Part shown: piece after piece, positions 1 through 64,000 of the stretch
How the letters are laid out: the number at the start of each line of letters is the position of its first letter
Position numbering within the stretch: the first letter of the stretch is position 1
Assembly (NCBI RefSeq): GCF_000243155.2
Contig: NC_018017.1
Coordinates: 1,922,001-1,986,000 of the forward strand
Origin: Desulfitobacterium dehalogenans ATCC 51507
GTDB lineage: Bacteria > Bacillota > Desulfitobacteriia > Desulfitobacteriales > Desulfitobacteriaceae
Direction: 5' to 3'
DNA length: 64,000 nt
The notes under the pieces: model-generated
What the model saw: the letters and a program-made list of their open reading frames with translations, nothing else
Databases searched by the model: none
What the model was told of the DNA's origin: nothing
Made by a program: the position numbers and the translations under genes

Positions 1-2
1 TT

Positions 3-626
3 GGTATGTTGCTGGCGGATCTGAAATTAGATTATGTGCGGACCTTTTATGCAGCCTTTTCTCATGATAATGTGCCGGAGATGCTGGCTTTATTCGATGA
101 GATGCATGTCCGGGGGAAAAAGGAGTCCGCCTATGGAGAGAGCTTGAACTATCGTATTGGAGTCACCTATAGCCTCGACCTTCGCTATCGGGGTCAGCAC
201 AATGAATTGACCATAGCCATCGACCGCGCAGATCTGGAGCGTCATAACCTGGAAAACATCGTGCGCTCTTTTCACCAAGAGCACAACCGCCAATATGGAT
301 ATAGCCTGGAGAACAGTCGGGTGCCCTTGGAAGTCCTTTGCCTGAGGCTTTTATATACGGGCAAACGACAGATCGGCTCGGATCTCAAACCTCTTGAAAA
401 GCAATCCCTTTCTGCTCGTCTATTGGGTTATAGGGAAGTCTATAATCCTCATGCCAGGACATATCAAAAGCTCTCCGTTTGGGATGGTACTCAGCCCAGT
501 CAGGAGGTCATCGAGGGGCCGGCTATTATCGAAATGGGGTATACCACGGTGTTCATTCCCCAACATTTTTCGGGGCAATATGATTCCTTCGGTAATCTTT
601 TGATGTATGAGAACAATAACACTTGA
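3..626 (+). CDS. Hydantoinase/oxoprolinase A subunit, C-terminal part (5' end outside window)
   Basis: C-terminal ~207 residues of a HyuA/5-oxoprolinase-type A subunit. The frame is open from base 3, so the ATG at 6 is internal and the real start lies to the left. Proteins of this family use ATP to activate cyclic amides (hydantoins, 5-oxoproline) or, in the acetone/acetophenone carboxylase branch, ketones, and work with a B subunit. Visible are the family's C-terminal domain, the LCLRLLYTG stretch and the terminal EGPAIIEMGYTTVFIP segment. The B subunit follows with overlapping or abutting ends, which supports the assignment. The substrate cannot be told from this fragment. Confidence 0.85.
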   Translation, partial: GMLLADLKLDYVRTFYAAFSHDNVPEMLALFDEMHVRGKKESAYGESLNYRIGVTYSLDLRYRGQHNELTIAIDRADLERHNLENIVRSFHQEHNRQYGYSLENSRVPLEVLCLRLLYTGKRQIGSDLKPLEKQSLSARLLGYREVYNPHARTYQKLSVWDGTQPSQEVIEGPAIIEMGYTTVFIPQHFSGQYDSFGNLLMYENNNT

Positions 627-667
627 ATTTGATCTATTCTTTTAGAAGTTCGGGGGAGGGAAAAGGC

Positions 668-2344
668 TTGCTCATTGAAACCATTGAAGTTACCCTGGTG
701 CAAAGTTCATTGCACTCTATAACGGAGCAAATGGCTCATGCCCTTTTGCATTCAGCTCGTTCTCTCAATCTCAGCGAAGCCCGGGATTTTTGCACCGGAC
801 TTTACGGTTCCCGGGGCGAGATCATAGAGCAGACAGAATTCATCCCCCTTTTAGCCTATACGGTACCCACATCCATCAAAAATATCGTGGATTTTTTCGA
901 GGAAGATATCCGGCCCGGGGATATTTTTATCCACAATGATCCTTTTACTGGGGGCAATCAAGCCACCGATGTCAAAATCGCCAAGCCCATCTTCCATGAA
1001 GGTCGGTTGGTGGCCTGGGCTGCCATCAATGCTCATCAAGCCGATGTGGGAGGGTGCATTCCCGGCGGCTATAACCCCTGTGCTACGGAAATCTGGCAGG
1101 AAGCTCTTCGTATCCCTCCTGTTAAGCTGTTTGATGGGGGAGTCAAAAGAAAGGATGTTTGGCGGCTGATTTTCAGCAATATCCGTTACTCTATTGTGGA
1201 AGACGACATCCTGGCCATGATCGGGGGATGTACCATCGGCGAACGGGAATTGGTCAAGCAGATTGAAAAGTGGGGTTACGAAAGATTCTCGCAAAATCTG
1301 CAAAAGCTTTATGATCAAACGGAAAAGATGGTTCGCGAGGAATTCCTGCGGATCAATAACGGGGTGTACTACGGTGAAAGCATGGCTTATGATGACGGAA
1401 TCAAAGGGGAAAAGGCCATGCCCATTAAGGTTAAGATCACCGTGCAGGATGATCAGATGACTTTTGATTTTACGGGCACGGCGGAACAGACAGCAGGTTA
1501 TGTCAATGCTCCATATCCTGTGACTCTGTCCGGTGTTCTTCTCACCTTGCTCATGTGTCTTGAGTATGCAGATATACCTCGCAATGAGGGTATGTTGCGG
1601 CCGGTTCGGGTGATCGTTCCGGAAGGATGCCTGCTCAACCCCAGATTTCCGGCTGCCACGGGTTTTGGCAATCACTTAGTGGATCAGATCGGCGAAGCTG
1701 TTATGCAAGCCCTCTTCCCCGCCTTGCCGCAAAGGGTCACTGCCGGTTGGAATCATATGCTCTGTGTCCTCCTTTCCGGCCATGACTCGAGGAAAAACAG
1801 TCCTTTTGCCCATATGCTGATCAATGCCTGCAAAGGGGGCGGCGGTGCTTCTTTCGGTGCCGATGGTTATAACCATATCGGCTTCATTGGAGGAGGCGGG
1901 GGAATTGCCGCCCAGGATCCGGAGATGTTTGAACTGGAAGCTCCGGTCCATTTTCACAAATTCGAATATGCTCCGGACTCCTGCGGCTCAGGACAGTGGC
2001 GTGGGGGTCTGGGAGTAGAGACACAGGTGGAATTTTTGGAAGATGTTCAATGCAGTATTTTCGGGGAAGGTCTTGTACCCCAAAGCTGTGCTCCGGGTAT
2101 CTTAGGCGGTCACCCCGGACGATCAAACACCGCAAAAATCATCTACCCCAACGGGGAGGTCTATTACCCTAAGGCCAAGGAATTTATCCCGCTTCTTCCC
2201 AATGGAACACGGTGGCATCAGATCGCCGGTGGCGGTGGCGGCTATGGCAGTCCCCTGGAAAGAGAAAAGTCAAGAGTTCGCGAGGATATTCTGGAAGGAT
2301 ACATTACCCTTGATAAAGCCAAGAAGGACTATGGTTGGGAATAA
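668..2344 (+). CDS. Hydantoinase/oxoprolinase B subunit (HyuB family)
   Basis: Full-length B subunit (558 residues from the chosen start), partner of the A subunit just upstream. The open frame reaches back to a TTG at 623 overlapping the previous stop, but a GGGGGAGG site at 651-659 lies 8 bases before the TTG at 668, and the protein from there begins ETIEVTLVQSSL, matching the usual HyuB N-terminus. Family signatures seen: ERRDF-like EARDF, DIFIHNDPFTGG, ATGFGNH and the glycine-rich C-terminus AGGGGGYGSPLERE. It should form the ATP-dependent amidohydrolase or carboxylase complex with the A subunit. No transporter or regulator is visible in the window to define the substrate. Confidence 0.9.
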   Translation: MLIETIEVTLVQSSLHSITEQMAHALLHSARSLNLSEARDFCTGLYGSRGEIIEQTEFIPLLAYTVPTSIKNIVDFFEEDIRPGDIFIHNDPFTGGNQATDVKIAKPIFHEGRLVAWAAINAHQADVGGCIPGGYNPCATEIWQEALRIPPVKLFDGGVKRKDVWRLIFSNIRYSIVEDDILAMIGGCTIGERELVKQIEKWGYERFSQNLQKLYDQTEKMVREEFLRINNGVYYGESMAYDDGIKGEKAMPIKVKITVQDDQMTFDFTGTAEQTAGYVNAPYPVTLSGVLLTLLMCLEYADIPRNEGMLRPVRVIVPEGCLLNPRFPAATGFGNHLVDQIGEAVMQALFPALPQRVTAGWNHMLCVLLSGHDSRKNSPFAHMLINACKGGGGASFGADGYNHIGFIGGGGGIAAQDPEMFELEAPVHFHKFEYAPDSCGSGQWRGGLGVETQVEFLEDVQCSIFGEGLVPQSCAPGILGGHPGRSNTAKIIYPNGEVYYPKAKEFIPLLPNGTRWHQIAGGGGGYGSPLEREKSRVREDILEGYITLDKAKKDYGWE

Positions 2345-2549
2345 AGTATGGATTTGTCGCAGTAAGACAGCTCTAAATAACAGTTTTTATTTGTCCAAGA
2401 TAGATGCGGTAAGTTTTGTCCAGATGTTTTTGGAAAAAGATATCGGGTTCCACGGCAAGTCCATGTAAGTAGAGCAGACTTCTTACCTCTCTCATGCACT
2501 TCCTATGACTGACGGAGAATGCCTTCCGGTAAAAACTCCGGGTATTAAA

Positions 2550-2588
2550 AAGGCTAATGTCCAACGAGTTCAGTTGAACATTAGCCTT
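2550..2588 (-). terminator. Intrinsic terminator of the cation-pump operon
   Basis: A 16-bp stem with one mismatch (arms 2550-2565 and 2573-2588) around a short loop, followed on the minus strand by a T-run. It sits 10 bases past the ATPase stop codon. The A-run at 2546-2550 gives the minus-strand T-tract, so it mainly serves the minus-strand operon. Confidence 0.75.
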
Positions 2589-2597
2589 GCTGTTTAT

Positions 2598-5246
2598 CTA
2601 AGATCGTCGCAAGAAGGTTTTATAAATCTCCTTAAGAATCAGGGGAATAACAGCTAAGCTAAGGACGATACCCCAGTCTCTTAAGGACAGCATTTGCAGT
2701 TTAAAGGCGCTGGAGAGGAAGGGGACGGAGATGACCGTCAGCTGCAGTAGTAAGCCGACGATAATTGCTCCGATCAGATATTTGTTAGAGAAGAAACCTA
2801 GGGTGAAGATGGATTTAGTGGCGCTTCTCATGGCCAGAGAGTAGAAGAGCTGGGAAGCAGCCAGGACGACGAAGGCCATAGTACGGGCATAGGTGAGGAC
2901 ATCGTCGGGGATCGCCATGGAGCCTAAGGAATAACCGTATTCACGAAGTCCCACATAAAAGGCTACCAGGGTCAACGTGCCGATCAGTACACCGCCGATG
3001 ATGGCCCGGACCCCTGCTCCGTGGGCAAAGAAGCTTTCTTTGGGGTCACGGGGTTTTTGGCGCATGACTTCTTTATCCCCGGGATCGACCCCCAGGGCAA
3101 TGGCCGGCAGGGTATCAGTGATTAAGTTAATCCACAAAAGCTGAGTGGCGAGAAGAGGAACAGGCCAGAAAAAGAGAACCGAGAAGAAGATAGCGATAAT
3201 CTCTCCCAGGTTACAGGAGAGGAGGAAAATCACCGACTTCCTGATGTTGTTATAGATATTCCGGCCTTCCTCAATAGCATGGACGATGGTGGTGAAATTA
3301 TCATCGGTTAAGATCATATCCGCGGCACCTTTGGAGACATCGGTACCGGTTATCCCCATGGCTACTCCGATGTCGGCGTTTTTCAAGGAAGGAGCATCGT
3401 TGACTCCATCTCCCGTCATGGAGACGATGTTGCCATGGGATTTGAAGGCTTTGACGATTTTAACCTTGTGCTCCGGGGAAACCCGGGCAAAGACCCGCAG
3501 GCTGCCGATGCGTTCGGAAAACTCTGCATCGGACAATTCGTCGATTTCAGCGCCGGTCATGCTTTCCTCTATGGACTCAGCGATCCCTAATTCTTTGGCG
3601 ATAGCTACGGCGGTGTTTTTATGGTCTCCGGTAATCATAATCGGTGTGATTCCTGCCAGCTTGGCATCCCGGATGGAATCCTTGACTTCCAGACGGGGAG
3701 GATCGATCATGCCGACCATACCGAGGAGGGTAAGGTCCTGCTCCATCTCCTTGGGGCTGATCATGGTATCAACATCTTTATAGGCGGCACCCAGTACCCG
3801 CAGGGCAGCATCGGACATTTCATCAGCCATACGAAGGTACTCTTTCTTCATTTCTTCCGTGAGGGGGACTACTTTTCCTTCGACTAAAGCAGTGGTTGAG
3901 ATTTTGAGAAGGTTATCAATAGCTCCTTTGGTATGTACCCGGTACCCTCTATCTTCTTCATTAAGGGTGGACATGAGCTTGCGGTCGGAATCGAAGGGAT
4001 GTTCACCCACCCGCTTATGTTCGGCATTCAAGGTTTTTTTCCCCAGGTTAAAGCGATCCCCTAAGACCACCAAGGCAATCTCCGTAGGATCTCCTGTGCC
4101 CTGGCCATGTTCATAGGTAGCGTCCGAGCAAAGGACCAAGGTTTTCATCAGGTCTTTTTCCTGAAGGCTTGCGTTAAAACCGGAGCCCTCCCGGGGAACT
4201 TCCTGCAAATCGTTCAGTGTGTAATACTTAACCACGGTCATTTGGTTTTGGGTCAGGGTCCCGGTTTTATCTGAACAAATAATGTTTACGGAGCCCAAGG
4301 TTTCCACGGCGGGCAGCTTTTTGACAATGGCGTTGATTTTGGACATCCGGGTAACTCCCAGGGCCAGGACAATGGCGACAATGGCGGGAAGACCCTCGGG
4401 TATAGCGGCCACAGCTAAGCTAATGGCGGTCATGAACATCTCAAAGAGATCCCGTTTCTGGAAAAAGGAGATCACAAAGATGAGGACACAGATGCCGATG
4501 GCCAGATACCCCAAAACCTTCCCTAACTCTTCCATTCTTTTTTGCAGGGGGGTCATCTCATCAATCTCTTCGTCGAGAATCTTAGCGATTTTTCCGATCT
4601 CTGTTTCCATGGCGGTCCCCACCACTACCCCTTCCCCCCGGCCATAAGTGGCTAAGGTGGACATGAAGGCCATATTCACCTGATCGCCAAGGGGAGTTTT
4701 AGGGTCCTTAAGAGTTTCCTGGGCAATTTTTTCCGTGGGAACGGATTCACCCGTGAGAGCAGACTCTTCAATCTGGAGATTGGCGCTCTCAATAAGGCGC
4801 AGGTCTGCCGGGATAAAGCGGCCTGCGTCGATGAGGATGATGTCCCCCGGGACCAGTTCCTCAGATGAGATCTCCACGACTTCTCCATTCCGTCGGACCA
4901 GTGTCTTGGGTGTGCTCATTTGCTGCAAGGCTTCGATAGCTTTTTCCGCTTTGAATTCTTGGAACACCCCAATGACTGCATTGAGGACCACCACCAGAAG
5001 AATGATGATGGAGTCCACATATTCTCCGATAAACAGGGTGATCAATGCCGCGCCGATCAGAACATAAATTAGCATATCTTTCAATTGGGCGAAGAACAAA
5101 GCGATTAAGCTTTTCTTGGGTTTTCCTTTAAGCTTATTGGCTCCGTACTTCTCCAAACGGGTTTGGACTTCCTGGCTGGAAAGTCCGGTAGCAGGGTTCA
5201 CGTTGAGCTCTCGAAGTACTTCTTCTTGAGATTTGGCAAACCACAT
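2598..5246 (-). CDS. P-type (P2A) Ca2+-translocating ATPase
   Basis: About 882-residue cation pump of the SERCA/PMR1-like bacterial P2A group. Seen in order: cation ATPase N-domain, TGES actuator loop (~residue 166), the membrane helix motif PEGLPA (~283), the phosphorylation site DKTGTLT (~326), GDGVNDAP hinge, and the M5/M6 residues NLGE and NLITDTLPA that correspond to calcium ligands in SERCA. This points to Ca2+ (possibly Mn2+) export. A TTG at 5264 is also in frame, but the ATG at 5246 has an upstream GGAG and gives the family-like N-terminus MWFAKSQEEVL. It is transcribed after the CDF exporter gene with only ~35 bases between, so the two form a cation-export operon. Confidence 0.93.
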   Translation of the reverse strand: MWFAKSQEEVLRELNVNPATGLSSQEVQTRLEKYGANKLKGKPKKSLIALFFAQLKDMLIYVLIGAALITLFIGEYVDSIIILLVVVLNAVIGVFQEFKAEKAIEALQQMSTPKTLVRRNGEVVEISSEELVPGDIILIDAGRFIPADLRLIESANLQIEESALTGESVPTEKIAQETLKDPKTPLGDQVNMAFMSTLATYGRGEGVVVGTAMETEIGKIAKILDEEIDEMTPLQKRMEELGKVLGYLAIGICVLIFVISFFQKRDLFEMFMTAISLAVAAIPEGLPAIVAIVLALGVTRMSKINAIVKKLPAVETLGSVNIICSDKTGTLTQNQMTVVKYYTLNDLQEVPREGSGFNASLQEKDLMKTLVLCSDATYEHGQGTGDPTEIALVVLGDRFNLGKKTLNAEHKRVGEHPFDSDRKLMSTLNEEDRGYRVHTKGAIDNLLKISTTALVEGKVVPLTEEMKKEYLRMADEMSDAALRVLGAAYKDVDTMISPKEMEQDLTLLGMVGMIDPPRLEVKDSIRDAKLAGITPIMITGDHKNTAVAIAKELGIAESIEESMTGAEIDELSDAEFSERIGSLRVFARVSPEHKVKIVKAFKSHGNIVSMTGDGVNDAPSLKNADIGVAMGITGTDVSKGAADMILTDDNFTTIVHAIEEGRNIYNNIRKSVIFLLSCNLGEIIAIFFSVLFFWPVPLLATQLLWINLITDTLPAIALGVDPGDKEVMRQKPRDPKESFFAHGAGVRAIIGGVLIGTLTLVAFYVGLREYGYSLGSMAIPDDVLTYARTMAFVVLAASQLFYSLAMRSATKSIFTLGFFSNKYLIGAIIVGLLLQLTVISVPFLSSAFKLQMLSLRDWGIVLSLAVIPLILKEIYKTFLRRS

Positions 5247-5281
5247 TGTTTGATCACGCTCCAATCTCTATTGGTATAATC

Positions 5282-6448
5282 TTAAACTAAAGCGGTGACT
5301 GAATTAACAATAACGTTAAGCAGGGGGTCTTTTTCTTTTAGTTTATGAATAATATCCTTTCGGATAGTATCGGCATCGGGTACCTGGGGAGAAGGAACGG
5401 ATAATTCAAAGATCACGTTCATACAGCGATAGCCTATGGTCATACGGATATTATGTGCGGCAAAGGAGCTATTTACTTCCTTTAGAGCGGATTTAACCAT
5501 CTCCTTCATCGCATTAATTTTTTCTTCATCAGTAGTAATGGGATCGATATGAATGACAATAGTGATGTTCAATTCCTCAGAGATGCGCTTTTCAAGGTCG
5601 TCAATAATCATGTGGGCGTCGACACTATTCACAGTGTCCAGGATTTCCGCATGAATGGAGGCAATGGTTCGGCCTGGGCCATAATCATGAACTTTTAAAT
5701 CATGGGTCCCTACAATGTACATTCCTTCACTGACCATATCCTTAACTTGATTAGCCAGTTCGGTATTGGGGGAAGAGCCCAATAAGATATTGATCGTTTC
5801 TTTGGCGATAGTATACCCTGAATAAAGGATGAAAAGGGAGATGAGAAGACCCATGTATCCGTCAATGGCGAGGCCAAAATAATGACCAATCAGTGTGGAG
5901 AGGATGACAGCACTGGTGGCCAAGGCGTCATTGAGACTGTCATAAGCAGTGGCCCTATTTATTCCCGAATTAATGATATTCCCGATGGTGCGGTTATAGG
6001 AGAACATCCAGATTTTTAAGGCTACGGAAAAAAGGAGAATAACCAAAGAAATCCAACTGAAAATGACCACATCTGGATGAAGGATCTTATTGAAGGAGTT
6101 TTTGAGAAGTTCGAAGCCTACCATAAAGATAATAAAAGCAACAACCAGGGAAGAGATGTATTCTATTCTGCCGTGGCCAAAGGGGTGCTCTATATCCGGT
6201 GGTCGGTTGCTCATTTTCGCTGCGATGATGGCGATGATGGAGGAGCCGCAATCGGAGAGGTTATTAAAGGCGTCGGAAATAACGGCGATACTGTTCATAA
6301 AAATCCCCAGCAAAAGCTTAAGTATAAATAAAATCAGGTTGCAGATGATACCTAATACTCCCGCTAAGACTCCATATCTCTCACGAACCCGCTTGTCTGA
6401 GATGTTGTCATATTGAGGAATAAAGCGATGAATGATGAACTTGATCAA
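5282..6448 (-). CDS. Cation diffusion facilitator (CDF) transporter, manganese-type signature
   Basis: 388-residue CDF family proton/metal antiporter with six predicted membrane helices and a long cytoplasmic C-terminal domain. Metal-site residues are visible in TM2 (DAFNNLSD) and TM5 (DSLND). An Asp rather than His at the first TM5 position is the pattern of the manganese-transporting CDF branch (MneP/MntE-like), so Mn2+ efflux is the best inference. The start is TTG at 6448, chosen because AGGAAAGGGG lies 8 bases upstream. The protein carries an extra ~80-residue C-terminal extension compared with FieF. It heads the operon with the P2A ATPase. Confidence 0.88.
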   Translation of the reverse strand: MIKFIIHRFIPQYDNISDKRVRERYGVLAGVLGIICNLILFILKLLLGIFMNSIAVISDAFNNLSDCGSSIIAIIAAKMSNRPPDIEHPFGHGRIEYISSLVVAFIIFMVGFELLKNSFNKILHPDVVIFSWISLVILLFSVALKIWMFSYNRTIGNIINSGINRATAYDSLNDALATSAVILSTLIGHYFGLAIDGYMGLLISLFILYSGYTIAKETINILLGSSPNTELANQVKDMVSEGMYIVGTHDLKVHDYGPGRTIASIHAEILDTVNSVDAHMIIDDLEKRISEELNITIVIHIDPITTDEEKINAMKEMVKSALKEVNSSFAAHNIRMTIGYRCMNVIFELSVPSPQVPDADTIRKDIIHKLKEKDPLLNVIVNSVTALV

Positions 6449-6670
6449 TGGTTTACCCCTTTCCTAAGCGGATGCTTCAAGGCATAGCATCCCAAAGATT
6501 TGTCACTTTGATTCGAAGAAGAAATGAGGTATTATAGAAAGGTATTATAATGGAAGTGTCCTAAGGAAAGTATAGATTAAGATTCTAGACATCGGTAAGT
6601 TGTTCCTATAATATAATAATATCATGCTCAAGATAATTACAAAAATAGCAGTACATAAGGTGGATAAAAC

Positions 6671-7570
6671 ATGATTGACTTTAAAAAGGTAGAGATAAGC
6701 GATAAAGAGTGGGTCAAACCGCTGCTCAGAGCCTCGGATCTTAGCGGCTGTCATCAAAATTTTACGAACTTATTCTCATGGTCGGAGACTTATCATTATC
6801 AGGTGGCTAAAGTGAATGATTACCTCGTTGTCAAAGGACGGCTCGAAGAAACCTATTATTATTTTTATCCGGCAGGCACCGGTGATGTTCAACCGGTCCT
6901 GGAAGAAATGAAAAAAGATGCCCAGGAAAATAACCATGAATTTATTGTGCTGGGAATTTCCCTGGAAAATATGGCGACTTTAAAAGAAGTGTATCCTGAG
7001 CATTTTGAATATGAGGAAATGCGGGATAGCTTTGATTATGTCTATCAGGCTGAAAAATTGGCTTCCCTGGCCGGAAGAAAGCTGCAAGCCAAACGAAACC
7101 ATATCAATCGTTTCATCGCCAACACTACCTGGTCCTTCGAACTCATTACTCCGGAAAATCTGGCTGAATGCTGGGAAATGAACCTGGAATGGTGTCGGAA
7201 AAACGATTGTAAAGATGATGAACAGCTGAGAGCTGAATACTGTGCTGTAAAACGGGATTTTGATCACTTCAGGAATTTGGAACTCGAAGGGGGATTAATC
7301 CGCGCAGAGGGCAAGATCGTGGCCTTTACCATGGGGGAGCGGCTCAATTCCGATACTTATGTGGTACATGTAGAGAAAGCCTTCGGAGAGATTCAGGGAG
7401 CTTATCAAATCATTAACCGGGAGTTTGTGAGATGGATCAGGGAAACCTATCCGGATATTATCTATGTGAATCGGGAAGAGGACATGGGATATGAGGGCTT
7501 ACGCAAGGCAAAACTATCCTATCACCCAGATAAAATGGAAGAGAAATTCTTAGCTCGGTATTTTGCTTAG
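6671..7570 (+). CDS. DUF2156 / phosphatidylglycerol lysyltransferase C-terminal-like protein
   Basis: 299-residue cytosolic protein resembling the GNAT-fold catalytic half of aminoacyl-phosphatidylglycerol synthases (MprF), without the membrane flippase part. Features that match DUF2156: the N-terminal CHQNFTNLFSW segment, the RKLQAKRNHINRF region, and the C-terminal YVNREEDMGYEGLRKAKLSYHP segment. Known members may transfer aminoacyl groups, but the acceptor is not known for stand-alone forms. RBS AAGGTGG precedes the ATG. A hairpin follows and another GNAT-fold gene comes next, so the two may be cotranscribed. Function of this member is not established. Confidence 0.85.
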   Translation: MIDFKKVEISDKEWVKPLLRASDLSGCHQNFTNLFSWSETYHYQVAKVNDYLVVKGRLEETYYYFYPAGTGDVQPVLEEMKKDAQENNHEFIVLGISLENMATLKEVYPEHFEYEEMRDSFDYVYQAEKLASLAGRKLQAKRNHINRFIANTTWSFELITPENLAECWEMNLEWCRKNDCKDDEQLRAEYCAVKRDFDHFRNLELEGGLIRAEGKIVAFTMGERLNSDTYVVHVEKAFGEIQGAYQIINREFVRWIRETYPDIIYVNREEDMGYEGLRKAKLSYHPDKMEEKFLARYFA

Positions 7571-7590
7571 GTAATTATATCATTGTATTT

Positions 7591-7628
7591 TTCCGCTCTG
7601 CTTAAACTGCGTTTAAGGGGAGCGGTTT
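7591..7628. terminator. Hairpin between two acyltransferase genes
   Basis: Strong stem: CCGCTC at the left pairs with GAGCGG at the right, with an inner perfect CTTAAAC/GTTTAAG stem around a 3-base loop. T-richness on either side is modest, so it may act as a weak terminator or an mRNA-processing/stability element between the genes ending at 7570 and starting at 7654. Confidence 0.45.
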
Positions 7629-7653
7629 GACTTTTCACGATAAGGAGATTTCT

Positions 7654-8583
7654 ATGAAGGAAATGCGGCTGGCCCTTTGGTCCGATGTAGAGCGCCTTAA
7701 AGGTATCTGGAAGCTTTGCTTTGGGGATTCGGACTCCTTTATTGACTTTTATTTTACCCAGCGCTTCCAGCCGGAGCAGGTAGCAGTTTATCTTGTCGAC
7801 CATGTCATTACGGCTATGCTTACCATGATTCCAGTCCAATGGCTGGAGGCCCATGAGGGGCAGAAAAGTATCCAGGGTTCTATGCTTTATGCCATTGGGA
7901 CTCATCCGGATTTTCAGCACCGGGGGATTGCCACGGAGCTGATGGATTGGGCCTTAGCATACCTGGGGAAGCGGCAGATGGAATTGTGTGTACTGGTACC
8001 CGCAGAAGCGGAGTTATTTAACTTTTATGAGAGGCGAGGGTATCAGGCAGGATTTGCCCTCCGTGAAGCGGTATTGAACCGCAATGAGATTGAGGTAATG
8101 TGTGCATCCTCAGGCATTAATAGGGAGGACAGATCCGGGTTTGCGGTTTCGGCGGCTGCTCCCCAAGCCTATAACAGCATCCGCAACCAGCTTCTCCGGG
8201 GAGCAACCTATCTAGCCTACAGGGAAGAGGAGGTTGCGTATCAAAAGAAGATCTCCCGGCTTTCTGGAGCAGATCTCTACAAGTTCAATGTGGGGGAAGT
8301 TCAGGGGTGTGCCGCTGTTGAACGTTTGACTGGAGATAAGGTTTTGGTTAAGGAGTATCTGGTTCCTGAGGAGTTTTTTTGTCACGGATTGAAGGCCTTG
8401 GCCCATACTCTCCAGGCTCAGGAGTTCATTATCAGGACCCCTGCCCATGGGGGTCAGGTTATGGGGGGTCAAGTCCGATCCTTTGGAATGTTTAAAAGGA
8501 TAAGTTCACGAGAGCTGGGACCCGTTCATCATCAGAATGAGATATTCGAAGAAAGAGCTTACCTCGGGCTTGCTTTCGACTAA
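7654..8583 (+). CDS. GNAT family acetyltransferase with C-terminal SCP2-like region (Eis-like)
   Basis: About 309 residues. The N-terminal half is a GNAT acetyltransferase: the acetyl-CoA-binding segment GTHPDFQHRGIATELM and the later EAELFNFYERRGYQ strand are clear. The C-terminal half resembles the lipid/sterol-carrier-like domain of the Eis family of enhanced-survival N-acetyltransferases. The TTG at 7627 is also in frame, but AAGGAG at 7642 lies correctly for the ATG at 7654. It follows the DUF2156 gene in the same direction. The acceptor (an amine of a small molecule, peptide or antibiotic) cannot be inferred. Confidence 0.8.
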   Translation: MKEMRLALWSDVERLKGIWKLCFGDSDSFIDFYFTQRFQPEQVAVYLVDHVITAMLTMIPVQWLEAHEGQKSIQGSMLYAIGTHPDFQHRGIATELMDWALAYLGKRQMELCVLVPAEAELFNFYERRGYQAGFALREAVLNRNEIEVMCASSGINREDRSGFAVSAAAPQAYNSIRNQLLRGATYLAYREEEVAYQKKISRLSGADLYKFNVGEVQGCAAVERLTGDKVLVKEYLVPEEFFCHGLKALAHTLQAQEFIIRTPAHGGQVMGGQVRSFGMFKRISSRELGPVHHQNEIFEERAYLGLAFD

Positions 8584-8619
8584 ATTAAACCCGCCTTTGG
8601 GACGGGTTTAATTCCTTTT
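8584..8619 (+). terminator. Intrinsic terminator after the GNAT gene
   Basis: Perfect 10-bp stem (ATTAAACCCG / CGGGTTTAAT) with a 9-base loop, followed by TCCTTTTT, immediately after the stop codon. Confidence 0.85.
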
Positions 8620-8676
8620 TAACGTATTTTATTGTAATATTATATTCGATAGATTAAATATAGAGGAGATGAACAA

Positions 8677-9534
8677 ATGGCTGTCCGTGTGTTAACCGAT
8701 AGCACATGCTACATAGACGATGAAGCGAGAGAAGAATTGGACATAAGACGGGTGTCTTTGAATGTCTCTTTTGGTGATCAATCACTGCGGGAAAGCGATC
8801 TATCCAATGAAGAGTTTTATGAGATGATGGAAGCCAAGGGGATACCCACCTCTTCACAACCTTCTGTCGGTGAACTTTATCAGGAGATGGAAAAAGTGGT
8901 CTCGGCAGGTGAAAGCCTGTGCGGGATTTTCCTATCCTCGGATATGAGTGGAACTTTTTCTACAGCTCAATTGGTTAAAGAAATGATATTGGAAAAATAT
9001 CCTGATGCCCAGATCGAAATCATTGATTCCCGCTCCAATTCCATGCAATTAGGATTTGCTGTTATACAGGGAGCTCGTGCAGCCAAAGCGGAGAAGAGTC
9101 TTGCTGAGGTCAAAGAGATTGTGCTGCAGAATATTAAACGTAGCCGTTTTTTGTTTATACCGGATAATCTGGATTATTTGAAAAAGGGTGGCCGTATCGG
9201 CGGAGCTGGTGCCTTAATCGGCAATCTGTTTAAAATTATTCCTATCCTGACGGTGGAAGAGGGGAAGGTCCTTGTCCTGACCAAGGTGCGGCATAAGGAG
9301 AAAGCCGTGTTGGCTATGATTGATAAGATGCTTCAGGACATTGGCAAATATGGGTTGGGGGAGATTGCCGTTCACCATATCAATTGCCTCGATGAAGCTC
9401 AAGCTTTAGTGAAAAAGATTAAAGATACGGTCACTGCCAATATTAAGGTAATGCCTATCGGTCCGGTGATCGGACTCCATGTTGGCCCCGGAGCCATTGG
9501 GATCGTTTATTACACAGAAAATGATTTGCGGTGA
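8677..9534 (+). CDS. DegV family fatty-acid-binding protein
   Basis: 285-residue DegV (FakB-type) protein. These bind a single long-chain fatty acid and, in Firmicutes, present it to the fatty acid kinase FakA for phosphorylation. Seen: N-terminal VLTDSTCYIDDE, TSQPSVGELY, SSDMSGTFSTA, the DSRSNSMQLG region and KKGGRIGGAGALIGNLFKI, all characteristic. AGGAGA lies upstream of the ATG. Its stop codon overlaps the 3' end of the convergent methyltransferase gene by 25 bases. FakA is not in the window. Nearby genes (PlsY-like, N-acyltransferase fusion) also deal with acyl groups. Confidence 0.92.
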   Translation: MAVRVLTDSTCYIDDEAREELDIRRVSLNVSFGDQSLRESDLSNEEFYEMMEAKGIPTSSQPSVGELYQEMEKVVSAGESLCGIFLSSDMSGTFSTAQLVKEMILEKYPDAQIEIIDSRSNSMQLGFAVIQGARAAKAEKSLAEVKEIVLQNIKRSRFLFIPDNLDYLKKGGRIGGAGALIGNLFKIIPILTVEEGKVLVLTKVRHKEKAVLAMIDKMLQDIGKYGLGEIAVHHINCLDEAQALVKKIKDTVTANIKVMPIGPVIGLHVGPGAIGIVYYTENDLR

Positions 9535-10412
9535 GGAATTTTATCCTTAAAGATTTTAAGGTTATTAAGAAACCTTTCTTTAAGGGTGGGCTTTTTGGGC
9601 GGTTCAGGGGGTGTGGGTTTCCTGCCACAGATCAAGCCAAAACCGAAATACCCTTTATAGTTTTTCATAAAGTTGGCATTCTGCTGCAAGCGTCTGTATA
9701 GGCCCGGGTGACTGGAGACCTTTTGCACCAGATCCTTGACAAGCATCCAGTCTTTTTTCAGCTCGTTTAAGATGAGGTTGCTGTTGGTGTTTCGCAAAGC
9801 TTGGGGATTTTTGATTTCCACATCCTCAAACCCTGCTTCTGCCAGGGTTTTGCTCCATTCCTCAAAAGACAGGGGAGCGGTGCCTTTGCCATAACAGAAC
9901 TCCATCTGAGAGCGAAGTTGGGGGGGCAGCTCATAGAGTAAAGCCATCTCCAGATCGGCAATCCGGCCTTCGGGCTTTAAGACACGAAAGAACTCTTTGT
10001 AGACTTTTTCTTTATCTAAGAAGACAGTAATGGATTCGCACATGACCCAATCAAAGTGATTGTCGGGAAAGGGGAGGCTGTTGACATCGGCTACCCTGAA
10101 TTCCGCCAGATGAGCGACTTCTTCGTGCTCGGCTCTCTGCCGGGCTTTTTCGATCATTTGGGAGTTGATATCCACTCCGATGATTTTGCAGCCCTTGCTT
10201 TTGGCCAACTGACAAACTGTAAGGCCGCTGCCGCAACCTGCGTCAAGAATGAAATCTTCGGAGTTCACATCCATAACTTCCAGGTTTTTGATGGTGGCCG
10301 GAAATCCTCCTGGATGAGAGCTCCCAATGCCCAGCCAGGCTAAGAGCTCAAAGTAATTCATGTCTCCAACGGACTTGTTTTTTTCTATCGATCCATGTTG
10401 AATGGCTTCCAT
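9510..10412 (-). CDS. Class I SAM-dependent methyltransferase
   Basis: 300-residue methyltransferase with the motif I loop LDAGCGSGLTVCQLA, acidic motif II end GVDIN, and motif post-II VADVNSLPFPDNHFDWV. The open frame extends upstream to 10475, but the ATG at 10412 has a GGAAGG site in position and a normal N-terminus. The family resembles ubiquinone/menaquinone or sterol-type small-molecule methyltransferases; the substrate is unknown. It is divergent from the PlsY-like gene, sharing a ~125-base promoter region, and converges with degV with overlapping 3' ends. Confidence 0.85.
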   Translation of the reverse strand: MEAIQHGSIEKNKSVGDMNYFELLAWLGIGSSHPGGFPATIKNLEVMDVNSEDFILDAGCGSGLTVCQLAKSKGCKIIGVDINSQMIEKARQRAEHEEVAHLAEFRVADVNSLPFPDNHFDWVMCESITVFLDKEKVYKEFFRVLKPEGRIADLEMALLYELPPQLRSQMEFCYGKGTAPLSFEEWSKTLAEAGFEDVEIKNPQALRNTNSNLILNELKKDWMLVKDLVQKVSSHPGLYRRLQQNANFMKNYKGYFGFGLICGRKPTPPEPPKKPTLKERFLNNLKIFKDKIPHRKSFSV

Positions 10413-10538
10413 GCTACCCTTCCTTTCTCTTAACAGAAGGTAATAAACGGTAAGGAATATGGCAAGATATTCCATGCATGTGGTAGTATATTCCTGAAGG
10501 GGAAGAAATGAAGCTTAACCCTATGGAGGGAGACTGGG

Positions 10539-11120
10539 ATGATCGACCTGTTCATGATTTGTGGCGCCTATCTCCTGGGGGGGATGAGCACCGGGTACTA
10601 CCTTGTCAGACTGTGGCAAAAAGATGATGTTCGTAACTACGGGTCCGGTGCGACGGGGGCAACCAATGCGGGAAGAGTTCTGGGGAAGAAAGGATTTTTT
10701 CTTACCGTAATGGGTGATGCCCTCAAGGGAGCATTTCCACCGGCCTTATCCATGCTCTTGAATCTATCCCTGACTACCCTTATTCTTTGCCTGATTGCAG
10801 TAGTTGCCGGTCATATCTAGCCTCTGCAGCTGGGCTTGCGCGGGGGGAAGGGAGTGGCTCCGGCGCTGGGAGGAATACTGGTTATCGATCCAATCCTGGC
10901 TTTGACTGCTGTGGTGATCTTCCTGTTTGTCTTAGTCTTGACACGCCAATTTACCTTAAGCGGCTTAGTAGTGATTCTGGGTGCTCCCGTCCTATCCTTC
11001 ATCATGGAGAGACCTATTGAGCAGTCTGCAGGTCTGGCTGTCCTGGCTATCCTCATTCTCTTTGCTCATCGGAAGAATATCCAGGAGATGGGGAAGAAAA
11101 CATTGCAAAGGAGAAGGTAA
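10539..11120 (+). pseudogene. plsY: PlsY-like glycerol-3-phosphate acyltransferase interrupted by an in-frame UAG
   Basis: A 193-codon PlsY homologue, the membrane enzyme that acylates glycerol-3-phosphate from acyl-phosphate. Codons 1-93 give the N-terminal half (GSGATGATN, GDALKG) up to GHI, then TAG at 10818-10820, then the same frame continues PLQLGLRGGKGVAP and the C-terminal helices to the TAA at 11118. There is no frameshift and nothing else is missing. In PlsY the residue after GHI is normally aromatic (F/W/Y), so TGG to TAG is the simplest origin. It may be a pseudogene, or UAG may be read through; Desulfitobacterium hafniense is known to encode pyrrolysine insertion. GSGATGATN differs from the usual GSGNIGATN, so this could be a paralogue. 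The next gene overlaps its stop by one base. Confidence 0.85.
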
Positions 11121-12754
11121 TGGCAAGAACGGATTTGAGATTTAAAATTGCCACTAGTAAAGAGGAATTTGAGCAAATCCATCACTTAAACTACAAAACC
11201 TTTGTCAAAGAAATTCCTCAACATGAAGCGAATAGCCAGGAAAGGCTGATCGATCCCTTTCACCCGGAAAATATCTACTGCATCTGTCTGCGTCGGGGGA
11301 AGCTTGTGGGGATGTTGGCTTGCCGGGATAAACGTCCTTTTTCGATCGATCGGAAATTAGAGGATTTAGATTCTTATCTGCCTCTCCATAGCTCAATCTG
11401 TGAAATTCGTCTATTGGCCGTGGAGAAGGATGTGCGGGGAACGCGAGTGCTGCTGGGTCTGATGAGTCTGCTTTTTGAGCATTGTCAAAAACAGGGCTAC
11501 GACTTGGCTGTAATCTCTGGTACAGTACGGCAGTTGAAGTTATATAATCACCTGGGATTTAAACCCTTTGGCCCTCTGGTAGGGACAGCGGCGGCTTCTT
11601 ATCAGCCCATGTACATTACACGAGAGCATCTAAGCCAAAAACTTATAGAATTGCTCGATACCTTCAGAAGCAAAGATGATTGGAGAGAAAGTGTGAATTT
11701 TCTTCCCGGGCCGGTCAGGATTCGTCAGGAGGTGCAAGAGGCCTTTAAGAGAGCTCCTTGCTCCCATCGGTCTGAGGAATTCTCGGCAGCTATGGCTGGG
11801 ATCAAAAAGGATCTGACCCAATGGCTGAAGGCTCGACACGTCCAGATTCTGCTGGGATCAGGGACTTTGGCCAATGATGTGGTGGGGGCTTATCTATTCG
11901 CCATGATGGGCAAGAAAAAAGGCCTGGTTCTCAGCAACGGAGAGTTCGGGAACCGCTTGCTGGATCAGGCACGACGGGCAGGTCTCAATTTTGAAGAACA
12001 CGCCATTCCCTGGGGGAAAGGGTTCGATTATAAGGAAATCGAAAAGCGGCTGGATAAAAGGGATGACCCGCTTCAGTGGCTCTGGGCAGTTCATCTGGAA
12101 ACCTCCACAGGGGTGCTCAATGATTTGCCAAGGCTGAAGGATCTTTGCTGCCAACATCAAATCGCTCTGGCTGTGGATTGCGTGAGTTCCATCGGTGCTG
12201 TACCTATGGACTTAAGCGGGGTCTATCTGGCTTCAGGAGTTAGTGGCAAAGCGCTCTGCTCCTATCCTGGGCTGAGCTTTGTCTGCTATAATCAGGTGCT
12301 CAAAGGCGGAACATTGCCCCGTTATATGGATCTGGAGTTATATCAACAGTCGGAGGGGGTTCCTTTTACCCAATCCTCCAATCTCGTCTATGCTTTGCAA
12401 CAGGCCTTAGAGTATGCAGTGGATAGAGATATGAGCATTAATCAAAGACTGGGGGAGTGGCTCAGGGCTAAGCTGCAGGAACTTGGAATTCAGGTATTGG
12501 CCTCTGCTGAAGAGGCCGCCCCGAATGTTCTTACCCTGGTACTGCCTCAAGGAATCAGGTCCATAGAATGTGGTGACAAATTGGAAAAAGAGGGCTATGC
12601 TCTCAGCTATCGCAGCTCTTATCTTCGCCAGCGTAATTGGATTCAAGTCTGCTTAATGGGGGAGTATGAACCAGAGGAAATTCAGGCATTTCCGGAAGTC
12701 CTCGGGCAATGTATGAAGAAATTAGGATTAAGAGATAGTAAAGAGGGGGAATAG
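11120..12754 (+). CDS. Fusion of an N-acyltransferase-like (GNAT) domain and a class V aminotransferase
   Basis: 544 residues in two domains. Residues ~1-175 are GNAT-fold and resemble the LuxI/FeeM N-acyl amino acid synthase group (FKIATSKEEFEQIHHLNYKTF, then a EIRLLAVEKDVRGTR cofactor-binding strand and QLKLYNHLGFKPFG). Residues ~190-540 are a PLP-dependent class V aminotransferase like alanine-glyoxylate or aminoethylphosphonate transaminase: NFLPGPV start, GSGTLAND, LAVDCVSSIGAVP for the PLP Asp, and VSGKAL for the Schiff-base Lys. The ATG overlaps the TAA of the PlsY-like gene, so they are translationally coupled. A role in making an acylated amino compound or amino lipid is inference only. 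Confidence 0.85.
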   Translation: MARTDLRFKIATSKEEFEQIHHLNYKTFVKEIPQHEANSQERLIDPFHPENIYCICLRRGKLVGMLACRDKRPFSIDRKLEDLDSYLPLHSSICEIRLLAVEKDVRGTRVLLGLMSLLFEHCQKQGYDLAVISGTVRQLKLYNHLGFKPFGPLVGTAAASYQPMYITREHLSQKLIELLDTFRSKDDWRESVNFLPGPVRIRQEVQEAFKRAPCSHRSEEFSAAMAGIKKDLTQWLKARHVQILLGSGTLANDVVGAYLFAMMGKKKGLVLSNGEFGNRLLDQARRAGLNFEEHAIPWGKGFDYKEIEKRLDKRDDPLQWLWAVHLETSTGVLNDLPRLKDLCCQHQIALAVDCVSSIGAVPMDLSGVYLASGVSGKALCSYPGLSFVCYNQVLKGGTLPRYMDLELYQQSEGVPFTQSSNLVYALQQALEYAVDRDMSINQRLGEWLRAKLQELGIQVLASAEEAAPNVLTLVLPQGIRSIECGDKLEKEGYALSYRSSYLRQRNWIQVCLMGEYEPEEIQAFPEVLGQCMKKLGLRDSKEGE

Positions 12755-12757
12755 ACA

Positions 12758-13207
12758 ATGTGGAAAGAATTTAAAGAGTTTGCTATGAAGGGGAATGTCA
12801 TCGATCTGGCTGTGGGTGTCATTATCGGAGGTGCCTTTGGCAAAATCGTGACTTCTTTAGTCAATGATGTAATTATGCCTGTAGTGGGTCTTCTCTTGGG
12901 TCAAGTGGATTTTTCCAATGCCTTTATTACTCTGGGAGATGGGGATTTTGCCACTGTCGCAGATGCTCAGACCGCCGGTGTCCCTACTCTGAATTACGGA
13001 TTATTCATTAATAATATAGTGGATTTTCTCATCATTGCTTTCACTATTTTTATTTTGATTAAGCAGATAAACCGCTTTAATAGACGGAAAGAAGTCAAAG
13101 AAGAGGTGGTGGAGGAAGCAACCACCAAGCCTTGTCCGTATTGTTATGTGGAAATACATAAGGATGCTACACGGTGCCCTCATTGCACTTCGGTCTTAGG
13201 GGATTGA
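12758..13207 (+). CDS. mscL: Large-conductance mechanosensitive channel MscL with C-terminal zinc ribbon
   Basis: 149-residue inner membrane channel that opens under turgor stress. The typical MscL N-terminus is present ([28 protein letters not shown]), followed by the second helix ([22 protein letters not shown]). The C-terminal helix is followed by a CPYC-x11-CPHC motif, a small zinc-ribbon-like tail found on a subset of Gram-positive MscL proteins and absent from the E. coli protein. Its start is 3 bases after the stop of the fusion gene, with GAGGGGGA upstream, so it is probably cotranscribed. Confidence 0.95.
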
Positions 13208-13211
13208 TTAT

Positions 13212-14040
13212 CTCCAGGATTTTGCTTTCGGCGTTCACTCCATAAGCTGCGCGGAGCAATCTAATCGCTCAAGACCTCCGCTGCGTCGGGTACACCTGCG
13301 CCGCTAAGCAGTCTCTGTGGCATGGCGGCTTGGGCGAAACCCTCGCCCGGGTTTCGTGGCCAAATCGGCTCCTCGAAAGCACTGCTTTCGCACTTGTTCT
13401 CAATGGCTGGTTGGAAACGTCCTGTTTCCAACCCGACTCCGCTGCAGTCTTTTCGCGAAGATTGCTTACCTGCTCGCTTAGAATCCGTTCTCTGCCTTAA
13501 AGCAAAATCCTTGGGCTGTCTTTCGGGCAAGGGAGGCGTGGATGTAGGATAAAGCTATACAACCTGAGCCATCTTTTCATCATCTGCTGGTGCTATGTCA
13601 GCGGCATGGTTGGCTATTCTGAAAATAACCCCCGAAAAGACCTAAAAAAGAGTCGAAAAAAGACCCGCCAGCGTAGCTTTGCGCACAAGAGCGAACGATT
13701 TTCACTGTGTATAAGGCAGCTAAGGCTTCTGCTTCGCTTCACTCACCATAAGCCAAGCTTTCTTTAAGCGGAGGGGTGGTTGGGTCAACGAGGCTTTCTT
13801 AACATAGCGGAGCCACTGGTTCACATCAGGTATTACCCGGAGGTTTGGCGTCGAAAGTGTCCAGTGGACAGTTTCGCTCAAGGCGGCATTCCCCAAAGAA
13901 CGCTTATCCGCCGCAGATGCTGTTAAGAAAGCGAGTTGACCAACCCTGGAGCTATTGAGTACGTGAGCTCCGATGAAGAAAGCCTCCGGTGGAGGGTTTC
14001 AGGAGCTCACGCCCGAAGGTGCGTTGTGCGTAAAGCTACT
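13212..14040. repeat. Structured dispersed repeat, copy 1 (two domains)
   Basis: Gene-free 0.8 kb region that matches 58927-59677 in ordered blocks with variable linkers. Domain 1 (13214-13514) is closed by long-range arms CCAGGATTTTGCTTT / AAAGCAAAATCCTTGG and contains a perfect 9-bp hairpin at 13410-13432 (GTTGGAAAC/GTTTCCAAC). Domain 2 (13673-14039) is closed by 16-bp arms (13673-13688 / 14024-14039), holds an inner ~25-bp paired arm (13778-13804 / 13921-13945), and a hairpin at 13853-13875. Several paired positions change together between copies, pointing to selection on structure. A third stem at 13945-14015 (GTGAGCTCC/GGAGCTCAC) is only in this copy. I see no convincing protein in it. 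Whether it is an RNA, a MITE-like element or both is open. Confidence 0.8.
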
Positions 14041-14120
14041 ACCTGACCCGGATCACGTTTTTCACCCCCTGCTAGTACCGTCTGAGCAGCGTGGTGGGCT
14101 ATTTTGAAGGTGTGGAGCGA

Positions 14121-15035
14121 TCAGGCATTGAAGGAACGTAGTCCCCTCAGAAGCTGCAGTAAATCCTCGGGAAGAGGAGCCTGGATGGAAGTCAGTTCAC
14201 CGGTCAGGGGATGATTAAACTCATAGATGGAGGAGTGAAGTGCTTGGCGATCGATCCTTGCCAAACTGCCTCCATAGAGGTCGTCCCCTAAAAGGGAATG
14301 CCCCAAGTGTTGACAATGGACCCGAATCTGGTGGGTGCGGCCGGTTTCCAGGATAAATTCCAGCAAAGAGGCGTCTTGATAACGCTCTAAAACTCTATAG
14401 TGAGTGACTGCGGGTGAGCCCTCCAGGGAAATCTGTCTTTGCATAAAGCTGCCGGGAGCGAGGGCAATGGGGGCATTGATGACACCCTGGTCCTCTTTCA
14501 CCTGTCCTTCGACGATTCCCAAATAGCATTTATGAATGCGTCGGTGAGTATGCTGCCAAGCCATTTGTTGGTGGGCGAATTGATTTTTCCCTACCACCAC
14601 TACTCCCGAGGTGTTGCGATCAATGCGGTGAATGGGGCGAAAGGGACGCGCTTCTCCTTGGGCCAGCCAATAGCCTACGACGGCGTTGCCTATGGTTCCT
14701 GTAGGATAGCGGGGAGTGGGATGAACGACTTGCCCGGCGGGCTTATTGACAGCCAGAAAATAATCATCTTCATAAAGAATCTCCAGGGGCAGGTCCTCAC
14801 CGGGGATACTGTTGGTCTCCGGGGTTTGGAGTTGAACGGCCAGGATCTCACCGGCTTTGCCCCGGGCTGTCAGAAAAGTGAATACTCCGTTAACCCAGAC
14901 CCGCTCTTCCGCCTGCTTCAGATGCTGGATTAACTTACGGGAGAAATGGAATTTGCGAAAGAGGATTTCCTGGTATTTCTGCCCATCATCCTGGGGCTGA
15001 AGAGTATAGGTCCAAAGGTCTTGCTCATTGTTCAT
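14121..15035 (-). CDS. RluA-family pseudouridine synthase
   Basis: 304-residue RluA/RluD-type pseudouridine synthase with a degenerate S4-like N-terminal region. The catalytic motif HRIDRNTSGVVVVGKN contains the nucleophilic Asp; ETGRTHQIRVH follows as expected. Such enzymes modify uridines in 23S rRNA or tRNA. The open frame extends to 15086, but GAGGAG 8 bases before the ATG at 15035 decides the start. Because several RluA paralogues occur in Firmicutes, the exact target site is not assigned. It reads towards repeat copy 1. Confidence 0.9.
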   Translation of the reverse strand: MNNEQDLWTYTLQPQDDGQKYQEILFRKFHFSRKLIQHLKQAEERVWVNGVFTFLTARGKAGEILAVQLQTPETNSIPGEDLPLEILYEDDYFLAVNKPAGQVVHPTPRYPTGTIGNAVVGYWLAQGEARPFRPIHRIDRNTSGVVVVGKNQFAHQQMAWQHTHRRIHKCYLGIVEGQVKEDQGVINAPIALAPGSFMQRQISLEGSPAVTHYRVLERYQDASLLEFILETGRTHQIRVHCQHLGHSLLGDDLYGGSLARIDRQALHSSIYEFNHPLTGELTSIQAPLPEDLLQLLRGLRSFNA

Positions 15036-15174
15036 GGATGCCGCTCCTCTATACTGTAGTTTGAGCCTTGAGAAAGGTATTTTCATAAGGACTATAGAAT
15101 GATTACAGAGATATGGCCCAAGTTATCATAAACGAGGCACATAAAAAAAGATCAAGAGAAAGAAGGCAATATCA

Positions 15175-16287
15175 TTGAAAGATCCACGGATGGAAAAACT
15201 AGCACAATCCATTATTAACTACGCCATTAAATTGAAGCCGGGGGAAAAAGTCCTGATTGAGGTCAATGGTTTAGAGATTCCACTGGCTCAGGCCTTGGTG
15301 AAATATGCCTATGAGGCGGGAGGCCATCCTTTTTTACATGTTAATAATAATACCCTATTGCGTGAGCTTTTAAAAGGAATGACCGAAGAGCAGGCCCAAG
15401 CCATGGCTCGTTGGGATTTGGCCAGGATGAAAGAGATGGATGCCTTTGTGGGTATCAGAGCAGGGGAAAACGCCAATGAGCTTTCTGATGTCCCCGGTGA
15501 CAAGATGAGCATCTATCAAAAAGAGTACCAAAGAACGGTAACGGATCATCGGGTATCGCATACCAAATGGGTGGTGATGCGTTATCCCAATGCCTCCACG
15601 GCACAATTAGCCAATACCAGTATAGAAGCCTTTGAAGATTTCTATTTTAACGTATGCAATTTGGATTACGCAAAGATGTCCAAGGCTATGGACCCTTTGG
15701 TAGAACTTATAGAACGGACGGACAAAGTACGGATTACCGGTCCTGGGACGGACTTGACCTTCTCCATCAAAGGGATGAAAGGGATTAAATGCGATGGCCA
15801 TATCAATATTCCCGATGGGGAAGTCTATACAGCACCTCTCCGGGAATCCGTTAATGGACGGATTTCCTACACTATAGCAGCCTTGTATCAAGGTTTTACC
15901 TATGAAAATATCGTGCTGGAATTTAAGGATGGCAAGATAGTTAAGGCCACAGCCAACGACACTGAACGCATCGAGGAGATTTTCAATACGGATGAAGGAG
16001 CCCGTTATATCGGGGAGTTTGCCATTGGGGTCAATCCTTACATCCTCCATCCTATGAAGGATACTCTTTTCGACGAGAAGATCGACGGAAGCTTCCATTT
16101 CACTCCGGGAAACTGCTACGATGATTGCTATAATGGCAATAAATCTGCCATCCATTGGGATTTGGTATGCATTCAGCGCCCGGAGTACGGCGGCGGAGAA
16201 ATGTACTTCGACGATGTTTTGATTCGCAAGGATGGACGCTTCGTGATTCCCGAACTACAGGGGCTCAACCCGGAAAACCTAAAATAG
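15175..16287 (+). CDS. M29 family metallo-aminopeptidase (AmpS/AmpT type)
   Basis: 370-residue thermophilic-aminopeptidase family enzyme that removes N-terminal residues from peptides using a dinuclear metal centre. Family traits seen: N-terminal KLAQSIINYAIKLKPGEKVLIE, the central RITGPGTDLTFSIKG substrate-side domain, the metal-ligand glutamate in IGEFAIGVNP, and the C-terminal H-x-D ligand pair in AIHWDLV. The start is TTG at 15175, preceded by AGAAAGAAGG. Length and order match the family. It stands alone between a divergent pseudouridine synthase and a lipid kinase gene. Confidence 0.92.
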   Translation: MKDPRMEKLAQSIINYAIKLKPGEKVLIEVNGLEIPLAQALVKYAYEAGGHPFLHVNNNTLLRELLKGMTEEQAQAMARWDLARMKEMDAFVGIRAGENANELSDVPGDKMSIYQKEYQRTVTDHRVSHTKWVVMRYPNASTAQLANTSIEAFEDFYFNVCNLDYAKMSKAMDPLVELIERTDKVRITGPGTDLTFSIKGMKGIKCDGHINIPDGEVYTAPLRESVNGRISYTIAALYQGFTYENIVLEFKDGKIVKATANDTERIEEIFNTDEGARYIGEFAIGVNPYILHPMKDTLFDEKIDGSFHFTPGNCYDDCYNGNKSAIHWDLVCIQRPEYGGGEMYFDDVLIRKDGRFVIPELQGLNPENLK

Positions 16288-16419
16288 GGCTATATTGAGA
16301 GAATAGTTGATATACTAATACTATAGTTTAAGTATCTCTCCCAAGTAGATAGGGTTAATCCTATTCCCATGGAGCAAGGGTTTCATGTGAGTTTTTGGTT
16401 ACCAAAGGAGATATGTTCA

Positions 16420-17301
16420 ATGAATAGGAAGAAGCTTCGCCTAATCTATAATCCCTATGCGGGTCGTCGTCGCTTAATCCAGGAGATGGATACGGCCATT
16501 CGCGTGTTTCAGGAAGGAGGATATGAAGTCACTGTTCATAGGACAGAATCTCCCACTGATATTGAGTACACTTCTTCCCTGAGCACGGATGTGGAATGCT
16601 TGGTTATTGCTGGAGGAGACGGCAGTATTCATCAGGCGGTCAATGGGTTGATGAAGATACCTTCCTCCCAGCGCCCGGTTTTGGGCATCCTGCCTGTAGG
16701 AACAGCCAATGATTTGGCTTTCGGACTTCGTCTGCCGCAGAAAATTTCTGAGGCCTGTAAGGTTATTGTTCAGGGCTCCCCTTTTGAGATGGATTTGGGA
16801 GAGGTTAATGAACGTTATTTTGTCAATGTGTTTAGTGCCGGTTTACTGACCGATGTCTCTCCAAAGGTGGATGTGCATATCAAAAACCGCTTAGGTCAGT
16901 TGGCCTACTATTTAAAGGGCATCGAGACCTTACCCACCTATCGCCCCTTCAAGGTTGAGTATGAGCTGAATGGAATCACTATCAACGAAGAAGCTATGCT
17001 CATTCTGGCGGTCAATGGGATTTCTGTAGGCGGGTTTAGACAATTGGTCCCCAAAGCTTCCCTAATCGATGGAAAACTGGATTTTGTCATCGTCCGTCAT
17101 AGCGGCTGGCCTGATACCATGCGCATGCTTCTTCACTTAGTGGGCGGAGGTAAAATGAGCAGCGATCAAATCGTTCAATTCCAGACTTCAGAGCTTAAAG
17201 TGTTTACTGAGCGGCCTGTTTTCTCAGATTTAGATGGGGAGTGGGGACCGGACAGCCCTTGGGAGATTAAGATAGGTCCCAAGCTTACCGTGCTTTGTTA
17301 A
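16420..17301 (+). CDS. Diacylglycerol/lipid kinase family protein (DagK/YegS type)
   Basis: 293-residue soluble lipid kinase of the DagK_cat family, which phosphorylates diacylglycerol or related lipids with ATP. Seen: N-terminal LIYNPYAGRRR, the nucleotide-binding GGDGSIHQAVNGL, and the PVGTANDLAFGL motif. GGDGS replaces the more usual GGDGT, a conservative change. The open frame begins at 16369, but AAAGGAG precedes the ATG at 16420, giving the standard N-terminus. It is monocistronic and followed at once by a strong terminator. Confidence 0.9.
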   Translation: MNRKKLRLIYNPYAGRRRLIQEMDTAIRVFQEGGYEVTVHRTESPTDIEYTSSLSTDVECLVIAGGDGSIHQAVNGLMKIPSSQRPVLGILPVGTANDLAFGLRLPQKISEACKVIVQGSPFEMDLGEVNERYFVNVFSAGLLTDVSPKVDVHIKNRLGQLAYYLKGIETLPTYRPFKVEYELNGITINEEAMLILAVNGISVGGFRQLVPKASLIDGKLDFVIVRHSGWPDTMRMLLHLVGGGKMSSDQIVQFQTSELKVFTERPVFSDLDGEWGPDSPWEIKIGPKLTVLC

Positions 17302-17325
17302 GGGGCCCCTGCGGGTCCCTTTTTT
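17300..17325 (+). terminator. Intrinsic terminator of the lipid kinase gene
   Basis: GC-rich 9-bp stem (AAGGGGCCC / GGGTCCCTT) with a 4-base loop and a T6 tail, overlapping the stop codon. Confidence 0.9.
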
Positions 17326-17333
17326 GCACTGTC

Positions 17334-17426
17334 AGAAAGTATAAGCTTGCGCTATATACTTTCTAAGCATAAGGGCAACTAGGCAGCCGCCTTCACCAGA
17401 GGCTTGGCGCCAGCCAAGTTTTCTTT
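17334..17426 (+). promoter_or_regulatory. Two hairpins upstream of the tRNA nucleotidyltransferase gene
   Basis: First a 10-bp perfect stem AGAAAGTATA / TATACTTTCT (17334-17364), then CTTGGC-gcca-GCCAAG (17403-17418) followed by TTTTCTTT, which has the form of an intrinsic terminator. The second hairpin lies 35 bases before the gene's start and could attenuate it, or end a short transcript. The segment may also be a dispersed repeat; no second copy is in this window. Confidence 0.45.
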
Positions 17427-17460
17427 ACACTCTATGATTTTCATGCCAAAAGGGGGGGGG

Positions 17461-19044
17461 ATGGATATGGACTCATTTCAGGAAGAAATAATTGAAAAGA
17501 TATCCGCTATAGCCCCCTTTTACATAGTAGGTGGAACCGTCCGGGATCAGTTGCTCAATCGCTCCAGCAAGGATGTGGATGGAATTATTCCCATGGACTT
17601 GGACGAAGTGGAAAAATACTTGCTGGAGTGGGGGTATCATCCCCTGAAAATAGGAGCAAAACATCAAACCCTTAGTGTGTTTCGGCGAGGAGAGCGTATT
17701 GATATTAACTCTTTTGGCGGCGACCTTAAGGTGGATGCTTTAAGAAGGGACTTTACCATCAATGCGATATTTCAAGACGCCCGAACCGGAGAATTGATTG
17801 ATCCTCTCCAGGGAAGAAAGGATCTGGAAAATAAACTTCTGCGGGCTTGTGGCAATCCTCGGGAGCGATTTATAGAGGATCCTGTTCGGATTCTCCGCTT
17901 GGTGCGTTTCAGTGTTCAATATGGAATGGAAATCGAAGAGGAAACCTTTAGGGCGGCTCAGAGTCTTTTAGCTGGGTTAAGAAATGTGGCCAGTGAGCGA
18001 ACTTCTGAAGAATTGAGCCGGATCTTAACCCTGGATGACCCGGCAGCGGGTATTCGTCTGCTGGACGAGCTGGGGTACCTGACACTATTTTTGCCGGAGC
18101 TGGCCAGGTTACAGGGTTTAGCCCAGAACCGTTATCATACAAAGGATGCCTGGGAGCACACCTTACAGGTGCTGGCCAATACTCCGTCACAGCTTATTCT
18201 GCGCTTGGCCGGACTTTTTCATGATCTGGGAAAATGGGAAGTGGCCAGCCGGGAATGTTATGTCTGGGGAAAATGCTGCGCAGAGGATCATGGATATTAT
18301 ATCGGAGAGTTTCAGATTCTCGGGCGTCAGCTGCATCGCTATCACGGAGACTATGTAGAGGTACATGGAACCCGCTTGGATCATTATCCTCAGATCATTC
18401 AAGTAAAGCGTATTCGCAGGGACCCTTCTTGCCGAAGGGGATTTGAATGGGTTCGGGACGGAAAACGCCATTTTCTTGGCCATGAGAAAGAAAGCGGACG
18501 CCTTGCCCGCCGGATTTTATCCCGTTTTCGCTTTTCTATGGTTTTAGGAAAAGAAGGTGAGGGCGGAGAAAAGGATCTGGTATGGCTGGTAGAAAACCAT
18601 ATGAGTGGGACTTTGAATTTTTTATCGGAACTTCGCGGCGAAGGTAATACCATGCTGTTGAACCATAAAATGAGAGGGTTCGTCTGGGAGAAAGGATGGG
18701 ACGGCCGATCCTATCGCTTGGAAAGAGTTTGTCAGTTTTTGGAACTATGGCGGGCTGATTTTTATGGAGGGAAGAAACGGGAGCCCAGGGAGGAAAAAAT
18801 CTTCAACGAACTCTTAGGAAAGCTTCAGGATACAAGCTGTGCAGTACAAAAACGTCACCAGGAACTGGTGTGGGATGAATTGGAGAAATTTGCCCAGGAG
18901 CACAAGATCAAGGGAAGGGAATGGGGAGACTTTAAAGAGAGCTTAAGAAGGGCGCTTGTTGTCAGCGTCGATTGGATTCCCCTTACCATGGAATTTCTGG
19001 AGAAGGAATACAAACATTTTAAAGGAAAAGAAAAAAGATATTGA
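17461..19044 (+). CDS. CCA-adding enzyme / poly(A) polymerase-type nucleotidyltransferase with enlarged HD domain
   Basis: 528-residue class II tRNA nucleotidyltransferase/poly(A) polymerase family protein. The catalytic head is complete: GGTVRDQLLNRSSKDVDG (with DxD), then RRDFTINAI and the RNA-binding helices RIFIED-like RFIEDPVRILRLVRF. An HD domain follows (HDLGKW at ~residue 254), but its second part (FLGHEKESG, ~337) is separated by about 80 residues where ~20 are usual. A Cys- and His-containing insertion is therefore present. The upstream TTG at 17404 is in frame, but the ATG at 17461 follows a G9 tract at 17452-17460 acting as the ribosome site. It matures tRNA 3' ends or adds A tails; which one cannot be decided. 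Confidence 0.88.
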   Translation: MDMDSFQEEIIEKISAIAPFYIVGGTVRDQLLNRSSKDVDGIIPMDLDEVEKYLLEWGYHPLKIGAKHQTLSVFRRGERIDINSFGGDLKVDALRRDFTINAIFQDARTGELIDPLQGRKDLENKLLRACGNPRERFIEDPVRILRLVRFSVQYGMEIEEETFRAAQSLLAGLRNVASERTSEELSRILTLDDPAAGIRLLDELGYLTLFLPELARLQGLAQNRYHTKDAWEHTLQVLANTPSQLILRLAGLFHDLGKWEVASRECYVWGKCCAEDHGYYIGEFQILGRQLHRYHGDYVEVHGTRLDHYPQIIQVKRIRRDPSCRRGFEWVRDGKRHFLGHEKESGRLARRILSRFRFSMVLGKEGEGGEKDLVWLVENHMSGTLNFLSELRGEGNTMLLNHKMRGFVWEKGWDGRSYRLERVCQFLELWRADFYGGKKREPREEKIFNELLGKLQDTSCAVQKRHQELVWDELEKFAQEHKIKGREWGDFKESLRRALVVSVDWIPLTMEFLEKEYKHFKGKEKRY

Positions 19045-19107
19045 CCAATTAATGGTTAATGCAATATGCTTAATGAAATTATGGAAGAGAGAAAGAGAGT
19101 GAAGGGT

Positions 19108-19761
19108 ATGAGTACAAAATGGAGATGTGTGATCTGCGGTTATATTCATGAAGGAGAGAATCCTCCAGAAAGTTGTCCCCTTTGTGGAGCAGGCCCGGAT
19201 CAATTTGAAAAGCTCGAAGGAGCAGAACAGCCTGAAGTCCAAGCAAAGCAGAACACGAACCAGCCTGCAGCGGCAGCACCGGCTTTGGAGAGGGAACAAG
19301 CCATTATTCAGGCCCTCTACAGTATTTCTTATGGACTGTTTATCATTACGGCCCATGCCGATGGTATGGATAATGGACAATGCGCCAATACCTGTTTCCA
19401 AATCACAGCTGAGCCCCCGCGGATAGCGATCGGTATCAATAAGAACAACTATACTCATGAGCTCATCAGCACAAGCGGTCAATTCGGGGTGTCTGTCCTG
19501 AATCAGCAAGGTCATGATTATGTTCGGCGTTTTGGTTATCGCTCCGGACGGGATGGGAGTAAATTTGCGGACTTTCCCGATGTTCATCGGGGTCCATCTG
19601 GAATTCTCCTGCTGGACAATGCCGTAGCGACCTTGGAAGCAGAAGTCATCGGTCAACTGGATGCCGGGACCCATACCCTGTTCCTGGGAGAGGTCAAAAA
19701 TGCAGAAGTTCGGCAAAAGGCCGAGCCCATGACTTATGCCTATTTTAGAGCCACTAAGTAA
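19108..19761 (+). CDS. High-molecular-weight rubredoxin (rubredoxin domain + flavin reductase)
   Basis: 217 residues. The N-terminus is a short rubredoxin/rubrerythrin-type iron site (CVICGY ... CPLCGAG), then a Pro/Ala/Gln-rich linker, then a flavin-reductase-like FMN-binding domain ([40 protein letters not shown]). This matches HRB proteins of acetogens and clostridia, which pass electrons from NAD(P)H to flavodiiron proteins for O2/NO detoxification. ATGs at 19066 and 19081 are in frame, but the ATG at 19108 gives the rubredoxin start directly and has GAAAGAGAG upstream. No flavodiiron gene is in the window. Confidence 0.9.
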
Positions 19762-19905
19762 ACATGGTATTAAATCCATTGATTTGAGATTTATCATGAA
19801 ATGAAATAAAATAAGATTATTCAAGAGAGAAGTAAGGACTTTGAATAGATGGATTCAGAGTCCTTTGTTCCGTTAGCGAAGGATTTATAGAGAGGGGGGA
19901 TTTCG

Positions 19906-20958
19906 GTGGAGGAAAAAGAAGGGGCACTATGGAAAGAGCGTATACGACATTTGGCTTTAGAGTCAGGTTTTGCTGCTGTAGGGTTTACCCATGCCGAACC
20001 TATTGAAGGGTTGTACGGATTTTTGGAGGAGCGCAGTGCTCAAGGTTATCATACATCTTTTGAGGAGAAGGAACTCCGAAAAAGAGTGGATCCTAAAGCA
20101 ATTTGGCCGGCCTGTGAGACCGTGGTGGTTTTGGCCTATCCTCTGGCTTATTCGAGTCCGCCCCAAAGGGGAGAAGGGGTTCTGGCTAGATCGGCGGTGG
20201 GAGAGGATTATCATAGTCAGGTTAGGAGAGCCTTGTGCCGATTGGCCGATTCCCTTGGGGAAGCAGGGTGGAGGGGAGAAAACCCTCAAACCCAGGTGGA
20301 TACAGGCCCCCTTAATGAACGGGCTTTAGCCGCCAGGGCTGGGCTGGGGTGGATAGGGAAGAATCAGCAGTTGATTGTTCCCGGGGTTGGTTCTTTTGTG
20401 GCCTTAGGGTTAATGCTCTTAGATAGAGCTTTACCGCCGGATGAACCTCTTGATGGTCAATGCGGAAATTGTACGCGATGCATTGCAGTTTGCCCGGCAC
20501 AAATTTTAGGGGCAATGCATTTTCGAGCCAATCAATGTCTTTCTTACCTGACCCAAAGCAAGGAGCCTTTAACAGAGCAGCAAAGAGCGGCCTTAGGCAA
20601 TCGGATCTTTGGGTGTGATACCTGCCAGGAAGCCTGTCCTCATAACCGATTAAGATTGGCTGGGGAAGAGGAACCCATCGACCTGGATAAGGTCAAGGGT
20701 GATAGTCAAGCAGAGTTGAGGAAGGAAGGACGGAGGGGAGTGGACCTCTGGGAAACCCTGAACCTAACTAAAAGTCAATTCAATCAACAATGGAGAGGGA
20801 CAGCAGCTGGATGGAGGGGAAAGGGGATACTCCAAAGGAATGCTTATATTGCCTTAAAGAATCTACAGGACCCTCGTCTGCAAAGCTGGGTGGAAGAACG
20901 AGCTGAGCAGGACATCCCTAAGCTAGTCCAACCTTATTTTGACAGGGCAGATAAGTAG
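19906..20958 (+). CDS. queG: Epoxyqueuosine reductase QueG
   Basis: 350-residue cobalamin- and Fe-S-dependent enzyme catalysing the last step of queuosine synthesis in tRNA (epoxyqueuosine to queuosine). Seen: the DUF1730 N-terminal part (GFAAVGFTHAEP), the DTGPLNERALAARAGLGWIGKN segment, two 4Fe-4S motifs, CGNCTRCIAVCP and CDTCQEACPHN, and a C-terminal HEAT-like tail (RNAYIALKNLQDPRL). GTG at 19906 is the start, with AGAGGGGGG upstream. It resembles reductive dehalogenases in fold but has no Tat signal and is cytosolic. Confidence 0.95.
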   Translation: MEEKEGALWKERIRHLALESGFAAVGFTHAEPIEGLYGFLEERSAQGYHTSFEEKELRKRVDPKAIWPACETVVVLAYPLAYSSPPQRGEGVLARSAVGEDYHSQVRRALCRLADSLGEAGWRGENPQTQVDTGPLNERALAARAGLGWIGKNQQLIVPGVGSFVALGLMLLDRALPPDEPLDGQCGNCTRCIAVCPAQILGAMHFRANQCLSYLTQSKEPLTEQQRAALGNRIFGCDTCQEACPHNRLRLAGEEEPIDLDKVKGDSQAELRKEGRRGVDLWETLNLTKSQFNQQWRGTAAGWRGKGILQRNAYIALKNLQDPRLQSWVEERAEQDIPKLVQPYFDRADK

Positions 20959-20959
20959 T

Positions 20960-21133
20960 ATGTACTCTAAAGGCGATTTTGATCTGTTTCATTTAAGAAG
21001 ATTCATAAGTATATTCGGTGATATTTACGAATGGGCCGGCGAACTTTAGGTCAGTCGGTATGGGTTTTGCCCATGTGCGAAAAGAATGAGGCTTTCGCGC
21101 TGGAAATTTCAAATACTCATGATGAAATTGCTT
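20960..21133 (+). pseudogene. Fic/Doc-family protein remnant
   Basis: Decayed fragment of a Fic domain protein. Frame 1 from the ATG at 20960 reads FDLFHLRRF...FGDIYEWAGEL then a TAG at 21047; shifting one base, the frame continues RSVGMGFAHVRKE, then a TGA at 21087, then GFRAGNFKYS. The FGDIYEWAGE...R segment is the helix before the Fic active-site loop. The N-terminal part and the catalytic HPFxxGNG motif are absent. It lies between queG and a YkvA-like gene, marking a lost AMPylator or toxin gene. Confidence 0.75.
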
Positions 21134-21150
21134 AATAAAGGGGAAAATCC

Positions 21151-21519
21151 ATGACCTTAAAAGAAAGAGCAAAAAAGTTAAAAAAGGATATTCCCGCAGT
21201 GTTTCTCTCTTTAAAGAAAAAGGAAACGCCGGTACTTGCAAAAATATGCGCAGGGTTTACCATCGTTTACGCTTTATCGCCCATTGACATTATTCCAGAT
21301 TTTATTCCGGTGCTCGGTTATCTGGATGATTTAATTATCCTGCCCATGCTAGTGGCGTTGACGATCAAGCTGATTCCCCATGACGTTTTTGAGCAATGTC
21401 GAAATGAATCCGAAGGACTATGGCAGGGCGGAAAGCCGAAAAAATGGTATTATGCTCTACCCATTGTTGCTCTTTGGTTAGTCATTTTATATTTGATTGT
21501 AAAAGCAATATGGTTTTAA
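21151..21519 (+). CDS. YkvA/DUF1232 family small membrane protein
   Basis: 122 residues with the DUF1232 core VYALSPIDIIPDFIPVLGYLDDLIILPMLV, a conserved Pro/Asp-rich membrane-associated motif, plus a C-terminal hydrophobic helix. AAGGGGAAAATCC precedes the ATG. Members of this family are found beside many genes and have no established biochemical role. It is preceded by the Fic remnant and followed by a 340-base gap in which I see no gene. Confidence 0.85.
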   Translation: MTLKERAKKLKKDIPAVFLSLKKKETPVLAKICAGFTIVYALSPIDIIPDFIPVLGYLDDLIILPMLVALTIKLIPHDVFEQCRNESEGLWQGGKPKKWYYALPIVALWLVILYLIVKAIWF

Positions 21520-21822
21520 TCTGTACCACATAAAAATAGCATAGTTCGAGGAATAGGCATTGCTACCACAAAGTCGATGACTCATTATCTGTTCCACTAA
21601 TTTGCATGGTAGAAATTGAATAACAAGTATGAAACTGAACAGAAACTTGTGATGAGGAAGCGGCTAAAATAAATCAGCGTTTCATATAGTTTTCCGCGTT
21701 CATTTTAGTTCTGAATACATAGTATAAGCTTAATATGAAGCAGTCAAATTCCAGTTTATAGTTTAAACTTAAGAAAGACATTCCCTGCTCGAAAAGTCTT
21801 TTTTTACTATTATTCCATATGA

Positions 21823-21856
21823 AAAAAGGGACTATGCAGAGCACAGTCCTTTTTTG
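21823..21856. terminator. Bidirectional intrinsic terminator
   Basis: Stem AAAAAAGGGACTatg / GTCCTTTTTT-type pairing with A and T runs on both sides, just past the stop of the minus-strand CoA-binding protein gene. The rest of 21520-21822 is AT-rich and shows no gene or clear structure. Confidence 0.75.
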
Positions 21857-21864
21857 ACTCCTGA

Positions 21865-22287
21865 TTAAACGCCGGCCAGGAATTTATGGAGCTTATGAAT
21901 ACCGTTGCCGAGCAGCATCATCGGGCAGGCCACGGCAGGTTCCAGACCTGCCTTACGGCACGTTTCAATATCTGCCGGCTCGACGTCCTTTTTACTGTGA
22001 AACAGAACTCTCTGGACGCCGTTTTCTTTCATGACCGTGATCCATGGCGCGATCTTGCCTTTCGCGAGGTAAATGTACGCGCATTTTGGTACTCTGGACA
22101 GCTCGTCAAAACTTTTATAGATTTTGATGTCCAGATCACCGGTCGTATCGGCATTCATGGCGTAGACCCGTATGTTGTTTTTCACAAAAGCCGATAGGAT
22201 CATCTTCATCGAAGGATCTTTTTGGAGCGGATAACCGAGGATTAATACCTCGTTGCCGCTGAAAAACTCTTTTGTCAGCTTGGCCAT
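21865..22287 (-). CDS. CoA-binding-domain-like small protein
   Basis: 140 residues forming a single Rossmann-like domain that resembles CoA_binding_2 proteins (VLILGYPLQKDPSM at the nucleotide site, VYAMNADTTGDLDIKIYKSFDEL as the second strand region, and AVACPMMLLG at the end). The upstream ATGs at 22314 and 22293 are in frame, but AAAGGGGGG is best spaced for the ATG at 22287. Function is unknown; relatives bind CoA or acyl-CoA in vitro or by structure. It is monocistronic with a terminator directly after. Confidence 0.7.
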   Translation of the reverse strand: MAKLTKEFFSGNEVLILGYPLQKDPSMKMILSAFVKNNIRVYAMNADTTGDLDIKIYKSFDELSRVPKCAYIYLAKGKIAPWITVMKENGVQRVLFHSKKDVEPADIETCRKAGLEPAVACPMMLLGNGIHKLHKFLAGV

Positions 22288-22495
22288 TTTCATCCCCCCT
22301 TTGCATTCATGCAAAATGAAGTTCCCTTACTTTTTCCCCATTCTGGAATCTTTCTGTTCTTCGCTTTTCTTCTGAGACAAATCTTATACTATGGCAGCTT
22401 CCGTGTCAATAAATCCCAATAATGATGCCATCTATCGTAGAAAAGCTCTATCGGCACCTCTTCTACTCAATCATCACACTAGAAATAAATATATA

Positions 22496-23191
22496 TTAAG
22501 GGGAAGTACCTTCTTTATAATATTTGTCAATAAAGAGTTGGCCGTCACTCTGAATTTCAGCATAAAATACTTCACTGACTGAATCGATCCCAGCTTTTCT
22601 TAGTTCCTGATATACCCACTGGTAACTGAGGTCATACTCCAAAAGGGTTTTTTTAACTATTTTACCTTCAATAATAATCTCGGTTGGAATATGTAAACTC
22701 TTTGTCTGCGGAATGTTCATATCTTGTTTAGTAACGGTTTGGTGTGCCTGCTTTTTGTACACGCTAAGTTTACCATCAGTTTCAATTATCGCGTAGTCTA
22801 CTTCTTTGAGCGAAAAAACATTGTTATTTCTAAGCATTGTCATTAAGTGGTCCAAACTTAATCTCATCCTGGACATAACCTTTGGTTGAATTTTTCCTTT
22901 TTTAATAACAATAGTCGGCTCCCCACTTAAAATTTTTCTGAGCTTTACTGACTTTAAACTGATAAACTCAACCAAAATGGTTAATGCGGTCCAAAGAATC
23001 AAACTGACTAAACCTTCCATCGTCTTTACTGTTTTGTCACTTGCAAGTCCTGCGGCAATATTCCCAAAAGTTATGCCTGTAATATAATTAAAAAAAGTAA
23101 GATGGCTGAGTTGTTTTTTTCCTAAAAGCCGGGTCAGGATTAATAGAGCAAAGAATGCCAATACTGTCCGCAAGAGAATGTCGTATTCCAT
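22496..23191 (-). CDS. DUF421 (YetF/YcaP-like) membrane protein
   Basis: 231 residues with about three N-terminal membrane helices (LRTVLAFFALLILTRLLGKKQLSHLTFF) followed by the cytoplasmic DUF421 domain (GEPTIVIKKGKIQPKVMSRMRLSLDHL, then the EVDYAIIETDGKLSVYKK strand and a C-terminal repeat ending in AEIQSDGQLFIDKY). AAGGGAG precedes the ATG at 23191. In Bacillus relatives have been linked to sporulation or envelope functions; no reaction is established. Confidence 0.88.
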   Translation of the reverse strand: MEYDILLRTVLAFFALLILTRLLGKKQLSHLTFFNYITGITFGNIAAGLASDKTVKTMEGLVSLILWTALTILVEFISLKSVKLRKILSGEPTIVIKKGKIQPKVMSRMRLSLDHLMTMLRNNNVFSLKEVDYAIIETDGKLSVYKKQAHQTVTKQDMNIPQTKSLHIPTEIIIEGKIVKKTLLEYDLSYQWVYQELRKAGIDSVSEVFYAEIQSDGQLFIDKYYKEGTSP

Positions 23192-23385
23192 ATAGAATCT
23201 CCCTTATCTGGTTAAATCGATGTATTTAATAATATGGTTCCCAAAACCTTAAAATATGCTACTGCTGCCATATAAGGTTATTATTGGTATAAAATTTCCC
23301 ACATTTAAAGGTCCAATCGGTTATTAATATCCGGAGGGCGTTTATATATGATTAAAACAGTAGGAGAAAATGTACCAGAGAAAAT

Positions 23386-23418
23386 AAAAAAGGAAGCAGA
23401 ATGTATGCTTCCTTTTTT
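23386..23418. terminator. Bidirectional terminator-like hairpin
   Basis: 13-bp stem AAAAAAGGAAGCA / TGCTTCCTTTTTT around a 5-base loop, located at the truncated 3' end of the chloramphenicol acetyltransferase remnant. A 58-codon open frame on the plus strand (23348-23524, with GGAGGG upstream) runs through it and overlaps the remnant; I do not treat that frame as a supported gene. Confidence 0.6.
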
Positions 23419-23845
23419 ATATGAAATTCAAAATTTACAATGCAATAAAATGGTTTATAATAACCATGATCATTTCCGTACAAGTGCATATCCACCTGAT
23501 AATTATGATAAAACACCTTAAATTCTTTCGAATATTCCGTCCAAAGAGTCGAAAAGGTATGAGTGTTCTTATGAAAATTCGTATACGATGGGTGGACTTG
23601 TTCCCAGTATCCAACTACTCCAGACTCATTGACATAAGTTCGCAATTCCATTTGAGCATTTACCCCAACTGAGGCCATATACAGAACAAGAGGATAAAAA
23701 GCAAATTCCTTTGCCTTGCTCATGGCTAGAAGCTTCGTGATATCAATATTTTCTGTAATACTAAATCCGCATTTTACATGTTTAAATAATGTTCAAAATG
23801 CTCTCTGCGATCCCACTGTTCCATGTTTATTTTAATAAATTTCAT
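23413..23845 (-). pseudogene. Chloramphenicol acetyltransferase (CAT, type A-like) remnant
   Basis: Minus-strand gene remnant with a perfect AGGAGG site and ATG at 23845. The first frame gives MKFIKINMEQWDRREHFEHY, the conserved CAT N-terminus, and hits TAA at ~23776; one frame over it continues KCGFSITENIDITKLL and then YWEQVHPSYTNFHK...FSTLWTEYSKEFKVFYHNY, typical of CAT. The sequence is lost after HLYGNDHGYYK, so the C-terminal HHxxxDG catalytic motif is missing. One frameshift plus the deletion mean it cannot make an active enzyme. Confidence 0.85.
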
Positions 23846-23990
23846 GATTATCCTCCTAAAAGTAAAATTTGCTTCAACCTTTAGGAGCTACCTTATCTGT
23901 CAGTACCATATTTTTCGCCCCGTTTCGTACAATTTGACACAAATTATACCGTATAATCATATGAAAATAAATTCTAGGGATTGCTTCATG

Positions 23991-24029
23991 GGCAGGAATG
24001 GTACAATACCGTTCCTGTCTTGTTTTTTT
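23991..24029 (+). terminator. Intrinsic terminator
   Basis: 12-bp stem GGCAGGAATGGT / ACCGTTCCTGTC (one mismatch) with a 5-base loop followed by TTGTTTTTTT. It has no plus-strand gene directly before it; a TTGACA and a TATAAT lie at 23931-23958 but are not at normal spacing. The rest of 23846-24148 holds no visible gene. Confidence 0.65.
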
Positions 24030-24148
24030 AAATGCATGATTATTACTTCACAACTAGTTAAATTAAGAATTCTTAAGGTTTTTCATAAGTATTTCTTTCT
24101 ATTTTGAACTTAATCTATAATTAAATTCTTATATAAAGGAGTACTATT

Positions 24149-24712
24149 ATGGAGAAGTTGGTTTTTTTAAAGCAATATTTTAAAAAACCTAGAACTGTAG
24201 GAGCAATTCTACCCAGTTCAAAATATCTTGCAGATAAAATGATTGAAGGCTTGGATTTTGAAAATGCTAAATATATAGTAGAGTTAGGCCCTGGCACAGG
24301 TATTTTCACCGAAAATATAGTAAGAAATAGAAAAGCCGATACTGTAATCATGTTGTTTGAATATGATTACAATTTCTGCAAAATACTCAGAGACAAATAT
24401 AAAAATGAACCCAATCTATATATTATAAATGACTCTGCTGAATACATGGGTAATTATTTATCAGAATATAATATCCCATATGTAGATTATATTGTTTCCG
24501 GCCTTCCATTTGCCAGCCTCTCCAGCAATGTATCCTCAAAGATTTTATCAGAGGCGCAAAACCTCCTGGGAAATAATGGGAAATTCATTACTTTTCAATA
24601 TACATTGTTGAAGAAGAAATTTATAAAGCAATACTTTAATAAAATAGCCGTTAGTTGGGAATTGAGAAACATCCCACCTGCATATGTGTTTTGTTGCAGA
24701 CGCCATATATAA
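24149..24712 (+). CDS. Phospholipid N-methyltransferase-like SAM methyltransferase
   Basis: 187-residue class I methyltransferase. The N-terminal FFKQY-type segment LKQYFKKPRTVGAILPSSKYLA followed by VELGPGTGIFTENIV (motif I) and the later VDYIVSGLPFASL are typical of the PmtA/KsgA-related group that acts on phosphatidylethanolamine or other hydrophobic substrates. RBS AAGGAG precedes the ATG. It is AT-rich, unlike the housekeeping genes around it, and lies 20 bases before a two-component system, so it is probably in one operon and the regulated output may concern the envelope. The exact substrate is unknown. Confidence 0.75.
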   Translation: MEKLVFLKQYFKKPRTVGAILPSSKYLADKMIEGLDFENAKYIVELGPGTGIFTENIVRNRKADTVIMLFEYDYNFCKILRDKYKNEPNLYIINDSAEYMGNYLSEYNIPYVDYIVSGLPFASLSSNVSSKILSEAQNLLGNNGKFITFQYTLLKKKFIKQYFNKIAVSWELRNIPPAYVFCCRRHI

Positions 24713-24732
24713 AATAGGAGAGTGTTGCAAGA

Positions 24733-25419
24733 ATGAATGAAAAAATATTGATAGTAGACGATGACGATAAGATTCAGAATTTGATTTCTATTTATCTACA
24801 AAATGAAGGCTATAAAACCATAAAGGCAAACGATGCCATGGAAGCATTGAACCACTTAAAAGAAAATGATTTTGATTTAATAATACTGGATATAATGATG
24901 CCTAAAATGGATGGTATTGAGGCGTGTATGAAGATTAGGGAAGAAAAAAATATGCCTATCATAATGGTCTCTGCAAAATCTGAGGAATTCGATAAAATAT
25001 ATGGACTTTCTTCGGGGGCTGATGACTATATATCCAAGCCTTTTAATCCTATGGAACTGATAGCTAGAGTAAAATCCCAGCTGAGAAGGTATAAAAAGTA
25101 TAATAAGGATGCAACTATAGAAAGCAGTGTAATTGAAATAGGAGACTTAACCATCAATACTGATAACCGTCAAGTTTATGTGGGATCAAAGAATGTAAGG
25201 CTTACACCGAAGGAATTTGATATATTGGAGCTTTTAGCCCGTAATAAAGGTATTGTACTAAGTATGAGCAAAATTTATGAAAATGTGTGGAAAGAAGATT
25301 ATTTAAAATCTGATAATAATGTTATGGTTCATATAACTAAAATACGAGAAAAGATAGAAGATAACCCTAAAAACCCTGTTTATATAAAAACAGTCTGGGG
25401 AGTAGGTTATAAAATATGA
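24733..25419 (+). CDS. OmpR/VanR-type response regulator
   Basis: 228 residues: receiver domain with the acidic pocket VDDDD and the phospho-acceptor in LIILDIMMPKMDG, the switch Lys in YISKPFNP, then a winged-helix DNA-binding domain (LTPKEFDILELLARNKG ... HITKIREKIEDNP ... IKTVWGVGYKI). The LRRYKKY segment after the receiver and the C-terminus are close to VanR of vancomycin resistance systems. The stop overlaps the start of the sensor kinase (ATGA). Base composition is AT-rich. Promoters it controls are not identifiable here; no D-Ala-D-Lac ligase genes are in the window. Confidence 0.93.
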   Translation: MNEKILIVDDDDKIQNLISIYLQNEGYKTIKANDAMEALNHLKENDFDLIILDIMMPKMDGIEACMKIREEKNMPIIMVSAKSEEFDKIYGLSSGADDYISKPFNPMELIARVKSQLRRYKKYNKDATIESSVIEIGDLTINTDNRQVYVGSKNVRLTPKEFDILELLARNKGIVLSMSKIYENVWKEDYLKSDNNVMVHITKIREKIEDNPKNPVYIKTVWGVGYKI

Positions 25420-26471
25420 AGAAAAATGTTATCACCTCAAAAATCAGTTTAAAGCTTTTGCTTACAATCGGAGTTTGCTTTACTATATCAGTACTTTCAT
25501 CTTATATATTTGATTTTATAGGGATAAGTGATAGTTTTGCTATCTTCTTATTTGTATTAGGAGTATTTGTATTGAGTTTCTTAGTAATAATAAATAGAAA
25601 AGTGATATATATAAAGTATATCGCAGAGCGAGTTAAGAAAATATCAAATGAAGATCTGGCTTCTACTATAGAAATTCGTGGAAATGATGAGCTTGCTGAG
25701 CTTAGTGAGAGTATTAATTCTATGTCAAGAGAGTTAAGGGCCAGAAGAGAAAGGGAAAAAGAAATTGAGACAGCAAAAGACGAACTTATATCAAATGTCT
25801 CTCATGATCTGCGAACTCCTCTTACTTCAATCATCGGATATATTGATCTGCTGAGGCGAAAGGAATATGAAAATGAGGAACAATTTAATGAATATATAAC
25901 TACAATCTATCACAAGTCACAAGACCTTCAATCACTAATCAATGAATTATTTGAGTATACAAAACTTACAACTCCAGGAACCAAGCTCAACAAAGTCAAT
26001 GTTGAGATTGGCGGTTTATTGGAGCAGTTGGTTGGAGAGTATGTGCCTATATTTAACCGGGAAGGCTTAGAGATCAACAGGGACATTCCGTCAGAGGACG
26101 TCAATATTAATGCCGATGTGGAAAAATTAGTACGCGTATTTGATAACATCTTGGAAAATGCAAAAAAATATAGTTCAAAACCGTCTGAAATAAATGTAAA
26201 GCTTCATTGCGTAAATAATCGGGCTATTGTTTCTATCTCTAACAAAACGGAGAAAATTATATCAGAAAACCCTGATAAGCTATTTGAAAAATTTTATAGA
26301 ATTGATCAATCACGAAAAGACAATGAAGGGTCCGGTCTTGGGCTCGCAATTGCCAAGAGAATAGTAGAACTGCATGAAGGAAAGATCTGGGCGGAGTATT
26401 TGGAGGGGACGATCACCTTTAATGTGGAATTGGAAGTTATGGATTCTCTTAAACCAAGAAAGCGGTTTTAG
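25416..26471 (+). CDS. VanS-like sensor histidine kinase
   Basis: 351-residue membrane kinase. Two membrane helices lie at ~11-35 and ~40-65 with almost no extracellular loop, so it probably senses within the membrane. A HAMP domain follows (YIAERVKKISNEDLASTIEIRG), then the phosphorylated His in SNVSHDLRTPLTSIIGYI, N-box DNILENAKKYS, and the G-boxes with GSGLGLAIAKRIVELHEGKIW. It overlaps the response regulator by four bases. The pair plus methyltransferase looks like an antibiotic- or envelope-stress module acquired by transfer, judged from composition and neighbouring remnants. Confidence 0.93.
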   Translation: MKKNVITSKISLKLLLTIGVCFTISVLSSYIFDFIGISDSFAIFLFVLGVFVLSFLVIINRKVIYIKYIAERVKKISNEDLASTIEIRGNDELAELSESINSMSRELRARREREKEIETAKDELISNVSHDLRTPLTSIIGYIDLLRRKEYENEEQFNEYITTIYHKSQDLQSLINELFEYTKLTTPGTKLNKVNVEIGGLLEQLVGEYVPIFNREGLEINRDIPSEDVNINADVEKLVRVFDNILENAKKYSSKPSEINVKLHCVNNRAIVSISNKTEKIISENPDKLFEKFYRIDQSRKDNEGSGLGLAIAKRIVELHEGKIWAEYLEGTITFNVELEVMDSLKPRKRF

Positions 26472-26586
26472 CTTCCTGCAATCCGGTTCATGAAATATAT
26501 CGAAATGCGGCAAGCAGATCCAAATAGTACTTGCCTAACGAGCGTATGGAATAACACCAGAAGGCTTTCAGCCGGCCCGGAAAAGT

Positions 26587-26645
26587 AAAATACGCTGGAA
26601 TAGGCCAAGAACAGCATGTTCAATAGGCACTATCCAGCGTATTTT
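26587..26645. terminator. Shared terminator between convergent kinase and aminotransferase genes
   Basis: Long hairpin with 13 perfect outer pairs AAAATACGCTGGA / TCCAGCGTATTTT and further inner pairing, A-run on the left and T-run on the right; serves both strands. Confidence 0.85.
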
Positions 26646-26665
26646 GATGTTTACTGTAAAAGTTC

Positions 26666-27829
26666 CTACCCGATTCGTTTGCTGACAAATCGCTCCATCC
26701 GCGTTAAAGCTTCCTGAATCTGCTCCGTGGAGTAAGCATAGGAGCAGCGGATATGTCCCTCTCCCGAGGGGCCGAAGGCTGTGCCGGGAACCACGGCCAC
26801 CTTTTCTTCCTTCAGGAGCTCATTGGCAAATTCCTCCGAGGTCATGCCGGTAGCTTTAATGCTGGGGAAGGTATAGAAAGCGCCAAGAGGCTCGAAACAA
26901 GAAAGGCCCATTTTACGGAAGCCATGAACCATTAGACGGCGGCGGCGGTCATAGGTCGCCACCATATCCTGCATAGCCTGTTCGGCGGAGCGGACGGCTT
27001 CTAAAGCGGCCAACTGAGCGGTGATGGGTGCACAGAGCATAGTGTACTGGTGGATCCGGGTCATGGCCTGAATAAAGTCATGATGTCCTGCCACATAGCC
27101 GATTCTCCAGCCGGTCATGGCATAGGATTTGGAAAAACCACTGATATGTAAAGTGCGGTTTCTCATATTGGGCAAGCTGGCAAAGGCCGTATGGCTGCCG
27201 CTGTAACTCAAATCCGAATAGATCTCATCGGACAGGACAATCAGATCATGATCCTGAACAAACTTAGCAATAGGTTGGTAATCTTCCCAGGTCATAATAG
27301 CCCCGGTAGGGTTATTAGGATAGGAAAGTACCAAAACCTTAGCGTTGGGGGTATAGACCCGCTCCAGATCCTCTACCCGCAGACGGAAATCTTCCTCTTC
27401 CCGGGTGGGGATATAATGAACTTCGGCACCGGCAAGGGTAGCACATGGACCATAGGAGACGTAGGCAGGGTCTGTAAGCAGGAGGGCATCCCCTGGACTG
27501 AGCAGTGCGCGCATAGCCAGATCCACGGCTTCGCTGGCGCCTACGGTAATCAGGATTTCATCATTGGGGTTGTATTCAAGGCCCAGCTTTTTCTCCATAT
27601 TCCAAGAAAGGGCCTGACGTAACTCCAGAAGTCCGGAGTTGCTGGTATACATGGTTTGGCCTTGCTCAAGGGAGAAAATGCCGCTTTCTCTCACTGTCCA
27701 CGGAGTTACGAAATCCGGTTCACCGACACCGAGGGAAATAACATTTTTCATAGTTGAGACCAGGTCAAAGAATTTTCGAATTCCTGAGGGGGGCAAATTC
27801 GCCGCGATAGGTGAAAGATACTGATTCAC
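26666..27829 (-). CDS. Class I/II PLP-dependent aminotransferase
   Basis: 387-residue fold-type I aminotransferase of the aspartate/PatA-like group. Seen: GEPDFVTPW, YTSNSGLLELRQAL, NPTGAIMTWEDY, DEIYSDLSY, the Schiff-base Lys in SGFSKSYAMTGWRIGY, and the carboxylate-binding RCSYAYS near the C-terminus. Its ATG overlaps the TGA of the upstream Lrp-family gene by four bases, so it is coexpressed and probably controlled by that regulator in response to an amino acid. The exact amino donor and acceptor are not determinable. Confidence 0.92.
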   Translation of the reverse strand: MNQYLSPIAANLPPSGIRKFFDLVSTMKNVISLGVGEPDFVTPWTVRESGIFSLEQGQTMYTSNSGLLELRQALSWNMEKKLGLEYNPNDEILITVGASEAVDLAMRALLSPGDALLLTDPAYVSYGPCATLAGAEVHYIPTREEEDFRLRVEDLERVYTPNAKVLVLSYPNNPTGAIMTWEDYQPIAKFVQDHDLIVLSDEIYSDLSYSGSHTAFASLPNMRNRTLHISGFSKSYAMTGWRIGYVAGHHDFIQAMTRIHQYTMLCAPITAQLAALEAVRSAEQAMQDMVATYDRRRRLMVHGFRKMGLSCFEPLGAFYTFPSIKATGMTSEEFANELLKEEKVAVVPGTAFGPSGEGHIRCSYAYSTEQIQEALTRMERFVSKRIG

Positions 27830-28323
27830 GGTGAAATCACCAGCCTTTCAGGAATATCGTCCTCTCCAAGGAGCTCTACTCCATTTTCTTTATAGCGCCT
27901 AAGGATAAAATGGGTGGTTGTGTCGGTGACATGCTCCAGGGGAGCAAGCTTTTCCGCCACAAATAAGGCCACTTCCTGCATGGTTCTGCCCTCAATTAAA
28001 AGGGAAAGGTCATACCCTCCGGACATCAGGTAAACTGCTTTGATCTCAGGGAATTTCTGAAGACGGCGGGCTATTTTATCGAATCCATAACCTCTCTGAG
28101 GAAGAACTTTAACATCGATTAAAGCTGTCACTATGGGTTCACCGGTCCGCTCCCAATTGATCAGTGGAGAGTATTGAGCAATAACCTTTTCTTCTTCCCA
28201 TTGCTTAATGCGCTCTTCTATAAATTCTTCCGACAAGCCGGTCTGAATCGAAAGCTCTTTAGTGGACAAGCGGAAATCCTGGGCAATGAGTTCGAGAAGC
28301 TTACGTTCATCATGTGTGAGCAT
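27826..28323 (-). CDS. Lrp/AsnC family transcriptional regulator
   Basis: 165 residues: N-terminal winged HTH (KLLELIAQDFRLSTKELSIQTGLSEEFIEERIKQWEEEKVI) and a C-terminal RAM ligand-binding domain (VTALIDVKVLPQRG, AVYLMSGGYDLSLLIEG, TTTHFILRRYKENG). AAAGGAG is 7 bases before the ATG at 28323; the ATG two codons earlier is poorly spaced. It forms a two-gene unit with the aminotransferase through a 4-base overlap. A local amino-acid-responsive role is inferred. Confidence 0.92.
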   Translation of the reverse strand: MLTHDERKLLELIAQDFRLSTKELSIQTGLSEEFIEERIKQWEEEKVIAQYSPLINWERTGEPIVTALIDVKVLPQRGYGFDKIARRLQKFPEIKAVYLMSGGYDLSLLIEGRTMQEVALFVAEKLAPLEHVTDTTTHFILRRYKENGVELLGEDDIPERLVISP

Positions 28324-28569
28324 GAACAAACTCCTTTCGTCTAATTTTAAAACATCATATCACACTATTCTGTAATACAACAAGAAAAAAATAGGAATTA
28401 CACTATAGGACACATTGGTGTACAACAAAGACTATACACTTTGGATAAAAGGATAAGAAATGAAGAAGGGGAGAGGACTCTTGAAAAATATAATATCACG
28501 AAAGCACTCTATTGTTAACGTTCTTCGGGCAGAATCCGCCTGGTTTTTGGACAAATTCATGAGACAATC

Positions 28570-28598
28570 TTGGGCATTTTTAAGATTTGGGGTATAAT
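28570..28598 (+). promoter_or_regulatory. SigA-type promoter of trmL
   Basis: TTGGGC at 28570-28575 and a perfect TATAAT at 28593-28598 with 17-base spacing, 44 bases before trmL. A 38-codon frame from a TTG at 28481 with a good ribosome site (GGGGAGAGG) runs into it; I cannot tell if it is real. The rest of 28324-28569 shows nothing recognisable. Confidence 0.7.
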
Positions 28599-28641
28599 AG
28601 AGTGATGATTTATCTCGCATTGTGAAAGGATATGTCTATTC

Positions 28642-29103
28642 ATGCTAAATATTGTTCTAGTCGAACCAGAGATTCCGCCCAATACAGGCAATGTGGCAAG
28701 ACTTTGCGCCGCTACGGGAGCTACCTTGCATCTGGTCAAACCCTTAGGTTTTGAAATAAGTGATAAACATTTAAAACGAGCCGGATTAGATTACTGGGAT
28801 ATGCTGGATATTAGAGTCTACGAGAACTATGCCGAATTCGAAGAAAAAAATCCGGAGGGTCCCCGGTACTTAGCGACTACAAAAGCACAACGCCTCCATA
28901 CGGATATTCAATACCAGCAGGGAGGGTATCTTCTCTTTGGTAAAGAAACCAAGGGACTCTCTCCGGAAATTCTGGCACGGTATCCGGAGTCGACCCTTCG
29001 CCTTCCCATGATTGCCGGCGCCCGGTCCTTAAACCTTTCCAATTCAGTAGCTGTGGTAGTGTACGAAGCCTTGCGTCAGTGGGGGAACCCGGAACTCATC
29101 TAG
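28642..29103 (+). CDS. trmL: tRNA (cytidine/uridine-34-2'-O)-methyltransferase TrmL
   Basis: 153-residue SPOUT-class methyltransferase that methylates the wobble ribose of tRNA-Leu isoacceptors. Signature parts: N-terminal NIVLVEPEIPPNTGNVARLCAA, LGFEISDKHLKRAGLDYWD, the knot region LLFGKETKGLSPEIL and C-terminal RSLNLSNSVAVVVYEALRQ. Length fits the family exactly. AAAGGA is at 28625. It stands in front of the TagO/WecA gene with a 70-base gap. A tRNA-Leu(CAA), one of its known target classes, is encoded at 39456. Confidence 0.95.
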   Translation: MLNIVLVEPEIPPNTGNVARLCAATGATLHLVKPLGFEISDKHLKRAGLDYWDMLDIRVYENYAEFEEKNPEGPRYLATTKAQRLHTDIQYQQGGYLLFGKETKGLSPEILARYPESTLRLPMIAGARSLNLSNSVAVVVYEALRQWGNPELI

Positions 29104-29175
29104 GATCCCATGCCGTAAGGAGAGTAATATAAGCAAATCGTGGGTATAGTATTGACTTACTCTGGAGGAAAAGAA

Positions 29176-30222
29176 ATGACGTTTGCTTTAACATTTGCTA
29201 TCGCCTTAATCATCGCGATCATAGCCACTCCTTTGTCCATGAAACTGGGAAGACGTTGGGGAGCCATCGATTACCCTGGAGGTCGCCGCGTTCATAAAAC
29301 CCCTGTTCCACGTATCGGCGGAATTGCCATCTACGCGGCTTTCTGGATCGCCGTTATTCTTATGGGTATTTGGGATCGGCAGATTTGGGGACTGTTTTTT
29401 GGCAGTACCATCATTGTCATCGTAGGAGTTGTGGACGATATATTTGACCTGCGCCCCATGGTTAAATTGGTATGGCAGGTTGTTGCGGCAGCTCTTTTGA
29501 TTTTCTTCGGTTTTTCTATGAATCAGATTTCTCTTCCTATAATAGGGGTGAAATTGGATTTTGCGTCCATTGGTTTAGGATGGCTGGGCCTGGTCTTAGC
29601 GGTCTTTTGGATTGTGGGACTGGTTAATACAGTGAATATTTCCGATGGTTTGGACGGTCTGGCCGCAGGGATTTGCTTTGAAGCAGCACTTCTGCTTTGC
29701 TGGTCTGCGATCCGCATCAATGAAGTAGCAGAAGCACATCTTACCCTGGCTTTGGCGGGGGCGGCCTTAGGATTTTTATTTTTTAATTTTCACCCTGCCC
29801 GGGTGTTTATGGGTGATTCCGGGAGTATGTTTTTGGGATATATTATCGGTGGAATCTCCATTATGGGATTGCTGAAAACGGCCACTGTCCTGGGATTGGT
29901 TTTTCCTCTCCTTGTGTTAGGCATGCCTTTGACCGATATGACCTTTGCCATTATCCGCAGAAAATTGCGAGGCCATTCCATCGCCACGGCGGATCGGGGA
30001 CATCTTCATCACCGCTTGTTGGATGCGGGCCTCAGTCAGCGTCAGGCTGTGTTATTGCTCTATGCCATGAGCGGGTGCTTTGGGATGGCGGCTGTTTTAG
30101 GAGCCTTGGGATCCTGGATTTGGGCGGCTGCTTTATTGACTGCCGATTTTGCTTTGTTGATTATCATTTTGATGCGTCGTACTACATTACTCACTGCCAT
30201 GAGCCGCAGACATAGCAAATGA
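29176..30222 (+). CDS. tagO: Undecaprenyl-phosphate GlcNAc-1-phosphate transferase (TagO/WecA family)
   Basis: 348-residue polytopic membrane enzyme, about 10-11 helices, that transfers GlcNAc-1-P from UDP-GlcNAc to undecaprenyl phosphate to begin teichoic acid or other surface polymer synthesis. Catalytic and family motifs: VDDIFDLRP, NISDGLDGLAAG, FMGDSGSMFLGY, and the HLHHRLLDAGLSQRQAV cytoplasmic loop typical of WecA/TagO rather than MraY. GGAGG lies 7 bases before the ATG at 29176; the upstream GTG/TTG extension from 29140 is unlikely. It lies alone among unrelated genes. Confidence 0.9.
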   Translation: MTFALTFAIALIIAIIATPLSMKLGRRWGAIDYPGGRRVHKTPVPRIGGIAIYAAFWIAVILMGIWDRQIWGLFFGSTIIVIVGVVDDIFDLRPMVKLVWQVVAAALLIFFGFSMNQISLPIIGVKLDFASIGLGWLGLVLAVFWIVGLVNTVNISDGLDGLAAGICFEAALLLCWSAIRINEVAEAHLTLALAGAALGFLFFNFHPARVFMGDSGSMFLGYIIGGISIMGLLKTATVLGLVFPLLVLGMPLTDMTFAIIRRKLRGHSIATADRGHLHHRLLDAGLSQRQAVLLLYAMSGCFGMAAVLGALGSWIWAAALLTADFALLIIILMRRTTLLTAMSRRHSK

Positions 30223-30266
30223 TAGAATAATGAGTGTTGATGAGCTAACCTTAAGGAGTGGTAACA

Positions 30267-30968
30267 ATGGAAATTCGCTTTCATGGCCATGCTTGCTTCG
30301 AAGTGATTGGAGAGAAGGGAAGAATCCTGATCGATCCTTTCCTGAGCGGGAACCCTACAGCGGATGTGGGGCCGGAACATTTCACTCACCTTGATGCGAT
30401 TTTGGTTTCCCATGGGCATTCCGATCATTTGGGGGATGCTATCAAGCTTTCTCAAAAGACTGGAGCTCCCATTATTTGTGTATTTGAGCTGGCCCGCCTA
30501 TGCGCCAAGTATGGGGCTAATACCCATGCCATGCATATTGGCGGTAAACATACCTTTAATTTTGGAACGGTACGTTTGACTCAAGCTTTACATGGATCTG
30601 TGTTTGAACCGCAAGGGGAGGAAGAATCCTTCATTTATGCCGGTGTTGCCTGCGGATTTTTGATCCGAATGGATGGTAAGTGGATTTACCATGCAGGGGA
30701 TACGGGGCTTTTTGGGGATATGGAGCTTATCGGACGACGACACCCCTTGGAAGCGGCCATACTGCCTATCGGAGATAATTACACCATGGGCCAGGAGGAA
30801 GCAGTCTATGCCGCTACCCTTTTAAGGCCAAAATATTTGATTCCCATGCATTATAATACTTTCCCCCTTATTCAACAGGACCCTCAAGAGTTTATTGAAC
30901 TTCTGAAACGAAAGTTCCCTGCCAGCAAAGGGGAGATTTTAGCGCCAGGTGAGTCGCTTATAATTTAA
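30267..30968 (+). CDS. UPF0173 metallo-beta-lactamase-fold hydrolase
   Basis: 233 residues of the YtkL/UPF0173 metal-dependent hydrolase family. The metal-binding HGHSDHLGD loop, further ligands in HAGDTGLFGDM and PMHYNTFP near the end, and the N-terminal FHGHACFEV strand are all present. AAGGAG with an 8-base spacer selects the ATG at 30267. Members are widely conserved; the physiological substrate is not known. Followed by a terminator at 30982-31012. Confidence 0.9.
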   Translation: MEIRFHGHACFEVIGEKGRILIDPFLSGNPTADVGPEHFTHLDAILVSHGHSDHLGDAIKLSQKTGAPIICVFELARLCAKYGANTHAMHIGGKHTFNFGTVRLTQALHGSVFEPQGEEESFIYAGVACGFLIRMDGKWIYHAGDTGLFGDMELIGRRHPLEAAILPIGDNYTMGQEEAVYAATLLRPKYLIPMHYNTFPLIQQDPQEFIELLKRKFPASKGEILAPGESLII

Positions 30969-30981
30969 AAAGTTGTTGTTT

Positions 30982-31012
30982 AATACCTACCATACAGGGT
31001 GGGTATTTTTTA
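30982..31012 (+). terminator. Intrinsic terminator after the UPF0173 gene
   Basis: Stem AATACCTACC / GGTGGGTATT with a short loop, followed by TTTTTATT. Confidence 0.8.
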
Positions 31013-31053
31013 TTGGTGTTTCGGAGAAACTCTCTTTAAGGAGTTGATTCACA

Positions 31054-31188
31054 ATGACACGAAGACCTTGTACTGCCAATTGTTATTACTACGTTGAGGG
31101 TCGCTGTCGCTTAAAACAACAACCCATTGAAAAAAGGCATCTCTGTCCGTATTTTGATGAACAAGGGATGAGCAGGGGGATGATGTGA
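31054..31188 (+). CDS. 44-residue cysteine-rich small protein
   Basis: Short gene with AAGGAG 11 bases upstream of the ATG and a stop that overlaps the next ATG (TGATG). It contains four Cys in the pattern C-x3-C-x8-C-x14-C, which could bind metal or form disulfides, and has a basic, Arg/Lys/Gln-rich middle. No family is recognised. Coupling to the spore-protein gene suggests expression at the same stage, possibly in the forespore; this is inference. Confidence 0.6.
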   Translation: MTRRPCTANCYYYVEGRCRLKQQPIEKRHLCPYFDEQGMSRGMM

Positions 31189-31394
31189 TGAAAGGGAAAA
31201 ACGTTAAGCTGAAAAGAACGGATCCTCTGGAAGGGTTGAAAATGGAGATTGCTGCGGAATTAGGCCTTATCGATCAGGTTCGTATCAAGGGATGGCATTC
31301 TCTTTCCGCCAAAGACGCAGGAAAAATCGGCGGCTTAATGACTCAGCGGATGAAAAGCAGGAGTCAACAGGAAAACGGGAATCTTCAGGATTAG
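31188..31394 (+). CDS. Small acid-soluble spore protein, alpha/beta type
   Basis: 68 residues with the alpha/beta SASP pattern: an N-terminal LEGLKMEIAAELGL helix and a C-terminal LSAKDAGKIGGLMTQRM segment resembling the conserved GGEITKRLV region, with the GW just before it as in clostridial members. Such proteins coat DNA in the dormant spore and protect it from UV and heat. The start overlaps the stop of the 44-residue gene. The E-I/E-L context near the N-terminal helix fits the site cut by the germination protease Gpr. Confidence 0.8.
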   Translation: MKGKNVKLKRTDPLEGLKMEIAAELGLIDQVRIKGWHSLSAKDAGKIGGLMTQRMKSRSQQENGNLQD

Positions 31395-31462
31395 CCTGGT
31401 TTTGAATTATATAACAGTAACAGATTCGACAAAATATTTTTCAAAATGACGAGGAATATGCC

Positions 31463-31499
31463 TTTCAGACCACCAGATGTGGTATAATTGAGTCTGAAA
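31463..31499 (+). promoter_or_regulatory. Promoter with flanking dyad, CBS/DRTGG regulator gene
   Basis: An extended -10 (TGGTATAAT, -10 at 31483-31488) is embraced by an 8-bp inverted repeat TTTCAGAC (31463-31470) / GTCTGAAA (31492-31499). This is the layout of a repressor operator. Because the downstream gene encodes an HTH protein, self-regulation is possible. Confidence 0.5.
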
Positions 31500-31528
31500 A
31501 TCGCTTTATAAAGTAGGGAGCGTTACGA

Positions 31529-32842
31529 TTGAGTCAGACGAAACATCAACAAATTTTAAGTTTTATTGAAGGCCTTACTATAGGGAGCAAGGTATCTGTA
31601 CGCTTTATTGCCAAAGAGCTGGACGTCAGTGAAGGAACCGCTTACCGGGCAATTAAAGAAGCAGAGAATAAAGGGTATGTTCGTTCCATCCCCAAAGTGG
31701 GGACGATCCGCATCGAAGGAGCCAAGGAACGGCGTATTGAAGATTTAACCTTGCGTGAAGTCTCGCAAATTGCGGAAGGGATTGTACTCTGTGGCTTTGA
31801 AAGTCTGGACAATTCCCCCAATAAGTTTTTGATTGCAGCTATGGAATTGGATGCCATGGAGAGGTACTTAGAAGACAACTCTTTGTGTATCGTCGGAAAC
31901 CGTCACGATGCCCAATTGCTTGCCTTGGAGAAAGGCTCACCTCTCTTGATCACCGGAGGGTTTGAACCTCAAGAAGATATTCTTCAATTGGCCAAAGAAA
32001 AACATCTCACCATTATTCAGTCCCCTTATGATACCTTTGCTGTGACCACCATGATCAACCGTGCCCTTTACGATCGTTTGATTGAAAAGGAGCTCATTTT
32101 GGTTGAGGATATTATGGTCAAGGATGTTAATTATTTGACCACCCTTGCTACAGTGGGAGATTGGCATGATCTTTCCCAAAGAACAACCCATAGCCGCTTC
32201 CCCGTTGTCAACGAGGAGAATATTGTGGTCGGCATGATTACAGCCATCGATGTAGCCGGGGCAGAGATGAATACTTCCGTGGTGGAAGTGATGAATCCTA
32301 ATCCTTACGTGGTGGGCAGGGAAGACTCCGTGACCCATATTTCCCGGATTATGCTTTGGGAAGGGTGGGAGATTGCCGCGGTGGTTGACCAAGGGGCGCT
32401 GATCGGCATCATCAGCTTGCAGGATGTTCTGGAAGCTTATCAGCAGATCCAGAAGCAGCCTCAGTTCGGGGAAACCGTGGATAATTTGATTTTAAGCGGC
32501 TTCCGCTATGTGGAGGATCCCGAGTATCTGACTATCGAAGGTGAGATCACCCGGTTTATGGTCAACGAATTTGGCTCTGCCAGTCCCGGAGTTTTGGTAA
32601 CTTTAATGAATATGGCCGGATACATCGCTCTGCGAAAGCAATATCGACTAGATGCGATCACAGAGAACTTTACCTTCTATCAATTGCAGCCCATCCCTGT
32701 AGGGACGGAAGTTCGCATTACCGTCAAATTACTGCTGGTGGCGAAAAAACACTGCAATATTGAGATTGATCTCTACTCCAATAACCAGCTCTTGGCTAAA
32801 GCACTGATGACCGCAAGAATGGGCGATAAAAAGGTTTCTTAA
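31529..32842 (+). CDS. HTH-DRTGG-CBS-hotdog regulator (YtoI-like)
   Basis: 437 residues in four parts: winged HTH (VSVRFIAKELDVSEGTAYRAIKEAE), a DRTGG domain (LDAMERYLEDNSLCIVGNRHDAQL, ITGGF), two CBS motifs (DIMVKDVNYLTTLATVGDW, VVEVMNPNPYVVGREDSVTHI), and a C-terminal hotdog thioesterase-like fold (GSASPGVLVTLMNMAGYIAL). This is the order of B. subtilis YtoI. CBS domains usually sense adenine nucleotides, DRTGG domains occur with phosphotransacetylases, and the hotdog may sense acyl-CoA, so a metabolic sensor-regulator is likely. Start is TTG at 31529 with AGGGAG upstream. Confidence 0.87.
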   Translation: MSQTKHQQILSFIEGLTIGSKVSVRFIAKELDVSEGTAYRAIKEAENKGYVRSIPKVGTIRIEGAKERRIEDLTLREVSQIAEGIVLCGFESLDNSPNKFLIAAMELDAMERYLEDNSLCIVGNRHDAQLLALEKGSPLLITGGFEPQEDILQLAKEKHLTIIQSPYDTFAVTTMINRALYDRLIEKELILVEDIMVKDVNYLTTLATVGDWHDLSQRTTHSRFPVVNEENIVVGMITAIDVAGAEMNTSVVEVMNPNPYVVGREDSVTHISRIMLWEGWEIAAVVDQGALIGIISLQDVLEAYQQIQKQPQFGETVDNLILSGFRYVEDPEYLTIEGEITRFMVNEFGSASPGVLVTLMNMAGYIALRKQYRLDAITENFTFYQLQPIPVGTEVRITVKLLLVAKKHCNIEIDLYSNNQLLAKALMTARMGDKKVS

Positions 32843-32852
32843 TTTAATGGGG

Positions 32853-32883
32853 AAAGGCCTTGAGTTATCAAGGCCTTTCTTTC
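32853..32883 (+). terminator. Intrinsic terminator after the YtoI-like gene
   Basis: Perfect 11-bp stem AAAGGCCTTGA / TCAAGGCCTTT with a 4-base loop and TCTTT tail. Confidence 0.85.
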
Positions 32884-32897
32884 ATAATGGGGATAGC

Positions 32898-33055
32898 GTA
32901 GTGACCCGCTCACATTTCGCCAAATAACTTGTCTGAATTTCCATCTGCTGCGTTGTCGTCAATCGGCGTAGCACCACTGCGCCTCATTCCTCCGCCTTGC
33001 AGACTGAAAATTCATCCTGCGTTATTTGACTGAAAGTGAACGTGTCACCACACTA
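32898..33055. repeat. Imperfect palindromic intergenic element
   Basis: Arms of ~50 bases (32898-32951 and 33001-33055) are inverted copies with about 70 percent identity, sharing GTGAC, TCAC, CAAATAAC, TGAATTT and TCTGC blocks, around a ~50-base centre. It resembles small palindromic elements that are scattered in Firmicute genomes. It ends only ~20 bases before dnaE. No second copy is seen in this window. Confidence 0.6.
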
Positions 33056-33077
33056 GTACGAAAAGGAGGCCTGAAAT

Positions 33078-36000
33078 ATGGGATTTGTTCACCTCCACGT
33101 CCATACGGAATACAGCCTTCTTGACGGGGCGGCCCGGATTGAAAGACTGGTTAATAAGGCCGTCGAGCTGGGGATGCCGGCAGTGGCTATTACCGATCAC
33201 GGCGTCATGTATGGAATTATTGATTTTTACAAAGCCTGCAAGAAGGCCGGTATTAAACCCATCATCGGCTGTGAAGTCTATGTGGCCCCTCATCGGCGGA
33301 CGGAGAGAGTGCCGGGCCGGGATGATAACAACCGCCATCTGGTGCTGCTGGCTGAAAATGAAGAAGGGTACAAAAACCTCATTAAGCTTGTGTCCACGGC
33401 TCATGTGGACGGCTTTTACTATAAGCCCCGGGTGGACAAGGATATCTTAAGAAAGCATAGCCGGGGACTCATTGCCTTAAGCGCTTGTTTAGCGGGGGAA
33501 GTCTCGGAGTATCTCATGAATAATCAGCTGGAAACAGCGGTGCAGAGTGCCCTGGAGTATGAAGAGATCTTCGGCAAGGGGAACTTCTACTTGGAAGTTC
33601 AAAACCATGGGCTGGAGGAGCAGCAGCGGGTTAATACGGGAATGTTTGAGGTTCAGCGGCGAACAGGAATTCCTATGGTTGCCACCAACGACGTGCATTA
33701 CGTCAGGAAAGAGGATGCCTTTATCCAGGATGTGCTCATCTGCATTCAGACCGGGAAGAACCTCACCGATTCCAGCCGTATGAGCTTTTCCAGTGAGGAG
33801 TTTTTCTTGAAATCGGAAGCGGAGATGAGCCTGCTTTTCGGAGAGCATCCGGAGATTCTGGAGAACACGGTCCGGATCGCGGAACGCTGTCAGGTGGATT
33901 TCAAATTTGGTGACCATTATTTGCCGGTCTTTGAGGTTCCGGAAGGGTATACCCTGGATACTTATCTGAGGAAAAAATGCTATGAAGCTTTTCCGCTTTT
34001 CTACCCTAACCAAAAAGCCGAAGAGAAGGAACGGCTGGACTATGAGCTGGACGTGATCTCTCAAACGGGATTCTCCGGTTATTTCCTGATCGTGGCGGAC
34101 TTTTGTCAGTATGCCCGGGGGAATGGTATCGCTGTAGGACCGGGCCGGGGTTCGGCGGCCGCCAGTATGGTCGCTTATCTGATGGAAATTACCACTGTAG
34201 AGCCCATGCAGCATGATTTGCTTTTTGAGCGGTTTTTGAATCCGGAGCGGGTAAGCATGCCGGATATTGATATAGACTTTGACCCGGAAGGCCGGGAGCG
34301 GGTGATCAGCTATGTCACGGAGAAATACGGCTCGGACAAAGTCTGCCAGATCATCACTTTTGGAACCATGGGAGCCAAAGCGGCGATTCGTGATGTCGGT
34401 CGGGTGCTGGGAATTCCCCTTGCCCGGGTGGACAAAGTGGCTAAAGCCATCCCCAGCGATTTAGGGATGACCTTGGAAAAAGCCCTGACCGTCTCCCCCG
34501 ATCTGGTGAAGCTCACCGAAGAGGATGGGGAGATTAAAAAACTCTATGAAATCGCCCGTTCTATCGAGGGAATGCCCCGCCATGCTTCCACCCATGCGGC
34601 AGGTGTGGTGATCGCCAAGGATTCCCTGGACACCTATATCCCCTTGCAAAGGACTTCCGACGGGGGCTTCACCATGACCCAATTCCCCATGAAGACGGTG
34701 GAAGAAGTGGGCCTTCTCAAAATGGACTTCCTGGGGCTGCGCAACCTGACCATTATCCAGGAGGCTTTGAAGCAAATTCAGGGGAATCGGGGGGAAGTCC
34801 TGGATCTGCAGAGTCTGCCCCTGGATGATAAAGCCACCTTCGATATGCTTTCCCTGGGCAACAGCACCGGGGTTTTCCAACTGGAAAGCGGGGGAATGCG
34901 CAATGTCCTTAAGGAACTGAAGCCTTCCTGTTTTGAAGATATCATCGCGGTGGTGGCTTTATTCCGTCCCGGCCCCATGGAGCAGATTCCTGAATTTATC
35001 CGCCGCAAGCACGGCGGGGCCGTCTCTTTCCTGCATCCCCTGCTGGAGCCCATCCTGAGAAGCACCTATGGGGTTATCGTTTACCAGGAGCAGGTTATGC
35101 AGATTGCCCGGGATTTAGCAGGTTATTCTCTGGGACGAGCGGATTTGCTCAGGCGGGCGATGGGGAAAAAGAAAAAAGAGATCATGGAAGAAGAGCGGCA
35201 AAGCTTTATCTATGGTTTGCAAAGCCCCACCGGGGAAGAGATTATCCCCGGCGCCTTAAAACTCGGTCTTACGGAAAAGGAAGCCGAGGAGATCTTTGAT
35301 TTGATGGCTAAGTTTGCCGAATATGGCTTTAATAAAGGTCATGCCACGGCCTATGCGGTGATTGCTTATCAGACAGCCTATCTTAAAGCCAACTATCCTC
35401 TGGAATTTAATGCGGCTTTAATCAGCACCGTCATGAATTCGGCGGACAAGGTGTCCTTTTATATTCATGAAGCCCGGCAAAGCGGGATCAAGATCCTCCC
35501 TCCGGATGTTCAGCATAGTCTGGTGGGCTTCAGCATCGAGGGCCGAGGCATTCGCTTTGGCTTAGGGGCTATCCGCAATGTGGGTGTCAATGTGGTGGAG
35601 AAGATTATTGAGGCCCGCCAGGAGGGTCCTTTTGAATCTCTCTATGATTTCTGCATTCGCGTGGATGCTAAGGTTCTGAATAAGCGGGTCCTGGAAAGCT
35701 TGCTGAAAGCCGGGGCCTTTAACTCACTGTGTAAAAGAGCTCAAGGGCTTTTAGCCCTGGATTCTGTCCTGGAAATGGCTCAACAGCGCCAGAGGGACAA
35801 GGAAAGCGGCCAGTTTTCCCTGTTTGATTTTGGGGATGACCTGGATGAAGGGATTGACCTCCCTGATGTCGAAGAGTATTCTCCGCGAGAACTCCTCACC
35901 ATGGAAAAGGAATATCTTGGTCTTTATCTCAGCGGTCACCCTCTCGATAGCCTTCTTCCCAAATTGAGAAATGCTACTTCAGAGGATATTTTGAGCTGTC

Positions 36001-36566
36001 TCGAAGGAGATGAGGAAAAGAAGGTCATCCTGGGTGGAATCGTCACCGGCTACCGTACCACAGTGACCAAACGGGGGGAAATGATGGCCAGCTTTGTACT
36101 GGAGGATTTAACCGGAACCATAGAAGTTTTGGTGTTCCCACGGATTTTTGCTCAAAGTGCCCGGTTGACGGAGGATCAGGTCGTGGTGGTTGAGGGAAGA
36201 TACACTATCCGGGATGATGAACGCAAGATTTTTGCGGAGCGGATCACGGACTTGGAGAATGCAGCAGAGAGGGCACAACCCACAGGACATAAGGAATATG
36301 GGAAAAAGCCTTTAAACTCCAAGGGAGTGCCTTCCCGGAAACTTTACTTAAGATTTCCCTGTGAAGGGACCCCCCTTCTTGAAGAGACTCTGCCGATACT
36401 ACGTCATTATTCGGGAACCCATCCGGTGCTCTTCTTTTTTGAGCAGGATAAAAAGCTGGTTCAAGGGAACCGGGAACTTTGGGTGAATGATTTAGAGGAA
36501 TTGGTTCAGGCCTTGTCAAACATACTAGGGGAAAGCAATGTCGTATGGAAAGTCCATACCATGTAA
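33078..36566 (+). CDS. dnaE: DNA polymerase III alpha subunit DnaE
   Basis: 1162-residue replicative C-family polymerase. Domains in order: N-terminal PHP domain (HLHVHTEYSLLDGA, GCEVYVAPH), palm with the catalytic Asp cluster (PDIDIDFDPEGRE), fingers and thumb region (KFAEYGFNKGHATAYAVIAYQTAYLKANYPLEF), helix-hairpin region (LLKAGAFNSL), and a C-terminal OB-fold (VILGGIVTGYRTTVTKRGE). In Firmicutes DnaE works with PolC, mainly at lagging-strand primers. AGGAGG precedes the ATG. It is followed closely by coaD. Confidence 0.97.
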   Translation: MGFVHLHVHTEYSLLDGAARIERLVNKAVELGMPAVAITDHGVMYGIIDFYKACKKAGIKPIIGCEVYVAPHRRTERVPGRDDNNRHLVLLAENEEGYKNLIKLVSTAHVDGFYYKPRVDKDILRKHSRGLIALSACLAGEVSEYLMNNQLETAVQSALEYEEIFGKGNFYLEVQNHGLEEQQRVNTGMFEVQRRTGIPMVATNDVHYVRKEDAFIQDVLICIQTGKNLTDSSRMSFSSEEFFLKSEAEMSLLFGEHPEILENTVRIAERCQVDFKFGDHYLPVFEVPEGYTLDTYLRKKCYEAFPLFYPNQKAEEKERLDYELDVISQTGFSGYFLIVADFCQYARGNGIAVGPGRGSAAASMVAYLMEITTVEPMQHDLLFERFLNPERVSMPDIDIDFDPEGRERVISYVTEKYGSDKVCQIITFGTMGAKAAIRDVGRVLGIPLARVDKVAKAIPSDLGMTLEKALTVSPDLVKLTEEDGEIKKLYEIARSIEGMPRHASTHAAGVVIAKDSLDTYIPLQRTSDGGFTMTQFPMKTVEEVGLLKMDFLGLRNLTIIQEALKQIQGNRGEVLDLQSLPLDDKATFDMLSLGNSTGVFQLESGGMRNVLKELKPSCFEDIIAVVALFRPGPMEQIPEFIRRKHGGAVSFLHPLLEPILRSTYGVIVYQEQVMQIARDLAGYSLGRADLLRRAMGKKKKEIMEEERQSFIYGLQSPTGEEIIPGALKLGLTEKEAEEIFDLMAKFAEYGFNKGHATAYAVIAYQTAYLKANYPLEFNAALISTVMNSADKVSFYIHEARQSGIKILPPDVQHSLVGFSIEGRGIRFGLGAIRNVGVNVVEKIIEARQEGPFESLYDFCIRVDAKVLNKRVLESLLKAGAFNSLCKRAQGLLALDSVLEMAQQRQRDKESGQFSLFDFGDDLDEGIDLPDVEEYSPRELLTMEKEYLGLYLSGHPLDSLLPKLRNATSEDILSCLEGDEEKKVILGGIVTGYRTTVTKRGEMMASFVLEDLTGTIEVLVFPRIFAQSARLTEDQVVVVEGRYTIRDDERKIFAERITDLENAAERAQPTGHKEYGKKPLNSKGVPSRKLYLRFPCEGTPLLEETLPILRHYSGTHPVLFFFEQDKKLVQGNRELWVNDLEELVQALSNILGESNVVWKVHTM

Positions 36567-36593
36567 AAATCCATAGAAAAAGGAGCAGGGGAA

Positions 36594-37085
36594 GTGCGAG
36601 TAGCAATTTATCCAGGAACATTCGATCCTGTGACTAATGGGCATTTGGATATACTTAAAAGGGCAACGGAATTTTTCGATGAAGTCATCGTTGCCGTAGC
36701 TGTGAACAGCAATAAAACCACACTTTTTTCCCTGGAAGAACGTATTCAGCTTTTGGAGACTGCTGCTCAAGAGCTGTGTCAGGTCAAAGTCAAAGGTTTT
36801 GAAGGGCTGACTGTGGAGTTCGCCAGACAATGCGGGGCTAATGCCATCATTCGGGGCTTAAGAGCCATGCAGGATTTTGAGTACGAATTCCAATTAGCCC
36901 TGATGAATAAAAAGCTTGCCTCAGATATTGAAACTATTTTTCTTATGACTCAGAGTGAATTCTCTTTTATCAGTTCAAGCTCCATCAAATGGGCCGCCAG
37001 CTTAAAGGGGAACATCAGTGAATTTGTTCCGGCCCATGTGGAGCAGGCTATCTACGAGAAATATCACATGGAGATAAATGAGTAG
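36594..37085 (+). CDS. coaD: Phosphopantetheine adenylyltransferase CoaD
   Basis: 163-residue nucleotidyltransferase for the fourth step of CoA synthesis (4'-phosphopantetheine + ATP to dephospho-CoA). Seen: the PGTFDPVTNGHLDI nucleotide-binding motif with the TxGH signature, RGLRAMQDFEYEFQLALMNKKL, and the ISSSSIK motif. GTG at 36594 is the start, with AGGAG and GGGGA upstream. The residues after VAVNSNKT differ slightly from the common VNPxKKP but are acceptable. CoaE, the next step, is at 62376. Confidence 0.96.
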   Translation: MRVAIYPGTFDPVTNGHLDILKRATEFFDEVIVAVAVNSNKTTLFSLEERIQLLETAAQELCQVKVKGFEGLTVEFARQCGANAIIRGLRAMQDFEYEFQLALMNKKLASDIETIFLMTQSEFSFISSSSIKWAASLKGNISEFVPAHVEQAIYEKYHMEINE

Positions 37086-37258
37086 AAATTAATTTTGATG
37101 ATGAAGGTCAGGTATGGAGTACAGTATCTTGCCCAGAGATTAAAATGCTCGTCAATACGGGGACTTACGTAGGCGGACAGGCTTTCTTGCAAGATGCTTT
37201 TTCCTGTGTTATTATGAAAAATAGTATCTGGTCTTTAAACTATAATAATGGTATTTGA
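37082..37258 (+). pseudogene. Possible HicB/DUF1902-like remnant without start codon
   Basis: A frame open for 58 codons after coaD but lacking a usable ATG/GTG/TTG start, beginning VEINFDDEGQVWSTVSCPEIKM. The FDDEGQVW-x-TVS pattern recalls the N-terminal strands of HicB/DUF1902 antitoxin-like proteins. The remainder does not clearly match. It is offered as a weak candidate for a decayed gene only. Confidence 0.25.
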
Positions 37259-37307
37259 CATACAGAACGAGGGGTATGTTTCTCTTTTTGAACAAGGAGG
37301 ATTTGCC

Positions 37308-37508
37308 ATGTGGACCGTTATTTATATTGCACCTAATAAAGCAATTGCCGAGAAATATAAAAAAGCCCTTTCTGAAGAAGGAATGCTGGTGCAGCTTCGA
37401 CCGATCGGTTCAGCTCATCTGGGAGATCACGCATCTGTAGAGATCCTGGTCCCCGAGTCAGAGGCGGAAGAAGCTCATGAAATTATTACTAGCTATATGG
37501 GGAGCTAG
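37308..37508 (+). CDS. Small DUF2007-like protein
   Basis: 66 residues, start chosen at the ATG 37308 which has AAGGAGG 7 bases upstream; the longer frame from 37248 is not supported. Pattern [21 protein letters not shown]...[15 protein letters not shown] is that of small signal-transduction-like DUF2007 proteins found just before accD in many clostridia. Its stop is 2 bases before accD, so it is translated in the same mRNA. Role not known. Confidence 0.75.
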
Positions 37509-37510
37509 AT

Positions 37511-38428
37511 ATGCTAAAAGATATATTCCGTAAAAAACGAAAATACGCGACCCTAGGTTCGCTCCCTTCTAAAAATCCGCTGGAAGGGGAGCGGACTTAT
37601 TTAGCTGAGCCTCTCATAGAACATGAATCCCCTCGTAAAGAGCTCCCTGACGGTCTCTGGGTGAAGTGTCCAAAATGCGGCGAAGTATTGTTTAATAAGG
37701 ACCTGGTGGAGAACCAACGGGTCTGCACATCCTGCGGCTATCATTTTCGTATCCCGGCGCGGGAGAGACTTGAACATTTAGTGGATCCCGGGACCTTTGA
37801 AGAATGGGATAAGGAGCTTCACACGACGAATCCTCTGGAGTTTCCCGATTACCAGGATAAGCTGGAGGAAGCTTATAAGAAATCCGATGTTTCAGAATCC
37901 GTACTCACTGGCCAAGCCAGTATTGAAGGAATCCCGGTGGTACTGGCCTTCAATGAGGGGAATTTCATGATGGGTAGTATGGGCTCTGTGACCGGGGAAA
38001 AGATTGCCCGTGCAGTTGAGCGGGCTATCGCATTGCGTTGCCCAGTGGTTATTTTTTCCACTTCCGGCGGAGCGCGCATGCAGGAGGGAATCCTCTCCTT
38101 ATACCAAATGGCCAAAACCAGCGCGGCCTTAGGGCGCTTGGCTGAGGAGCGGCTGCTCTACATTTCCGTACTGACAGACCCCACTTTCGGGGGAGTCACA
38201 GCCAGTTATGCTTCTTTAGGAGATATTCATATCGCTGAACCGGGGGCTTTGATTGGTTTTACCGGTCCCCGCGTCATTAAGCAAACCATGCGTAAGGAAC
38301 TTCCGGAAGGTGCTCAGACTGCCGAATTTAATCAGATGCACGGACAGATTGATTGTGTGGTAAAACGGGAAGAGATGAGAAAGGTTCTGGGGCGTTTGCT
38401 GCGTTATCATCAGGAAGGGGCAGTTTGA
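37511..38428 (+). CDS. accD: Acetyl-CoA carboxylase carboxyltransferase beta subunit AccD
   Basis: 305 residues. N-terminal zinc ribbon ([14 protein letters not shown]...CTSCGYHF), then the crotonase-fold carboxyltransferase with [34 protein letters not shown], and TGPRVIKQT. It pairs with AccA to transfer the carboxyl group from biotin to acetyl-CoA in the first committed step of fatty acid synthesis. GGGAG is inside the end of the upstream small gene. The stop overlaps the accA start by one base (TGATG). Confidence 0.97.
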
Positions 38429-39387
38429 TGGCTCAACACTTTGATTTTGAAAAGCCAATCCTTGAGCTTGAACACAAGATCGCTGAGCTTCAGGAATTTT
38501 CCAAAGAGAAGGATATTAATCTCTCACCGGAAATCTCCAAGCTCATGCGCAGACTGGTACGATTAAGAAAAGAAATTTACGGCAACCTGGAACCTTGGCA
38601 AAAGGTTCAGATTGCCCGTCATATGGAACGGCCAAATTTCTACGATTATGCCCCCTTACTTTTTGAAGATTTCATGGAATTTAAAGGAGATCGTCTCTTT
38701 GCCGATGACAAGGCCATCGTGGGCGGTATCGCTACCTTTGAGGGGACTCCCGTAACGGTGGTTTCCCATATCAAAGGGAGGGGCACTAAGGAGAATATTC
38801 AAAGAAACTTTGGTATGCCCCATCCGGAAGGATATCGGAAGGCTCTCCGCTTGATGGATCAAGCGGAAAAATTTCGCAGACCGATCCTCACCTTTATCGA
38901 TACTCCCGGTGCTGCCTGTGACCTTGAAGCAGAGGAACGGGGACAAGGGGAAGCTATTGCCCGTTGCTTACAGGCCATGGCGGGTTATAGCGTTCCGATT
39001 ATTTGCACCGTGATCGGAGAGGGAGGCAGCGGCGGAGCCCTGGCTTTAGGGGTGGGGAATACGGTCTTGCTGCTGGAGAATTCCTTCTACTCGGTCATCG
39101 CCCCGGAAAGCTGTGCCTCGATTCTCTGGAAGGATCCGGGCAAAGCCAAGGAAGCGGCATCCGCTCTGAAATTCACAGCCCAAGACCTATTTGAGTTGGG
39201 AATCGCCGACGGCATTATTAAGGAGCCCTTAGGAGGAGCTCATCGGAGCGTGGAGCGGACCGCCGAGGAAATGAAGAAGGTCATTGCCCAAGCCCTCCTG
39301 GACCTTCGCAAAGTCTCTCCGGATGAACTGAGAACCATGCGCTACGAAAAACTTATGAAATATGGAGAATTTGAAGAGAAGGCTTGA
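38428..39387 (+). CDS. accA: Acetyl-CoA carboxylase carboxyltransferase alpha subunit AccA
   Basis: 319 residues. The ATG at 38428 overlaps the accD stop, giving the usual N-terminus FEKPILELEHKIAEL. Motifs: LVRLRKEIYGNLEPWQKVQIARH, DRLFADDKAIVGGIA, FIDTPGAACDLEAEERGQGEAIA, GEGGSGGALALG and PESCASILWKD. The biotin carboxylase and carrier subunits are elsewhere in the genome. A tRNA promoter overlaps its last codons. Confidence 0.97.
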   Translation: MAQHFDFEKPILELEHKIAELQEFSKEKDINLSPEISKLMRRLVRLRKEIYGNLEPWQKVQIARHMERPNFYDYAPLLFEDFMEFKGDRLFADDKAIVGGIATFEGTPVTVVSHIKGRGTKENIQRNFGMPHPEGYRKALRLMDQAEKFRRPILTFIDTPGAACDLEAEERGQGEAIARCLQAMAGYSVPIICTVIGEGGSGGALALGVGNTVLLLENSFYSVIAPESCASILWKDPGKAKEAASALKFTAQDLFELGIADGIIKEPLGGAHRSVERTAEEMKKVIAQALLDLRKVSPDELRTMRYEKLMKYGEFEEKA

Positions 39388-39413
39388 CACATTTTTAATC
39401 TTTATGCTATTAT
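39384..39413 (+). promoter_or_regulatory. Promoter of tRNA-Leu
   Basis: Perfect TTGACA at 39384-39389 (within the accA stop region) and TATTAT at 39408-39413, 18-base spacing. A small hairpin TCACCT/AGGTGA (39421-39439) follows in the leader. Confidence 0.75.
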
Positions 39414-39455
39414 ATCTAAGTCACCTGTTGCCTAGGTGACCTGCTCAAGCAGTAT

Positions 39456-39542
39456 GCGAGTGTGGCGGAACAGGCAGACGCGACGGTCTCAAAAACCGTT
39501 ATCTTTACGGATGTGTCGGTTCGATTCCGACCACTCGCACCA
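39456..39542 (+). tRNA. tRNA-Leu (anticodon CAA)
   Basis: 87-base class II tRNA including an encoded CCA. The acceptor stem GCGAGTG pairs with CACTCGC; the anticodon loop CTCAAAA gives CAA (reads UUG); a long variable arm (TATC...GATG) and the T-arm GTCGG-TTCGATT-CCGAC are clear. The terminator at 39554 follows. Confidence 0.97.
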
Positions 39543-39553
39543 ACCTAAAAACC

Positions 39554-39585
39554 AATCCCTGCAAGCATTGCGGGGATTTTTTATT
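39554..39585 (+). terminator. Terminator of tRNA-Leu
   Basis: Stem AATCCCTGC / GCGGGGATT with 7-base loop, followed by TTTTTATTTT. Confidence 0.9.
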
Positions 39586-39644
39586 TTATCAAAATCCGAA
39601 ATGATAAAAATTAGGTGGAACAAAACTGGAACATCTGATTTAAG

Positions 39645-39676
39645 AAAAGGTCAGCCCTTTGGGGTTGGCCTTTTTT
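39645..39676 (+). terminator. Second terminator downstream of tRNA-Leu
   Basis: Stem GGTCAGCCC / GGGTTGGCC with a 4-base loop and a T6 run, A-run on the left. There is no gene between it and the tRNA terminator, which suggests a deleted or inserted unit, as often occurs beside tRNA genes. After it, an unrecognised open frame without start codon runs from 39725 to 39919 (contains LRHDSVRLFGETLHGK); it may be a relic. Confidence 0.75.
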
Positions 39677-39945
39677 AGCATTGTTCGACGTGTTAGAGCT
39701 ACTTATGAGTAGGCCAATCTATTACCAGAAAAAAGCGGTGATTATAAAAAAGTTTGCGGTACATTACGGCATGATAGCGTGAGACTATTTGGAGAGACTC
39801 TTCATGGAAAAGTGTCACCTTGTCCTCGTAACATGCATAGATTATATCAGGTCCGCTTAGCTAACCTTAATCCTAAACGTATTAGTGTTCCCTCTTTTCC
39901 ATTTAAAGCGGCTAGGTGAAATATATACTAGCCGCATATGACAAC

Positions 39946-39980
39946 AAAAAGGCCAGGGCAATTCGCCTGGCCTTTCTTTT
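39946..39980. terminator. Bidirectional terminator of the YjcZ-like genes
   Basis: 10-bp stem AAAGGCCAGG / CCTGGCCTTT with an 8-base loop; A-run left, TCTTTT right. It lies directly past the stop of the minus-strand 42-residue gene. Confidence 0.85.
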
Positions 39981-39986
39981 ATCGAT

Positions 39987-40115
39987 TTAGAAGATTACGC
40001 CTAACGCAATCAGGATAAGAATTGCAATAGCAATGATCCCAACGCCGACAAAACTGCCCATACCGCCACCAGGGCAACATACGCCACCCATTCCGAAAGA
40101 ACCCATTCCGTACAT
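39987..40115 (-). CDS. YjcZ-family small sporulation membrane protein
   Basis: 42-residue protein with a Gly/Met-rich start that has a CC pair and a single C-terminal hydrophobic helix (VGVGIIAIAILILIALGVIF). This layout matches the YjcZ family of small sporulation-associated proteins. GGAGG is 10 bases before the ATG at 40115. It is followed by a terminator and preceded by a second gene of the same type, so the pair is likely one transcript. Confidence 0.7.
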   Translation of the reverse strand: MYGMGSFGMGGVCCPGGGMGSFVGVGIIAIAILILIALGVIF

Positions 40116-40152
40116 GACATGACCTCCTTCCAATTATTTTATTTATTTATGC

Positions 40153-40263
40153 TTAGAATACGATGCCCAACGCAATGAGCAAAAGAATGATTACAACGAC
40201 GATTGCAATACCTTCGAATCTCTCTTCACGACGTTCACAGCCTCCGTCAAAACCAAGTGCCAT
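40153..40263 (-). CDS. YjcZ-like small hydrophobic protein
   Basis: 36 residues: a short charged start with one Cys (FDGGCERREERFEG) and a C-terminal helix (IAIVVVIILLLIALGIVF) closely like that of the neighbouring 42-residue protein. GGAGG lies 7 bases before the ATG at 40263. The two are probably paralogues from a duplication and anchored in the spore or cell membrane. Confidence 0.65.
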   Translation of the reverse strand: MALGFDGGCERREERFEGIAIVVVIILLLIALGIVF

Positions 40264-40352
40264 TTGAATTCCTCCTTTACCCGAAGATACTACAGCTTAT
40301 GATTTATCTAAAGGAATTGCCACAATATGGGAATATGCAAGGCGGTGATGCA

Positions 40353-40562
40353 ATGTGCAGATGTAGATTATATGTGCCTGTAGAAGTGGGCGCAAAAGGG
40401 AATTGCGCTAACTGTAGTCGGTGGACGGGAAAGAAGTGCAGGGATGAGGCGGAGCTGCTTGCGCGTGAACAGAAGAAGCATGGGTGGGCTGATAGGATGA
40501 TGCGGAAGAATCTGGGAATATATTTGGAGTATAAGGAATATCCTTCCTTTTTGACGAAATAG
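40353..40562 (+). CDS. 69-residue cysteine-rich protein, unknown
   Basis: The ATG at 40353 is preceded by AAGGCGG and starts MCRCRLYVPVEVG; the longer frame from 40203 runs through the region upstream of the divergent YjcZ-like gene and is unlikely. Five Cys occur (C-x-C near the start, C-x2-C at ~18-21, C at ~29), followed by a Lys/Arg/Trp-rich C-terminus. It could bind metal or be a spore structural protein; I do not recognise a family. Confidence 0.5.
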   Translation: MCRCRLYVPVEVGAKGNCANCSRWTGKKCRDEAELLAREQKKHGWADRMMRKNLGIYLEYKEYPSFLTK

Positions 40563-40818
40563 AGAGACAAAAGGGGAGGAGGTTTTTTTAGTATCGTCTA
40601 AATCAATTATGAATCGTCACTGTCACCGCTATCCATTTCTTCCTTTGTATAGCCGTAACAAATCTATGTCCAAGGCCGGCCATGCATGACTAGCTCAAAG
40701 CGGGATCAAGCGACGTTCCGGAGAGCGTTTCGACCACGCCAGGTGCTTGTAACACTTTCTCGGACATAGCATATAATTATAGTGGGGTGCCGAAGCCTGG
40801 TTTCTTGTTTTAGAATTG

Positions 40819-41097
40819 TCACACATTCTGGGGCATGTCCATATAGTGTAGTGGGTGTTGGGTCAAACTGAATAGGGCTATGACATCTTTTTGGCTTGCA
40901 TTAGCTCCAAAAACTACTGCAATAAAGGTGACGACACTTTCAGGGAGAGCAGTACTAAATGCGGCTAAAACAGTACCGACAGCATTTTTTGAGATATTAA
41001 ATCTTAACCCCACCCATTCGATTCCATTTACGAATAATTCACAACTAAAATAGATTAATATTGCTGAAAGCACCAGTGCTGCCAACATTAAAGCCAT
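40819..41097 (-). pseudogene. Truncated Na+/Ca2+ exchanger (CaCA family)
   Basis: Starts well: GGGAGG and ATG at 41097, then a membrane helix MALMLAALVLSAILIYFSCELFVNGIEWVG and the alpha-repeat motif AVGTVLAAFSTALPESVVTFIAV typical of CaCA antiporters. The similarity stops at about 40865, where the frame continues into unrelated sequence and ends at 40819. Seven or more helices and the second alpha repeat are missing, so it is a 5' fragment left by a deletion or insertion. Confidence 0.8.
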
Positions 41098-41525
41098 TGT
41101 TATCCTCCCTATAATATTTTTTGATTTTCTTTGAATATCTCGCTTTTTCATAGAATTCCTTACCAAACAAACTAGCTCACCACGGATAGAATTCGCATAG
41201 AATGCCTAATTCAGAGAATTTGGGTATAGCAAAGCAAACGTCTGCTTTTTTGGCATATGTTGGCCGTTGTAAACCCATTATTCTCACGGTGGTAAACCTC
41301 CCATGTCTAACAGGGTCAAGGTTAAAACCTGCCCTAAATTCCTTCGTTCCACCTATCCATGATTGGGTGTCAGTTATGCTCCTCAACCGAGTCTTTGCTC
41401 TAATGGTGAACTATGCGACTGACTACCAGCTCTTTTGTCTTGCTAGGTTACCTAGATTGTTCGCTTCTGGGGTGACGCTTTAACCCAAAGATCGTTTGTT
41501 TCTTATGGTTTCGCTACTATTCCTC
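41098..41525. other. Unassigned gap between exchanger remnant and IS110 transposase
   Basis: About 430 bases. Open frames of 69 and 93 codons exist on opposite strands but neither has a ribosome site or recognisable similarity. Part of it next to 41526 should be the right end of the IS110 element. I see no tRNA, terminator or repeat here. Confidence 0.4.
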
Positions 41526-42809
41526 TTACGCAGCTAAATACTCAGCTGGGCGATGTATGTCTGTAATGAGCTTCTTCGGGTCATAGTCTGTACCCTTTGT
41601 TAATATGGCGTAGAACACCCGAATCAGTTTACAGCTTAAGGCAATTAACGATTGTTTCTTCTTCAGAGGGTTCTTACTCCTGGTCGTATAGTAGTTGTGT
41701 ATCTCTGCAAACTCTGCGTTTTTTGCGACGAGTGGCATTACTGCCTGAAATAGAATCGCCCTTAGTCGTGCGCGGCCGCGCTTGCTGATCGTGGTCTGTC
41801 CTTTGTGCTTACCCGAGCTACTCTCTCGCAAGGCTAAGCCCGCAAGTTTTTGAATTTGCTTTGGAGAATTAAAACGCTTGATATCCCCAACTTCGGAGAG
41901 AAAACCTGCCACAGTAACAAGGCCAACACCTTTAATTTCAAGTAACTTGGCTACTTCGGGGATTTGACAACACAACCCATCAATGGTTTCAGTGACTGCC
42001 TGATATTGTGCCGTTTTAGTGTGATAGTCTTGGAGTAATAGCTGAATTTCCATTCGGGAACAAGACTCTCCTTCGGTGCAACCAATGCTCTTCTGAGCAG
42101 CTTCATACAGGCTCTTAGCCCTTTTCATTCCCACTGCTCTCAACTTGTTGTCTCTCCAAATTCGGTTTATTCCTTCTACTCCCAGCCTTTCAATGTCCTT
42201 AGGTAGCGGAGCAACTTGCAATACCAGCATGCTACTTGTGGCATCAAACTTTCCAAATACCGTTTCATGCTCGGGAAAGTAGATCTTCAGCCACCGCTGA
42301 ATGCGATTTTTTATACTGTTCAATTCCTTTTGGATGCGCATTCTGCAAACCATCGCTATTCGCAGTTCTGCATAGATCCCTTCCGGTATATAGGGTTCAT
42401 TGTATCTACCCTCAATGACCAGCTTAGCGATGGTTTTGGGGTCCTTTGCATCCGTTTTGCTGGGGTGGTTGTCATCAAGCTCCTTACTACGCTTTACATG
42501 GAATGGGTTGACGAGGACTAACTTTATGCTTTGCTCTTTTAGGTAGGATGCCAGGCCAAACCAGTAATGGCCGGTTGGCTCTGCGCCTACCACTGTACAG
42601 TCCTTTTGTGCTTGCCTTTTTAAATGTTCAATCCATGCGTAGAAATCCTTGAATCCTTCAGCACTGTTTTCAAACTTGAATACTTTGCCTAGCTCGACTC
42701 CTCGCCAGTCGAAAGCCCTGGCGTAATGAAGCTCGCTGGCGATGTCCACTCCGATCACAATACTTCTTTCGGATAGTTGCTTTAGCTTCTCGTTTTGTGT
42801 AAAATTCAT
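41526..42809 (-). CDS. IS110-family transposase (DEDD recombinase)
   Basis: 427 residues. N-terminal RuvC-like DEDD domain: VIGVDIASELHYARAF (first Asp), VVGAEPTGHYWFGLA (Glu), and HPSKTDAKDPKTIAKL (the two Asp). The C-terminal Tnp_20 part has LEIKGVGLVTVAGFLSEVGDIKRF and LRESSSGKHKGQTTISKRGRARLR, which contains the serine used for strand exchange. GGAGGTCATCCCAA precedes the ATG at 42809. Nothing is truncated, so it may be active. This class uses a bridge RNA from the element's noncoding end to choose donor and target. Confidence 0.95.
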   Translation of the reverse strand: MNFTQNEKLKQLSERSIVIGVDIASELHYARAFDWRGVELGKVFKFENSAEGFKDFYAWIEHLKRQAQKDCTVVGAEPTGHYWFGLASYLKEQSIKLVLVNPFHVKRSKELDDNHPSKTDAKDPKTIAKLVIEGRYNEPYIPEGIYAELRIAMVCRMRIQKELNSIKNRIQRWLKIYFPEHETVFGKFDATSSMLVLQVAPLPKDIERLGVEGINRIWRDNKLRAVGMKRAKSLYEAAQKSIGCTEGESCSRMEIQLLLQDYHTKTAQYQAVTETIDGLCCQIPEVAKLLEIKGVGLVTVAGFLSEVGDIKRFNSPKQIQKLAGLALRESSSGKHKGQTTISKRGRARLRAILFQAVMPLVAKNAEFAEIHNYYTTRSKNPLKKKQSLIALSCKLIRVFYAILTKGTDYDPKKLITDIHRPAEYLAA

Positions 42810-42923
42810 TTGGGATGACCTCCGTTATTTTGATTGGATTCTGTTGGCCAACAGTCCTTTCAAATTGTAACGTGAGGTCTTCTTTTTGACAAAGATCATT
42901 TTTGACTACTACAGGAATGCTCC

Positions 42924-43045
42924 TTATAAAAAAATAGAGACTTTCGACGTATTGTAATACGTCAAAAGTCTCGTTACGCTTTCTAGCGAAATAGTGCCAG
43001 GCCTTAAGCCAGAATGTTGACACTATTTTAAAACTACTCCCCTTG
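42924..43045 (-). ncRNA. Candidate IS110 bridge RNA / structured leader
   Basis: On the minus strand, moving towards the transposase: a stem AAAATAGTG/CACTATTT enclosing a GGCTTAAGGCC-containing loop (~42989-43030), a small CGCT-agaa-AGCG hairpin, then a strong hairpin GAGACTTTTGACGTAT / ATACGTCGAAAGTCTC (~42936-42973) followed by a T7 run. The total is ~120-170 bases and ends like an intrinsic terminator just before the transposase's ribosome site. Position and size fit the bridge RNAs of the IS110 group, which lie in the 5' noncoding end, but loop-target matching has not been tested. Confidence 0.4.
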
Positions 43046-43231
43046 AACATTTGTAGTGTACCAAATAAGACTAGTGTAATCAAGAAGATATTGACATTAA
43101 ATAAAATATAACCCTGCTGTCATTTTTAAGCTATATCTTACTCTTCCAAAACTTCCCTGTGCATACATGTTTCATATAGGGTACTATGGAACGTAGGTTC
43201 TATGTACGAACATATATCTTAGGTGATTATA

Positions 43232-43466
43232 TTGAAAGTCATCATGGCCCCGGTCGAAATGATAGCTAAATTTAAGGACAGAAATCCTACTCCATCAAGA
43301 TTCAGGTAAGGACCAGGTCTTCGACGTAGAGCAAATTCTTTCGACGAGTGAGGAAAAGCTCGCTGCGAACAGGATGAAAATCTACAGCTGTCGGAGTGAG
43401 ATAGCAGGTCAGATAACACGATATGAACTAAAGTTTGAGCTGCAAACGTGCAAATGGTTTGTATAA
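43232..43466 (+). pseudogene. Frameshifted conserved small hypothetical protein
   Basis: First frame: MKVIMAPVEMIAKFKDRNPT then SRFR and a TAA at 43307; second frame from 43308 continues KDQVFDVEQILSTSEEKLA, NRMKIYSC and ends FELQTCKWFV. Joined, this is a ~78-residue protein of a conserved clostridial family (VIMAPVEMIA...RFRY...SEEKLAGNRM...ELKYELATCKWFL), function unknown. A single indel around 43300-43310 separates the frames. A terminator follows directly at 43472. Confidence 0.7.
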
Positions 43467-43471
43467 GATGT

Positions 43472-43503
43472 AAAAAAGGAGAGCTTCACAGTTCTCCTTT
43501 TTT
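43472..43503. terminator. Bidirectional terminator
   Basis: Perfect 11-bp stem AAAAAAGGAGA / TCTCCTTTTTT with a 10-base loop, between the frameshifted small gene and the convergent 52-residue gene. Confidence 0.85.
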
Positions 43504-43514
43504 AATGGGGCAAA

Positions 43515-43673
43515 TTAAGTAGGATTTTTGGCTCGCTTTCTTTGTTCCTCTAGGGTTTCCCCTAATCGTTCAATTTGTGGCTCATTTATCTCCGATTTTA
43601 TTTCTTGAAATCTCTGATCCATTTCGGGAAATTTATTTGCTAATTCTTCTCTTCTTGCTTTATCTTTGCTCAA
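43515..43673 (-). CDS. 52-residue charged small protein, unknown
   Basis: TTG start at 43673 with an excellent AAAGGAGGGG site 6 bases upstream. The protein is highly charged and helical (KARREELANKFPEM, FQEIKSEINEPQIERLGETLEEQRKR) and has no Cys or membrane segment. No family is recognised. It is followed by the shared terminator at 43472-43503. It could be a small regulator or spore protein; no evidence chooses between them. Confidence 0.6.
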   Translation of the reverse strand: MSKDKARREELANKFPEMDQRFQEIKSEINEPQIERLGETLEEQRKRAKNPT

Positions 43674-43828
43674 AAGAAACCCCTCCTTTAAATAAAGTTA
43701 GCAGCACTAAGAGTATTTCCCTAATTTAATAGAATGATGTTTGGGATTTTTTGTTGAAAAGAAAATCGCCCCGAGATGTGGTCCCTGGGGTTACTTTTTA
43801 TTGGTCCTTATATTTTTCTCTTGTCAGT

Positions 43829-44815
43829 CTATTTTAAATACAATTCATAGTGTATCCCTTTATTCTTTGCGTAGGGAAAACACTCATCCCAAAAATCATT
43901 TTCATGAAGTATAGTAATTTTTCTTCCTTCTTTTCTTAAGTTAACAGCAGCTTCCACCTTTCTCCCATAACAGGAAAAGGCCCAACAGGGATTTCCTTCA
44001 GCGCCAATAATCAAATAATCAGTGGACTTAGTAACATTCATGGAGAAAATACCGTCTGCAAGTACAATTAAGGACTGTAAACCCTTGCGGGAAGCTGTTG
44101 TGGAAACTCCGGTAAAACAAAAAGTTGAGTTCGGCAAAACGATTTCAGGACAAACAGCACATATTCCTTTTACATCGTATTTTTGCCTTAACTCTTGGAG
44201 TTCATTTTTGCAAACGTTCAGGGAAACCAAAGTATCTATAAAATTACCTATGAAAGATTTAAACATGTCCTTTTCGTTATCAGTAATGACGCCATCTTCT
44301 AGAATAGAAGTAAGCAAGCTATCGATTTCGTCGTAAGGATAGCACTTGCTTAGAAAATCGTGGTCATCTATCCAACCACGGAGATTTCTAATCTCGGCAT
44401 CAGTTATCTGGTTATCGGCTAGGAGGCCGTGTAAAATACCGTGTAGTGTTTGAAGCGAGCATGTTAAATCATCGTAGTATTCACTCGAAGATTGCAGCTT
44501 GGAAGCCAACCAAAAAATATCATCTATTTCATCTTGTGTGAGAATGCCGTCGTTAAGTGCTGAATCGATTATCGGCAATAACTCATTAAAAGGATGAAAT
44601 CTCCCGTACTGGCGGTAAAAGTTACACCAATGAACAAGCTCATTAAACTCGTCTTTAGTAACAATGCCATCTATTGTTATTCCTTTTAAGATACCAATGA
44701 GGTTATTGAGTATCTTATCCATCTCTGATTTTCTGGTGTATTTCCTAAATTCCATCCGATCGTAATTGACGATCTCTTCAAAACCTGTCGGAAGGCAAAA
44801 TCCGAAAGGAGTCAA
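43829..44815 (-). CDS. TerB-like repeat protein with C-terminal BRCT domain
   Basis: 328 residues. The N-terminal ~210 residues hold four similar helical units, each with a Dx-[IV]-T-x-[DN]-E-x motif (DGIVTKDEFNEL, DGILTQDEIDDI, NQITDAEIRNL, DGVITDNEKDMF), which resemble TerB-like or EF-hand-derived repeats. The C-terminus is a BRCT domain (FCFTGVSTTASRKGLQSLIVLADG...TDYLIIGAEGNPCW...GRKVEAAVNLR), like that of NAD+ DNA ligase. The TTG start at 44815 overlaps the TGA of the TauE gene (TTGA), so they are coupled; the ATG at 44755 lacks a good ribosome site. Role unknown. Confidence 0.75.
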   Translation of the reverse strand: MTPFGFCLPTGFEEIVNYDRMEFRKYTRKSEMDKILNNLIGILKGITIDGIVTKDEFNELVHWCNFYRQYGRFHPFNELLPIIDSALNDGILTQDEIDDIFWLASKLQSSSEYYDDLTCSLQTLHGILHGLLADNQITDAEIRNLRGWIDDHDFLSKCYPYDEIDSLLTSILEDGVITDNEKDMFKSFIGNFIDTLVSLNVCKNELQELRQKYDVKGICAVCPEIVLPNSTFCFTGVSTTASRKGLQSLIVLADGIFSMNVTKSTDYLIIGAEGNPCWAFSCYGRKVEAAVNLRKEGRKITILHENDFWDECFPYAKNKGIHYELYLK

Positions 44816-45615
44816 TTATTCCACAAAACTTGAAATATTAATAAAACTAATATAATAGGTAACAATCGTTCAAGATATTTCGCTGAAATATAGGGGAGCA
44901 GATTCAATCCCAACTGAGAACCAATAATAGATCCGATTGTAATTGGCCATACATAGCCCCAATTAATAAATCCCGTCAGATAAAACCAAATAAAGGCACC
45001 GCTACAACTTGAAAATATCAAGACTCTCGTATATTCCGCTGCTTTCAAATATGAAAACCCTCGTTTTAAGAAATACAGAATACTCATGGTAGAGGAACCT
45101 GGACCAAATCCACCATCATACATGCCTATTAATAATGGCAGTATAGTTAGTTGTCGTTTGGAAGTAGAATTTTGCATTTTAGACGCTACTAATTTTTTTC
45201 TTTTCACTGTTATGACTAGAGTAAACAAAAGAAAGATACATGCTACAACATTCATGACTTCTGTTGAAAGTTTAACCGTCACAAAAGCACCAAATACTCC
45301 ACCACAGAACGCAGTACATAATAACCACCATATATTCTGTAGTGTAATTTTTCTTTGGTAAAGCAGCGTCATAACGTTTACAAAAGCCGCTAATCCTGAA
45401 GAAAATTTATTTGTAGCAACACTCATTTGTACAGGAATTCCTAACAACATCATTGCAGGTAATGTAATCAATCCACCTCCGCCGTATAATGTTCCTACAA
45501 TGGAAGCTAAAAAACCGATGATAAATAATAAACTCATTACATGAGATGGTTCATACGAGTAAAAGAGAATAAATGATAAGACAGAAAAAATGCTATAAAC
45601 TAAACTCGCTTTCAT
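44812..45615 (-). CDS. TauE/SafE-family sulfite/organosulfur anion exporter
   Basis: 267-residue membrane protein with about eight helices and the family motifs GTLYGGGGLITLPAMMLLGIP and GMYDGGFGPGSSTM. GGAAGAGGTG precedes the ATG at 45615; the ATG at 45660 lies farther upstream without a site. TauE/SafE proteins export sulfite, sulfoacetate or similar anions. It is divergent from a LysR gene across 105 bases, the usual arrangement for a transporter under local LysR control, and is followed by the BRCT protein gene. Confidence 0.88.
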   Translation of the reverse strand: MKASLVYSIFSVLSFILFYSYEPSHVMSLLFIIGFLASIVGTLYGGGGLITLPAMMLLGIPVQMSVATNKFSSGLAAFVNVMTLLYQRKITLQNIWWLLCTAFCGGVFGAFVTVKLSTEVMNVVACIFLLFTLVITVKRKKLVASKMQNSTSKRQLTILPLLIGMYDGGFGPGSSTMSILYFLKRGFSYLKAAEYTRVLIFSSCSGAFIWFYLTGFINWGYVWPITIGSIIGSQLGLNLLPYISAKYLERLLPIILVLLIFQVLWNN

Positions 45616-45720
45616 ATGACACCTCTTCCTTACTATACATAATAGGCAGAGGTTAATCATTAGTATAATATATAATTATTCGATACTCATAAATTAATTT
45701 TATATAAAGGAGGATATCTT

Positions 45721-46635
45721 TTGAATTTGCACGCACTCAATATCTTTATAAAAGTAGCCACATTGCAAAGTGTTACTAAGGCAGCAGAACAATTGTGTAT
45801 CAGTCAGCCTGCTGTTACGATACAAATTCGTAATTTAGAAAAAGAATTGGATTTAAAGTTACTGGAGCCAAGTGGTCGTGGTGTACAATTAACACCGGAT
45901 GGGGAGTTTATTTATAATGAAGGAAGAAGAATTTTTTTACTTAAGCAATCGATTGAAAATAAGATCAAAGAACATAAAAATAATAAAATGCAATCCTTTA
46001 AAATTGCTGCTACATATGTACCTAGTTACTATTTATTACCATCTCTATTAGCTCAATACAAAATACAATACCCACTCTCCAGGATATCTTTAGAAACAGG
46101 AAATACACAATATGTCATTTCTCAAATATTAGACTACGAAGTGGATATAGGTGTGATCGTCAGTGAAGGCCAACGGCATCCCGACATCCATTACGAGCAT
46201 TTTTTAGACATGTCCTATTGTTTTATAGTACCTATTAATCATCCTTTTGCCTACCAAGAAATTACAATTCATCAATTCGTTCAAGAACCTATAGTTTTAC
46301 GCGAGAAGGGGAGTTCGACAAGATCTTTGTTAGAAGCTTTTTGTAAAATTTATGATTGCCCTTTTCCACCAATCGGTCTGCAATTAAGCGGGTTAAATGA
46401 ATCATTAAAAGCAGTTGCAGCAGGATTTGGTACAATGTTAGCACCTTCTATTGCTATTGAAGAATTACTCCATCAAAAAAAAATTGCTGTCGTTTCGATT
46501 AAAAATATTCAGTTAACAAGACCAATCTATTTATGTATGCGAAAAGTAGATGGTACTCCCACAGCAATGACCAGTTCTTTTATCAAATTCTTAAAGAGGC
46601 AGAGCCATAAGATCGATGAAATTCAATATAAATAG
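45721..46635 (+). CDS. LysR family transcriptional regulator
   Basis: 304 residues: N-terminal winged HTH (LNIFIKVATLQSVTKAAEQLCISQPAVTIQIRNLEKELDL) and a C-terminal periplasmic-binding-protein-like effector domain (FKIAATYVPSYYLLP, VDIGVIVSEGQRHPDI, GFGTMLAPSIAIEEL). TTG at 45721 follows AAAGGAGG at a proper distance. The divergent TauE exporter is the likely target, with an anionic sulfur compound as possible effector; CysL/CbbR-like members respond to such ligands. The target is inferred from position only. Confidence 0.92.
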   Translation: MNLHALNIFIKVATLQSVTKAAEQLCISQPAVTIQIRNLEKELDLKLLEPSGRGVQLTPDGEFIYNEGRRIFLLKQSIENKIKEHKNNKMQSFKIAATYVPSYYLLPSLLAQYKIQYPLSRISLETGNTQYVISQILDYEVDIGVIVSEGQRHPDIHYEHFLDMSYCFIVPINHPFAYQEITIHQFVQEPIVLREKGSSTRSLLEAFCKIYDCPFPPIGLQLSGLNESLKAVAAGFGTMLAPSIAIEELLHQKKIAVVSIKNIQLTRPIYLCMRKVDGTPTAMTSSFIKFLKRQSHKIDEIQYK

Positions 46636-46724
46636 GTTTCCACTTTTGCCATCTTACAATTTATCTTACCTTATCAAAATATTGCCTATAATTAATCAGC
46701 AAGCGTAAATTTACAGACGATATG

Positions 46725-46935
46725 TGGTATACTAAAATAAACAGGAGCCATGTTCGCAGCATGACTCCCGGCAACAGCCGCTTGAAGAGCGGTCGGCTTA
46801 AAAAGTACGGAATAGACCGAACCTTTGTGCTTGGGCGGTCTATTTCCTATTTTGGAAGGAAAGTATTAACACGATCAAGGTCGCGAATGAAATCATCAGG
46901 TATAACACACAAGCACTCGGAATAGAGTGCTTTTT
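46725..46935 (+). promoter_or_regulatory. Hairpin-rich leader ending in a terminator (candidate attenuator) upstream of a GNAT gene
   Basis: An extended -10 (TGGTATACT, -10 around 46729-46734) is followed by four hairpins: GGAG-CATG/CATG-CTCC (~46744-46768), CCGCT/AGCGG with an outer AGCCG/CGGCT alternative (~46778-46801), GGAATAGACCG/CGGTCTATTTCC (~46809-46853), and GCACTC/GAGTGC followed by TTTTT (46912-46934). The last is an intrinsic terminator 70 bases before the GNAT start. No T-box, SAM or other known riboswitch consensus is recognised. The alternative pairings suggest control by early termination. Confidence 0.55.
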
Positions 46936-47007
46936 ATGTCAATAATAACCAGCCAAGCCGTATCCTACATCAGGAACAAAAACGCTCTATCGTTTGTGGA
47001 GGAAAAA

Positions 47008-47511
47008 ATGGATATACACTATCACAGGTTTTCATTAGAAGAAGTTGACAGAGTAAGTGAGCAGATAACAATAAGCTATACATCAGCATACAAAGGTTTG
47101 ATGGATTCAGCTTATTTGAATTCTATCACAAAGCATCATTGGTCACCGATTTTGCAAAATAGTATTTGTAATGGAGATACTTGCATTATTGCAACGTATA
47201 ATAAAATAATTATCGGAAGTTCAGTTTTTGGTACGATTAATACCGAAGAAGGAAAATGTGCAGAATGGCATGCCTTCTATTTACTTCCGCAATATGTTGG
47301 TAGGGGCATTGGACATCTATTCTATCAAAATATAGAGAAAGAGATGATTAAACAGGGGTGTCAGTCATGTGTCCTTGAAGTATTGTCTTCTAATAAACGA
47401 GCAATTCGCTTTTATCTCTCGCATGGTTTTGAAAAGATACAAACATTTGTAGTTGAAGAATACGGAATGATCCTCTCTTGTGATAAAATGATAAAAAAAC
47501 ATAGTAATTAA
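47008..47511 (+). CDS. GNAT family N-acetyltransferase
   Basis: 167-residue acetyltransferase. Core signatures: EWHAFYLLPQYVGRGIGHLFYQNIEKE (acetyl-CoA loop) and CVLEVLSSNKRAIRFYLSHGFEK. The open frame reaches back through the terminator hairpin to 46927, but GGAGG 6 bases before the ATG at 47008 decides the start. The substrate is unknown; acetyltransferases under leader attenuation are often induced by antibiotics or amines, which would fit but is not shown. AT-rich, in an accessory region. Confidence 0.85.
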   Translation: MDIHYHRFSLEEVDRVSEQITISYTSAYKGLMDSAYLNSITKHHWSPILQNSICNGDTCIIATYNKIIIGSSVFGTINTEEGKCAEWHAFYLLPQYVGRGIGHLFYQNIEKEMIKQGCQSCVLEVLSSNKRAIRFYLSHGFEKIQTFVVEEYGMILSCDKMIKKHSN

Positions 47512-47548
47512 GGCGGGAAAGCTCTGAAGCGGCTTCCCGCCTATTTTA
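47512..47548 (+). terminator. Intrinsic terminator of the GNAT gene
   Basis: Stem GGCGGGAA / TTCCCGCC with an inner loop, then TATTTT, right after the stop codon. Confidence 0.85.
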
Positions 47549-47707
47549 ATTGTGAGCCTTCATTTAAAAAACTATAAAACTGAGTTTATCCTTTGCTATA
47601 CCTCACCGATTTTCCGAATTTACATCTCTTTAGGTGTATTTAAAAGGCCTATTAAGGTTAATCTAAGCTTGGATTTAAGTCCATCTGTCTCAGAAAGGGG
47701 ATGTAAA

Positions 47708-49102
47708 ATGAGTTCAGAAAAAGATCATCATGATCGAGTAGAACTGCACCGCGGTCTCAAGAACAGACATATTCAGATGATCGCTCTGGGTGGCGCGATT
47801 GGAACAGGGTTGTTTTATGGTTCGGCGACAACGATTCAATTGGTTGGTCCGGCGATTATCGTCTCCTACCTCATGGGCGGTACGGCTATCTTTTTTATTG
47901 TCAGGGCATTAGGAGAGATGTGTGTCGATCAGCCTGTAGCTGGAGCCTTTTCCTACTTTGCTTATAAGTATCTGGGTGATTTCCCGGGATTTTTTTCAGG
48001 GTGGAACTATTGGTTTAACTACATAGCCGTCAGTATGGCTGAATTAACGGTTGTGGGAGTGTATATCAACTTTTGGTATCCTAATGTTCCTCAGTGGGTA
48101 ACGGCCTTGGCTTTCTTGGTGATCATTACCTTAATCAACCTCATCAATGTTGAGGCTTTCGGGGAATTCGAATTCTGGTTCGCTTTGATTAAGGTTGTAG
48201 CCATTCTGGCGATGATTGCCTTTGGTTTGGTTATGATTTTTTTTGGAATAGGGACTCACGGCGCTGTAGGATTCAGCAATCTCTGGGCACACGGAGGCTT
48301 TTTGCCCAACGGAATATGGGGATTGCTCCTATCCTTGGTGATTGTGATGTTTTCCTTCGGTGGGGTTGAGCTGATCGGGATTACGGCAGCAGAAGCAGAC
48401 GATCCTAAGCGCTCCATTCCTAAGGCTATCAACCAGGTCGTATGGCGGATTCTGATTTTCTATATTGGTGCCTTGACCATCCTCATGATTCTTTACCCAT
48501 GGAATCAAATCGGAACGGCAGGAAGTCCCTTCGTCGAAATCTTTTCCGCAATTGGAATACCCGCAGCGGCTCATATCTTAAACTTTGTCGTTTTAACAGC
48601 GGCTCTTTCAGTGTATAACAGCGGAATTTACAGTAATGGACGTATGCTTCATGGATTAGCCCTGCAAGGGAATGCTCCAAAGTTTTTGACCAAAGTAAGC
48701 CGTAATGGAATACCGATTAATGGGGTATTTGCTTCTTCTGCCGTAACCTTAATAGCGGTTATCCTCAATTTCCTTGTTCCAGGGAAGGTTTTTCTCTATC
48801 TCATTTCCATTGCGACCATTGCCGGTATCTTTAACTGGGCCATGATTTTGGTAACGCAGCTTAAGTTCAGGAAAGTGGAAGCAGAAAAGGGGAGAGAGGA
48901 TGAATTACATTTTAAGATGCCTCTATTTCCTATTTCCAACTATATTGCCCTGGCGTTTTTGGCTATGGTCGTAGTGCTGATGGCTTATATTCCTGATATG
49001 GTTTATTCCCTGTATATTGGACCCATCTGGATTATTATTCTCTATATCGGGTATAAGTTCTTAAGACGTAATCCCGAGACAAAATCGACCCATAGGGAAT
49101 AG
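47708..49102 (+). CDS. Amino acid permease (APC superfamily, GABA/aromatic amino acid type)
   Basis: 464-residue 12-helix transporter. N-terminal LHRGLKNRHIQMIALGGAIGTGLFYGS is the APC-AAT signature; the consensus GEMCVDQPVAGAFSYFA and FSFGGVELIGITAAEADDPKRSIPKAIN follow. AAAGGGG precedes the ATG at 47708; the in-frame extension from 47552 is not supported. The tryptophanase gene lies ~100 bases downstream in the same direction, so tryptophan or a related amino acid is the likely substrate. This parallels TnaB, although TnaB itself is from another family. Confidence 0.9.
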   Translation: MSSEKDHHDRVELHRGLKNRHIQMIALGGAIGTGLFYGSATTIQLVGPAIIVSYLMGGTAIFFIVRALGEMCVDQPVAGAFSYFAYKYLGDFPGFFSGWNYWFNYIAVSMAELTVVGVYINFWYPNVPQWVTALAFLVIITLINLINVEAFGEFEFWFALIKVVAILAMIAFGLVMIFFGIGTHGAVGFSNLWAHGGFLPNGIWGLLLSLVIVMFSFGGVELIGITAAEADDPKRSIPKAINQVVWRILIFYIGALTILMILYPWNQIGTAGSPFVEIFSAIGIPAAAHILNFVVLTAALSVYNSGIYSNGRMLHGLALQGNAPKFLTKVSRNGIPINGVFASSAVTLIAVILNFLVPGKVFLYLISIATIAGIFNWAMILVTQLKFRKVEAEKGREDELHFKMPLFPISNYIALAFLAMVVVLMAYIPDMVYSLYIGPIWIIILYIGYKFLRRNPETKSTHRE

Positions 49103-49199
49103 TCGGCAGGTTGGCCAGTGGAAATATATAACGGTCATAAAAGAAAATTCAAAGGGGAAGATAACCTTGAATTCCCTATAATAGCAAAGGAGGATTTCT

Positions 49200-50621
49200 A
49201 TGGTTAGAAAAGCAGAACCTTATCGTATAAAAATGGTTGAAACAATGCGCATAATACCTAGGGAAGCGCGTGAGAGGGCATTGCAGGAAGCGGGATATAA
49301 CCCCTTCGCCCTGAAGGCTGAAGATGTCTATATTGATTTACTTACAGACAGCGGGACAGGAGCCATGAGTGATCATCAATGGTCGGCGATGTTACTTGGG
49401 GATGAGGCCTACGCCGGAAGCAAGTCCTTCTACAAAGTTAAAGATGCTGTAGCAGATATCTTCAAATACGAATATACGATTCCGACACACCAGGGCCGTG
49501 GCGCTGAGAAAGTTCTTTTTCCCCACTTAATTAAACATAAAGGACAATATGTACTGGGAAACATGCATTTCGATACGACTATGGCTCATATTGAACTCAA
49601 CGGTGCGGTTCCCATAAACTTAGTCATTGAGGATGCCTTTGATACCCAAAAAGAACATCCTTTCAAAGGAAATTTTGATTTAGAAAAACTCGAGAAGTTC
49701 ATTCAGGAAAAAGGCAAAGAAGAGATTGCTTTTATCATCATCACCGTTACCTGTAACTCTGCCGGGGGGCAGCCGGTTTCTATGGAGAATATTCGTGCCG
49801 TAAAGCAGATTGCGGATAAATACGGTATCTTTGTTAATATAGACTCGGCCCGCTTTGCTGAAAACGCCTATTTCATCAAGCAGCGTGAAAAAGGCTATGA
49901 GCGTGCCACTATTAAAGATATCGTCACTGAAATGTATTCTTGCGGGGATTCCTTTACGATGAGTGCGAAGAAGGATGCCATTGTCAACATGGGCGGTATT
50001 ATTGGCATCAAAAACAATACCGAGCTCTTTCAAGCGGCAAGTGCCACTTGTGTACCTATGGAAGGGTTTGTAACCTATGGCGGCTTATCAGGCCGGGACA
50101 TGGAAGCTTTAGCCGTTGGTCTTTATGAAGGTATAGATGAAGAATATCTGGAAAGCCGAATCGGTCAAGTAGAGTATTTAGGCGATGAGCTAAGGAAACG
50201 TGGTGTCCCCATTCAATGGCCTGTGGGCGGACATGCAGTATTCGTGGATGCTAAGAGGTTTTTACCCCATATCCCGGGTGACCAATTTCCGGCACAGGCT
50301 TTAACCAACGAATTGTACATCGAAACCGGTGTCCGTGCTGTCGAAGTAGGTTCTCTTCTCTTGGGCCGGGATCCGGATACAGGAAAACAGAAGGTTGCCG
50401 GAGCTGAATTCATGCGCCTGACCATTCCAAGACGGGTGTATACGGATCGGCATATGGATGTCATTGTGGATGGATTGGCTAAAATCGCGGAACGCCGTGA
50501 TCAGATTAAAGGTCTGGAATTCGTTTATGAACCCAAGGTCCTACGTCATTTTCTCTGCAAGCTCAAACCCATTGGCCTCGACCCTAAAAAGGGAGAAGAT
50601 GTCAGTCCGATGGTTCCTTAG
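49200..50621 (+). CDS. tnaA: Tryptophanase TnaA
   Basis: 473-residue PLP-dependent beta-eliminating lyase that splits tryptophan into indole, pyruvate and ammonia. Tryptophanase rather than tyrosine phenol-lyase is indicated by [65 protein letters not shown], and the C-terminal EPKVLRHF with the His that distinguishes the two. The Schiff-base Lys is in [18 protein letters not shown] precedes the ATG. No tnaC-like leader peptide is evident in the 97-base gap after the permease. RidA converges from downstream. Confidence 0.93.
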
Positions 50622-50643
50622 AAATCAAGCAAACCTTACCAAT

Positions 50644-50682
50644 AATAATAAACTCCGTATTTGCAATACGGAGTTTATTATT
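50644..50682. terminator. Bidirectional terminator between tnaA and ridA
   Basis: Perfect 18-bp stem AATAATAAACTCCGTATT and its complement around a 3-base loop, with A/T flanks on both sides. Confidence 0.9.
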
Positions 50683-50719
50683 TGGGTATTCACTGTATAA
50701 GTTTCACGCCACATAAGCC

Positions 50720-51097
50720 TTAAACTAAGGCAATCGCTTCGATTTCAATAATAGCATCCTTGGGAAGACGCGCTACTTGTACAGCTGAACGGGCCGGTGG
50801 GTTCGAAGGGAAGTAGGAGCCGTAGACTTCATTCATCGCTGCAAAATCATTCATATCCCGGAGGAAAATAAGGGTCTTAACAATCTTGTCCATGGAAGAG
50901 CCGGCGCTTTCCAGGATGTTTTTTATATTTTCCAGAGATTGTTTGGTTGCTGTACGGATGTCGCTTTCTAATTCTCCTGTAGCCGGGTTCAAGGGCAATT
51001 GGCCTGAAGTAAAGACCAGATTACCGGCTTGTGTTCCTTGTGAGTAGGGTCCTATGGCCCCAGGGGCTTTCTCGGTGTTTAAAATTTTAAGAGACAT
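50720..51097 (-). CDS. ridA: Reactive enamine/imine deaminase RidA
   Basis: 125 residues of the RidA/YjgF family, with NTEKAPGAIGPYSQGTQAGNLVFTSGQ and the catalytic Arg in PPARSAVQVARLPKDA. RidA hydrolyses 2-aminoacrylate and similar enamines released by PLP enzymes. AGGAGG precedes the ATG at 51097. It ends opposite tnaA, whose reaction passes through 2-aminoacrylate, so the two may be functionally linked although on opposite strands. Confidence 0.95.
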   Translation of the reverse strand: MSLKILNTEKAPGAIGPYSQGTQAGNLVFTSGQLPLNPATGELESDIRTATKQSLENIKNILESAGSSMDKIVKTLIFLRDMNDFAAMNEVYGSYFPSNPPARSAVQVARLPKDAIIEIEAIALV

Positions 51098-51206
51098 ACC
51101 TGACCTCCTGTTGTAACTTTTTAGTGGGAGTTTCTGATTTTATTTTACCTAATGGCCCCGTTATTATGTATCCGTCATTGAGACATCTTTCTTTTTGGGC
51201 CTGGGT

Positions 51207-51235
51207 TTGGCAGGTTATTCCTGGTATGGTATAGT
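51207..51235 (+). promoter_or_regulatory. SigA-type promoter of the HD protein gene
   Basis: TTGGCA (51207-51212) and TATAGT (51230-51235) with 17-base spacing and a TATGG extended -10. The promoter before polA at 55326 has nearly the same sequence. Confidence 0.7.
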
Positions 51236-51266
51236 GAAGACAGAAGGCAGGCAAGGGAAAAGAGGG

Positions 51267-51746
51267 ATGAAGATGAAATGGGGATTCATTAATCATATGG
51301 AGAAAATCAATGAGCTTCTGGGGAATTTAGAGCAAGAAGAAATGGATCGGGACTATCCCATAGCCTGGGAGCGGACCCATGCCACGAGCTGTGCTCAAAT
51401 GGGTCGCTTGCTGGCGCAAAAGCGCGGCGTTGATCTGGAGCTGGCGGCGCTGGCCTGTTCTCTTCATGATATTGGACGCTGGTACACCGGATTGCAGAGG
51501 GATCACGCCCTCCACGGAGAAGAGCCGGTCCGGCGCTTTTTGGCTGGTTCCTCTTTAACGGATGAGAATAAAAAAGGGATCATCCAGGCGGTAATCCGCC
51601 ACTCCGAAAAGGATAAGGTGGGCAGCCCTTTAGAGGAAATCGTGAAAGATGCGGATATTTTGGACTGTTATTTTCATGGTGATGAAATCAACAAACCCTA
51701 TCATGTAGCCCGGCTGAAGCAGGTCATGGAAGAGTTGGGACTATAG
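51267..51746 (+). CDS. HD-domain phosphohydrolase
   Basis: 159-residue single HD domain: the metal ligands are seen as RTHATSCAQMG, SLHDIGRWY and KDADILDCYFHGDE. Such small HD proteins hydrolyse nucleotides or phosphoesters. Start at ATG 51267 (AGAGGG upstream); the ATG at 51273 is an alternative. A promoter is at 51207-51235. The next gene is a remnant on the opposite strand, so it is monocistronic. Substrate unknown. Confidence 0.85.
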   Translation: MKMKWGFINHMEKINELLGNLEQEEMDRDYPIAWERTHATSCAQMGRLLAQKRGVDLELAALACSLHDIGRWYTGLQRDHALHGEEPVRRFLAGSSLTDENKKGIIQAVIRHSEKDKVGSPLEEIVKDADILDCYFHGDEINKPYHVARLKQVMEELGL

Positions 51747-51840
51747 CAAAGGGATAAGGATTCTAAAGTTAAAAGACACTTTGCTTTCTCCAAGGACGGA
51801 TTGGCAGAGTGTCTCTCTTTATTTTGGGTTATCTTCTTTG

Positions 51841-52350
51841 CTATTGAAGGGTGGTGATAGGTCGGCTTTGCAGAAAGTAAAAGGCTCCATCACCATAGCT
51901 CCATTCAATGTCTTGAGGTGTCCCTCCAAAGTGCTTTTCAATACTAAGACAATAACCGGCAAGCTCACGAACCTGCAGTGAGGTTAGACACCCTCGCAGT
52001 GGTCGCTTATACCCCGCAGTAACCGCTGGTATTTGTCCGGGTTTAGGTGCAGGTGTAAACCGAAGCACCGCTCCATCCGGTTTTCTTGCCAACCATTGGT
52101 CGGGGATAATTTCACCCTGGACTATGGCCTCCCCTAAGCCAGGAGCTCCATTAATCATTAGTTCATTGGCTTCTCCGGTCAAAGGATTGACTGTAAAGGC
52201 TACACCGGATACCTCGTGAGGTGCCATTTCCTGAAGTATCACCGCCAGGGCAACTCCGCTTTCTTCAAATCCCTGATTGGCGCGATAATGGATAGCCCGC
52301 GGGCTCCACAGGGAAGCCCAGCATTTTTTTACGGATGCGAGTGTATTTCT
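51841..52350 (-). pseudogene. PEP synthase / pyruvate phosphate dikinase-like fragment
   Basis: Minus-strand fragment of ~168 codons from the nucleotide-binding half of phosphoenolpyruvate synthase-like proteins: KKCWASLWSPRAIHYRANQG, EMAPHEVSGVAFTVNPLTGE, APGLGEAIVQGEIIPDQW, and DIEWSYGDGAFYFLQSRPIT near the stop. The frame has no start codon and is closed upstream by a stop at 52351. The N-terminal part and the phosphohistidine/PEP-binding domains are missing. It is therefore a relic. Confidence 0.85.
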
Positions 52351-52491
52351 TTATTTGCTATTTGTTGTGAGTAAATAAAAGATGCTCATGCAGCAAATCA
52401 TAGTTAGCCCCTCATTCAGCAACTTAGACAAAAATAAAAAACTTTGAAACGCTTTTACATAAGCTAAGTCTTATAGATGGGAGGTGAGAAC

Positions 52492-52968
52492 GTGACGGAC
52501 TTTGGGAAAATATATACAGAATACTTTTCTGATGTATATAAATATGTGCTGACCCTATGTCGGAACGAGGCCATTGCCGAAGAGGTTACACAGGAAACTT
52601 TTTTCAAAGCGATGCGGCATATCAATCAGTTCAATGGAAGTTGCAGATTATATGTATGGCTTTGTCAGATTGCAAAAAATACATATTTCTCGCTTTCCAA
52701 TAAGCAAAGGCGGATGGCTCCGGGTCTTGATATGGATTTACCGGATTTAACAGCAGATTTAGAAAGAGATTTTCTCGATAAAGATGAGGCCAGACGATTA
52801 CATAGTCTGCTTCATAATCTAAGCGATCCGTACAAAGAGGTCTTTACTTTAAGGGTATTCGGGGAACTGCCATTTTCTCAAATCGGTGAGTTGTTCGGAA
52901 AAACCGATAGCTGGGCAAGACTGATCTTTTATAGAGCAAAAAAGCAATTACAGGAGGCAATGAAATGA
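52492..52968 (+). CDS. ECF RNA polymerase sigma factor (module 1)
   Basis: 158 residues with region 2 (YTEYFSDVYKYVLTLCRNEAIAEEVTQETFFKAM) and region 4 (LSDPYKEVFTLRVFGELPFSQIGELFGKTDSWARLIFYRAKKQL). GTG at 52492 is placed after GGGAGGTGA; the ATG at 52477 is in frame but its ribosome site is poor. The next gene, an anti-sigma factor, overlaps its stop by four bases. Likely regulated by an envelope stress and probably autoregulated; the target promoter is not visible. Confidence 0.9.
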   Translation: MTDFGKIYTEYFSDVYKYVLTLCRNEAIAEEVTQETFFKAMRHINQFNGSCRLYVWLCQIAKNTYFSLSNKQRRMAPGLDMDLPDLTADLERDFLDKDEARRLHSLLHNLSDPYKEVFTLRVFGELPFSQIGELFGKTDSWARLIFYRAKKQLQEAMK

Positions 52969-53297
52969 AAATATCTTGTGAGATCATTAAGGATTTACTG
53001 CCCTTGTACCACGATAATGTCTGCAGTAACGATAGCAAAAACCTGGTTGAAGAGCATCTTGCTTATTGTGATAGCTGCAAAGCAGAATTGCAGACGATGG
53101 ATGATGAACTGCTCATGAGCCATGGAGAGAAGAATTTAAACGAAGCCGAAGCGGTTAAAAAACTATCGGATCGGTGGAGGAAAGGAATGATCACATCCTT
53201 ATTGAAAGGTGTCTTGGGCACTCTATTGATGATTGTCCTGATAGCTCTTCTCCTCTATTGTTTTATGGGTTTTAGAATTTTACCCGCCCCAGTGTAG
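52965..53297 (+). CDS. Zinc-finger anti-sigma factor (module 1)
   Basis: 110 residues: N-terminal zf-HC2 type ISCEIIKDLLPLYHDNVCSNDSKNLVEEHLAYCDSCKAEL with the H-x3-C-x2-C zinc motif (HLAYCDSC), and one C-terminal membrane helix (GVLGTLLMIVLIALLLYCFMGF). It should sequester the ECF sigma factor encoded just upstream (ATGA overlap) at the membrane. Short extracytoplasmic part, so it senses little outside or relies on another protein. Confidence 0.85.
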   Translation: MKISCEIIKDLLPLYHDNVCSNDSKNLVEEHLAYCDSCKAELQTMDDELLMSHGEKNLNEAEAVKKLSDRWRKGMITSLLKGVLGTLLMIVLIALLLYCFMGFRILPAPV

Positions 53298-53314
53298 AAG
53301 GATGTGTTGTGAGT

Positions 53315-53342
53315 AAAGCTACCCGATTCGGGTAGCTTTTTC
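53315..53342 (+). terminator. Terminator of ECF module 1
   Basis: Stem AAAGCTACCC / GGGTAGCTTT with a 5-base loop and T5 tail. Confidence 0.85.
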
Positions 53343-53378
53343 ATCTTTTGGTGCCGCCTGCGCATGGCCGGCTACTTT

Positions 53379-54158
53379 TTATTTTTTATCCATTGCGTTG
53401 AGCTCCGCCACCCGGTCTGCTTCAAACTGCTCCATCACCTGGGGCAGATTTTTTTCATCCATGCGCTCTGCGGGGAAATCAGAAAGGGAAAGGGAGTTTA
53501 CCCAAGAGGTTGCTTGATCTTCCTTTTCGGGCTTATTGGCAAGGGGGAGGAGGCGAACGCTGTACTGGCTGACCGGAATATTCTCTTCTTTGAGAACAAT
53601 CTCCAAAGCTTTGGCTACTTCGGCAATTTTATTGTAGGAAAGGTCATCGCTGTAGAGGGTAACGTCCGCTATAAGGGGCAGAGGAGGATGATGAATATCC
53701 AGCTTCATGTCACGCTCAAGCTTCATGAGATCATGGTCATCCTTTGTAAACGGGAAGGAGATATATTCAAAATCATAGTCCAGCCTGCTGCCGATTAGCT
53801 CTTTGGCGATCTCCCGCATCTGGGCATCCAGCCGCCTGAAGGTGGTAAAATTACTGGCGACTTCGTTTTCATAGTTATCACGCAAAACCTTGCCAAAACT
53901 GTCGGTATCAATGCTGAAAGCGGTATCCTCACTTAAGGCTGACTGCACAAATACCTGGTAGGCACCGAACTTAAAGTTATAACCGGAGCTTTGGATTTCC
54001 AGATTCAGGTCGCTGTAGTTGGCGTCAATATACTTCTGAGCGGCTTGTTTGGCCAATAGATTGGAGACGGGGTTGCCCACCCAGGCGTTGACAAATAGAA
54101 ACAGCAGGACAATCAAGCCGATTCCGGTGATTCCCGCCAGTATTTTTTTGATGTTCAT
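53379..54158 (-). CDS. YfjL-like membrane-anchored protein (module 2)
   Basis: 259 residues: one N-terminal membrane helix (AGITGIGLIVLLFLFVNAW) and a soluble extracytoplasmic region in the style of YfjL-like proteins (NPVSNLLAKQAAQKYIDANYSDLNLEI...YNFKFGAYQVFVQS). No catalytic motif is seen. It is transcribed after the sigma and anti-sigma genes, with 6 bases between it and the anti-sigma gene, and may sense or respond to the envelope stress handled by module 2. Confidence 0.7.
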   Translation of the reverse strand: MNIKKILAGITGIGLIVLLFLFVNAWVGNPVSNLLAKQAAQKYIDANYSDLNLEIQSSGYNFKFGAYQVFVQSALSEDTAFSIDTDSFGKVLRDNYENEVASNFTTFRRLDAQMREIAKELIGSRLDYDFEYISFPFTKDDHDLMKLERDMKLDIHHPPLPLIADVTLYSDDLSYNKIAEVAKALEIVLKEENIPVSQYSVRLLPLANKPEKEDQATSWVNSLSLSDFPAERMDEKNLPQVMEQFEADRVAELNAMDKK

Positions 54159-54164
54159 AATTTT

Positions 54165-54713
54165 CTACACCTCTTTCTTAAATGCATAATGCAAGAGCCA
54201 AGCGATCAGAACCCCAACTGCACTGAAAGCGGAAAAAATGGCGGACCACCAGGCGGACATGGAAATTAAGTCAATGATGCCGGTGTAGGTCAGGATTCCG
54301 TCGATGAGTCCACGAACGAATACCCAGATAAAGGAGAAGGCAAACAGGCCCAGAGGAACAAAATAGGCTTTCCTTTTGAACAGCATATATCCAAAGCCGC
54401 CTATGGCAGGCATGATCAGCCCATTGTAGAACATATGCATACCGTTGGAGATGACCATTCCCAGCAGCGTTCCGGCCAACATAATGCTAAGCAGAAATAA
54501 CATCATTTGTTTTTTGATTTTGCCTAACACTACTGTGTCATCCATAGCAGTATCTGCCCCCATATCTGCCTCAGTTTTTTCTCCCCAACTATCCGAACAG
54601 TGCTCACAGCCTGCAAGGTGCTCCTGCACCAGTAGGCGGCTGTCTTCACTGGCGATACCATCCTTGACCAGAGGTATTAAGTCCAGGCAGACAGGGCAGG
54701 AAATCTTATTCAT
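54165..54713 (-). CDS. Zinc-finger anti-sigma factor (module 2)
   Basis: 182 residues: zf-HC2 type N-terminus (SCPVCLDLIPLVKDGIASEDSRLLVQEHLAGCEHC, H-x3-C-x2-C) followed by about four membrane helices (LFLLSIMLAGTLLGMVI, GGFGYMLF, VPLGLFAFSFIWVFVRGLI, SAIFSAFSAVGVLIAWLL). It overlaps the end of the sigma gene by 8 bases, with AAAGGAGGG located inside that gene. It should hold the module 2 sigma factor at the membrane. Confidence 0.85.
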   Translation of the reverse strand: MNKISCPVCLDLIPLVKDGIASEDSRLLVQEHLAGCEHCSDSWGEKTEADMGADTAMDDTVVLGKIKKQMMLFLLSIMLAGTLLGMVISNGMHMFYNGLIMPAIGGFGYMLFKRKAYFVPLGLFAFSFIWVFVRGLIDGILTYTGIIDLISMSAWWSAIFSAFSAVGVLIAWLLHYAFKKEV

Positions 54714-55212
54714 AGGTATATCCCTCCTTTAACAGGATCGTTCTGATTTTATTCTTGGTGCGAAAATCAAGGACTCTTGCCGAGCTTTCCGAAATCTGAT
54801 GCTTCCGGGCTATCTCATAAAAGGAATAGCCTTCAATCCGCATCAAAACAATATCTCTGTTTTTGTCAGGCTCCCGGTTCAGCAAATCATAAATCCTGTC
54901 CATCAGCTCCTTGGAGAGGATCGTTGATTCCAGACCGGCAGGATCGGAAAAATAGACTCCCATTAAATCTTCCGAGGTAAGCTCTTTTTTGCTTTTTCTT
55001 AAATGCCCATACCATGTGTAGCGGGCTATAGAGAACAGCCAGGTTTTAAGATCGGATCTCCCCTTAAACCCAGGCAGGGATTTAATGGCACTAAGAAAAA
55101 CTTCCGAGGTCAAATCCTCTGAAAGGGGTTTGTTATGAGTAAGGCTTAATAGATAAGCATAGACGGCATCTTTATGCTGTTCATAGACCCTTTGAATGAC
55201 TGAATCAGCCAT
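54706..55212 (-). CDS. ECF RNA polymerase sigma factor (module 2)
   Basis: 168 residues with region 2 (VYEQHKDAVYAYLLSLTHNKPLSEDLTSEVFLSAI ... LKTWLFSIARYTWYGHLRKS) and region 4 (EPDKNRDIVLMRIEGYSFYEIARKHQISESSARVLDFRTKNKI). GGGGG lies before the ATG at 55212. It leads a three-gene operon sigma - anti-sigma - membrane protein that runs towards module 1. The two sigma factors are clearly different sequences, so they are separate regulators and not a recent duplication. Confidence 0.9.
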   Translation of the reverse strand: MADSVIQRVYEQHKDAVYAYLLSLTHNKPLSEDLTSEVFLSAIKSLPGFKGRSDLKTWLFSIARYTWYGHLRKSKKELTSEDLMGVYFSDPAGLESTILSKELMDRIYDLLNREPDKNRDIVLMRIEGYSFYEIARKHQISESSARVLDFRTKNKIRTILLKEGYTYE

Positions 55213-55325
55213 ACTTTTCCCCCTTTCATAGAATTAGTGTCAAATGAACAGGGTTTTGTTACAATGTACTTTAAATTATATAATATTGCTCATCCGGCGT
55301 CATGGACGAAAAAGAGGTAAAGGGT

Positions 55326-55355
55326 TTGGCAGGGTATCCTTCGGTATGGTATAGT
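55326..55355 (+). promoter_or_regulatory. Promoter of polA
   Basis: TTGGCA (55326-55331) and TATAGT (55350-55355), 18-base spacing, with TATGG before the -10. It lies within the apparent upstream extension of the polA frame, which argues for the ATG at 55383 as the true start. Confidence 0.7.
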
Positions 55356-55382
55356 AAAGTCGGAAAGAAAGGGGTTTTTTAC

Positions 55383-58004
55383 ATGTCAAAAATCCTTATA
55401 TTAGATGGAAATAGTTTAGCCAACCGGGCTTTTTATGCTTTACCGATGATGACCACAGCCGATGGAAAGCCGACCAATGTGCTTCATGGCTTTATGACCA
55501 TGGTGCTGAGATTGCTTCTCGAACAAAAACCGGACTATTGGGTTGTGGCTTTTGATAAGACCAAGGCTACGGTAAGAATAGAGCAATATGCGGATTACAA
55601 GGCCCAGCGGAAAGAGACTCCCGATGCTCTAAAACCCCAATTTGATTTCCTCAAAGAGCTGTTGACTGCTTTTTCCATGCCTATTCTGGAGTGCGCAGGC
55701 TATGAAGCCGATGATATCATCGCGACGGTAGCCTCTATGGCTGAGAAAAGGGAATGGGAAACTCAGATTTATACGGGGGACAGGGATGCCCTGCAGCTTA
55801 TTTCTCCCCGAACCACGGTTTATCTGACCCGCAAAGGGATTACAGAGGTGGATGCCTATGACGAAGCGGCCCTCTACGAAAAGTATCAACTCCGGCCAGC
55901 CCAGATCATCGATCTTAAAGGACTGATGGGAGATGCTTCCGATAATATTCCCGGTGTGCCCGGAGTAGGGGAAAAAACAGCCCTGAAGCTTTTGTGGGAA
56001 TACGGCAGTGTGGAGAATGTTCTTGAGAACATTGACAATATCTCTGGAAAGAAGCTCCAGGAGAATTTGCGCAATAACACGGATAAGGCTCTCTTAAGTA
56101 AGAAACTGGCCACTATGCTTTATGACATACCCACGGAGATTGACCTGGATAAATTGGCCTATCGCCGCCCGGATGAAAAAGTCTTTGCAGGGGCTTTGGA
56201 CAAGTATGTCCTTAAAAGCGTAGCCCGGATCTGGCATGAACATCATGGGATAGGAGAAGAGGAGAGAGGCACTGCTCAGGAAGAAGCTTTGAAGCCCTGG
56301 CCTCTTCGTGAACTGAGTACAGAAGAGTGGCTGGTGCAGCTTGCAAAATGGCAGGCTGATACAACACCTCTTATTTTAACTTATGGCAGTACAGGGGGAA
56401 ATCCTCATTGGGGAAAGGTCACCGACTGGGGAATGGCTGCAGAAGGAGAATCCTTTATCCTCAACTGGACCGACGCAGATCCGGAGGTTCGGCAGGCTTT
56501 CATTCACTTGCTCGAAGACCCTGCTGTCTCCAAGCAAGTAGGAGACAGCAAACTGCTTTATAGTCTGCTCCTTAATGAAGAGATCAATTTGCGCGGAGTA
56601 GCTTTAGATATCAGTCTGGCGGCTTACTTAATTAACCCTACCCGCAACAAATTTGAGTCCCTGGAACTGGTTAAGGAATATATCCCTGGTGTGGGGGAAT
56701 TCGGGAATTTGGCTGAAGAAGCTTCCGCTTTAGCTCAAGTGGTAGATTCCTATAAGGAAACCCTTGAGGAACTTGGCCTGAGCGCTCTTCTTCATGAAAT
56801 GGAGGAACCCTTAAGCCCCATCTTGGCACGGATGGAAAAGCAGGGGATTGCGGTGGATGTCCAAAGACTGAAAGAATTCGGTCAAGAGTTGACCGTGGAG
56901 CTTCAGCGTTTAGAGCAAGAGATCTATGCCGATGCGGGGGAAACCTTTAATATTAACTCTCCCCAGCAGTTGGGTCATATCCTCTTTGAAAAATTGGGGC
57001 TTCCCCCCATGAAAAAGACCAAAACCGGTTACTCCACGGATGCAGATACATTGGAAGAGTTAAGGACCCAACATCCTATCGTGGATAAGGTATTGGACTA
57101 TCGTCAGTTAAGCAAGCTTATGTCCACTTATGTCAACGGCTTGCTGGCTCAGATTCACGAAGAAAGAGTCCATACTACCTTCCAGCAGACGGTAACAGCT
57201 ACCGGCCGCTTATCCAGTACGGAGCCTAATCTGCAAAATATTCCGATACGCCTTGAGCTTGGGCGATTATTGCGGAAGGTCTTTACCCCTACTCAAGAAG
57301 GCTGGGTGCTTTTATCAGCGGATTATTCCCAAATTGAGCTGCGGATTTTAGCCCATTATTCTCAAGACCAAGTCCTTTGCGAATCCTTCTCTCTGAATCA
57401 GGATGTTCATACCCGTACCGCTTCAGAGGTGTTCGGGGTTCCTATGGAGGATGTCACGAAGGATATGCGCCGCAAAGCCAAGGCTGTTAACTTCGGGTTG
57501 ATCTATGGGTTGACAGATTTTGGCTTAGGCAGGGATTTGGGTGTACCCCGTAAAGAAGCCAAAACCTATATCGAGAAATACTTCCATCGCTATGAAGGAG
57601 TCAAACGCTATCTGGAAGAGATCGTGGTCAAGGCTAAGGAAGAAGCACAGGTTCGCACCTTGCTCAATCGTTTGCGCCGGATTCCTGAATTACGGCACCC
57701 CAACCGGGTGCAGCGTCAATTCGGGGAGCGGATCGCCATGAATACTCCTATCCAGGGAACTGCCGCAGATGTTATGAAACTGGCTATGCTGGGCGTAGCT
57801 GAGGCCTTGAAGCCTTATCGAGCCAATCTCCTCTTGCAGGTCCACGATGAGTTGGTGATTGAAGTAGCTCCTGAGGATGTTGAAGAAGTGGCTAAAGTGG
57901 TCCGTGACGAGATGGAAAACGCTTTTCCTCTCTCTGTCCCTCTAACCGTAGAGTGTAAGACCGGTCCGAACTGGTATGATATGGAGTCCTATTCTTTTGA
58001 GTGA
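55383..58004 (+). CDS. polA: DNA polymerase I
   Basis: 873 residues. Order: 5'-3' exonuclease domain (LILDGNSLANRAFYALP, YTGDRDALQLIS, GLMGDASDNIPGVPGVGEKTA), a 3'-5' exonuclease-like middle domain, and the family A polymerase domain (ADYSQIELRILAH, RRKAKAVNFGLIYG, LLQVHDELVIE). In the middle domain the DxE catalytic pair is replaced by LTYGSTGG, so proofreading is probably inactive, as in several Gram-positive PolI enzymes. AAAGGGG precedes the ATG at 55383. Functions in Okazaki fragment processing and repair, and is followed by mutM. Confidence 0.97.
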   Translation: MSKILILDGNSLANRAFYALPMMTTADGKPTNVLHGFMTMVLRLLLEQKPDYWVVAFDKTKATVRIEQYADYKAQRKETPDALKPQFDFLKELLTAFSMPILECAGYEADDIIATVASMAEKREWETQIYTGDRDALQLISPRTTVYLTRKGITEVDAYDEAALYEKYQLRPAQIIDLKGLMGDASDNIPGVPGVGEKTALKLLWEYGSVENVLENIDNISGKKLQENLRNNTDKALLSKKLATMLYDIPTEIDLDKLAYRRPDEKVFAGALDKYVLKSVARIWHEHHGIGEEERGTAQEEALKPWPLRELSTEEWLVQLAKWQADTTPLILTYGSTGGNPHWGKVTDWGMAAEGESFILNWTDADPEVRQAFIHLLEDPAVSKQVGDSKLLYSLLLNEEINLRGVALDISLAAYLINPTRNKFESLELVKEYIPGVGEFGNLAEEASALAQVVDSYKETLEELGLSALLHEMEEPLSPILARMEKQGIAVDVQRLKEFGQELTVELQRLEQEIYADAGETFNINSPQQLGHILFEKLGLPPMKKTKTGYSTDADTLEELRTQHPIVDKVLDYRQLSKLMSTYVNGLLAQIHEERVHTTFQQTVTATGRLSSTEPNLQNIPIRLELGRLLRKVFTPTQEGWVLLSADYSQIELRILAHYSQDQVLCESFSLNQDVHTRTASEVFGVPMEDVTKDMRRKAKAVNFGLIYGLTDFGLGRDLGVPRKEAKTYIEKYFHRYEGVKRYLEEIVVKAKEEAQVRTLLNRLRRIPELRHPNRVQRQFGERIAMNTPIQGTAADVMKLAMLGVAEALKPYRANLLLQVHDELVIEVAPEDVEEVAKVVRDEMENAFPLSVPLTVECKTGPNWYDMESYSFE

Positions 58005-58064
58005 AAAACGCTCTAATCATGGATTGAGCTAGAGCAAATAATTTTTAATCATGAAGGTGTAATT

Positions 58065-58886
58065 ATGCCGGAACTACCAGAAGTAGAAACCATTCGCAGA
58101 AGCCTGTGCCAGCGCATTCTTAATCTAAGGATTGAGGATATCCTGATTCGTTGGCCAGGTGCTGTAGAGGGATATGAAGGGAAAACCTTTGCAGATACTG
58201 TCAAGGGATTGAGGATTCAAAGTATCGAAAGACGTGGGAAATACCTTTTGTTTACCTTAGAAGAGGGCTGGTCCTTCATCGCTCATATGCGCATGACAGG
58301 ACGCTTGGTTTACCACGCCCAAGGACAAGAACCGGAAAAGCATACCCATGTGGTTCTTAAGCTATCTTCAGGTGAGGTTCATTTTACCGATACGCGCAAA
58401 TTCGGCCGGCTGCAGTTAGTGAGAACTGAGGAACGCCTCAAACAACCCTCTTTAGCCCGGTTGGGTCCGGAGCCTTTAGAAGGCGGCTTTAGCGCGGAAG
58501 AATTGGCACGGCGCCTGGCTCCCCGCAAGCTGGCTATTAAGGCAGCCCTCTTGGATCAGAACCTTCTGGCGGGAGTCGGCAATATCTATGCCGATGAGGC
58601 CTTATTTCGGGCGGGGATTGCCCCGGAGCGGTGTGCCAATTCTTTGACGAAAGAGGAGACAGAGAAGCTTTATACTGCCATTTGTCAAGTTCTTGAGGAG
58701 GGTATCGCCGCCAATGGCACCTCTTTCCGGGATTATCAGGATGCTAATGGAGAAAAAGGCGACTTTCAAAAGGAATTGAATGTCTATGGTCGTGGGGGAG
58801 AAGCGTGTAAATGTTGCGGCCATACTCTGGAAAGAATTCGTCTGGCCGGCAGGTCAACTGTGTTTTGCCCCCGCTGTCAGAGGTAA
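58065..58886 (+). CDS. mutM: Formamidopyrimidine-DNA glycosylase MutM (Fpg)
   Basis: 273 residues that remove 8-oxoguanine and ring-opened purines and cut the abasic site. Seen: catalytic N-terminus PELPEVETIRRSL (Pro2 nucleophile, Glu3), the Lys in ERRGKYLLF, H2TH helix region (LLDQNLLAGVGNIYADEALF), NGTSFRDYQ and the C-terminal zinc finger CKCCG...CPRCQR. It sits 60 bases after polA and is part of a repair cluster conserved in Firmicutes. The repeat copy 2 starts just after it. Confidence 0.97.
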   Translation: MPELPEVETIRRSLCQRILNLRIEDILIRWPGAVEGYEGKTFADTVKGLRIQSIERRGKYLLFTLEEGWSFIAHMRMTGRLVYHAQGQEPEKHTHVVLKLSSGEVHFTDTRKFGRLQLVRTEERLKQPSLARLGPEPLEGGFSAEELARRLAPRKLAIKAALLDQNLLAGVGNIYADEALFRAGIAPERCANSLTKEETEKLYTAICQVLEEGIAANGTSFRDYQDANGEKGDFQKELNVYGRGGEACKCCGHTLERIRLAGRSTVFCPRCQR

Positions 58887-58925
58887 AGCTGATTCCGCTG
58901 CTCTGAGAAGGACTTGAAAGCGGAG

Positions 58926-59678
58926 TCTCCAGGATTTTGATTACACCGGTCGCTCCATAAGCTGCGCGGACAAAACTAACGCGAAAAGCCCACCGCTCCG
59001 TCGGGTGCCCGCCCAAATCACTCCTGCTCAATGGGCGGTTGGAAACGTCCTGTTTCCAACCCGACTCCGCTGCGTGCTTCTCGCGAAGTTTTGTTTCCGC
59101 TCGCTTAAATTCACTTCCCTTGTGTAAATCAAAATCCTTGGGCTGCCTTTCGGGTCTGAGTGGGCGGGGCGTTGTGTGAGTTGTGGGAGCTGTGGGGCAA
59201 GCTATCTTATCCAAGCCGCTTTTTCCGTCTTTACCGACGCCGCTTGAGGCGGCAAGGTCGGCGATTAAGCAAGGCTCTGAAGAAAGCCTGAGCTGACCCC
59301 GGAAATGTCTCGCAAAGAGCGTCAGATCCTCGGGGCTCCAGAGAAGAACTTAAAGAAACCCGCAAGACGTAGCTTTACGCAACAAAAGGGAACGGATTTC
59401 ACTGTGTATAAGGCAGCTAAGGCTTCTGTTTCGCTTCACTCACCATAAGCCAAGCTTTCTTTAAGCGGAGGGGCGGTCAGGTTAACGAGGCTTTCTTAAC
59501 GAAGCGGAGCCACGGTTAGCATGCAGAAAACAGCGGGGTTTGGCGACGAAAGTGTCCAGTGGACAGTTTCGCTCAAGGCGGCATTCCACAAAGCATGCTT
59601 ATCCGCCGCAGATGCTGTTAAGAAAGCGAGTGAACCGGCCCTGGAGCTATGGAGAGATCGTTGTGCGTAAAGCTACGC
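58926..59678. repeat. Structured dispersed repeat, copy 2 (two domains)
   Basis: Same element as 13212-14040, same direction. Domain 1 (58929-59141) is closed by CCAGGATTTTGATT / AAATCAAAATCCTTGG and has the identical hairpin GTTGGAAAC/GTTTCCAAC at 59038-59060. Domain 2 (59369-59676) is closed by GTAGCTTTACGC / GCGTAAAGCTAC arms, with the inner paired arms 59475-59500 / 59617-59640 and the hairpin at 59548-59570. Linkers differ in length and sequence from copy 1. It separates mutM from the ABC-F gene; both flanking genes have their own ribosome sites and intact ends. Minus-strand open frames here are shadows. Confidence 0.8.
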
Positions 59679-59754
59679 GACCCGAAGGTTCGTCATGCAC
59701 AACGCTAGGCGACCCAAGCAAACGATATAGAGTTGTAACAAAGGAGTTATCGCT

Positions 59755-61617
59755 ATGAGTATTCTTTACTGTCGGAGTTGCGGCGTGGATGTTTCCGGGG
59801 AAGCCCTTTTCCGGCAAGTAACCTTGGCTGTAGAGAAGGGAGAGAAGGTGGGGCTGGTAGGACCCAACGGGGCGGGAAAGACGACCCTGCTGCGGGCCTG
59901 CCTAGGGGAGCACCCTCTGGAAAGCGGAGAGGTATTTCTTACGGGAACGTGGGGATACCTTCCTCAGAATCCTTTAGTTGAAGATAAGGGAACCGTCTGG
60001 GAGAGCATGTTGGCAGAACGGGCTGATCTCATTGAAATGAAGGAACAGCTTCATGTCCTTGAAGAAAGGATGGCTCATGCAACAGATGGGAAAGTTTTTG
60101 ATCAGTACAGTGCCCTCACTGAGCGTTTTGAAAACATGGGGGGGTATGCGCTGGAAGCCCAGGTGCGCAAGATCCTTTCCGGTCTTGGACTTTCGAAAGA
60201 AGCTGAGCGCCCCATTCAGCACTTGAGCGGGGGACAAAAAACAAGGCTTGCTTTGAGCAAACTCCTTCTGCGTTCTCCGGAATTTCTGGTCCTGGATGAG
60301 CCGACCAACCACCTAGACATGGATGCCTTGGAATGGCTTGAAGGATTTTTGAAAGGCTATGACGGTGCGATTTTAGTGGTTTCCCATGATCGTTATTTCC
60401 TGGATCATGTGGTTCAGAAAGTTCTTCATTTGGAAAATGGCTCTCTGAAGAGCTATCCCGGCAACTATTCCGAGTATGAGCTGCAACGGGCGGTGGAAGA
60501 GACCACCCTGGCCAGGGAAGCGGAACGGGTAAGCAAAAAGATTGCCCGCCTGGAGGAATACATCCGGCGTTACAAAGCGGGAATAAAATCCAAGCAAGCC
60601 CGTGGCCGGGAATCTCAGCTCCAAAAGATTAAGCCCGTCGAGGTGAATAAAAATCCTAAGTCTTTGCATATTTCCCTGGCGACGGGACGGCGCAGCGGGG
60701 ATCGGACCCTCATGATCCAGGGGGTATCCATCGAGTTTCCCGGCCGGAAGTTGTTCCATGGGGTTAATGTGGAACTGCGCCGTGGAGACCGGGTGGCCCT
60801 TCTCGGAGAAAATGGGATTGGCAAGACCAGTTTGCTCAAAGCCATTAAAGGTTCACTGCCCTATAAAGGTGAGATTCGCCTGGGGGCCAATGTCAAGCTG
60901 GGTTATTATTCCCAGGAACATGAGGAATTGCAGGGCAAGGGCAGCATCATAGATGAAATCCGGGGGGACACCGATCTGCTTGACCCGGAGATTCGCAGTC
61001 TGCTGGCTCGATTCGGGTTTGTAGGAGAAGAGGTTTTTAAGCCGGTTTCCGTATTAAGCGGGGGAGAAAAAAGCCGGCTGGCTTTGTCCAAACTCTTCCT
61101 CTCCCAAGGGAACCTGCTCCTCCTGGACGAGCCCACCAACCACCTGGATACCCGTATGCGGGATGTCCTGGAAGAAGCACTCCAGGATTATGATGGAACC
61201 CTCTTGATAGTCTCCCATGACCGCTACTTTTTGGACCGGGTGGTTAATAAAATCGCCCGTTTGACTCCTGAGGGACTTAAAGTCTACGAAGGGGACTATA
61301 GTATGTATAAGGCTCAAGTCCAGGAAGAAGAGGCTGCTTCCTCAGGTGGGAGCACTTCCCCCGGTACGGCCGCAGGAACCCGTTCCTATGATAACTCAAA
61401 AGAAGCGGACCGCGAAGCAAGACGGCGCCAGAGAAAAGCTCAACAATTAGAGACGCAGATTACTGAACTGGAAGAAGAAATACAGTCCTTAGAAGAACAG
61501 ATGTCTGCGGTAACCTCCAATTATGAAAAAGCTCTGGAACTTCACCATCTTTTTGAGGAAAAAAAGGCTTTATTGGATAATACTATGATAGAGTGGTTAG
61601 AAATAACAGAGGAATAG
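59755..61617 (+). CDS. ABC-F family ATPase (YdiF/Uup-like)
   Basis: 620 residues with two ATP-binding cassettes and no membrane part: cassette 1 with GPNGAGKTTLL, LSGGQKTRLALSK and LVLDEPTNHLD, a charged linker (residues ~245-300), cassette 2 with GENGIGKTSLL, LSGGEKSRLALSK and LLLDEPTNHLD, and a C-terminal coiled coil (QLETQITELEEEIQSLEEQM). ABC-F proteins act on the ribosome as translation factors or give antibiotic resistance; this one most resembles the YdiF/Uup housekeeping type. AAAGGAG precedes the ATG. Not part of the usual polA-mutM-ytaF-coaE order, so it is an insertion between mutM and ytaF. Confidence 0.92.
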   Translation: MSILYCRSCGVDVSGEALFRQVTLAVEKGEKVGLVGPNGAGKTTLLRACLGEHPLESGEVFLTGTWGYLPQNPLVEDKGTVWESMLAERADLIEMKEQLHVLEERMAHATDGKVFDQYSALTERFENMGGYALEAQVRKILSGLGLSKEAERPIQHLSGGQKTRLALSKLLLRSPEFLVLDEPTNHLDMDALEWLEGFLKGYDGAILVVSHDRYFLDHVVQKVLHLENGSLKSYPGNYSEYELQRAVEETTLAREAERVSKKIARLEEYIRRYKAGIKSKQARGRESQLQKIKPVEVNKNPKSLHISLATGRRSGDRTLMIQGVSIEFPGRKLFHGVNVELRRGDRVALLGENGIGKTSLLKAIKGSLPYKGEIRLGANVKLGYYSQEHEELQGKGSIIDEIRGDTDLLDPEIRSLLARFGFVGEEVFKPVSVLSGGEKSRLALSKLFLSQGNLLLLDEPTNHLDTRMRDVLEEALQDYDGTLLIVSHDRYFLDRVVNKIARLTPEGLKVYEGDYSMYKAQVQEEEAASSGGSTSPGTAAGTRSYDNSKEADREARRRQRKAQQLETQITELEEEIQSLEEQMSAVTSNYEKALELHHLFEEKKALLDNTMIEWLEITEE

Positions 61618-61685
61618 GGGCACCATAAGAAGAGTTTACCCATATATTATCCTGCAAGATAAAGAGTACTTACAGGAGGATGATT

Positions 61686-62342
61686 ATGGGAGCTACAATA
61701 CTCTTCGCTTTAGCCTTAAGTTTTGATGGATTTGGCGTAGGGTTATCTTATGGAATACGGAGAATCCGAATTCCCCTTCTTTCGATGTTGGTCATAACTC
61801 TTTGTACAGTAGTAGCCATGGGAACAGCGGTGTTTTTTGGGGATATCCTCATGGGGGTTGTTACAATTATCCCGCCGAATCTTTTGGGGGCTGGGATTTT
61901 ACTTACCTTAGGAGGCTATCAACTGATAAAGGCCATTCAGCATTTGATTCGAGGAGATGCTCCAAAGGCTGTGCCTGCCAGTACCCTGGCTGTCAGAGAG
62001 CCGATCCTTAAGCTGGAATTCAAAATACTCGGCATTGTGGTACAGGTTCTCAAGACTCCGGAACAGGCTGATCTTGATGGCTCAGGGGTTATCAGCGTTA
62101 AAGAAAGTCTGCTGCTGGGGACGGCGTTATCCTTGGATGCTTTTGCCTCCGGTTTGGTATTAGGTCTTGCCGTGGGAATTCTTAATTCTTTGTCCATTAT
62201 TGCCTGGGTAGCCCTGGCGCAGATTTTTATGATCAAATTGGGTCAGGCTTTAGCAGGTAAACTTCCCGAAGAGCATTTAGGGAAGCTGGGCCTTTTGCCG
62301 GGAACCATGCTTATTCTCATCGCCCTGGGAAAACTGATTTGA
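61686..62342 (+). CDS. ytaF: YtaF-like sporulation membrane protein (MntP superfamily)
   Basis: 218 residues, about six helices in two related halves (FALALSFDGFGVGLSYGIRRI ... GTALSLDAFASGLVLGLAVGI), the twofold DxF/DAF pattern of the MntP-like superfamily. The central loop has ADLDGSGVISVKESLLLG, found in YtaF. Position before coaE is as in B. subtilis, where ytaF belongs to the sporulation gene set. GGAGG is best spaced for the ATG at 61686; the ATG at 61680 touches it. Confidence 0.88.
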   Translation: MGATILFALALSFDGFGVGLSYGIRRIRIPLLSMLVITLCTVVAMGTAVFFGDILMGVVTIIPPNLLGAGILLTLGGYQLIKAIQHLIRGDAPKAVPASTLAVREPILKLEFKILGIVVQVLKTPEQADLDGSGVISVKESLLLGTALSLDAFASGLVLGLAVGILNSLSIIAWVALAQIFMIKLGQALAGKLPEEHLGKLGLLPGTMLILIALGKLI

Positions 62343-62375
62343 TTACTATAATGAATGAATTTGAGGTGTGATACT

Positions 62376-62978
62376 ATGTGGGTCATTGGGTTAACCGGGG
62401 GAATCGGGAGCGGAAAATCCACAGTCTCCCGGTGGCTCTCCCAACAAGGTATTCCGATTATTGATGCGGATCGTACAGTTCACGAACTTTATCATGAACC
62501 TGAGACGATTGCAGCCATTACGGCTGGGTTTGGTCATGATATCCTGATGGATACAGGAAAAATCGATCGCAAAGCTTTAGGCAGAATTGTATTCGCCGAC
62601 GACCAAGCCCGTAAACTATTGGAGAAAATTCTTCATCCCCGGGTCAGAGTGGCCATGGTAAAAGAACAAGAAACTCTGGAACGGGCGGGGGAGAGGCTCT
62701 GTGTCTGGGATGTTCCTTTGCTTTTCGAAGCAGGGTATGGGTCCCAGATGGACGAGTTATGGGTGGTTTGGGTCCCGGGATATATTCAAAAACAACGGGT
62801 TATGCAGCGGGACGCCTTAAGTGCGGAAGAGGTGGAACTGCGCATTCAAGCCCAATACTCTTTAGGGAAAAAGAGAAAAAAAGCGGATGTGGTTATCGAT
62901 AATTCTGGAACATGGGACGAAACTGTAGTACAATTAAGGAAGGAAATGGAAAGAATAAAAAGGGAGCAGGGGCTATAG
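62376..62978 (+). CDS. coaE: Dephospho-CoA kinase CoaE
   Basis: 200-residue P-loop kinase for the final step of CoA synthesis (phosphorylation of the ribose 3'-OH of dephospho-CoA). Seen: WVIGLTGGIGSGKSTVSRWL, DADRTVHELY, RKALGRIVFADDQARKLLEKILHPRV, and CVWDVPLLFEAGY. Start at ATG 62376 with GAGGTG upstream; the ATG at 62355 is in frame but gives an atypical N-terminus. It follows ytaF by ~30 bases and is likely cotranscribed. Confidence 0.95.
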   Translation: MWVIGLTGGIGSGKSTVSRWLSQQGIPIIDADRTVHELYHEPETIAAITAGFGHDILMDTGKIDRKALGRIVFADDQARKLLEKILHPRVRVAMVKEQETLERAGERLCVWDVPLLFEAGYGSQMDELWVVWVPGYIQKQRVMQRDALSAEEVELRIQAQYSLGKKRKKADVVIDNSGTWDETVVQLRKEMERIKREQGL

Positions 62979-63160
62979 AATGAAGCAATAGGCCAGAATG
63001 GGCCTCGCCATAGGTCTGCCTTGGGTCTTTAGTTCTATTCCGAAGCATGAGCCTCTCACAGTATAATATGTCCTATATGACAAAATCCGAGGAAAGAATA
63101 ATAACCTTGAGTACTTAAGATACTTTAAGACTTAAATACTGATGAAATCAAGGAGTACCC

Positions 63161-63760
63161 ATGAAAAAGAAAGGATTCACAGTGCGACGCAAGAAAAAGA
63201 GATCAGGCTTTTTCTTTACCCTGGTCTTGTGTGTGATTGCTTTGATACTCTTGTTCCAATCCCCGCCCATTAAGAAGGTGCTCTATCCTTATCCCTATAA
63301 ATCCCTTATCGAGGAGTATGCACAGCAATATCATGTGGATCCTTTGCTGGTTATCTCGGTCATTCGCGCCGAGAGTAAATTCTTGCCTTATTCCCAATCT
63401 CACAAGGGGGCCTTGGGGCTCATGCAGCTGATGCCGGATACGGCCGACTGGATTGCGGAGACATTAGGAGATAGAAGTTTCGATCAAAGTAAACTGAGGG
63501 AGCCGGAAAAGAACATTCAGTACGGCACCTGGTACATAGCCAGTCTGCAAAAGGAGTTCGAGGATATCACCCTCGTCCTGGCGGCTTACAATGGGGGACG
63601 GGGTCATGTTAATGAATGGATTCGAACAGAGCAGTTAAAGGTGGATGATTTAAATACAGATGATATTCCCTTCCGTGAGACCAGGGAATATGTAGAACGG
63701 GTTAAAGATAACTATGCTAATTATCAGAAACTCTATGGTGAAAAACCACGCTTCAAATGA
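63161..63760 (+). CDS. Lytic transglycosylase (SLT domain), membrane anchored
   Basis: 199 residues: a basic start and one N-terminal membrane helix (FFFTLVLCVIALILLF) then a soluble SLT/goose-lysozyme-like domain: SVIRAESKFLPYSQSHKGALGLMQLMPDTA with the catalytic Glu, and LVLAAYNGGRGHV. It cuts peptidoglycan glycan strands outside the cell, forming 1,6-anhydro ends. AAGGAG precedes the ATG. In Firmicutes this gene commonly follows coaE. The stop overlaps the terminator. Confidence 0.92.
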   Translation: MKKKGFTVRRKKKRSGFFFTLVLCVIALILLFQSPPIKKVLYPYPYKSLIEEYAQQYHVDPLLVISVIRAESKFLPYSQSHKGALGLMQLMPDTADWIAETLGDRSFDQSKLREPEKNIQYGTWYIASLQKEFEDITLVLAAYNGGRGHVNEWIRTEQLKVDDLNTDDIPFRETREYVERVKDNYANYQKLYGEKPRFK

Positions 63761-63774
63761 AGCGTGGTTTTTTA
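63742..63774 (+). terminator. Intrinsic terminator overlapping the lytic transglycosylase stop
   Basis: Perfect 13-bp stem AAAACCACGCTTC / GAAGCGTGGTTTT around AAAT, with T6; the left arm lies in the last codons. Confidence 0.9.
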
Positions 63775-63837
63775 GACGCTTTTGAAATTGAGACTATTGT
63801 TTCACGTAAAGATACTTCCATTACAATTAATACATCG

Positions 63838-63890
63838 TTGACCGATATATCGTATAATGGTATACTAAATATATCATCACGCGATATATT
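63838..63890 (+). promoter_or_regulatory. Promoter and operators of the PadR gene
   Basis: TTGACC (63838-63843) and TATACT (63861-63866) with 17-base spacing. The spacer contains the palindrome CGATATATCG (63843-63852), and after the -10 an inverted repeat AATATATC / GATATATT (63868-63875, 63883-63890) reuses the same ATATATC half-site. PadR proteins bind such AT-rich dyads, so self-repression is likely. Confidence 0.6.
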
Positions 63891-63904
63891 GGAGAGTGAT
63901 CTAT

Positions 63905-64000
63905 TTGGATACCAATGGACCTTTGACAGAAGCTTTATTTTATATCTTATTGACCGTGCGTACACCAAACCATGGGTACGGTATTATTCAGGATGTAAGT
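63905..64000 (+). CDS. PadR family transcriptional regulator (3' end outside window)
   Basis: First 32 residues only: TTG start at 63905 with GGAGAG upstream, reading PLTEALFYILLTVRTPNHGYGIIQDV, the conserved N-terminal helices of the PadR winged-HTH domain. PadR proteins repress detoxification, efflux or phenolic-acid genes. The frame is open to the window end. The operator-like dyads are just upstream. Confidence 0.88.
   Translation, partial: MDTNGPLTEALFYILLTVRTPNHGYGIIQDVS

Follow-up and report, generated by a model that had tools for sequence, protein, structure and literature searches.

We report that the accessory plsY-like gene of Desulfitobacterium dehalogenans, at positions 10539 to 11120 (+ strand) of the 64,000-nucleotide stretch of DNA analysed here (the window), is a single frame broken by one in-frame TAG at codon 94. 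Judging from the sequence, we put a probability of roughly 0.7 on this TAG being a recent nonsense mutation in an accessory and dispensable paralogue of plsY, with incidental suppression by pyrrolysine (Pyl) being possible. The event would be a recent G-to-A change on the D. dehalogenans lineage that turned TGG, a codon for a Trp that is invariant elsewhere, into TAG. The original prediction offered four options for the TAG, namely a nonsense mutation, a strain difference, a sequencing error or a UAG-decoded membrane protein; among them the nonsense mutation is best supported, by the TGG of all relatives, the spare plsY and the missing recoding context, while UAG decoding stands as possible only.

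The interrupted frame and its intact paralogue

Apart from the TAG at 10818-10820, the plsY-like frame is open, and it encodes a membrane protein of the acyl-phosphate:glycerol-3-phosphate acyltransferase family. Its first half (10539-10817, + strand) has 93 codons, ends just past the GHI of the GHxW motif, and matches positions 2-78 of the Pfam profile PF02660 (G3P_acyltransf) with an E-value of 1.4e-20; the second half (10821-11120, + strand), which holds the GGKG loop, the equivalents of His177 and Asn180 and the terminal TAA, matches positions 80-163 with an E-value of 2.6e-15. As the profile positions of the two halves are consecutive, the stop position alone is missing, and on these matches a chance arrangement of the two halves is excluded. 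Read through, the whole frame matches PF02660 with an E-value of 3.9e-41 (141.3 bits, cut-off 24.1) and the PlsY model TIGR00023 with 140.7 bits, above its cut-off of 137.2. This is in accordance with the original prediction of one PlsY-like frame cut solely by a UAG, and the overlap it described with the start of the next gene is also found, with the ATG at 11120 and the TAA at 11118-11120.

Unless it is read through, the TAG removes the equivalents of GGKG, His177 and Asn180, and the frame is not that of an uninterrupted PlsY. Normal termination would yield a 93-residue fragment that ends ahead of the equivalents of Lys104, His177 and Asn180; missing the GGKG loop and the substrate-binding residues of the C-terminal part, it should be inactive. 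It is unlikely that the two halves are started separately and form a split enzyme, as the first fragment would have no GGKG loop. Two in-frame restarts were considered: a GTG at about 10854, with a purine-rich stretch upstream, would also start past GGKG, and a TTG at 10836 lacks a clear ribosome-binding site.

A search for another plsY had been suggested, and a second, intact housekeeping copy is present in the genome (G000:C1:2839893-2840420). Compared with it, the interrupted copy is a paralogue, 36% identical. The loss of the plsY-like gene would be survivable, because this separate plsY is intact and the downstream gene retains an intact frame with a ribosome-binding site of its own.

The codon in relatives and the age of the stop

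On the whole, eight orthologues of the plsY-like gene are found across the order, and all eight have TGG at codon 94. The same-genus orthologue (genome G001) is 81% identical over the whole gene, 87% in the first half and 74% in the second; identity falls to 55-59% in four genomes from a different genus of the family, and to about 40-43% in three from a different family of the order. In these organisms the housekeeping PlsY has the sequence GHSWNP, with Trp at the equivalent site, where the N tabulated for it reflects one-residue alignment shifts and the real residue is Trp. Taken together, the TGG of the orthologues and the Trp of the housekeeping PlsY point to a single G-to-A transition on the D. 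dehalogenans lineage, for which one genome of the species was compared. The site had been described earlier as a conserved aromatic one; it is indeed aromatic, and more precisely it is Trp in every orthologue. Two observations were named beforehand as speaking against UAG decoding, a sense codon in all relatives and no expression downstream of the TAG, and the first of them is what we find. A sense codon in all relatives and a one-step change to a stop on one lineage are the pattern expected of a pseudogene that arose by a recent nonsense mutation. A wider search of genome contigs for other strains gave only a remote relative, and a search of viral contigs gave no match.

The same-genus genome has pylSn and tRNA-Pyl, yet it retains TGG. 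Thus UAG is not conserved among the homologues in Pyl organisms, and on this comparison codon 94 is not a conserved UAG site. This bears on the idea of a selected, dedicated recoding site, in which Pyl would lend the enzyme an activity that is new or regulated. The presence of the Pyl machinery and the open frame are what it has in its favour, while the TAG occurs in no relative and no stable structure lies 3' of it: we detect no PYLIS-like structure there, and the sequence folds no better than its shuffles (z of +1.3 and +0.9). We regard such a site as extremely improbable.

Against disablement, the second half is still constrained and, the TAG aside, the frame has no second lesion. In comparison with G001, dN/dS (NG86) is 0.15 for the first half and 0.21 for the second, with 0.17 for the downstream gene and 0.04 to 0.25 for neighbouring genes; YN00 gives 0.41 for the second half and no value for the first, so that the exact ratio is soft. 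When amino-acid changes in the second half are polarised with four outgroups, 3 fall on the lineage studied here and 6 on that of G001, with 14 unassigned, showing no excess on the D. dehalogenans lineage. The branch lengths are 0.125 here and 0.186 in G001 for the second half, and 0.105 and 0.164 for the downstream gene, a ratio much like that of the second half. A simple Poisson bound, which uses rounded branch lengths and takes the synonymous branch lengths to be 0.20-0.29, rejects the view that the second half has evolved neutrally for longer than about the final 15-30% of the branch. Therefore either the stop is young or a useful readthrough persists, and both fit equally; the continuing constraint is just as expected if readthrough still yields a useful protein.

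It may also be asked whether the TAG is a sequencing error, or a mutation limited to the sequenced laboratory culture. There is one genome, the difference from all relatives is a single base, and the gene is otherwise well kept, as this explanation would have it. On the other hand, the assembly is a single contig, and in finished genomes substitution errors, to which the TAG would belong, occur less often than indel errors. We take this explanation as decidedly unlikely, and an error or laboratory-strain mutation would give the same picture as a recent nonsense allele.

Pyrrolysine and the reading of UAG

The premise that the organism can read UAG as Pyl holds for D. dehalogenans, whose genome encodes tRNA-Pyl, pyrrolysyl-tRNA synthetase and Pyl biosynthesis. 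The bacterial pyl cluster, with pylT, split pylS, mttB, pylB, pylC and pylD, lies at 1835-11850 of locus L045 (G000:C1 about 589834-599850). The tRNA-Pyl (anticodon CTA; L045:1835-1906) directly precedes pylSc, followed by a corrinoid protein gene and mttB, and then by pylB, pylC, pylD and pylSn; the names come from gene order and protein appearance, save those of pylSn, mttB and tRNA-Pyl. The frames of pylSc, pylB, pylC, pylD and pylSn are all intact, and mttB contains the single classical in-frame TAG. A sigma-54-type regulator is also located in the cluster, on the opposite strand. A literature search for D. dehalogenans and pyrrolysine gave incidental mentions only.

The complete system and the TAG-bearing mttB show that Pyl insertion at codon 94 is mechanically possible. 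As tRNA-Pyl and its synthetase are encoded, the cell may form, as a minor product while the pyl genes are expressed, some full-length protein that carries Pyl at residue 94. That the host Pyl system functionally suppresses the amber allele, with the level of full-length PlsY-like protein following methylamine-linked pyl expression, we consider quite unlikely.

As for UAG in general, TAG is the stop codon of 18 of the 53 long ORFs that do not overlap one another in the window; the earlier remark was that many genes end in TAG and that readthrough would have to be local. Among about 180 matches to the ABC_tran, MFS_1 and Molybdopterin families, no lone TAG interruption is seen; the same matches include genes wrecked by several stops and a few with a lone TGA, which in the molybdopterin oxidoreductases probably encodes selenocysteine. 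A general reassignment of UAG is ruled out by these two counts.

A neutral replacement, in which Pyl is inserted at the TAG frequently enough to keep function and the mutation is tolerated, is another explanation, which we hold to be unlikely. The complete pyl genes, the TAG-bearing mttB and the unrelaxed constraint on the second half accord with it, while the last of these is equally predicted by a young mutation. Pyl decoding of UAG is amber suppression for which a mandatory element is unneeded, with an apparent 20-30% of decoding in a reporter (PMC2933860). Precedents are also at hand in Methanosarcina acetivorans and in a similar Pyl drift case proposed for Thermincola potens (PMC3639795). 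However, the invariant Trp lies two residues past the His that binds the acyl phosphate, where a bulky Lys derivative would hardly be accepted; Pyl production is probably tied to methylamine metabolism, while a lipid gene would need a steady supply; and the three large families yield no lone-TAG gene.

If the TAG is simply a stop, as the recent nonsense mutation has it, the gene is a young pseudogene of the ordinary kind, and it warns against taking each lone UAG in Pyl organisms for recoding. Should the TAG be suppressed, the gene would offer a clean test, in a bacterium, of natural Pyl rescue, or tolerance, of amber mutations outside methylamine metabolism, because a same-genus relative has the Pyl system and the TGG allele.

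The two-gene unit and comparison with known systems

The downstream gene (11120-12754, + strand) encodes a GNAT/FeeM-like N-acyltransferase fused to a class V aminotransferase (Pfam PF21926, PF13444, PF00266), and it adjoins the plsY-like gene in nine of nine genomes of the order. Its ATG is preceded by the purine-rich site ggagaagg and its frame is intact, which together with the dN/dS of 0.17 implies no strong effect of the TAG on it. By analogy with ornithine lipids, for which a two-acyltransferase route exists, the pair (10539-12754) may make an acylated amino-lipid, possibly by an uncharacterised pathway; such a role would account for the separate upkeep of this paralogue beside plsY, and for its loss being perhaps tolerated. 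Another lipid-modifying function is found near the unit, as a match to a phosphatidylglycerol lysyltransferase C-terminal domain at 6671-7570.

Two further in-frame TAG junctions occur in the window. At 12752-12758 the terminal TAG of the N-acyltransferase-aminotransferase gene is followed, one codon on and in the same frame, by the start of mscL, where Pyl readthrough would yield an aminotransferase-MscL fusion; the frame match is probably chance, because the same-genus genome has TAA there and the frames differ. At 53379-54713 the TAG that closes a zf-HC2 (zinc-finger, anti-sigma-like) gene is followed in frame by a YfjL-like gene; since the families differ, these are two genes and not one interrupted.

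Compared with Aquifex aeolicus PlsY (PDB 5XJ5), the read-through frame has the equivalents of Ser35, Thr41, Arg45, His92, Lys104, Gly105, His177 and Asn180, of which Lys104, His177 and Asn180 are important residues in the Aquifex enzyme and His92 helps to hold the acyl phosphate (PMC5700162). It differs in having Ala for Asn37, and Gly opposite Ser142 with a Ser one position away. The Aquifex residue at the TAG position is Tyr94, two residues past His92. The read-through frame matches the PlsY family (TIGR00023/PF02660) over its full length, while unlike the family it is broken by the TAG at this Tyr94/Trp position.

Like mttB here and in other Pyl bacteria, the plsY-like gene has an in-frame TAG in a genome with the Pyl system, in which mttB adjoins the pyl genes. 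The TAG of mttB is shared between species and specifies a residue of the active site, while that of the plsY-like gene is unique to one genome. A known parallel is the neutral appearance of Pyl in the tRNA-His guanylyltransferase of M. acetivorans, described by Heinemann et al. in 2009 according to papers that cite the work. Both are species-specific in-frame UAGs in a non-methylamine gene of a Pyl-encoding host; there Pyl insertion was reportedly studied by experiment, while the plsY-like case is drawn from sequence data, and here the replaced residue is an invariant Trp.

Follow-up and report, generated by a model that had tools for sequence, protein, structure and literature searches.

The two dispersed repeats of about 0.8 kb in the window (the whole stretch of 64,000 nucleotides of Desulfitobacterium dehalogenans ATCC 51507 that was analysed) probably, at roughly 0.72, belong to a modular family of non-autonomous, non-coding, palindromic mobile repeats of Desulfitobacteriaceae and relatives, built of hairpin modules that can be nested in one another. 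Each repeat is a composite of separable modules rather than one RNA gene. Mobility is strongly supported: we found more than 60 dispersed copies, orthologous sites that are empty, separate gain and loss of the two domains (D1 and D2), and near-identical recent copies in a relative. Our best reading of the family is as a previously undescribed relative of the MITE/REP kind that is unusual for its nested design and for the faithful conservation of its fold.

The sequence-only reading had placed the repeats at 13212-14040 (copy A) and 58926-59678 (copy B) and had described ordered conserved blocks in both. These coordinates are correct, and D1 followed by D2 is common to the two copies, in the same orientation and far above chance: the best match between them scores 364 bits vs 28 bits at most in 30 shuffles, D2 is 87.6% identical over 306 nt (BLAST, E about 1e-102), and the D1 blocks are 80-82% identical. 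The two domains differ from each other, both being long imperfect hairpins closed by their own inverted arms as had been proposed, and the fold z-scores of the two window copies are -4.1 and -2.9. Terminal inverted repeats are formed by the D1 arms, by the D2 closing stem and, as read from the sequence, by an outer repeat of the TGAAAAAG/CTTTTTCA type around D2. The neighbours of copy A are mscL (+) and a convergent pseudouridine synthase gene (-), and those of copy B are a formamidopyrimidine-DNA glycosylase gene (+) and an ABC ATPase gene (+). The two copies do share one orientation relative to the window, as had been pointed out, but this is not informative because both orientations occur genome-wide. 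Two hairpins had been named as conserved blocks; the GTTGGAAAC/GTTTCCAAC hairpin is indeed invariant (13409-13433 and 59037-59061), whereas the GTCCAGTGGAC hairpin is real but is part of an inserted module, X, rather than of the D2 core, and many D2 copies are without it. The features of the two copies are as follows.

13211-13516 (+), D1 of copy A, a long imperfect hairpin closed by TCTCCAGGATTTTGCTTT / AAAGCAAAATCCTTGGGC; 187.9 bits in the R2 covariance model, a sign of consistency and not independent proof, since copy B and many copy-A-like copies from other loci were in the training set
13293-13364 (-), module X in D1 of copy A, inverted relative to X in D2; 72% identical to the other strand of 59539-59614
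13374-13390 (+), small extra D1 hairpin CGAAAGCACTGCTTTCG, missing from most copies in the alignment
13409-13433 (+), D1 apical hairpin GGTTGGAAACGTCCTGTTTCCAACC of copy A, invariant or nearly so in 28 sequences from several genera
13517-13670 (+), spacer of copy A, a Z-type hairpin (GGTGCTATGTCAGCGGCAT region) and a purine-rich linker; 71% similar to the post-D2 stretch 14031-14108
13671-14039 (+), D2 of copy A, a long hairpin closed by GTAGCTTTGCGCAC / GTGCGTAAAGCTAC; partial R1 model match of 83.6 bits, 87.6% identity to copy B, and covariation
13818-13849 (+), D2 apical motif GGTTCACATCAGGTATTACCCGGAGGTTTGGC of copy A, kept across genera in pattern scans while the stems change
13850-13920 (+), module X near the D2 apex of copy A, hairpin CGAAAGTGTCCAGTGGACAGTTTCG and a second hairpin; this piece (D2X) matches only 12 places in its own genome
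13959-14022 (+), optional terminal hairpin (GTGAGCTCC...GGAGCTCAC) in the D2 base, from the alignment; 17 matches to this end piece vs 55-62 for the D2 core pieces
14040-14110 (+), post-D2 tail with a Z-type hairpin, from the sequence and its similarity to the spacer; its CTTTTTCA-type end pairs with the TGAAAAAG-type start before D2
58926-59143 (+), D1 of copy B, compact and without X; 235.4 bits in the R2 model, to be read as for copy A
59037-59061 (+), D1 apical hairpin of copy B, invariant, from the sequence
59144-59366 (+), spacer of copy B with hairpin CCGTCTTTACCGACGCCGC...GCGGCAAGGTCGGC, from the sequence
59367-59677 (+), D2 of copy B, 87.6% identical to copy A over 306 nt; R1 model match of 96.3 bits for 59428-59678
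59514-59544 (+), second form of the D2 apical motif (GGTTAGCATGCAGAAAACAGCGGGGTTTGGC) in copy B; the related form GGTTCACATGCAGAAAAGCCCAGAGGTTTGGC occurs in distant genera
59545-59614 (+), module X in D2 of copy B, from sequence matches

Genome-wide, we found at least 64 copies of D1 and at least 55 copies of D2 in D. dehalogenans (4,321,753 bases, one contig). Block matches from searches and a profile scan number 64-65 for D1 and 55-62 for D2, which are lower bounds, and searches with the models added a few more. D1 is followed by D2 in fixed order and orientation in at least 53 of the 73 assembled copies, with a spacer of 15-266 nt in these 53 composites, and stand-alone copies of D1 and of D2 are also present. 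Pairs of composite copies align at 84-87% over 608-697 nt of D1, spacer and D2. Since the alignment spans the spacer too, the D1-D2 composite moved as one unit. Median pairwise identity within the genome is 81% for D1 (72-93%) and 75% for D2 (59-92%). The family is old in this genome, and no recent activity was seen there.

Pieces of the repeat occur across the whole class. The D1 model matches 35 of the 83 genomes of the class (six genera, all of one family), and the D2 model matches 58 of the 83 (19 of 27 genera, three families), with the apical motif retained in representative distant D2 matches. The number of D2 matches in a genome is often a lower bound, being at or close to the maximum reported per genome. 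Since the element is palindromic, reverse complements of true copies also score 37-49 bits in the covariance models; hence, matches in this range were not counted as relatives, and only clearly higher ones were. All 66 stretches obtained by scanning 84,980 species genomes for the exact motif come from Desulfosporosinus, Paradesulfitobacterium and one MAG each of Desulfitobacterium, Peptococcaceae and Clostridiales. A phage or plasmid origin was rejected for lack of any match to the repeat in the viral contigs, phages and plasmids searched.

The modules are nested. Module X consists of the GTCCAGTGGAC hairpin and a second hairpin, and its orientation in D1 of copy A is opposite to that in D2 of copies A and B; other genera carry a 64-nt block of this module in the absence of D1. 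With D2X matches at so few places in the genome, most D2 copies must be without module X. Z-type hairpins likewise occur in both the spacer and the tail. At one locus of Paradesulfitobacterium ferrireducens (L220), the outer ends recur about 100 nt upstream around another short insert with no D2 inside. One genome of the Desulfosporosinus group (G007, locus L182) carries a tandem pair of D2 copies with a 352-nt period.

Comparing 13 sites of D. dehalogenans with a second Desulfitobacterium species (G003), we found D1 and D2 at 4 sites, D1 only at 4, a truncated D1 at 1, and no element at 4; at two of the empty sites, the relative has what appears from its sequence to be a terminator-like hairpin at the equivalent position. 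P. ferrireducens has 15 near-identical, ORF-free D2 units of 247 nt at unrelated sites, which differ at about 4 positions on average, mostly at the edges, and the unit is absent at 5 of 5 sites examined in a congener (G043). Their layout is CTGCCCTGAAAATAGAC, D2, GGCTATTTTCAT, a small hairpin, then GGGAGTCTGAC; the post-D2 tail layout of copy A recurs in them. These near-identical units (about 247 nt with the small 3' hairpin) show recent amplification. Several of them (L209, L220, L228, L238, L259 and others) lie within degenerate heptamer tracts of the TGACTCC / GGAGTCA types, and the heptamer orientation is opposite on the two sides of the unit.

The empty sites under comparison, which have diverged or are flanked by direct repeats derived from the element, showed no target-site duplication; those in the second Desulfitobacterium and in the P. 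ferrireducens congener are too diverged to place the element ends to the base. Two differences between close Desulfosporosinus genomes (G015 and G012), of 290 and 470 nt, are flanked by the short direct repeats GAAGCYRCCCRACCCAAG and CTACYCT, and these remnants look more like loss by recombination between the repeats than like exact excision. Between the same two genomes, a stretch of about 570 nt that contains D1 together with an inverted D1-like partner has the opposite orientation while the flanking genes are otherwise collinear (L038 vs L039), and L038 also carries an insertion with a HicB-like ORF.

The copies are placed at gene 3' ends. With gene context taken from simple ORF calls and the composites oriented on the element, 40 of the 53 lie between tandem genes (20 in each direction), 12 between convergent genes and 1 between divergent genes (divergent vs convergent, P = 0.003). 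The 16 recent insertions of P. ferrireducens include 13 tandem, 2 convergent and 0 divergent sites, and 1 that is not classifiable. This placement is consistent with removal of insertions from promoters or with preferential insertion into 3' intergenic DNA. At the rpmB/hslO junction, D2 is present in the same orientation in two genera, and an oxidoreductase/acyltransferase gene pair is also a copy site common to different genera. Hence, either certain copies date far back or certain sites have been used repeatedly. Such persistence at the same junctions may point to hot spots of insertion or to copies being kept for a role. Counts by replichore strand (22:7 and 23:21, P = 0.05, with the origin assumed at base 1) were not used as evidence.

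These contexts could also be read as bidirectional 3'-end elements, in which the hairpins, whatever their origin, are kept for transcription termination or mRNA 3'-end protection in either direction. The location next to the 3' ends of genes, whichever way the element faces and with only one of 53 composites between divergent genes, the terminator-like hairpin at two empty sites of the relative and the conserved convergent junction rpmB/hslO all agree with such a role. Against it, terminator-like patterns are absent from copy B and only weak in copy A, many sites do without the element, and promoter purging predicts the same placement, which is already present among the recent copies. We consider a 3'-end function very unlikely as the explanation of the family.

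The paired arms of both domains covary. With covariation counted on alignments that were not fitted to a structure, 19 of 59 pairs in D1 and 12 of 51 pairs in D2 changed on both sides while the pair was kept, which exceeds every shuffle for most measures as well as slid controls. No Rfam 15 family matched even near threshold, and none at E up to 10, so the earlier statement that no known class is recognised holds. Hence, this is a real structure, and one that the sources searched do not describe.

The two domains differ in strand preference. Restricting the test to pairs whose commonest state is Watson-Crick, we found G-U in excess at 24 pairs of D2 and A-C at 5 among the copies of D. dehalogenans (P = 0.0005, on a structure derived from RNA energies), and 20 to 6 among copies of other genera (P = 0.009, on a model-fitted alignment). 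In D1, the corresponding counts are 7:10 and 16:10, with no strand preference. When the complementary strand of D2 is folded, most G-U cells become A-C mismatches. Since mutation alone is expected to be symmetrical, this asymmetry indicates selection on the folded plus strand of D2. In addition, the D2 apex (GGTTCACNTCAGGTAYTACCCNNAGGTTTGGC, or the second form GGTTCACATGCAGAAAAGCCCAGAGGTTTGGC) is constant across genera while the stem sequence differs. Hence, the folded single strand of D2 is the conserved entity, although the asymmetry alone does not distinguish between RNA and single-stranded DNA.

The sequence-only reading had offered a large structured RNA or a palindromic mobile element; the mobile part stands, and a single RNA gene of about 0.8 kb does not. 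We regard as unlikely the wider form of the RNA alternative: a large family of functional RNAs acting in trans or in cis, transcribed either from D1-D2 as a single structured molecule or from D2 only, with the many copies as gene copies. It would account for the strong covariation in both domains, the strand-specific G-U excess and the apical motif of D2 that is invariant across genera on variable stems, the fixed order of D1 and D2, and the persistence at rpmB/hslO between genera. It is opposed by the equal orientations relative to genes (20:20), the separability of D1 and D2 with variable inserted modules, presence and absence at orthologous sites, the lack of strand bias in D1, and the stretch inverted relative to its neighbouring genes between two close species; furthermore, neither copy has a sigma-70-like promoter or a terminator pattern consistent with the unit. 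For D2, an RNA-level role is possible in view of its strand-asymmetric pairing. The pairing specific to one strand, the fixed order of the modules and the invariant apex on changing stems are also compatible with D2 as a conserved, protein-free structured RNA that drives its own spread, whose apical motif would be bound by a host protein in trans (e.g. a reverse transcriptase or an RNA-guided nuclease) and in which D1 and X would be accessory modules that inserted at loops of the RNA; we hold this version to be quite unlikely.

For the mobile-repeat reading, a mobiliser was sought among Y1/RAYT genes in D. dehalogenans and twelve relatives. RAYT-like genes are present in several relatives, but none of the Y1/RAYT genes examined is associated with the repeat: at 13 loci with such genes, no D1 or D2 was found within about 1.5 kb. 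Conversely, the genes beside the copies include no recurrent transposase and no recurring family apart from host genes. The RAYT-like genes of three relatives, in L299, L300 and L304, adjoin GGGACAAGGGGACAGG- or CGTCCCCTTGT-type repeats (GGGACA-type, CGTCCCC-type), which are a separate family. In D. dehalogenans, the only Y1/RAYT genes are IS200-like with an in-frame TAG. The TAG lies at the same early place (MDTESLAHTR*NCKYHIVF...) in the loci at 3340137-3340490 (minus strand, L130) and 3415479-3415831 (L131/L132), the second of which is additionally frameshifted; the position is presumably that of a tryptophan in IS200 proteins.

It is thus highly improbable that the repeats are REP elements moved by RAYT, a Y1 tyrosine transposase acting on single-stranded hairpins. 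The hairpins, the intergenic 3' location, the strand asymmetry of D2 and the existence of RAYT-like genes in several relatives would suit this explanation. Beyond the TAG-bearing IS200-like genes and the unrelated neighbours of the Y1/RAYT genes, it is countered by the D2-rich genomes G017, G006, G075 and G078, which have no RAYT family at the threshold used, and by the size of the element, which is much larger than REP.

Among known systems, MITE-like small mobile repeats (ERIC, Correia/NEMIS and CIR) are non-coding, dispersed and intergenic, fold into long RNA hairpins, and are under 200 nt; in CIR, a linker connects two hairpin arms (PMC2229807). The D1-D2 repeats resemble them in being non-coding, dispersed and intergenic with long hairpins, in having both filled and empty sites and near-identical copies, and in having terminal inverted repeats, and D1-spacer-D2 recalls the two arms and linker of CIR. 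Unlike these repeats, D1-D2 is about 470-760 nt with separable nested modules, no TA ends or target-site duplication were seen here, and the pairing of D2 is strand-asymmetric. REPs measure 20-40 bp and carry a GTAG or CGTC tag, and REP/BIME elements are linked to RAYT transposases (PMC3733652). As in REP/BIME, hairpin repeats occupy 3' intergenic space and one folded strand is likely recognised; in contrast, D1 and D2 are about 180-370 nt with no adjacent RAYT found, they are not GTAG- or CGTC-tagged palindromes of 20-40 nt, and GTAG is not found at the start of D2 in other genera. Non-autonomous elements derived from IS200/IS605 have subterminal hairpins and no target-site duplication, and their single-strand recognition would fit here; however, no matching IS ends or transposase were found, and the Y1 genes examined have other neighbours. 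The long covarying hairpins and conserved apical motifs are like those of Rfam structured RNAs, except for the lack of an Rfam 15 match. The family works like MITE/REP elements, while membership in REP/RAYT is not borne out and membership among the MITEs stays tentative as to target-site duplication and an autonomous partner.

D1 and D2 are separate long hairpins that can each stand alone, and in this lineage they probably spread mainly as the D1-spacer-D2 composite. We propose that a hairpin-recognising enzyme supplied in trans would act on one folded strand, that of D2, and would copy the unit into 3'-intergenic sites, with insertions in promoter regions being purged. A hairpin unit that inserts into the loop or bulge of another would give rise to nested modules, and copies could later be lost when the short direct repeats at their edges recombine.

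The repeat family is a frequent intergenic feature of these genomes, and we found no description of it in Rfam or in the literature searched, nor any literature on repeats in Desulfitobacterium. It clearly exemplifies the nesting of hairpin modules within one another and selection on the folded single strand of a mobile repeat, and the recent burst in P. ferrireducens should make the mobilising enzyme findable.

Coding content was rejected, in agreement with the earlier view that neither copy encodes a plausible protein: the internal ORFs have no Pfam match, and recurring adjacent ORFs are translations of the repeat or host genes. Masking of the repeats is advised in annotation since they give spurious ORFs such as 58744-59214 (-). 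This frame (156 aa) and that at 59540-59758 (+, 72 aa) run through the copy B repeat and would be annotated as hypothetical proteins; comparable spurious frames turn up in other copies of the repeat.

Follow-up and report, generated by a model that had tools for sequence, protein, structure and literature searches.

A family of large folded repeats, paired in outward orientation, in Desulfitobacterium dehalogenans and its relatives

A repeat that occurs twice in the window, the whole 64,000-nt stretch of Desulfitobacterium dehalogenans ATCC 51507 analysed here (bases 1,922,001-1,986,000 of a genome that is a single 4.32-Mb contig), belongs to a new family of large, folded bacterial repeats that numbers about 72 copies in the genome. 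Among these copies pairing, and not sequence, is preserved, and selection thus acts on the folded shape. In window positions, copy 1 (13212-14046) is flanked by convergent genes and copy 2 (58927-59692) by tandem genes, which read like mutM and the gene for an ABC-F ATPase. We consider it probable that the family consists of non-autonomous, extragenic, structured giant repeats of the Desulfitobacteriaceae, similar to REPINs and BIMEs and recognised as a folded single strand. A search of the open-access literature, which does not prove priority, found no earlier account of Desulfitobacterium repeats.

A full element consists of two related units of about 200 nt, D1 and D2, arranged as an inverted pair with their sense strands pointing outward. 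Each unit combines a long closing stem, conserved internal boxes and stacked variable helices; D1 additionally has a branch that bears two hairpins, one invariant and the other variable, and optional hairpin arms have been gained or lost among copies. The two elements in the window contain the following features.

13212-13520, minus strand: copy 1 unit D1, carrying two additional inserted hairpin arms (profile match 13208-13522)
13409-13432, minus strand: copy 1 near-invariant D1 hairpin
13521-13669, no strand: copy 1 linker between the inverted units
13670-14046, plus strand: copy 1 unit D2, carrying additional hairpin arms (profile match 13660-14050)
58927-59146, preferred sense minus: copy 2 unit D1 (domain 1 of the earlier note), about 220 nt, from covariance model R1, fold z-score and covariation
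58931-58942 / 59127-59138, minus strand: copy 2 D1 closing stem
58938-59130, minus strand: match of covariance model R1 in copy 2 D1, 203 bits
58950-58963, minus strand: copy 2 D1 box B, minus sense AGCTTATGGAGCGA, common to D2 box B
58970-59094, minus strand: copy 2 D1 variable helix, arms 58970-58977 (ACAAAACT) and 59087-59094 (AGTTTTGT), with several complementary versions among copies
59011-59036, minus strand: copy 2 D1 inner stem, arms 59011-59015 and 59032-59036, paired in 38/38 copies with several pair types
59037-59060, minus strand: copy 2 near-invariant D1 hairpin GGTTGGAAAC-GTCCT-GTTTCCAAC, 72 genomic copies, in one family only among 82 genomes of the class
59106-59116, minus strand: copy 2 D1 box A, in minus sense homologous to GAACGGATTTA, common to D2 box A
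59147-59361, no strand: copy 2 variable linker, with a small GC-rich hairpin, from linker comparison
59362-59692, plus strand: copy 2 unit D2 (domain 2 of the earlier note), with two optional hairpin arms, from wobble polarity on the plus strand and fold z-score
59368-59381 / 59664-59677, plus strand: copy 2 D2 closing stem
59390-59399, plus strand: copy 2 D2 box A (GAACGGATTT), conserved
59645-59657, plus strand: copy 2 D2 box B (AGCTATGGAGAGA), conserved

The linkers between inverted units measure about 10-245 nt between model ends. Optional hairpin arms (for example, GACGAAAGTGTCC..GGACAGTTTCG) are located at fixed insertion points, 59412-59463 and 59548-59613 in copy 2 and 13288-13357 and 13374-13398 in copy 1, and there are many matches to the arm GACGAAAGTGTCC..GGACAGTTTCG in Desulfosporosinus genomes. 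A small hairpin repeat (CTTTTTCATC..CTGCTGGTGCCGC..GCGGCATGGCCGGCTAC..CTGAAAAAGACC) is found in the linkers (59147-59361 and 13521-13669) and just outside many elements, and is possibly a third, separate repeat unit.

We now turn to the covariation of the paired positions. Across 38 D1 copies of this genome, 98.8% of cells were paired by the structure and the covariation was 0.163, compared to 0.060±0.004 after shuffling (0/500) and at most 0.045 with slid arms; here and in the sets below, the alignments scored were also those used to predict the structure, which favours it on paired cells, and shuffling and sliding correct for this only in part. The corresponding covariation of 37 D2 copies was 0.093 versus 0.073±0.002 (0/500). 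Covariation also held in a diverse set of 24 D1 copies taken from five or more genomes, with a value of 0.265 versus 0.097±0.007 (0/500; slid controls at most 0.043), and 21/49 pairs were changed on both sides with pairing kept. A stricter selection, 17 copies with less than 85% identity, showed double-sided Watson-Crick changes at 31/57 pairs. A single D1 helix appears in the complementary versions CAAAACT/AGTTTTG, GCAATCT/AGATTGC, CCGTTCT/AGAACGG, CCAGACT/AGTCTGG and GGAATCT/AGATTCC. The fold z-score of copy 2 was -9.5 for D1 on the minus strand and -2.8 for D2. The view first proposed from the two window copies, that selection acts on a folded single strand and not on its sequence, is well supported by the covariation and by the z-score of D1.

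The proposal had been based on three stems in which paired bases differ between copies 1 and 2, and their coordinates and letters are correct: the D1 closing stem (AGGATTTTGCTTT at 13216 and AAAGCAAAATCCT at 13499 in copy 1; AGGATTTTGATT at 58931 and AATCAAAATCCT at 59127 in copy 2), the inner stem (GGCCA 13358-13362 and TGGCT 13404-13408 versus GCCCA 59011-59015 and TGGGC 59032-59036) and an arm of domain 2 (GGTC..GACC in copy 1 versus GGTT..AACC in copy 2). Variation without pairing had been set beforehand as the refuting condition, and we searched for it in 38 D1 and 37 D2 copies. As evidence, the three stems are unequal. The inner stem keeps its pairing while changing, with all 38 copies paired at both positions (GC 32, CG 4, AT 1 and GT 1; at the next pair, GC 24 and CG 14). 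The closing-stem pair is not compensatory; seven of the 38 copies differ from C-G, and copy 2 is the only one of these that pairs (CG 31, AT 1, CT 2, TT 1, CA 1, gap 2). The domain-2 arm covaries weakly, with 27 of 37 copies paired (CG 17, TG 5, TA 4, GC 1) and 10 unpaired (GA 7, GG 1, CC 1, CA 1). When the two window copies of D1 are compared at 58 consensus pairs, 48 are the same and 10 differ, six by double Watson-Crick changes, three by wobble-type changes and one by a broken pair. The clearest compensatory case, absent from the earlier note, is GCAATCT/AGATTGC versus CAAAACT/AGTTTTG, in minus-strand sense.

The two units, domains 1 and 2 of the earlier note, do not form one folded RNA but are two inverted, related units on opposite strands. 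Adjacent pairs were inverted with their sense outward in 86/86 cases in three genomes and at 6/6 Desulfosporosinus loci scanned, for a total of 92/92 in the Desulfitobacteriaceae, where one of the six loci (L213) is perhaps a second copy of another (L134), with identical scores. By reading of translations, the outward pair at the Desulfosporosinus loci lies between genes for a Gfo/Idh-like oxidoreductase and an acyltransferase; among L134, L137, L146, L148 and L075, some have the well-conserved D1-type unit as the left member of the pair and others as the right.

Homology between D1 and D2 is indicated by their ends. Two boxes are common to D1 on the minus strand and D2 on the plus strand: box A (GAACGGATTTA) lies within the 5′ closing stem, and box B (AGCT-ATGGAGTGA) precedes the 3′ closing stem. 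When the reverse-complemented D1 was compared to D2, the 5′ segments were matched by 1 and 7 of 5000 shuffles and the 3′ segments by 11 and 15 of 5000, and the same comparison on the opposite strand scored far lower. The end segments alone are significant; the whole-length consensus alignment is not (64/1000 shuffles). Scanning the window with R1, a model built from D1 only, yielded no convincing match to D2 (E 0.11), and the homology therefore rests on the two motifs with their order and position, together with the Desulfosporosinus pairs. In the latter, R1 finds a diverged partner on the opposite strand at 28-63 bits, and these sequence matches are the best evidence that the two units share an origin.

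A G·U pair on the folding strand appears as A·C on the other strand. In D2 the plus strand is favoured by 91:27 minority cells (p = 3e-9), where the counts are cells and not independent events. In D1 the minus strand is favoured by 83:46 on the union of pairs, and weakly, by 33:20 (p = 0.10), on the least biased set, the pairs predicted from both strands. Neighbouring units lean in opposite directions, which argues against a simple mutational strand bias. The folded molecule may be either RNA or single-stranded DNA.

The same polarity bears on an origin by mutation without selection. Quasi-palindrome correction is a known mutational process in which template switching copies one arm onto the other, and the changes here do occur in matched blocks within helices. 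However, that process is strand-symmetric, yet the wobble pairs of D2 strongly favour one strand and those of the neighbouring D1 tend towards the other; moreover, arms 100-200 nt apart remain matched while loops and boxes are invariant, and pairing is preserved across genera. Quasi-palindrome correction is already disfavoured as the origin, and we regard it as very unlikely.

The 24-mer hairpin of D1 is present in 72 copies in this genome and in 49, 16, 4 and 13 copies in relatives. D1 and D2 occur together at 55 sites of this genome and D1 alone at 17; the measured D1 and D2 stretches total 38.8 kb, or at least about 0.9% of the genome. When single-unit loci were scanned with R1 for a hidden partner, only L114 and L121 had one and the rest were single. 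The hairpin was found in 11/82 genomes of the class, all of one family, in which R1 matches 33/45 genomes and 6/9 genera. Named records with the hairpin are from Desulfosporosinus and two Bacillota/Clostridiales MAGs.

None of the 72 D1 copies is inside a gene, as predicted by a simple codon-usage method, and the median distances to flanking genes are 70 and 91 bp. Thirteen copies are in convergent gaps, and divergent gaps are depleted (3/70 versus 16/71 baseline gaps, p = 0.002). In a related species, G003, both window sites are empty, with gaps of 63 and 69 bp, and G002 has no element between gpmI and eno. The elements resemble MITEs in being non-coding, multi-copy and absent from the same sites in relatives. 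No autonomous relative was found. Empty sites were too diverged to read any target-site duplication.

With its inverted ends, variable middle, many copies and empty sites, the pair could also represent the folded termini of a larger autonomous transposon that has lost its enzyme gene here, leaving MITE derivatives. We consider such an origin quite unlikely; no gene-containing pair was found around the known units in three genomes, the trmD operon and not a transposase lies between a lone D2 and the next pair, and searches of plasmids and phages gave no match to the element.

Sites and their contents have different histories. Of 36 examined sites, 26 are common to G002, and present-day movement is consequently slow or absent, which counts against a mobile element. 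At 25 shared sites, the orthologous copy was the best match in only three, and identity was 0.87, compared to 0.83 between random pairs and 0.92 with the best paralogue. The pairs that differ at shared sites comprise 99 double Watson-Crick changes, 39 wobble changes, 15 broken pairs and 5 others. The site is kept while its content is exchanged, indicating that stems, of which a limited range of matched versions exists, are replaced as matched modules. The changes are therefore not independent point events, and independent compensatory events are fewer than cell counts suggest.

The main rival to a REPIN/BIME-like family is an RNA function at the level of mRNA. The units might be transcribed within UTRs and operon spacers as a functional structured RNA family, where they would bind a protein or set mRNA processing or stability, and the outward pair would ensure that any read-through transcript carries one sense unit. 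The covarying base pairs of a functional RNA are present here, in a large fold with an invariant hairpin loop and conserved internal-loop boxes; the wobble pairs of D2 follow one strand; and elements occur in housekeeping operons (the rimM/ylqC spacer; gpmI-eno) and between tandem genes. An RNA function would likewise be compatible with the strict outward layout and the invariant loops. Nonetheless, we judge it unlikely, as orientation relative to tandem genes is even (28 same, 26 opposite), the same sites are empty in a related species, no regulon-like gene set is apparent and content is swapped freely at a site. Large Rfam RNAs such as OLE, HEARO and GOLLD are similar in size and in their multi-helix folds supported by covariation, but the repeats differ from them in copy number and in inverted pairing. 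No Rfam family matched the element at gathering or relaxed thresholds. The sole gathering-level match in the window is a tRNA gene (39456-39539), and one partial T-box-like match at another locus (L129) is far from the element.

We return to the REPIN/BIME-like reading. In REPINs, the doublet has been proposed as the mobile unit and compensatory hairpin changes are common (Bertels and Rainey 2011, PMC3116915). REPs are palindromes of 20-40 bp with an unpaired GTAG or CGTC tag (Di Nocera 2013, PMC3733652), many are tied to RAYT (Y1_Tnp) genes (PMC3116915; PMC3733652), and Firmicutes are absent among the phyla with tagged REPs in one survey (PMC3733652). Like REPIN and REP doublets, the repeats are extragenic, dispersed and inverted (92/92 outward, 0/72 in genes), have a predicted single-stranded DNA or mRNA fold and compensatory changes, and also occur as single units. 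Unlike REPs, the units are about 200 nt long and branched; D1 is tagless, and the GTAG of D2 sits inside its closing stem. No association with RAYT genes (Y1_Tnp, PF01797) was found, since no element is near any Y1_Tnp locus scanned; this genome has two degenerate Y1_Tnp loci, and G003 and G009, with 16-22 element copies, have no Y1_Tnp domain at all. Membership in the REPs is rejected on unit size, the missing tag and the lack of an associated Y1 transposase. At a separate locus (L078), an IS200-like TnpA gene that is not related to the repeats is broken by one TAG.

If the repeats are REPIN/BIME-like, the conserved boxes and the hairpin loop would allow a trans-acting factor to recognise the unit when folded as single-stranded DNA or RNA, and this factor would copy or insert the pair, much in the way proposed for RAYTs and REPINs. 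Whole stem modules would then be swapped by recombination or gene conversion among copies, and selection on recognition of the fold would purge copies that lose pairing. Scans for the Y1_Tnp domain and of the loci found no mobilising enzyme. It is conceivable, though rather unlikely, that the family represents a mobile or domesticated element of a kind not described before. In such an element, recognition would be of the large, branched, RNA-like fold instead of a short palindrome, the unit would always be duplicated into an outward inverted pair, matched stems would be exchanged between copies as modules, and the enzyme would be unrelated to Y1 transposases. The family adds a well-supported large structured repeat to the Firmicutes and offers a natural experiment, with dozens of copies of one fold per cell and matched stem versions exchanged between sites. 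It raises the question of which protein spreads or uses a fold of about 200 nt without a REP transposase.

Two further systems are similar in part. Enterobacterial BIMEs, as portrayed in PMC2817692, are likewise intergenic mosaics in which inverted structured units alternate, separated by variable spacers; they differ in unit size and complexity, and elements here always have exactly one, outward orientation. Among the bcr repeats of Bacillus cereus, bcr1-bcr3 are MITE-like, and bcr10 and bcr18 have conserved RNA structure (PMC3446304, available part). They too are large intergenic Firmicute repeats with conserved secondary structure, often within transcripts, whereas outward pairing and module swapping are not described for them in that part of the source; the comparison is by description only (PMC3446304).

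In one ribosomal operon (L056), whose genes by translation are rplS, trmH-like, trmD, rimM, a KH protein, rpsP and ffh, two insertions of the family are located at 981-1312 and 3298-3930, and one of them is a lone D2.
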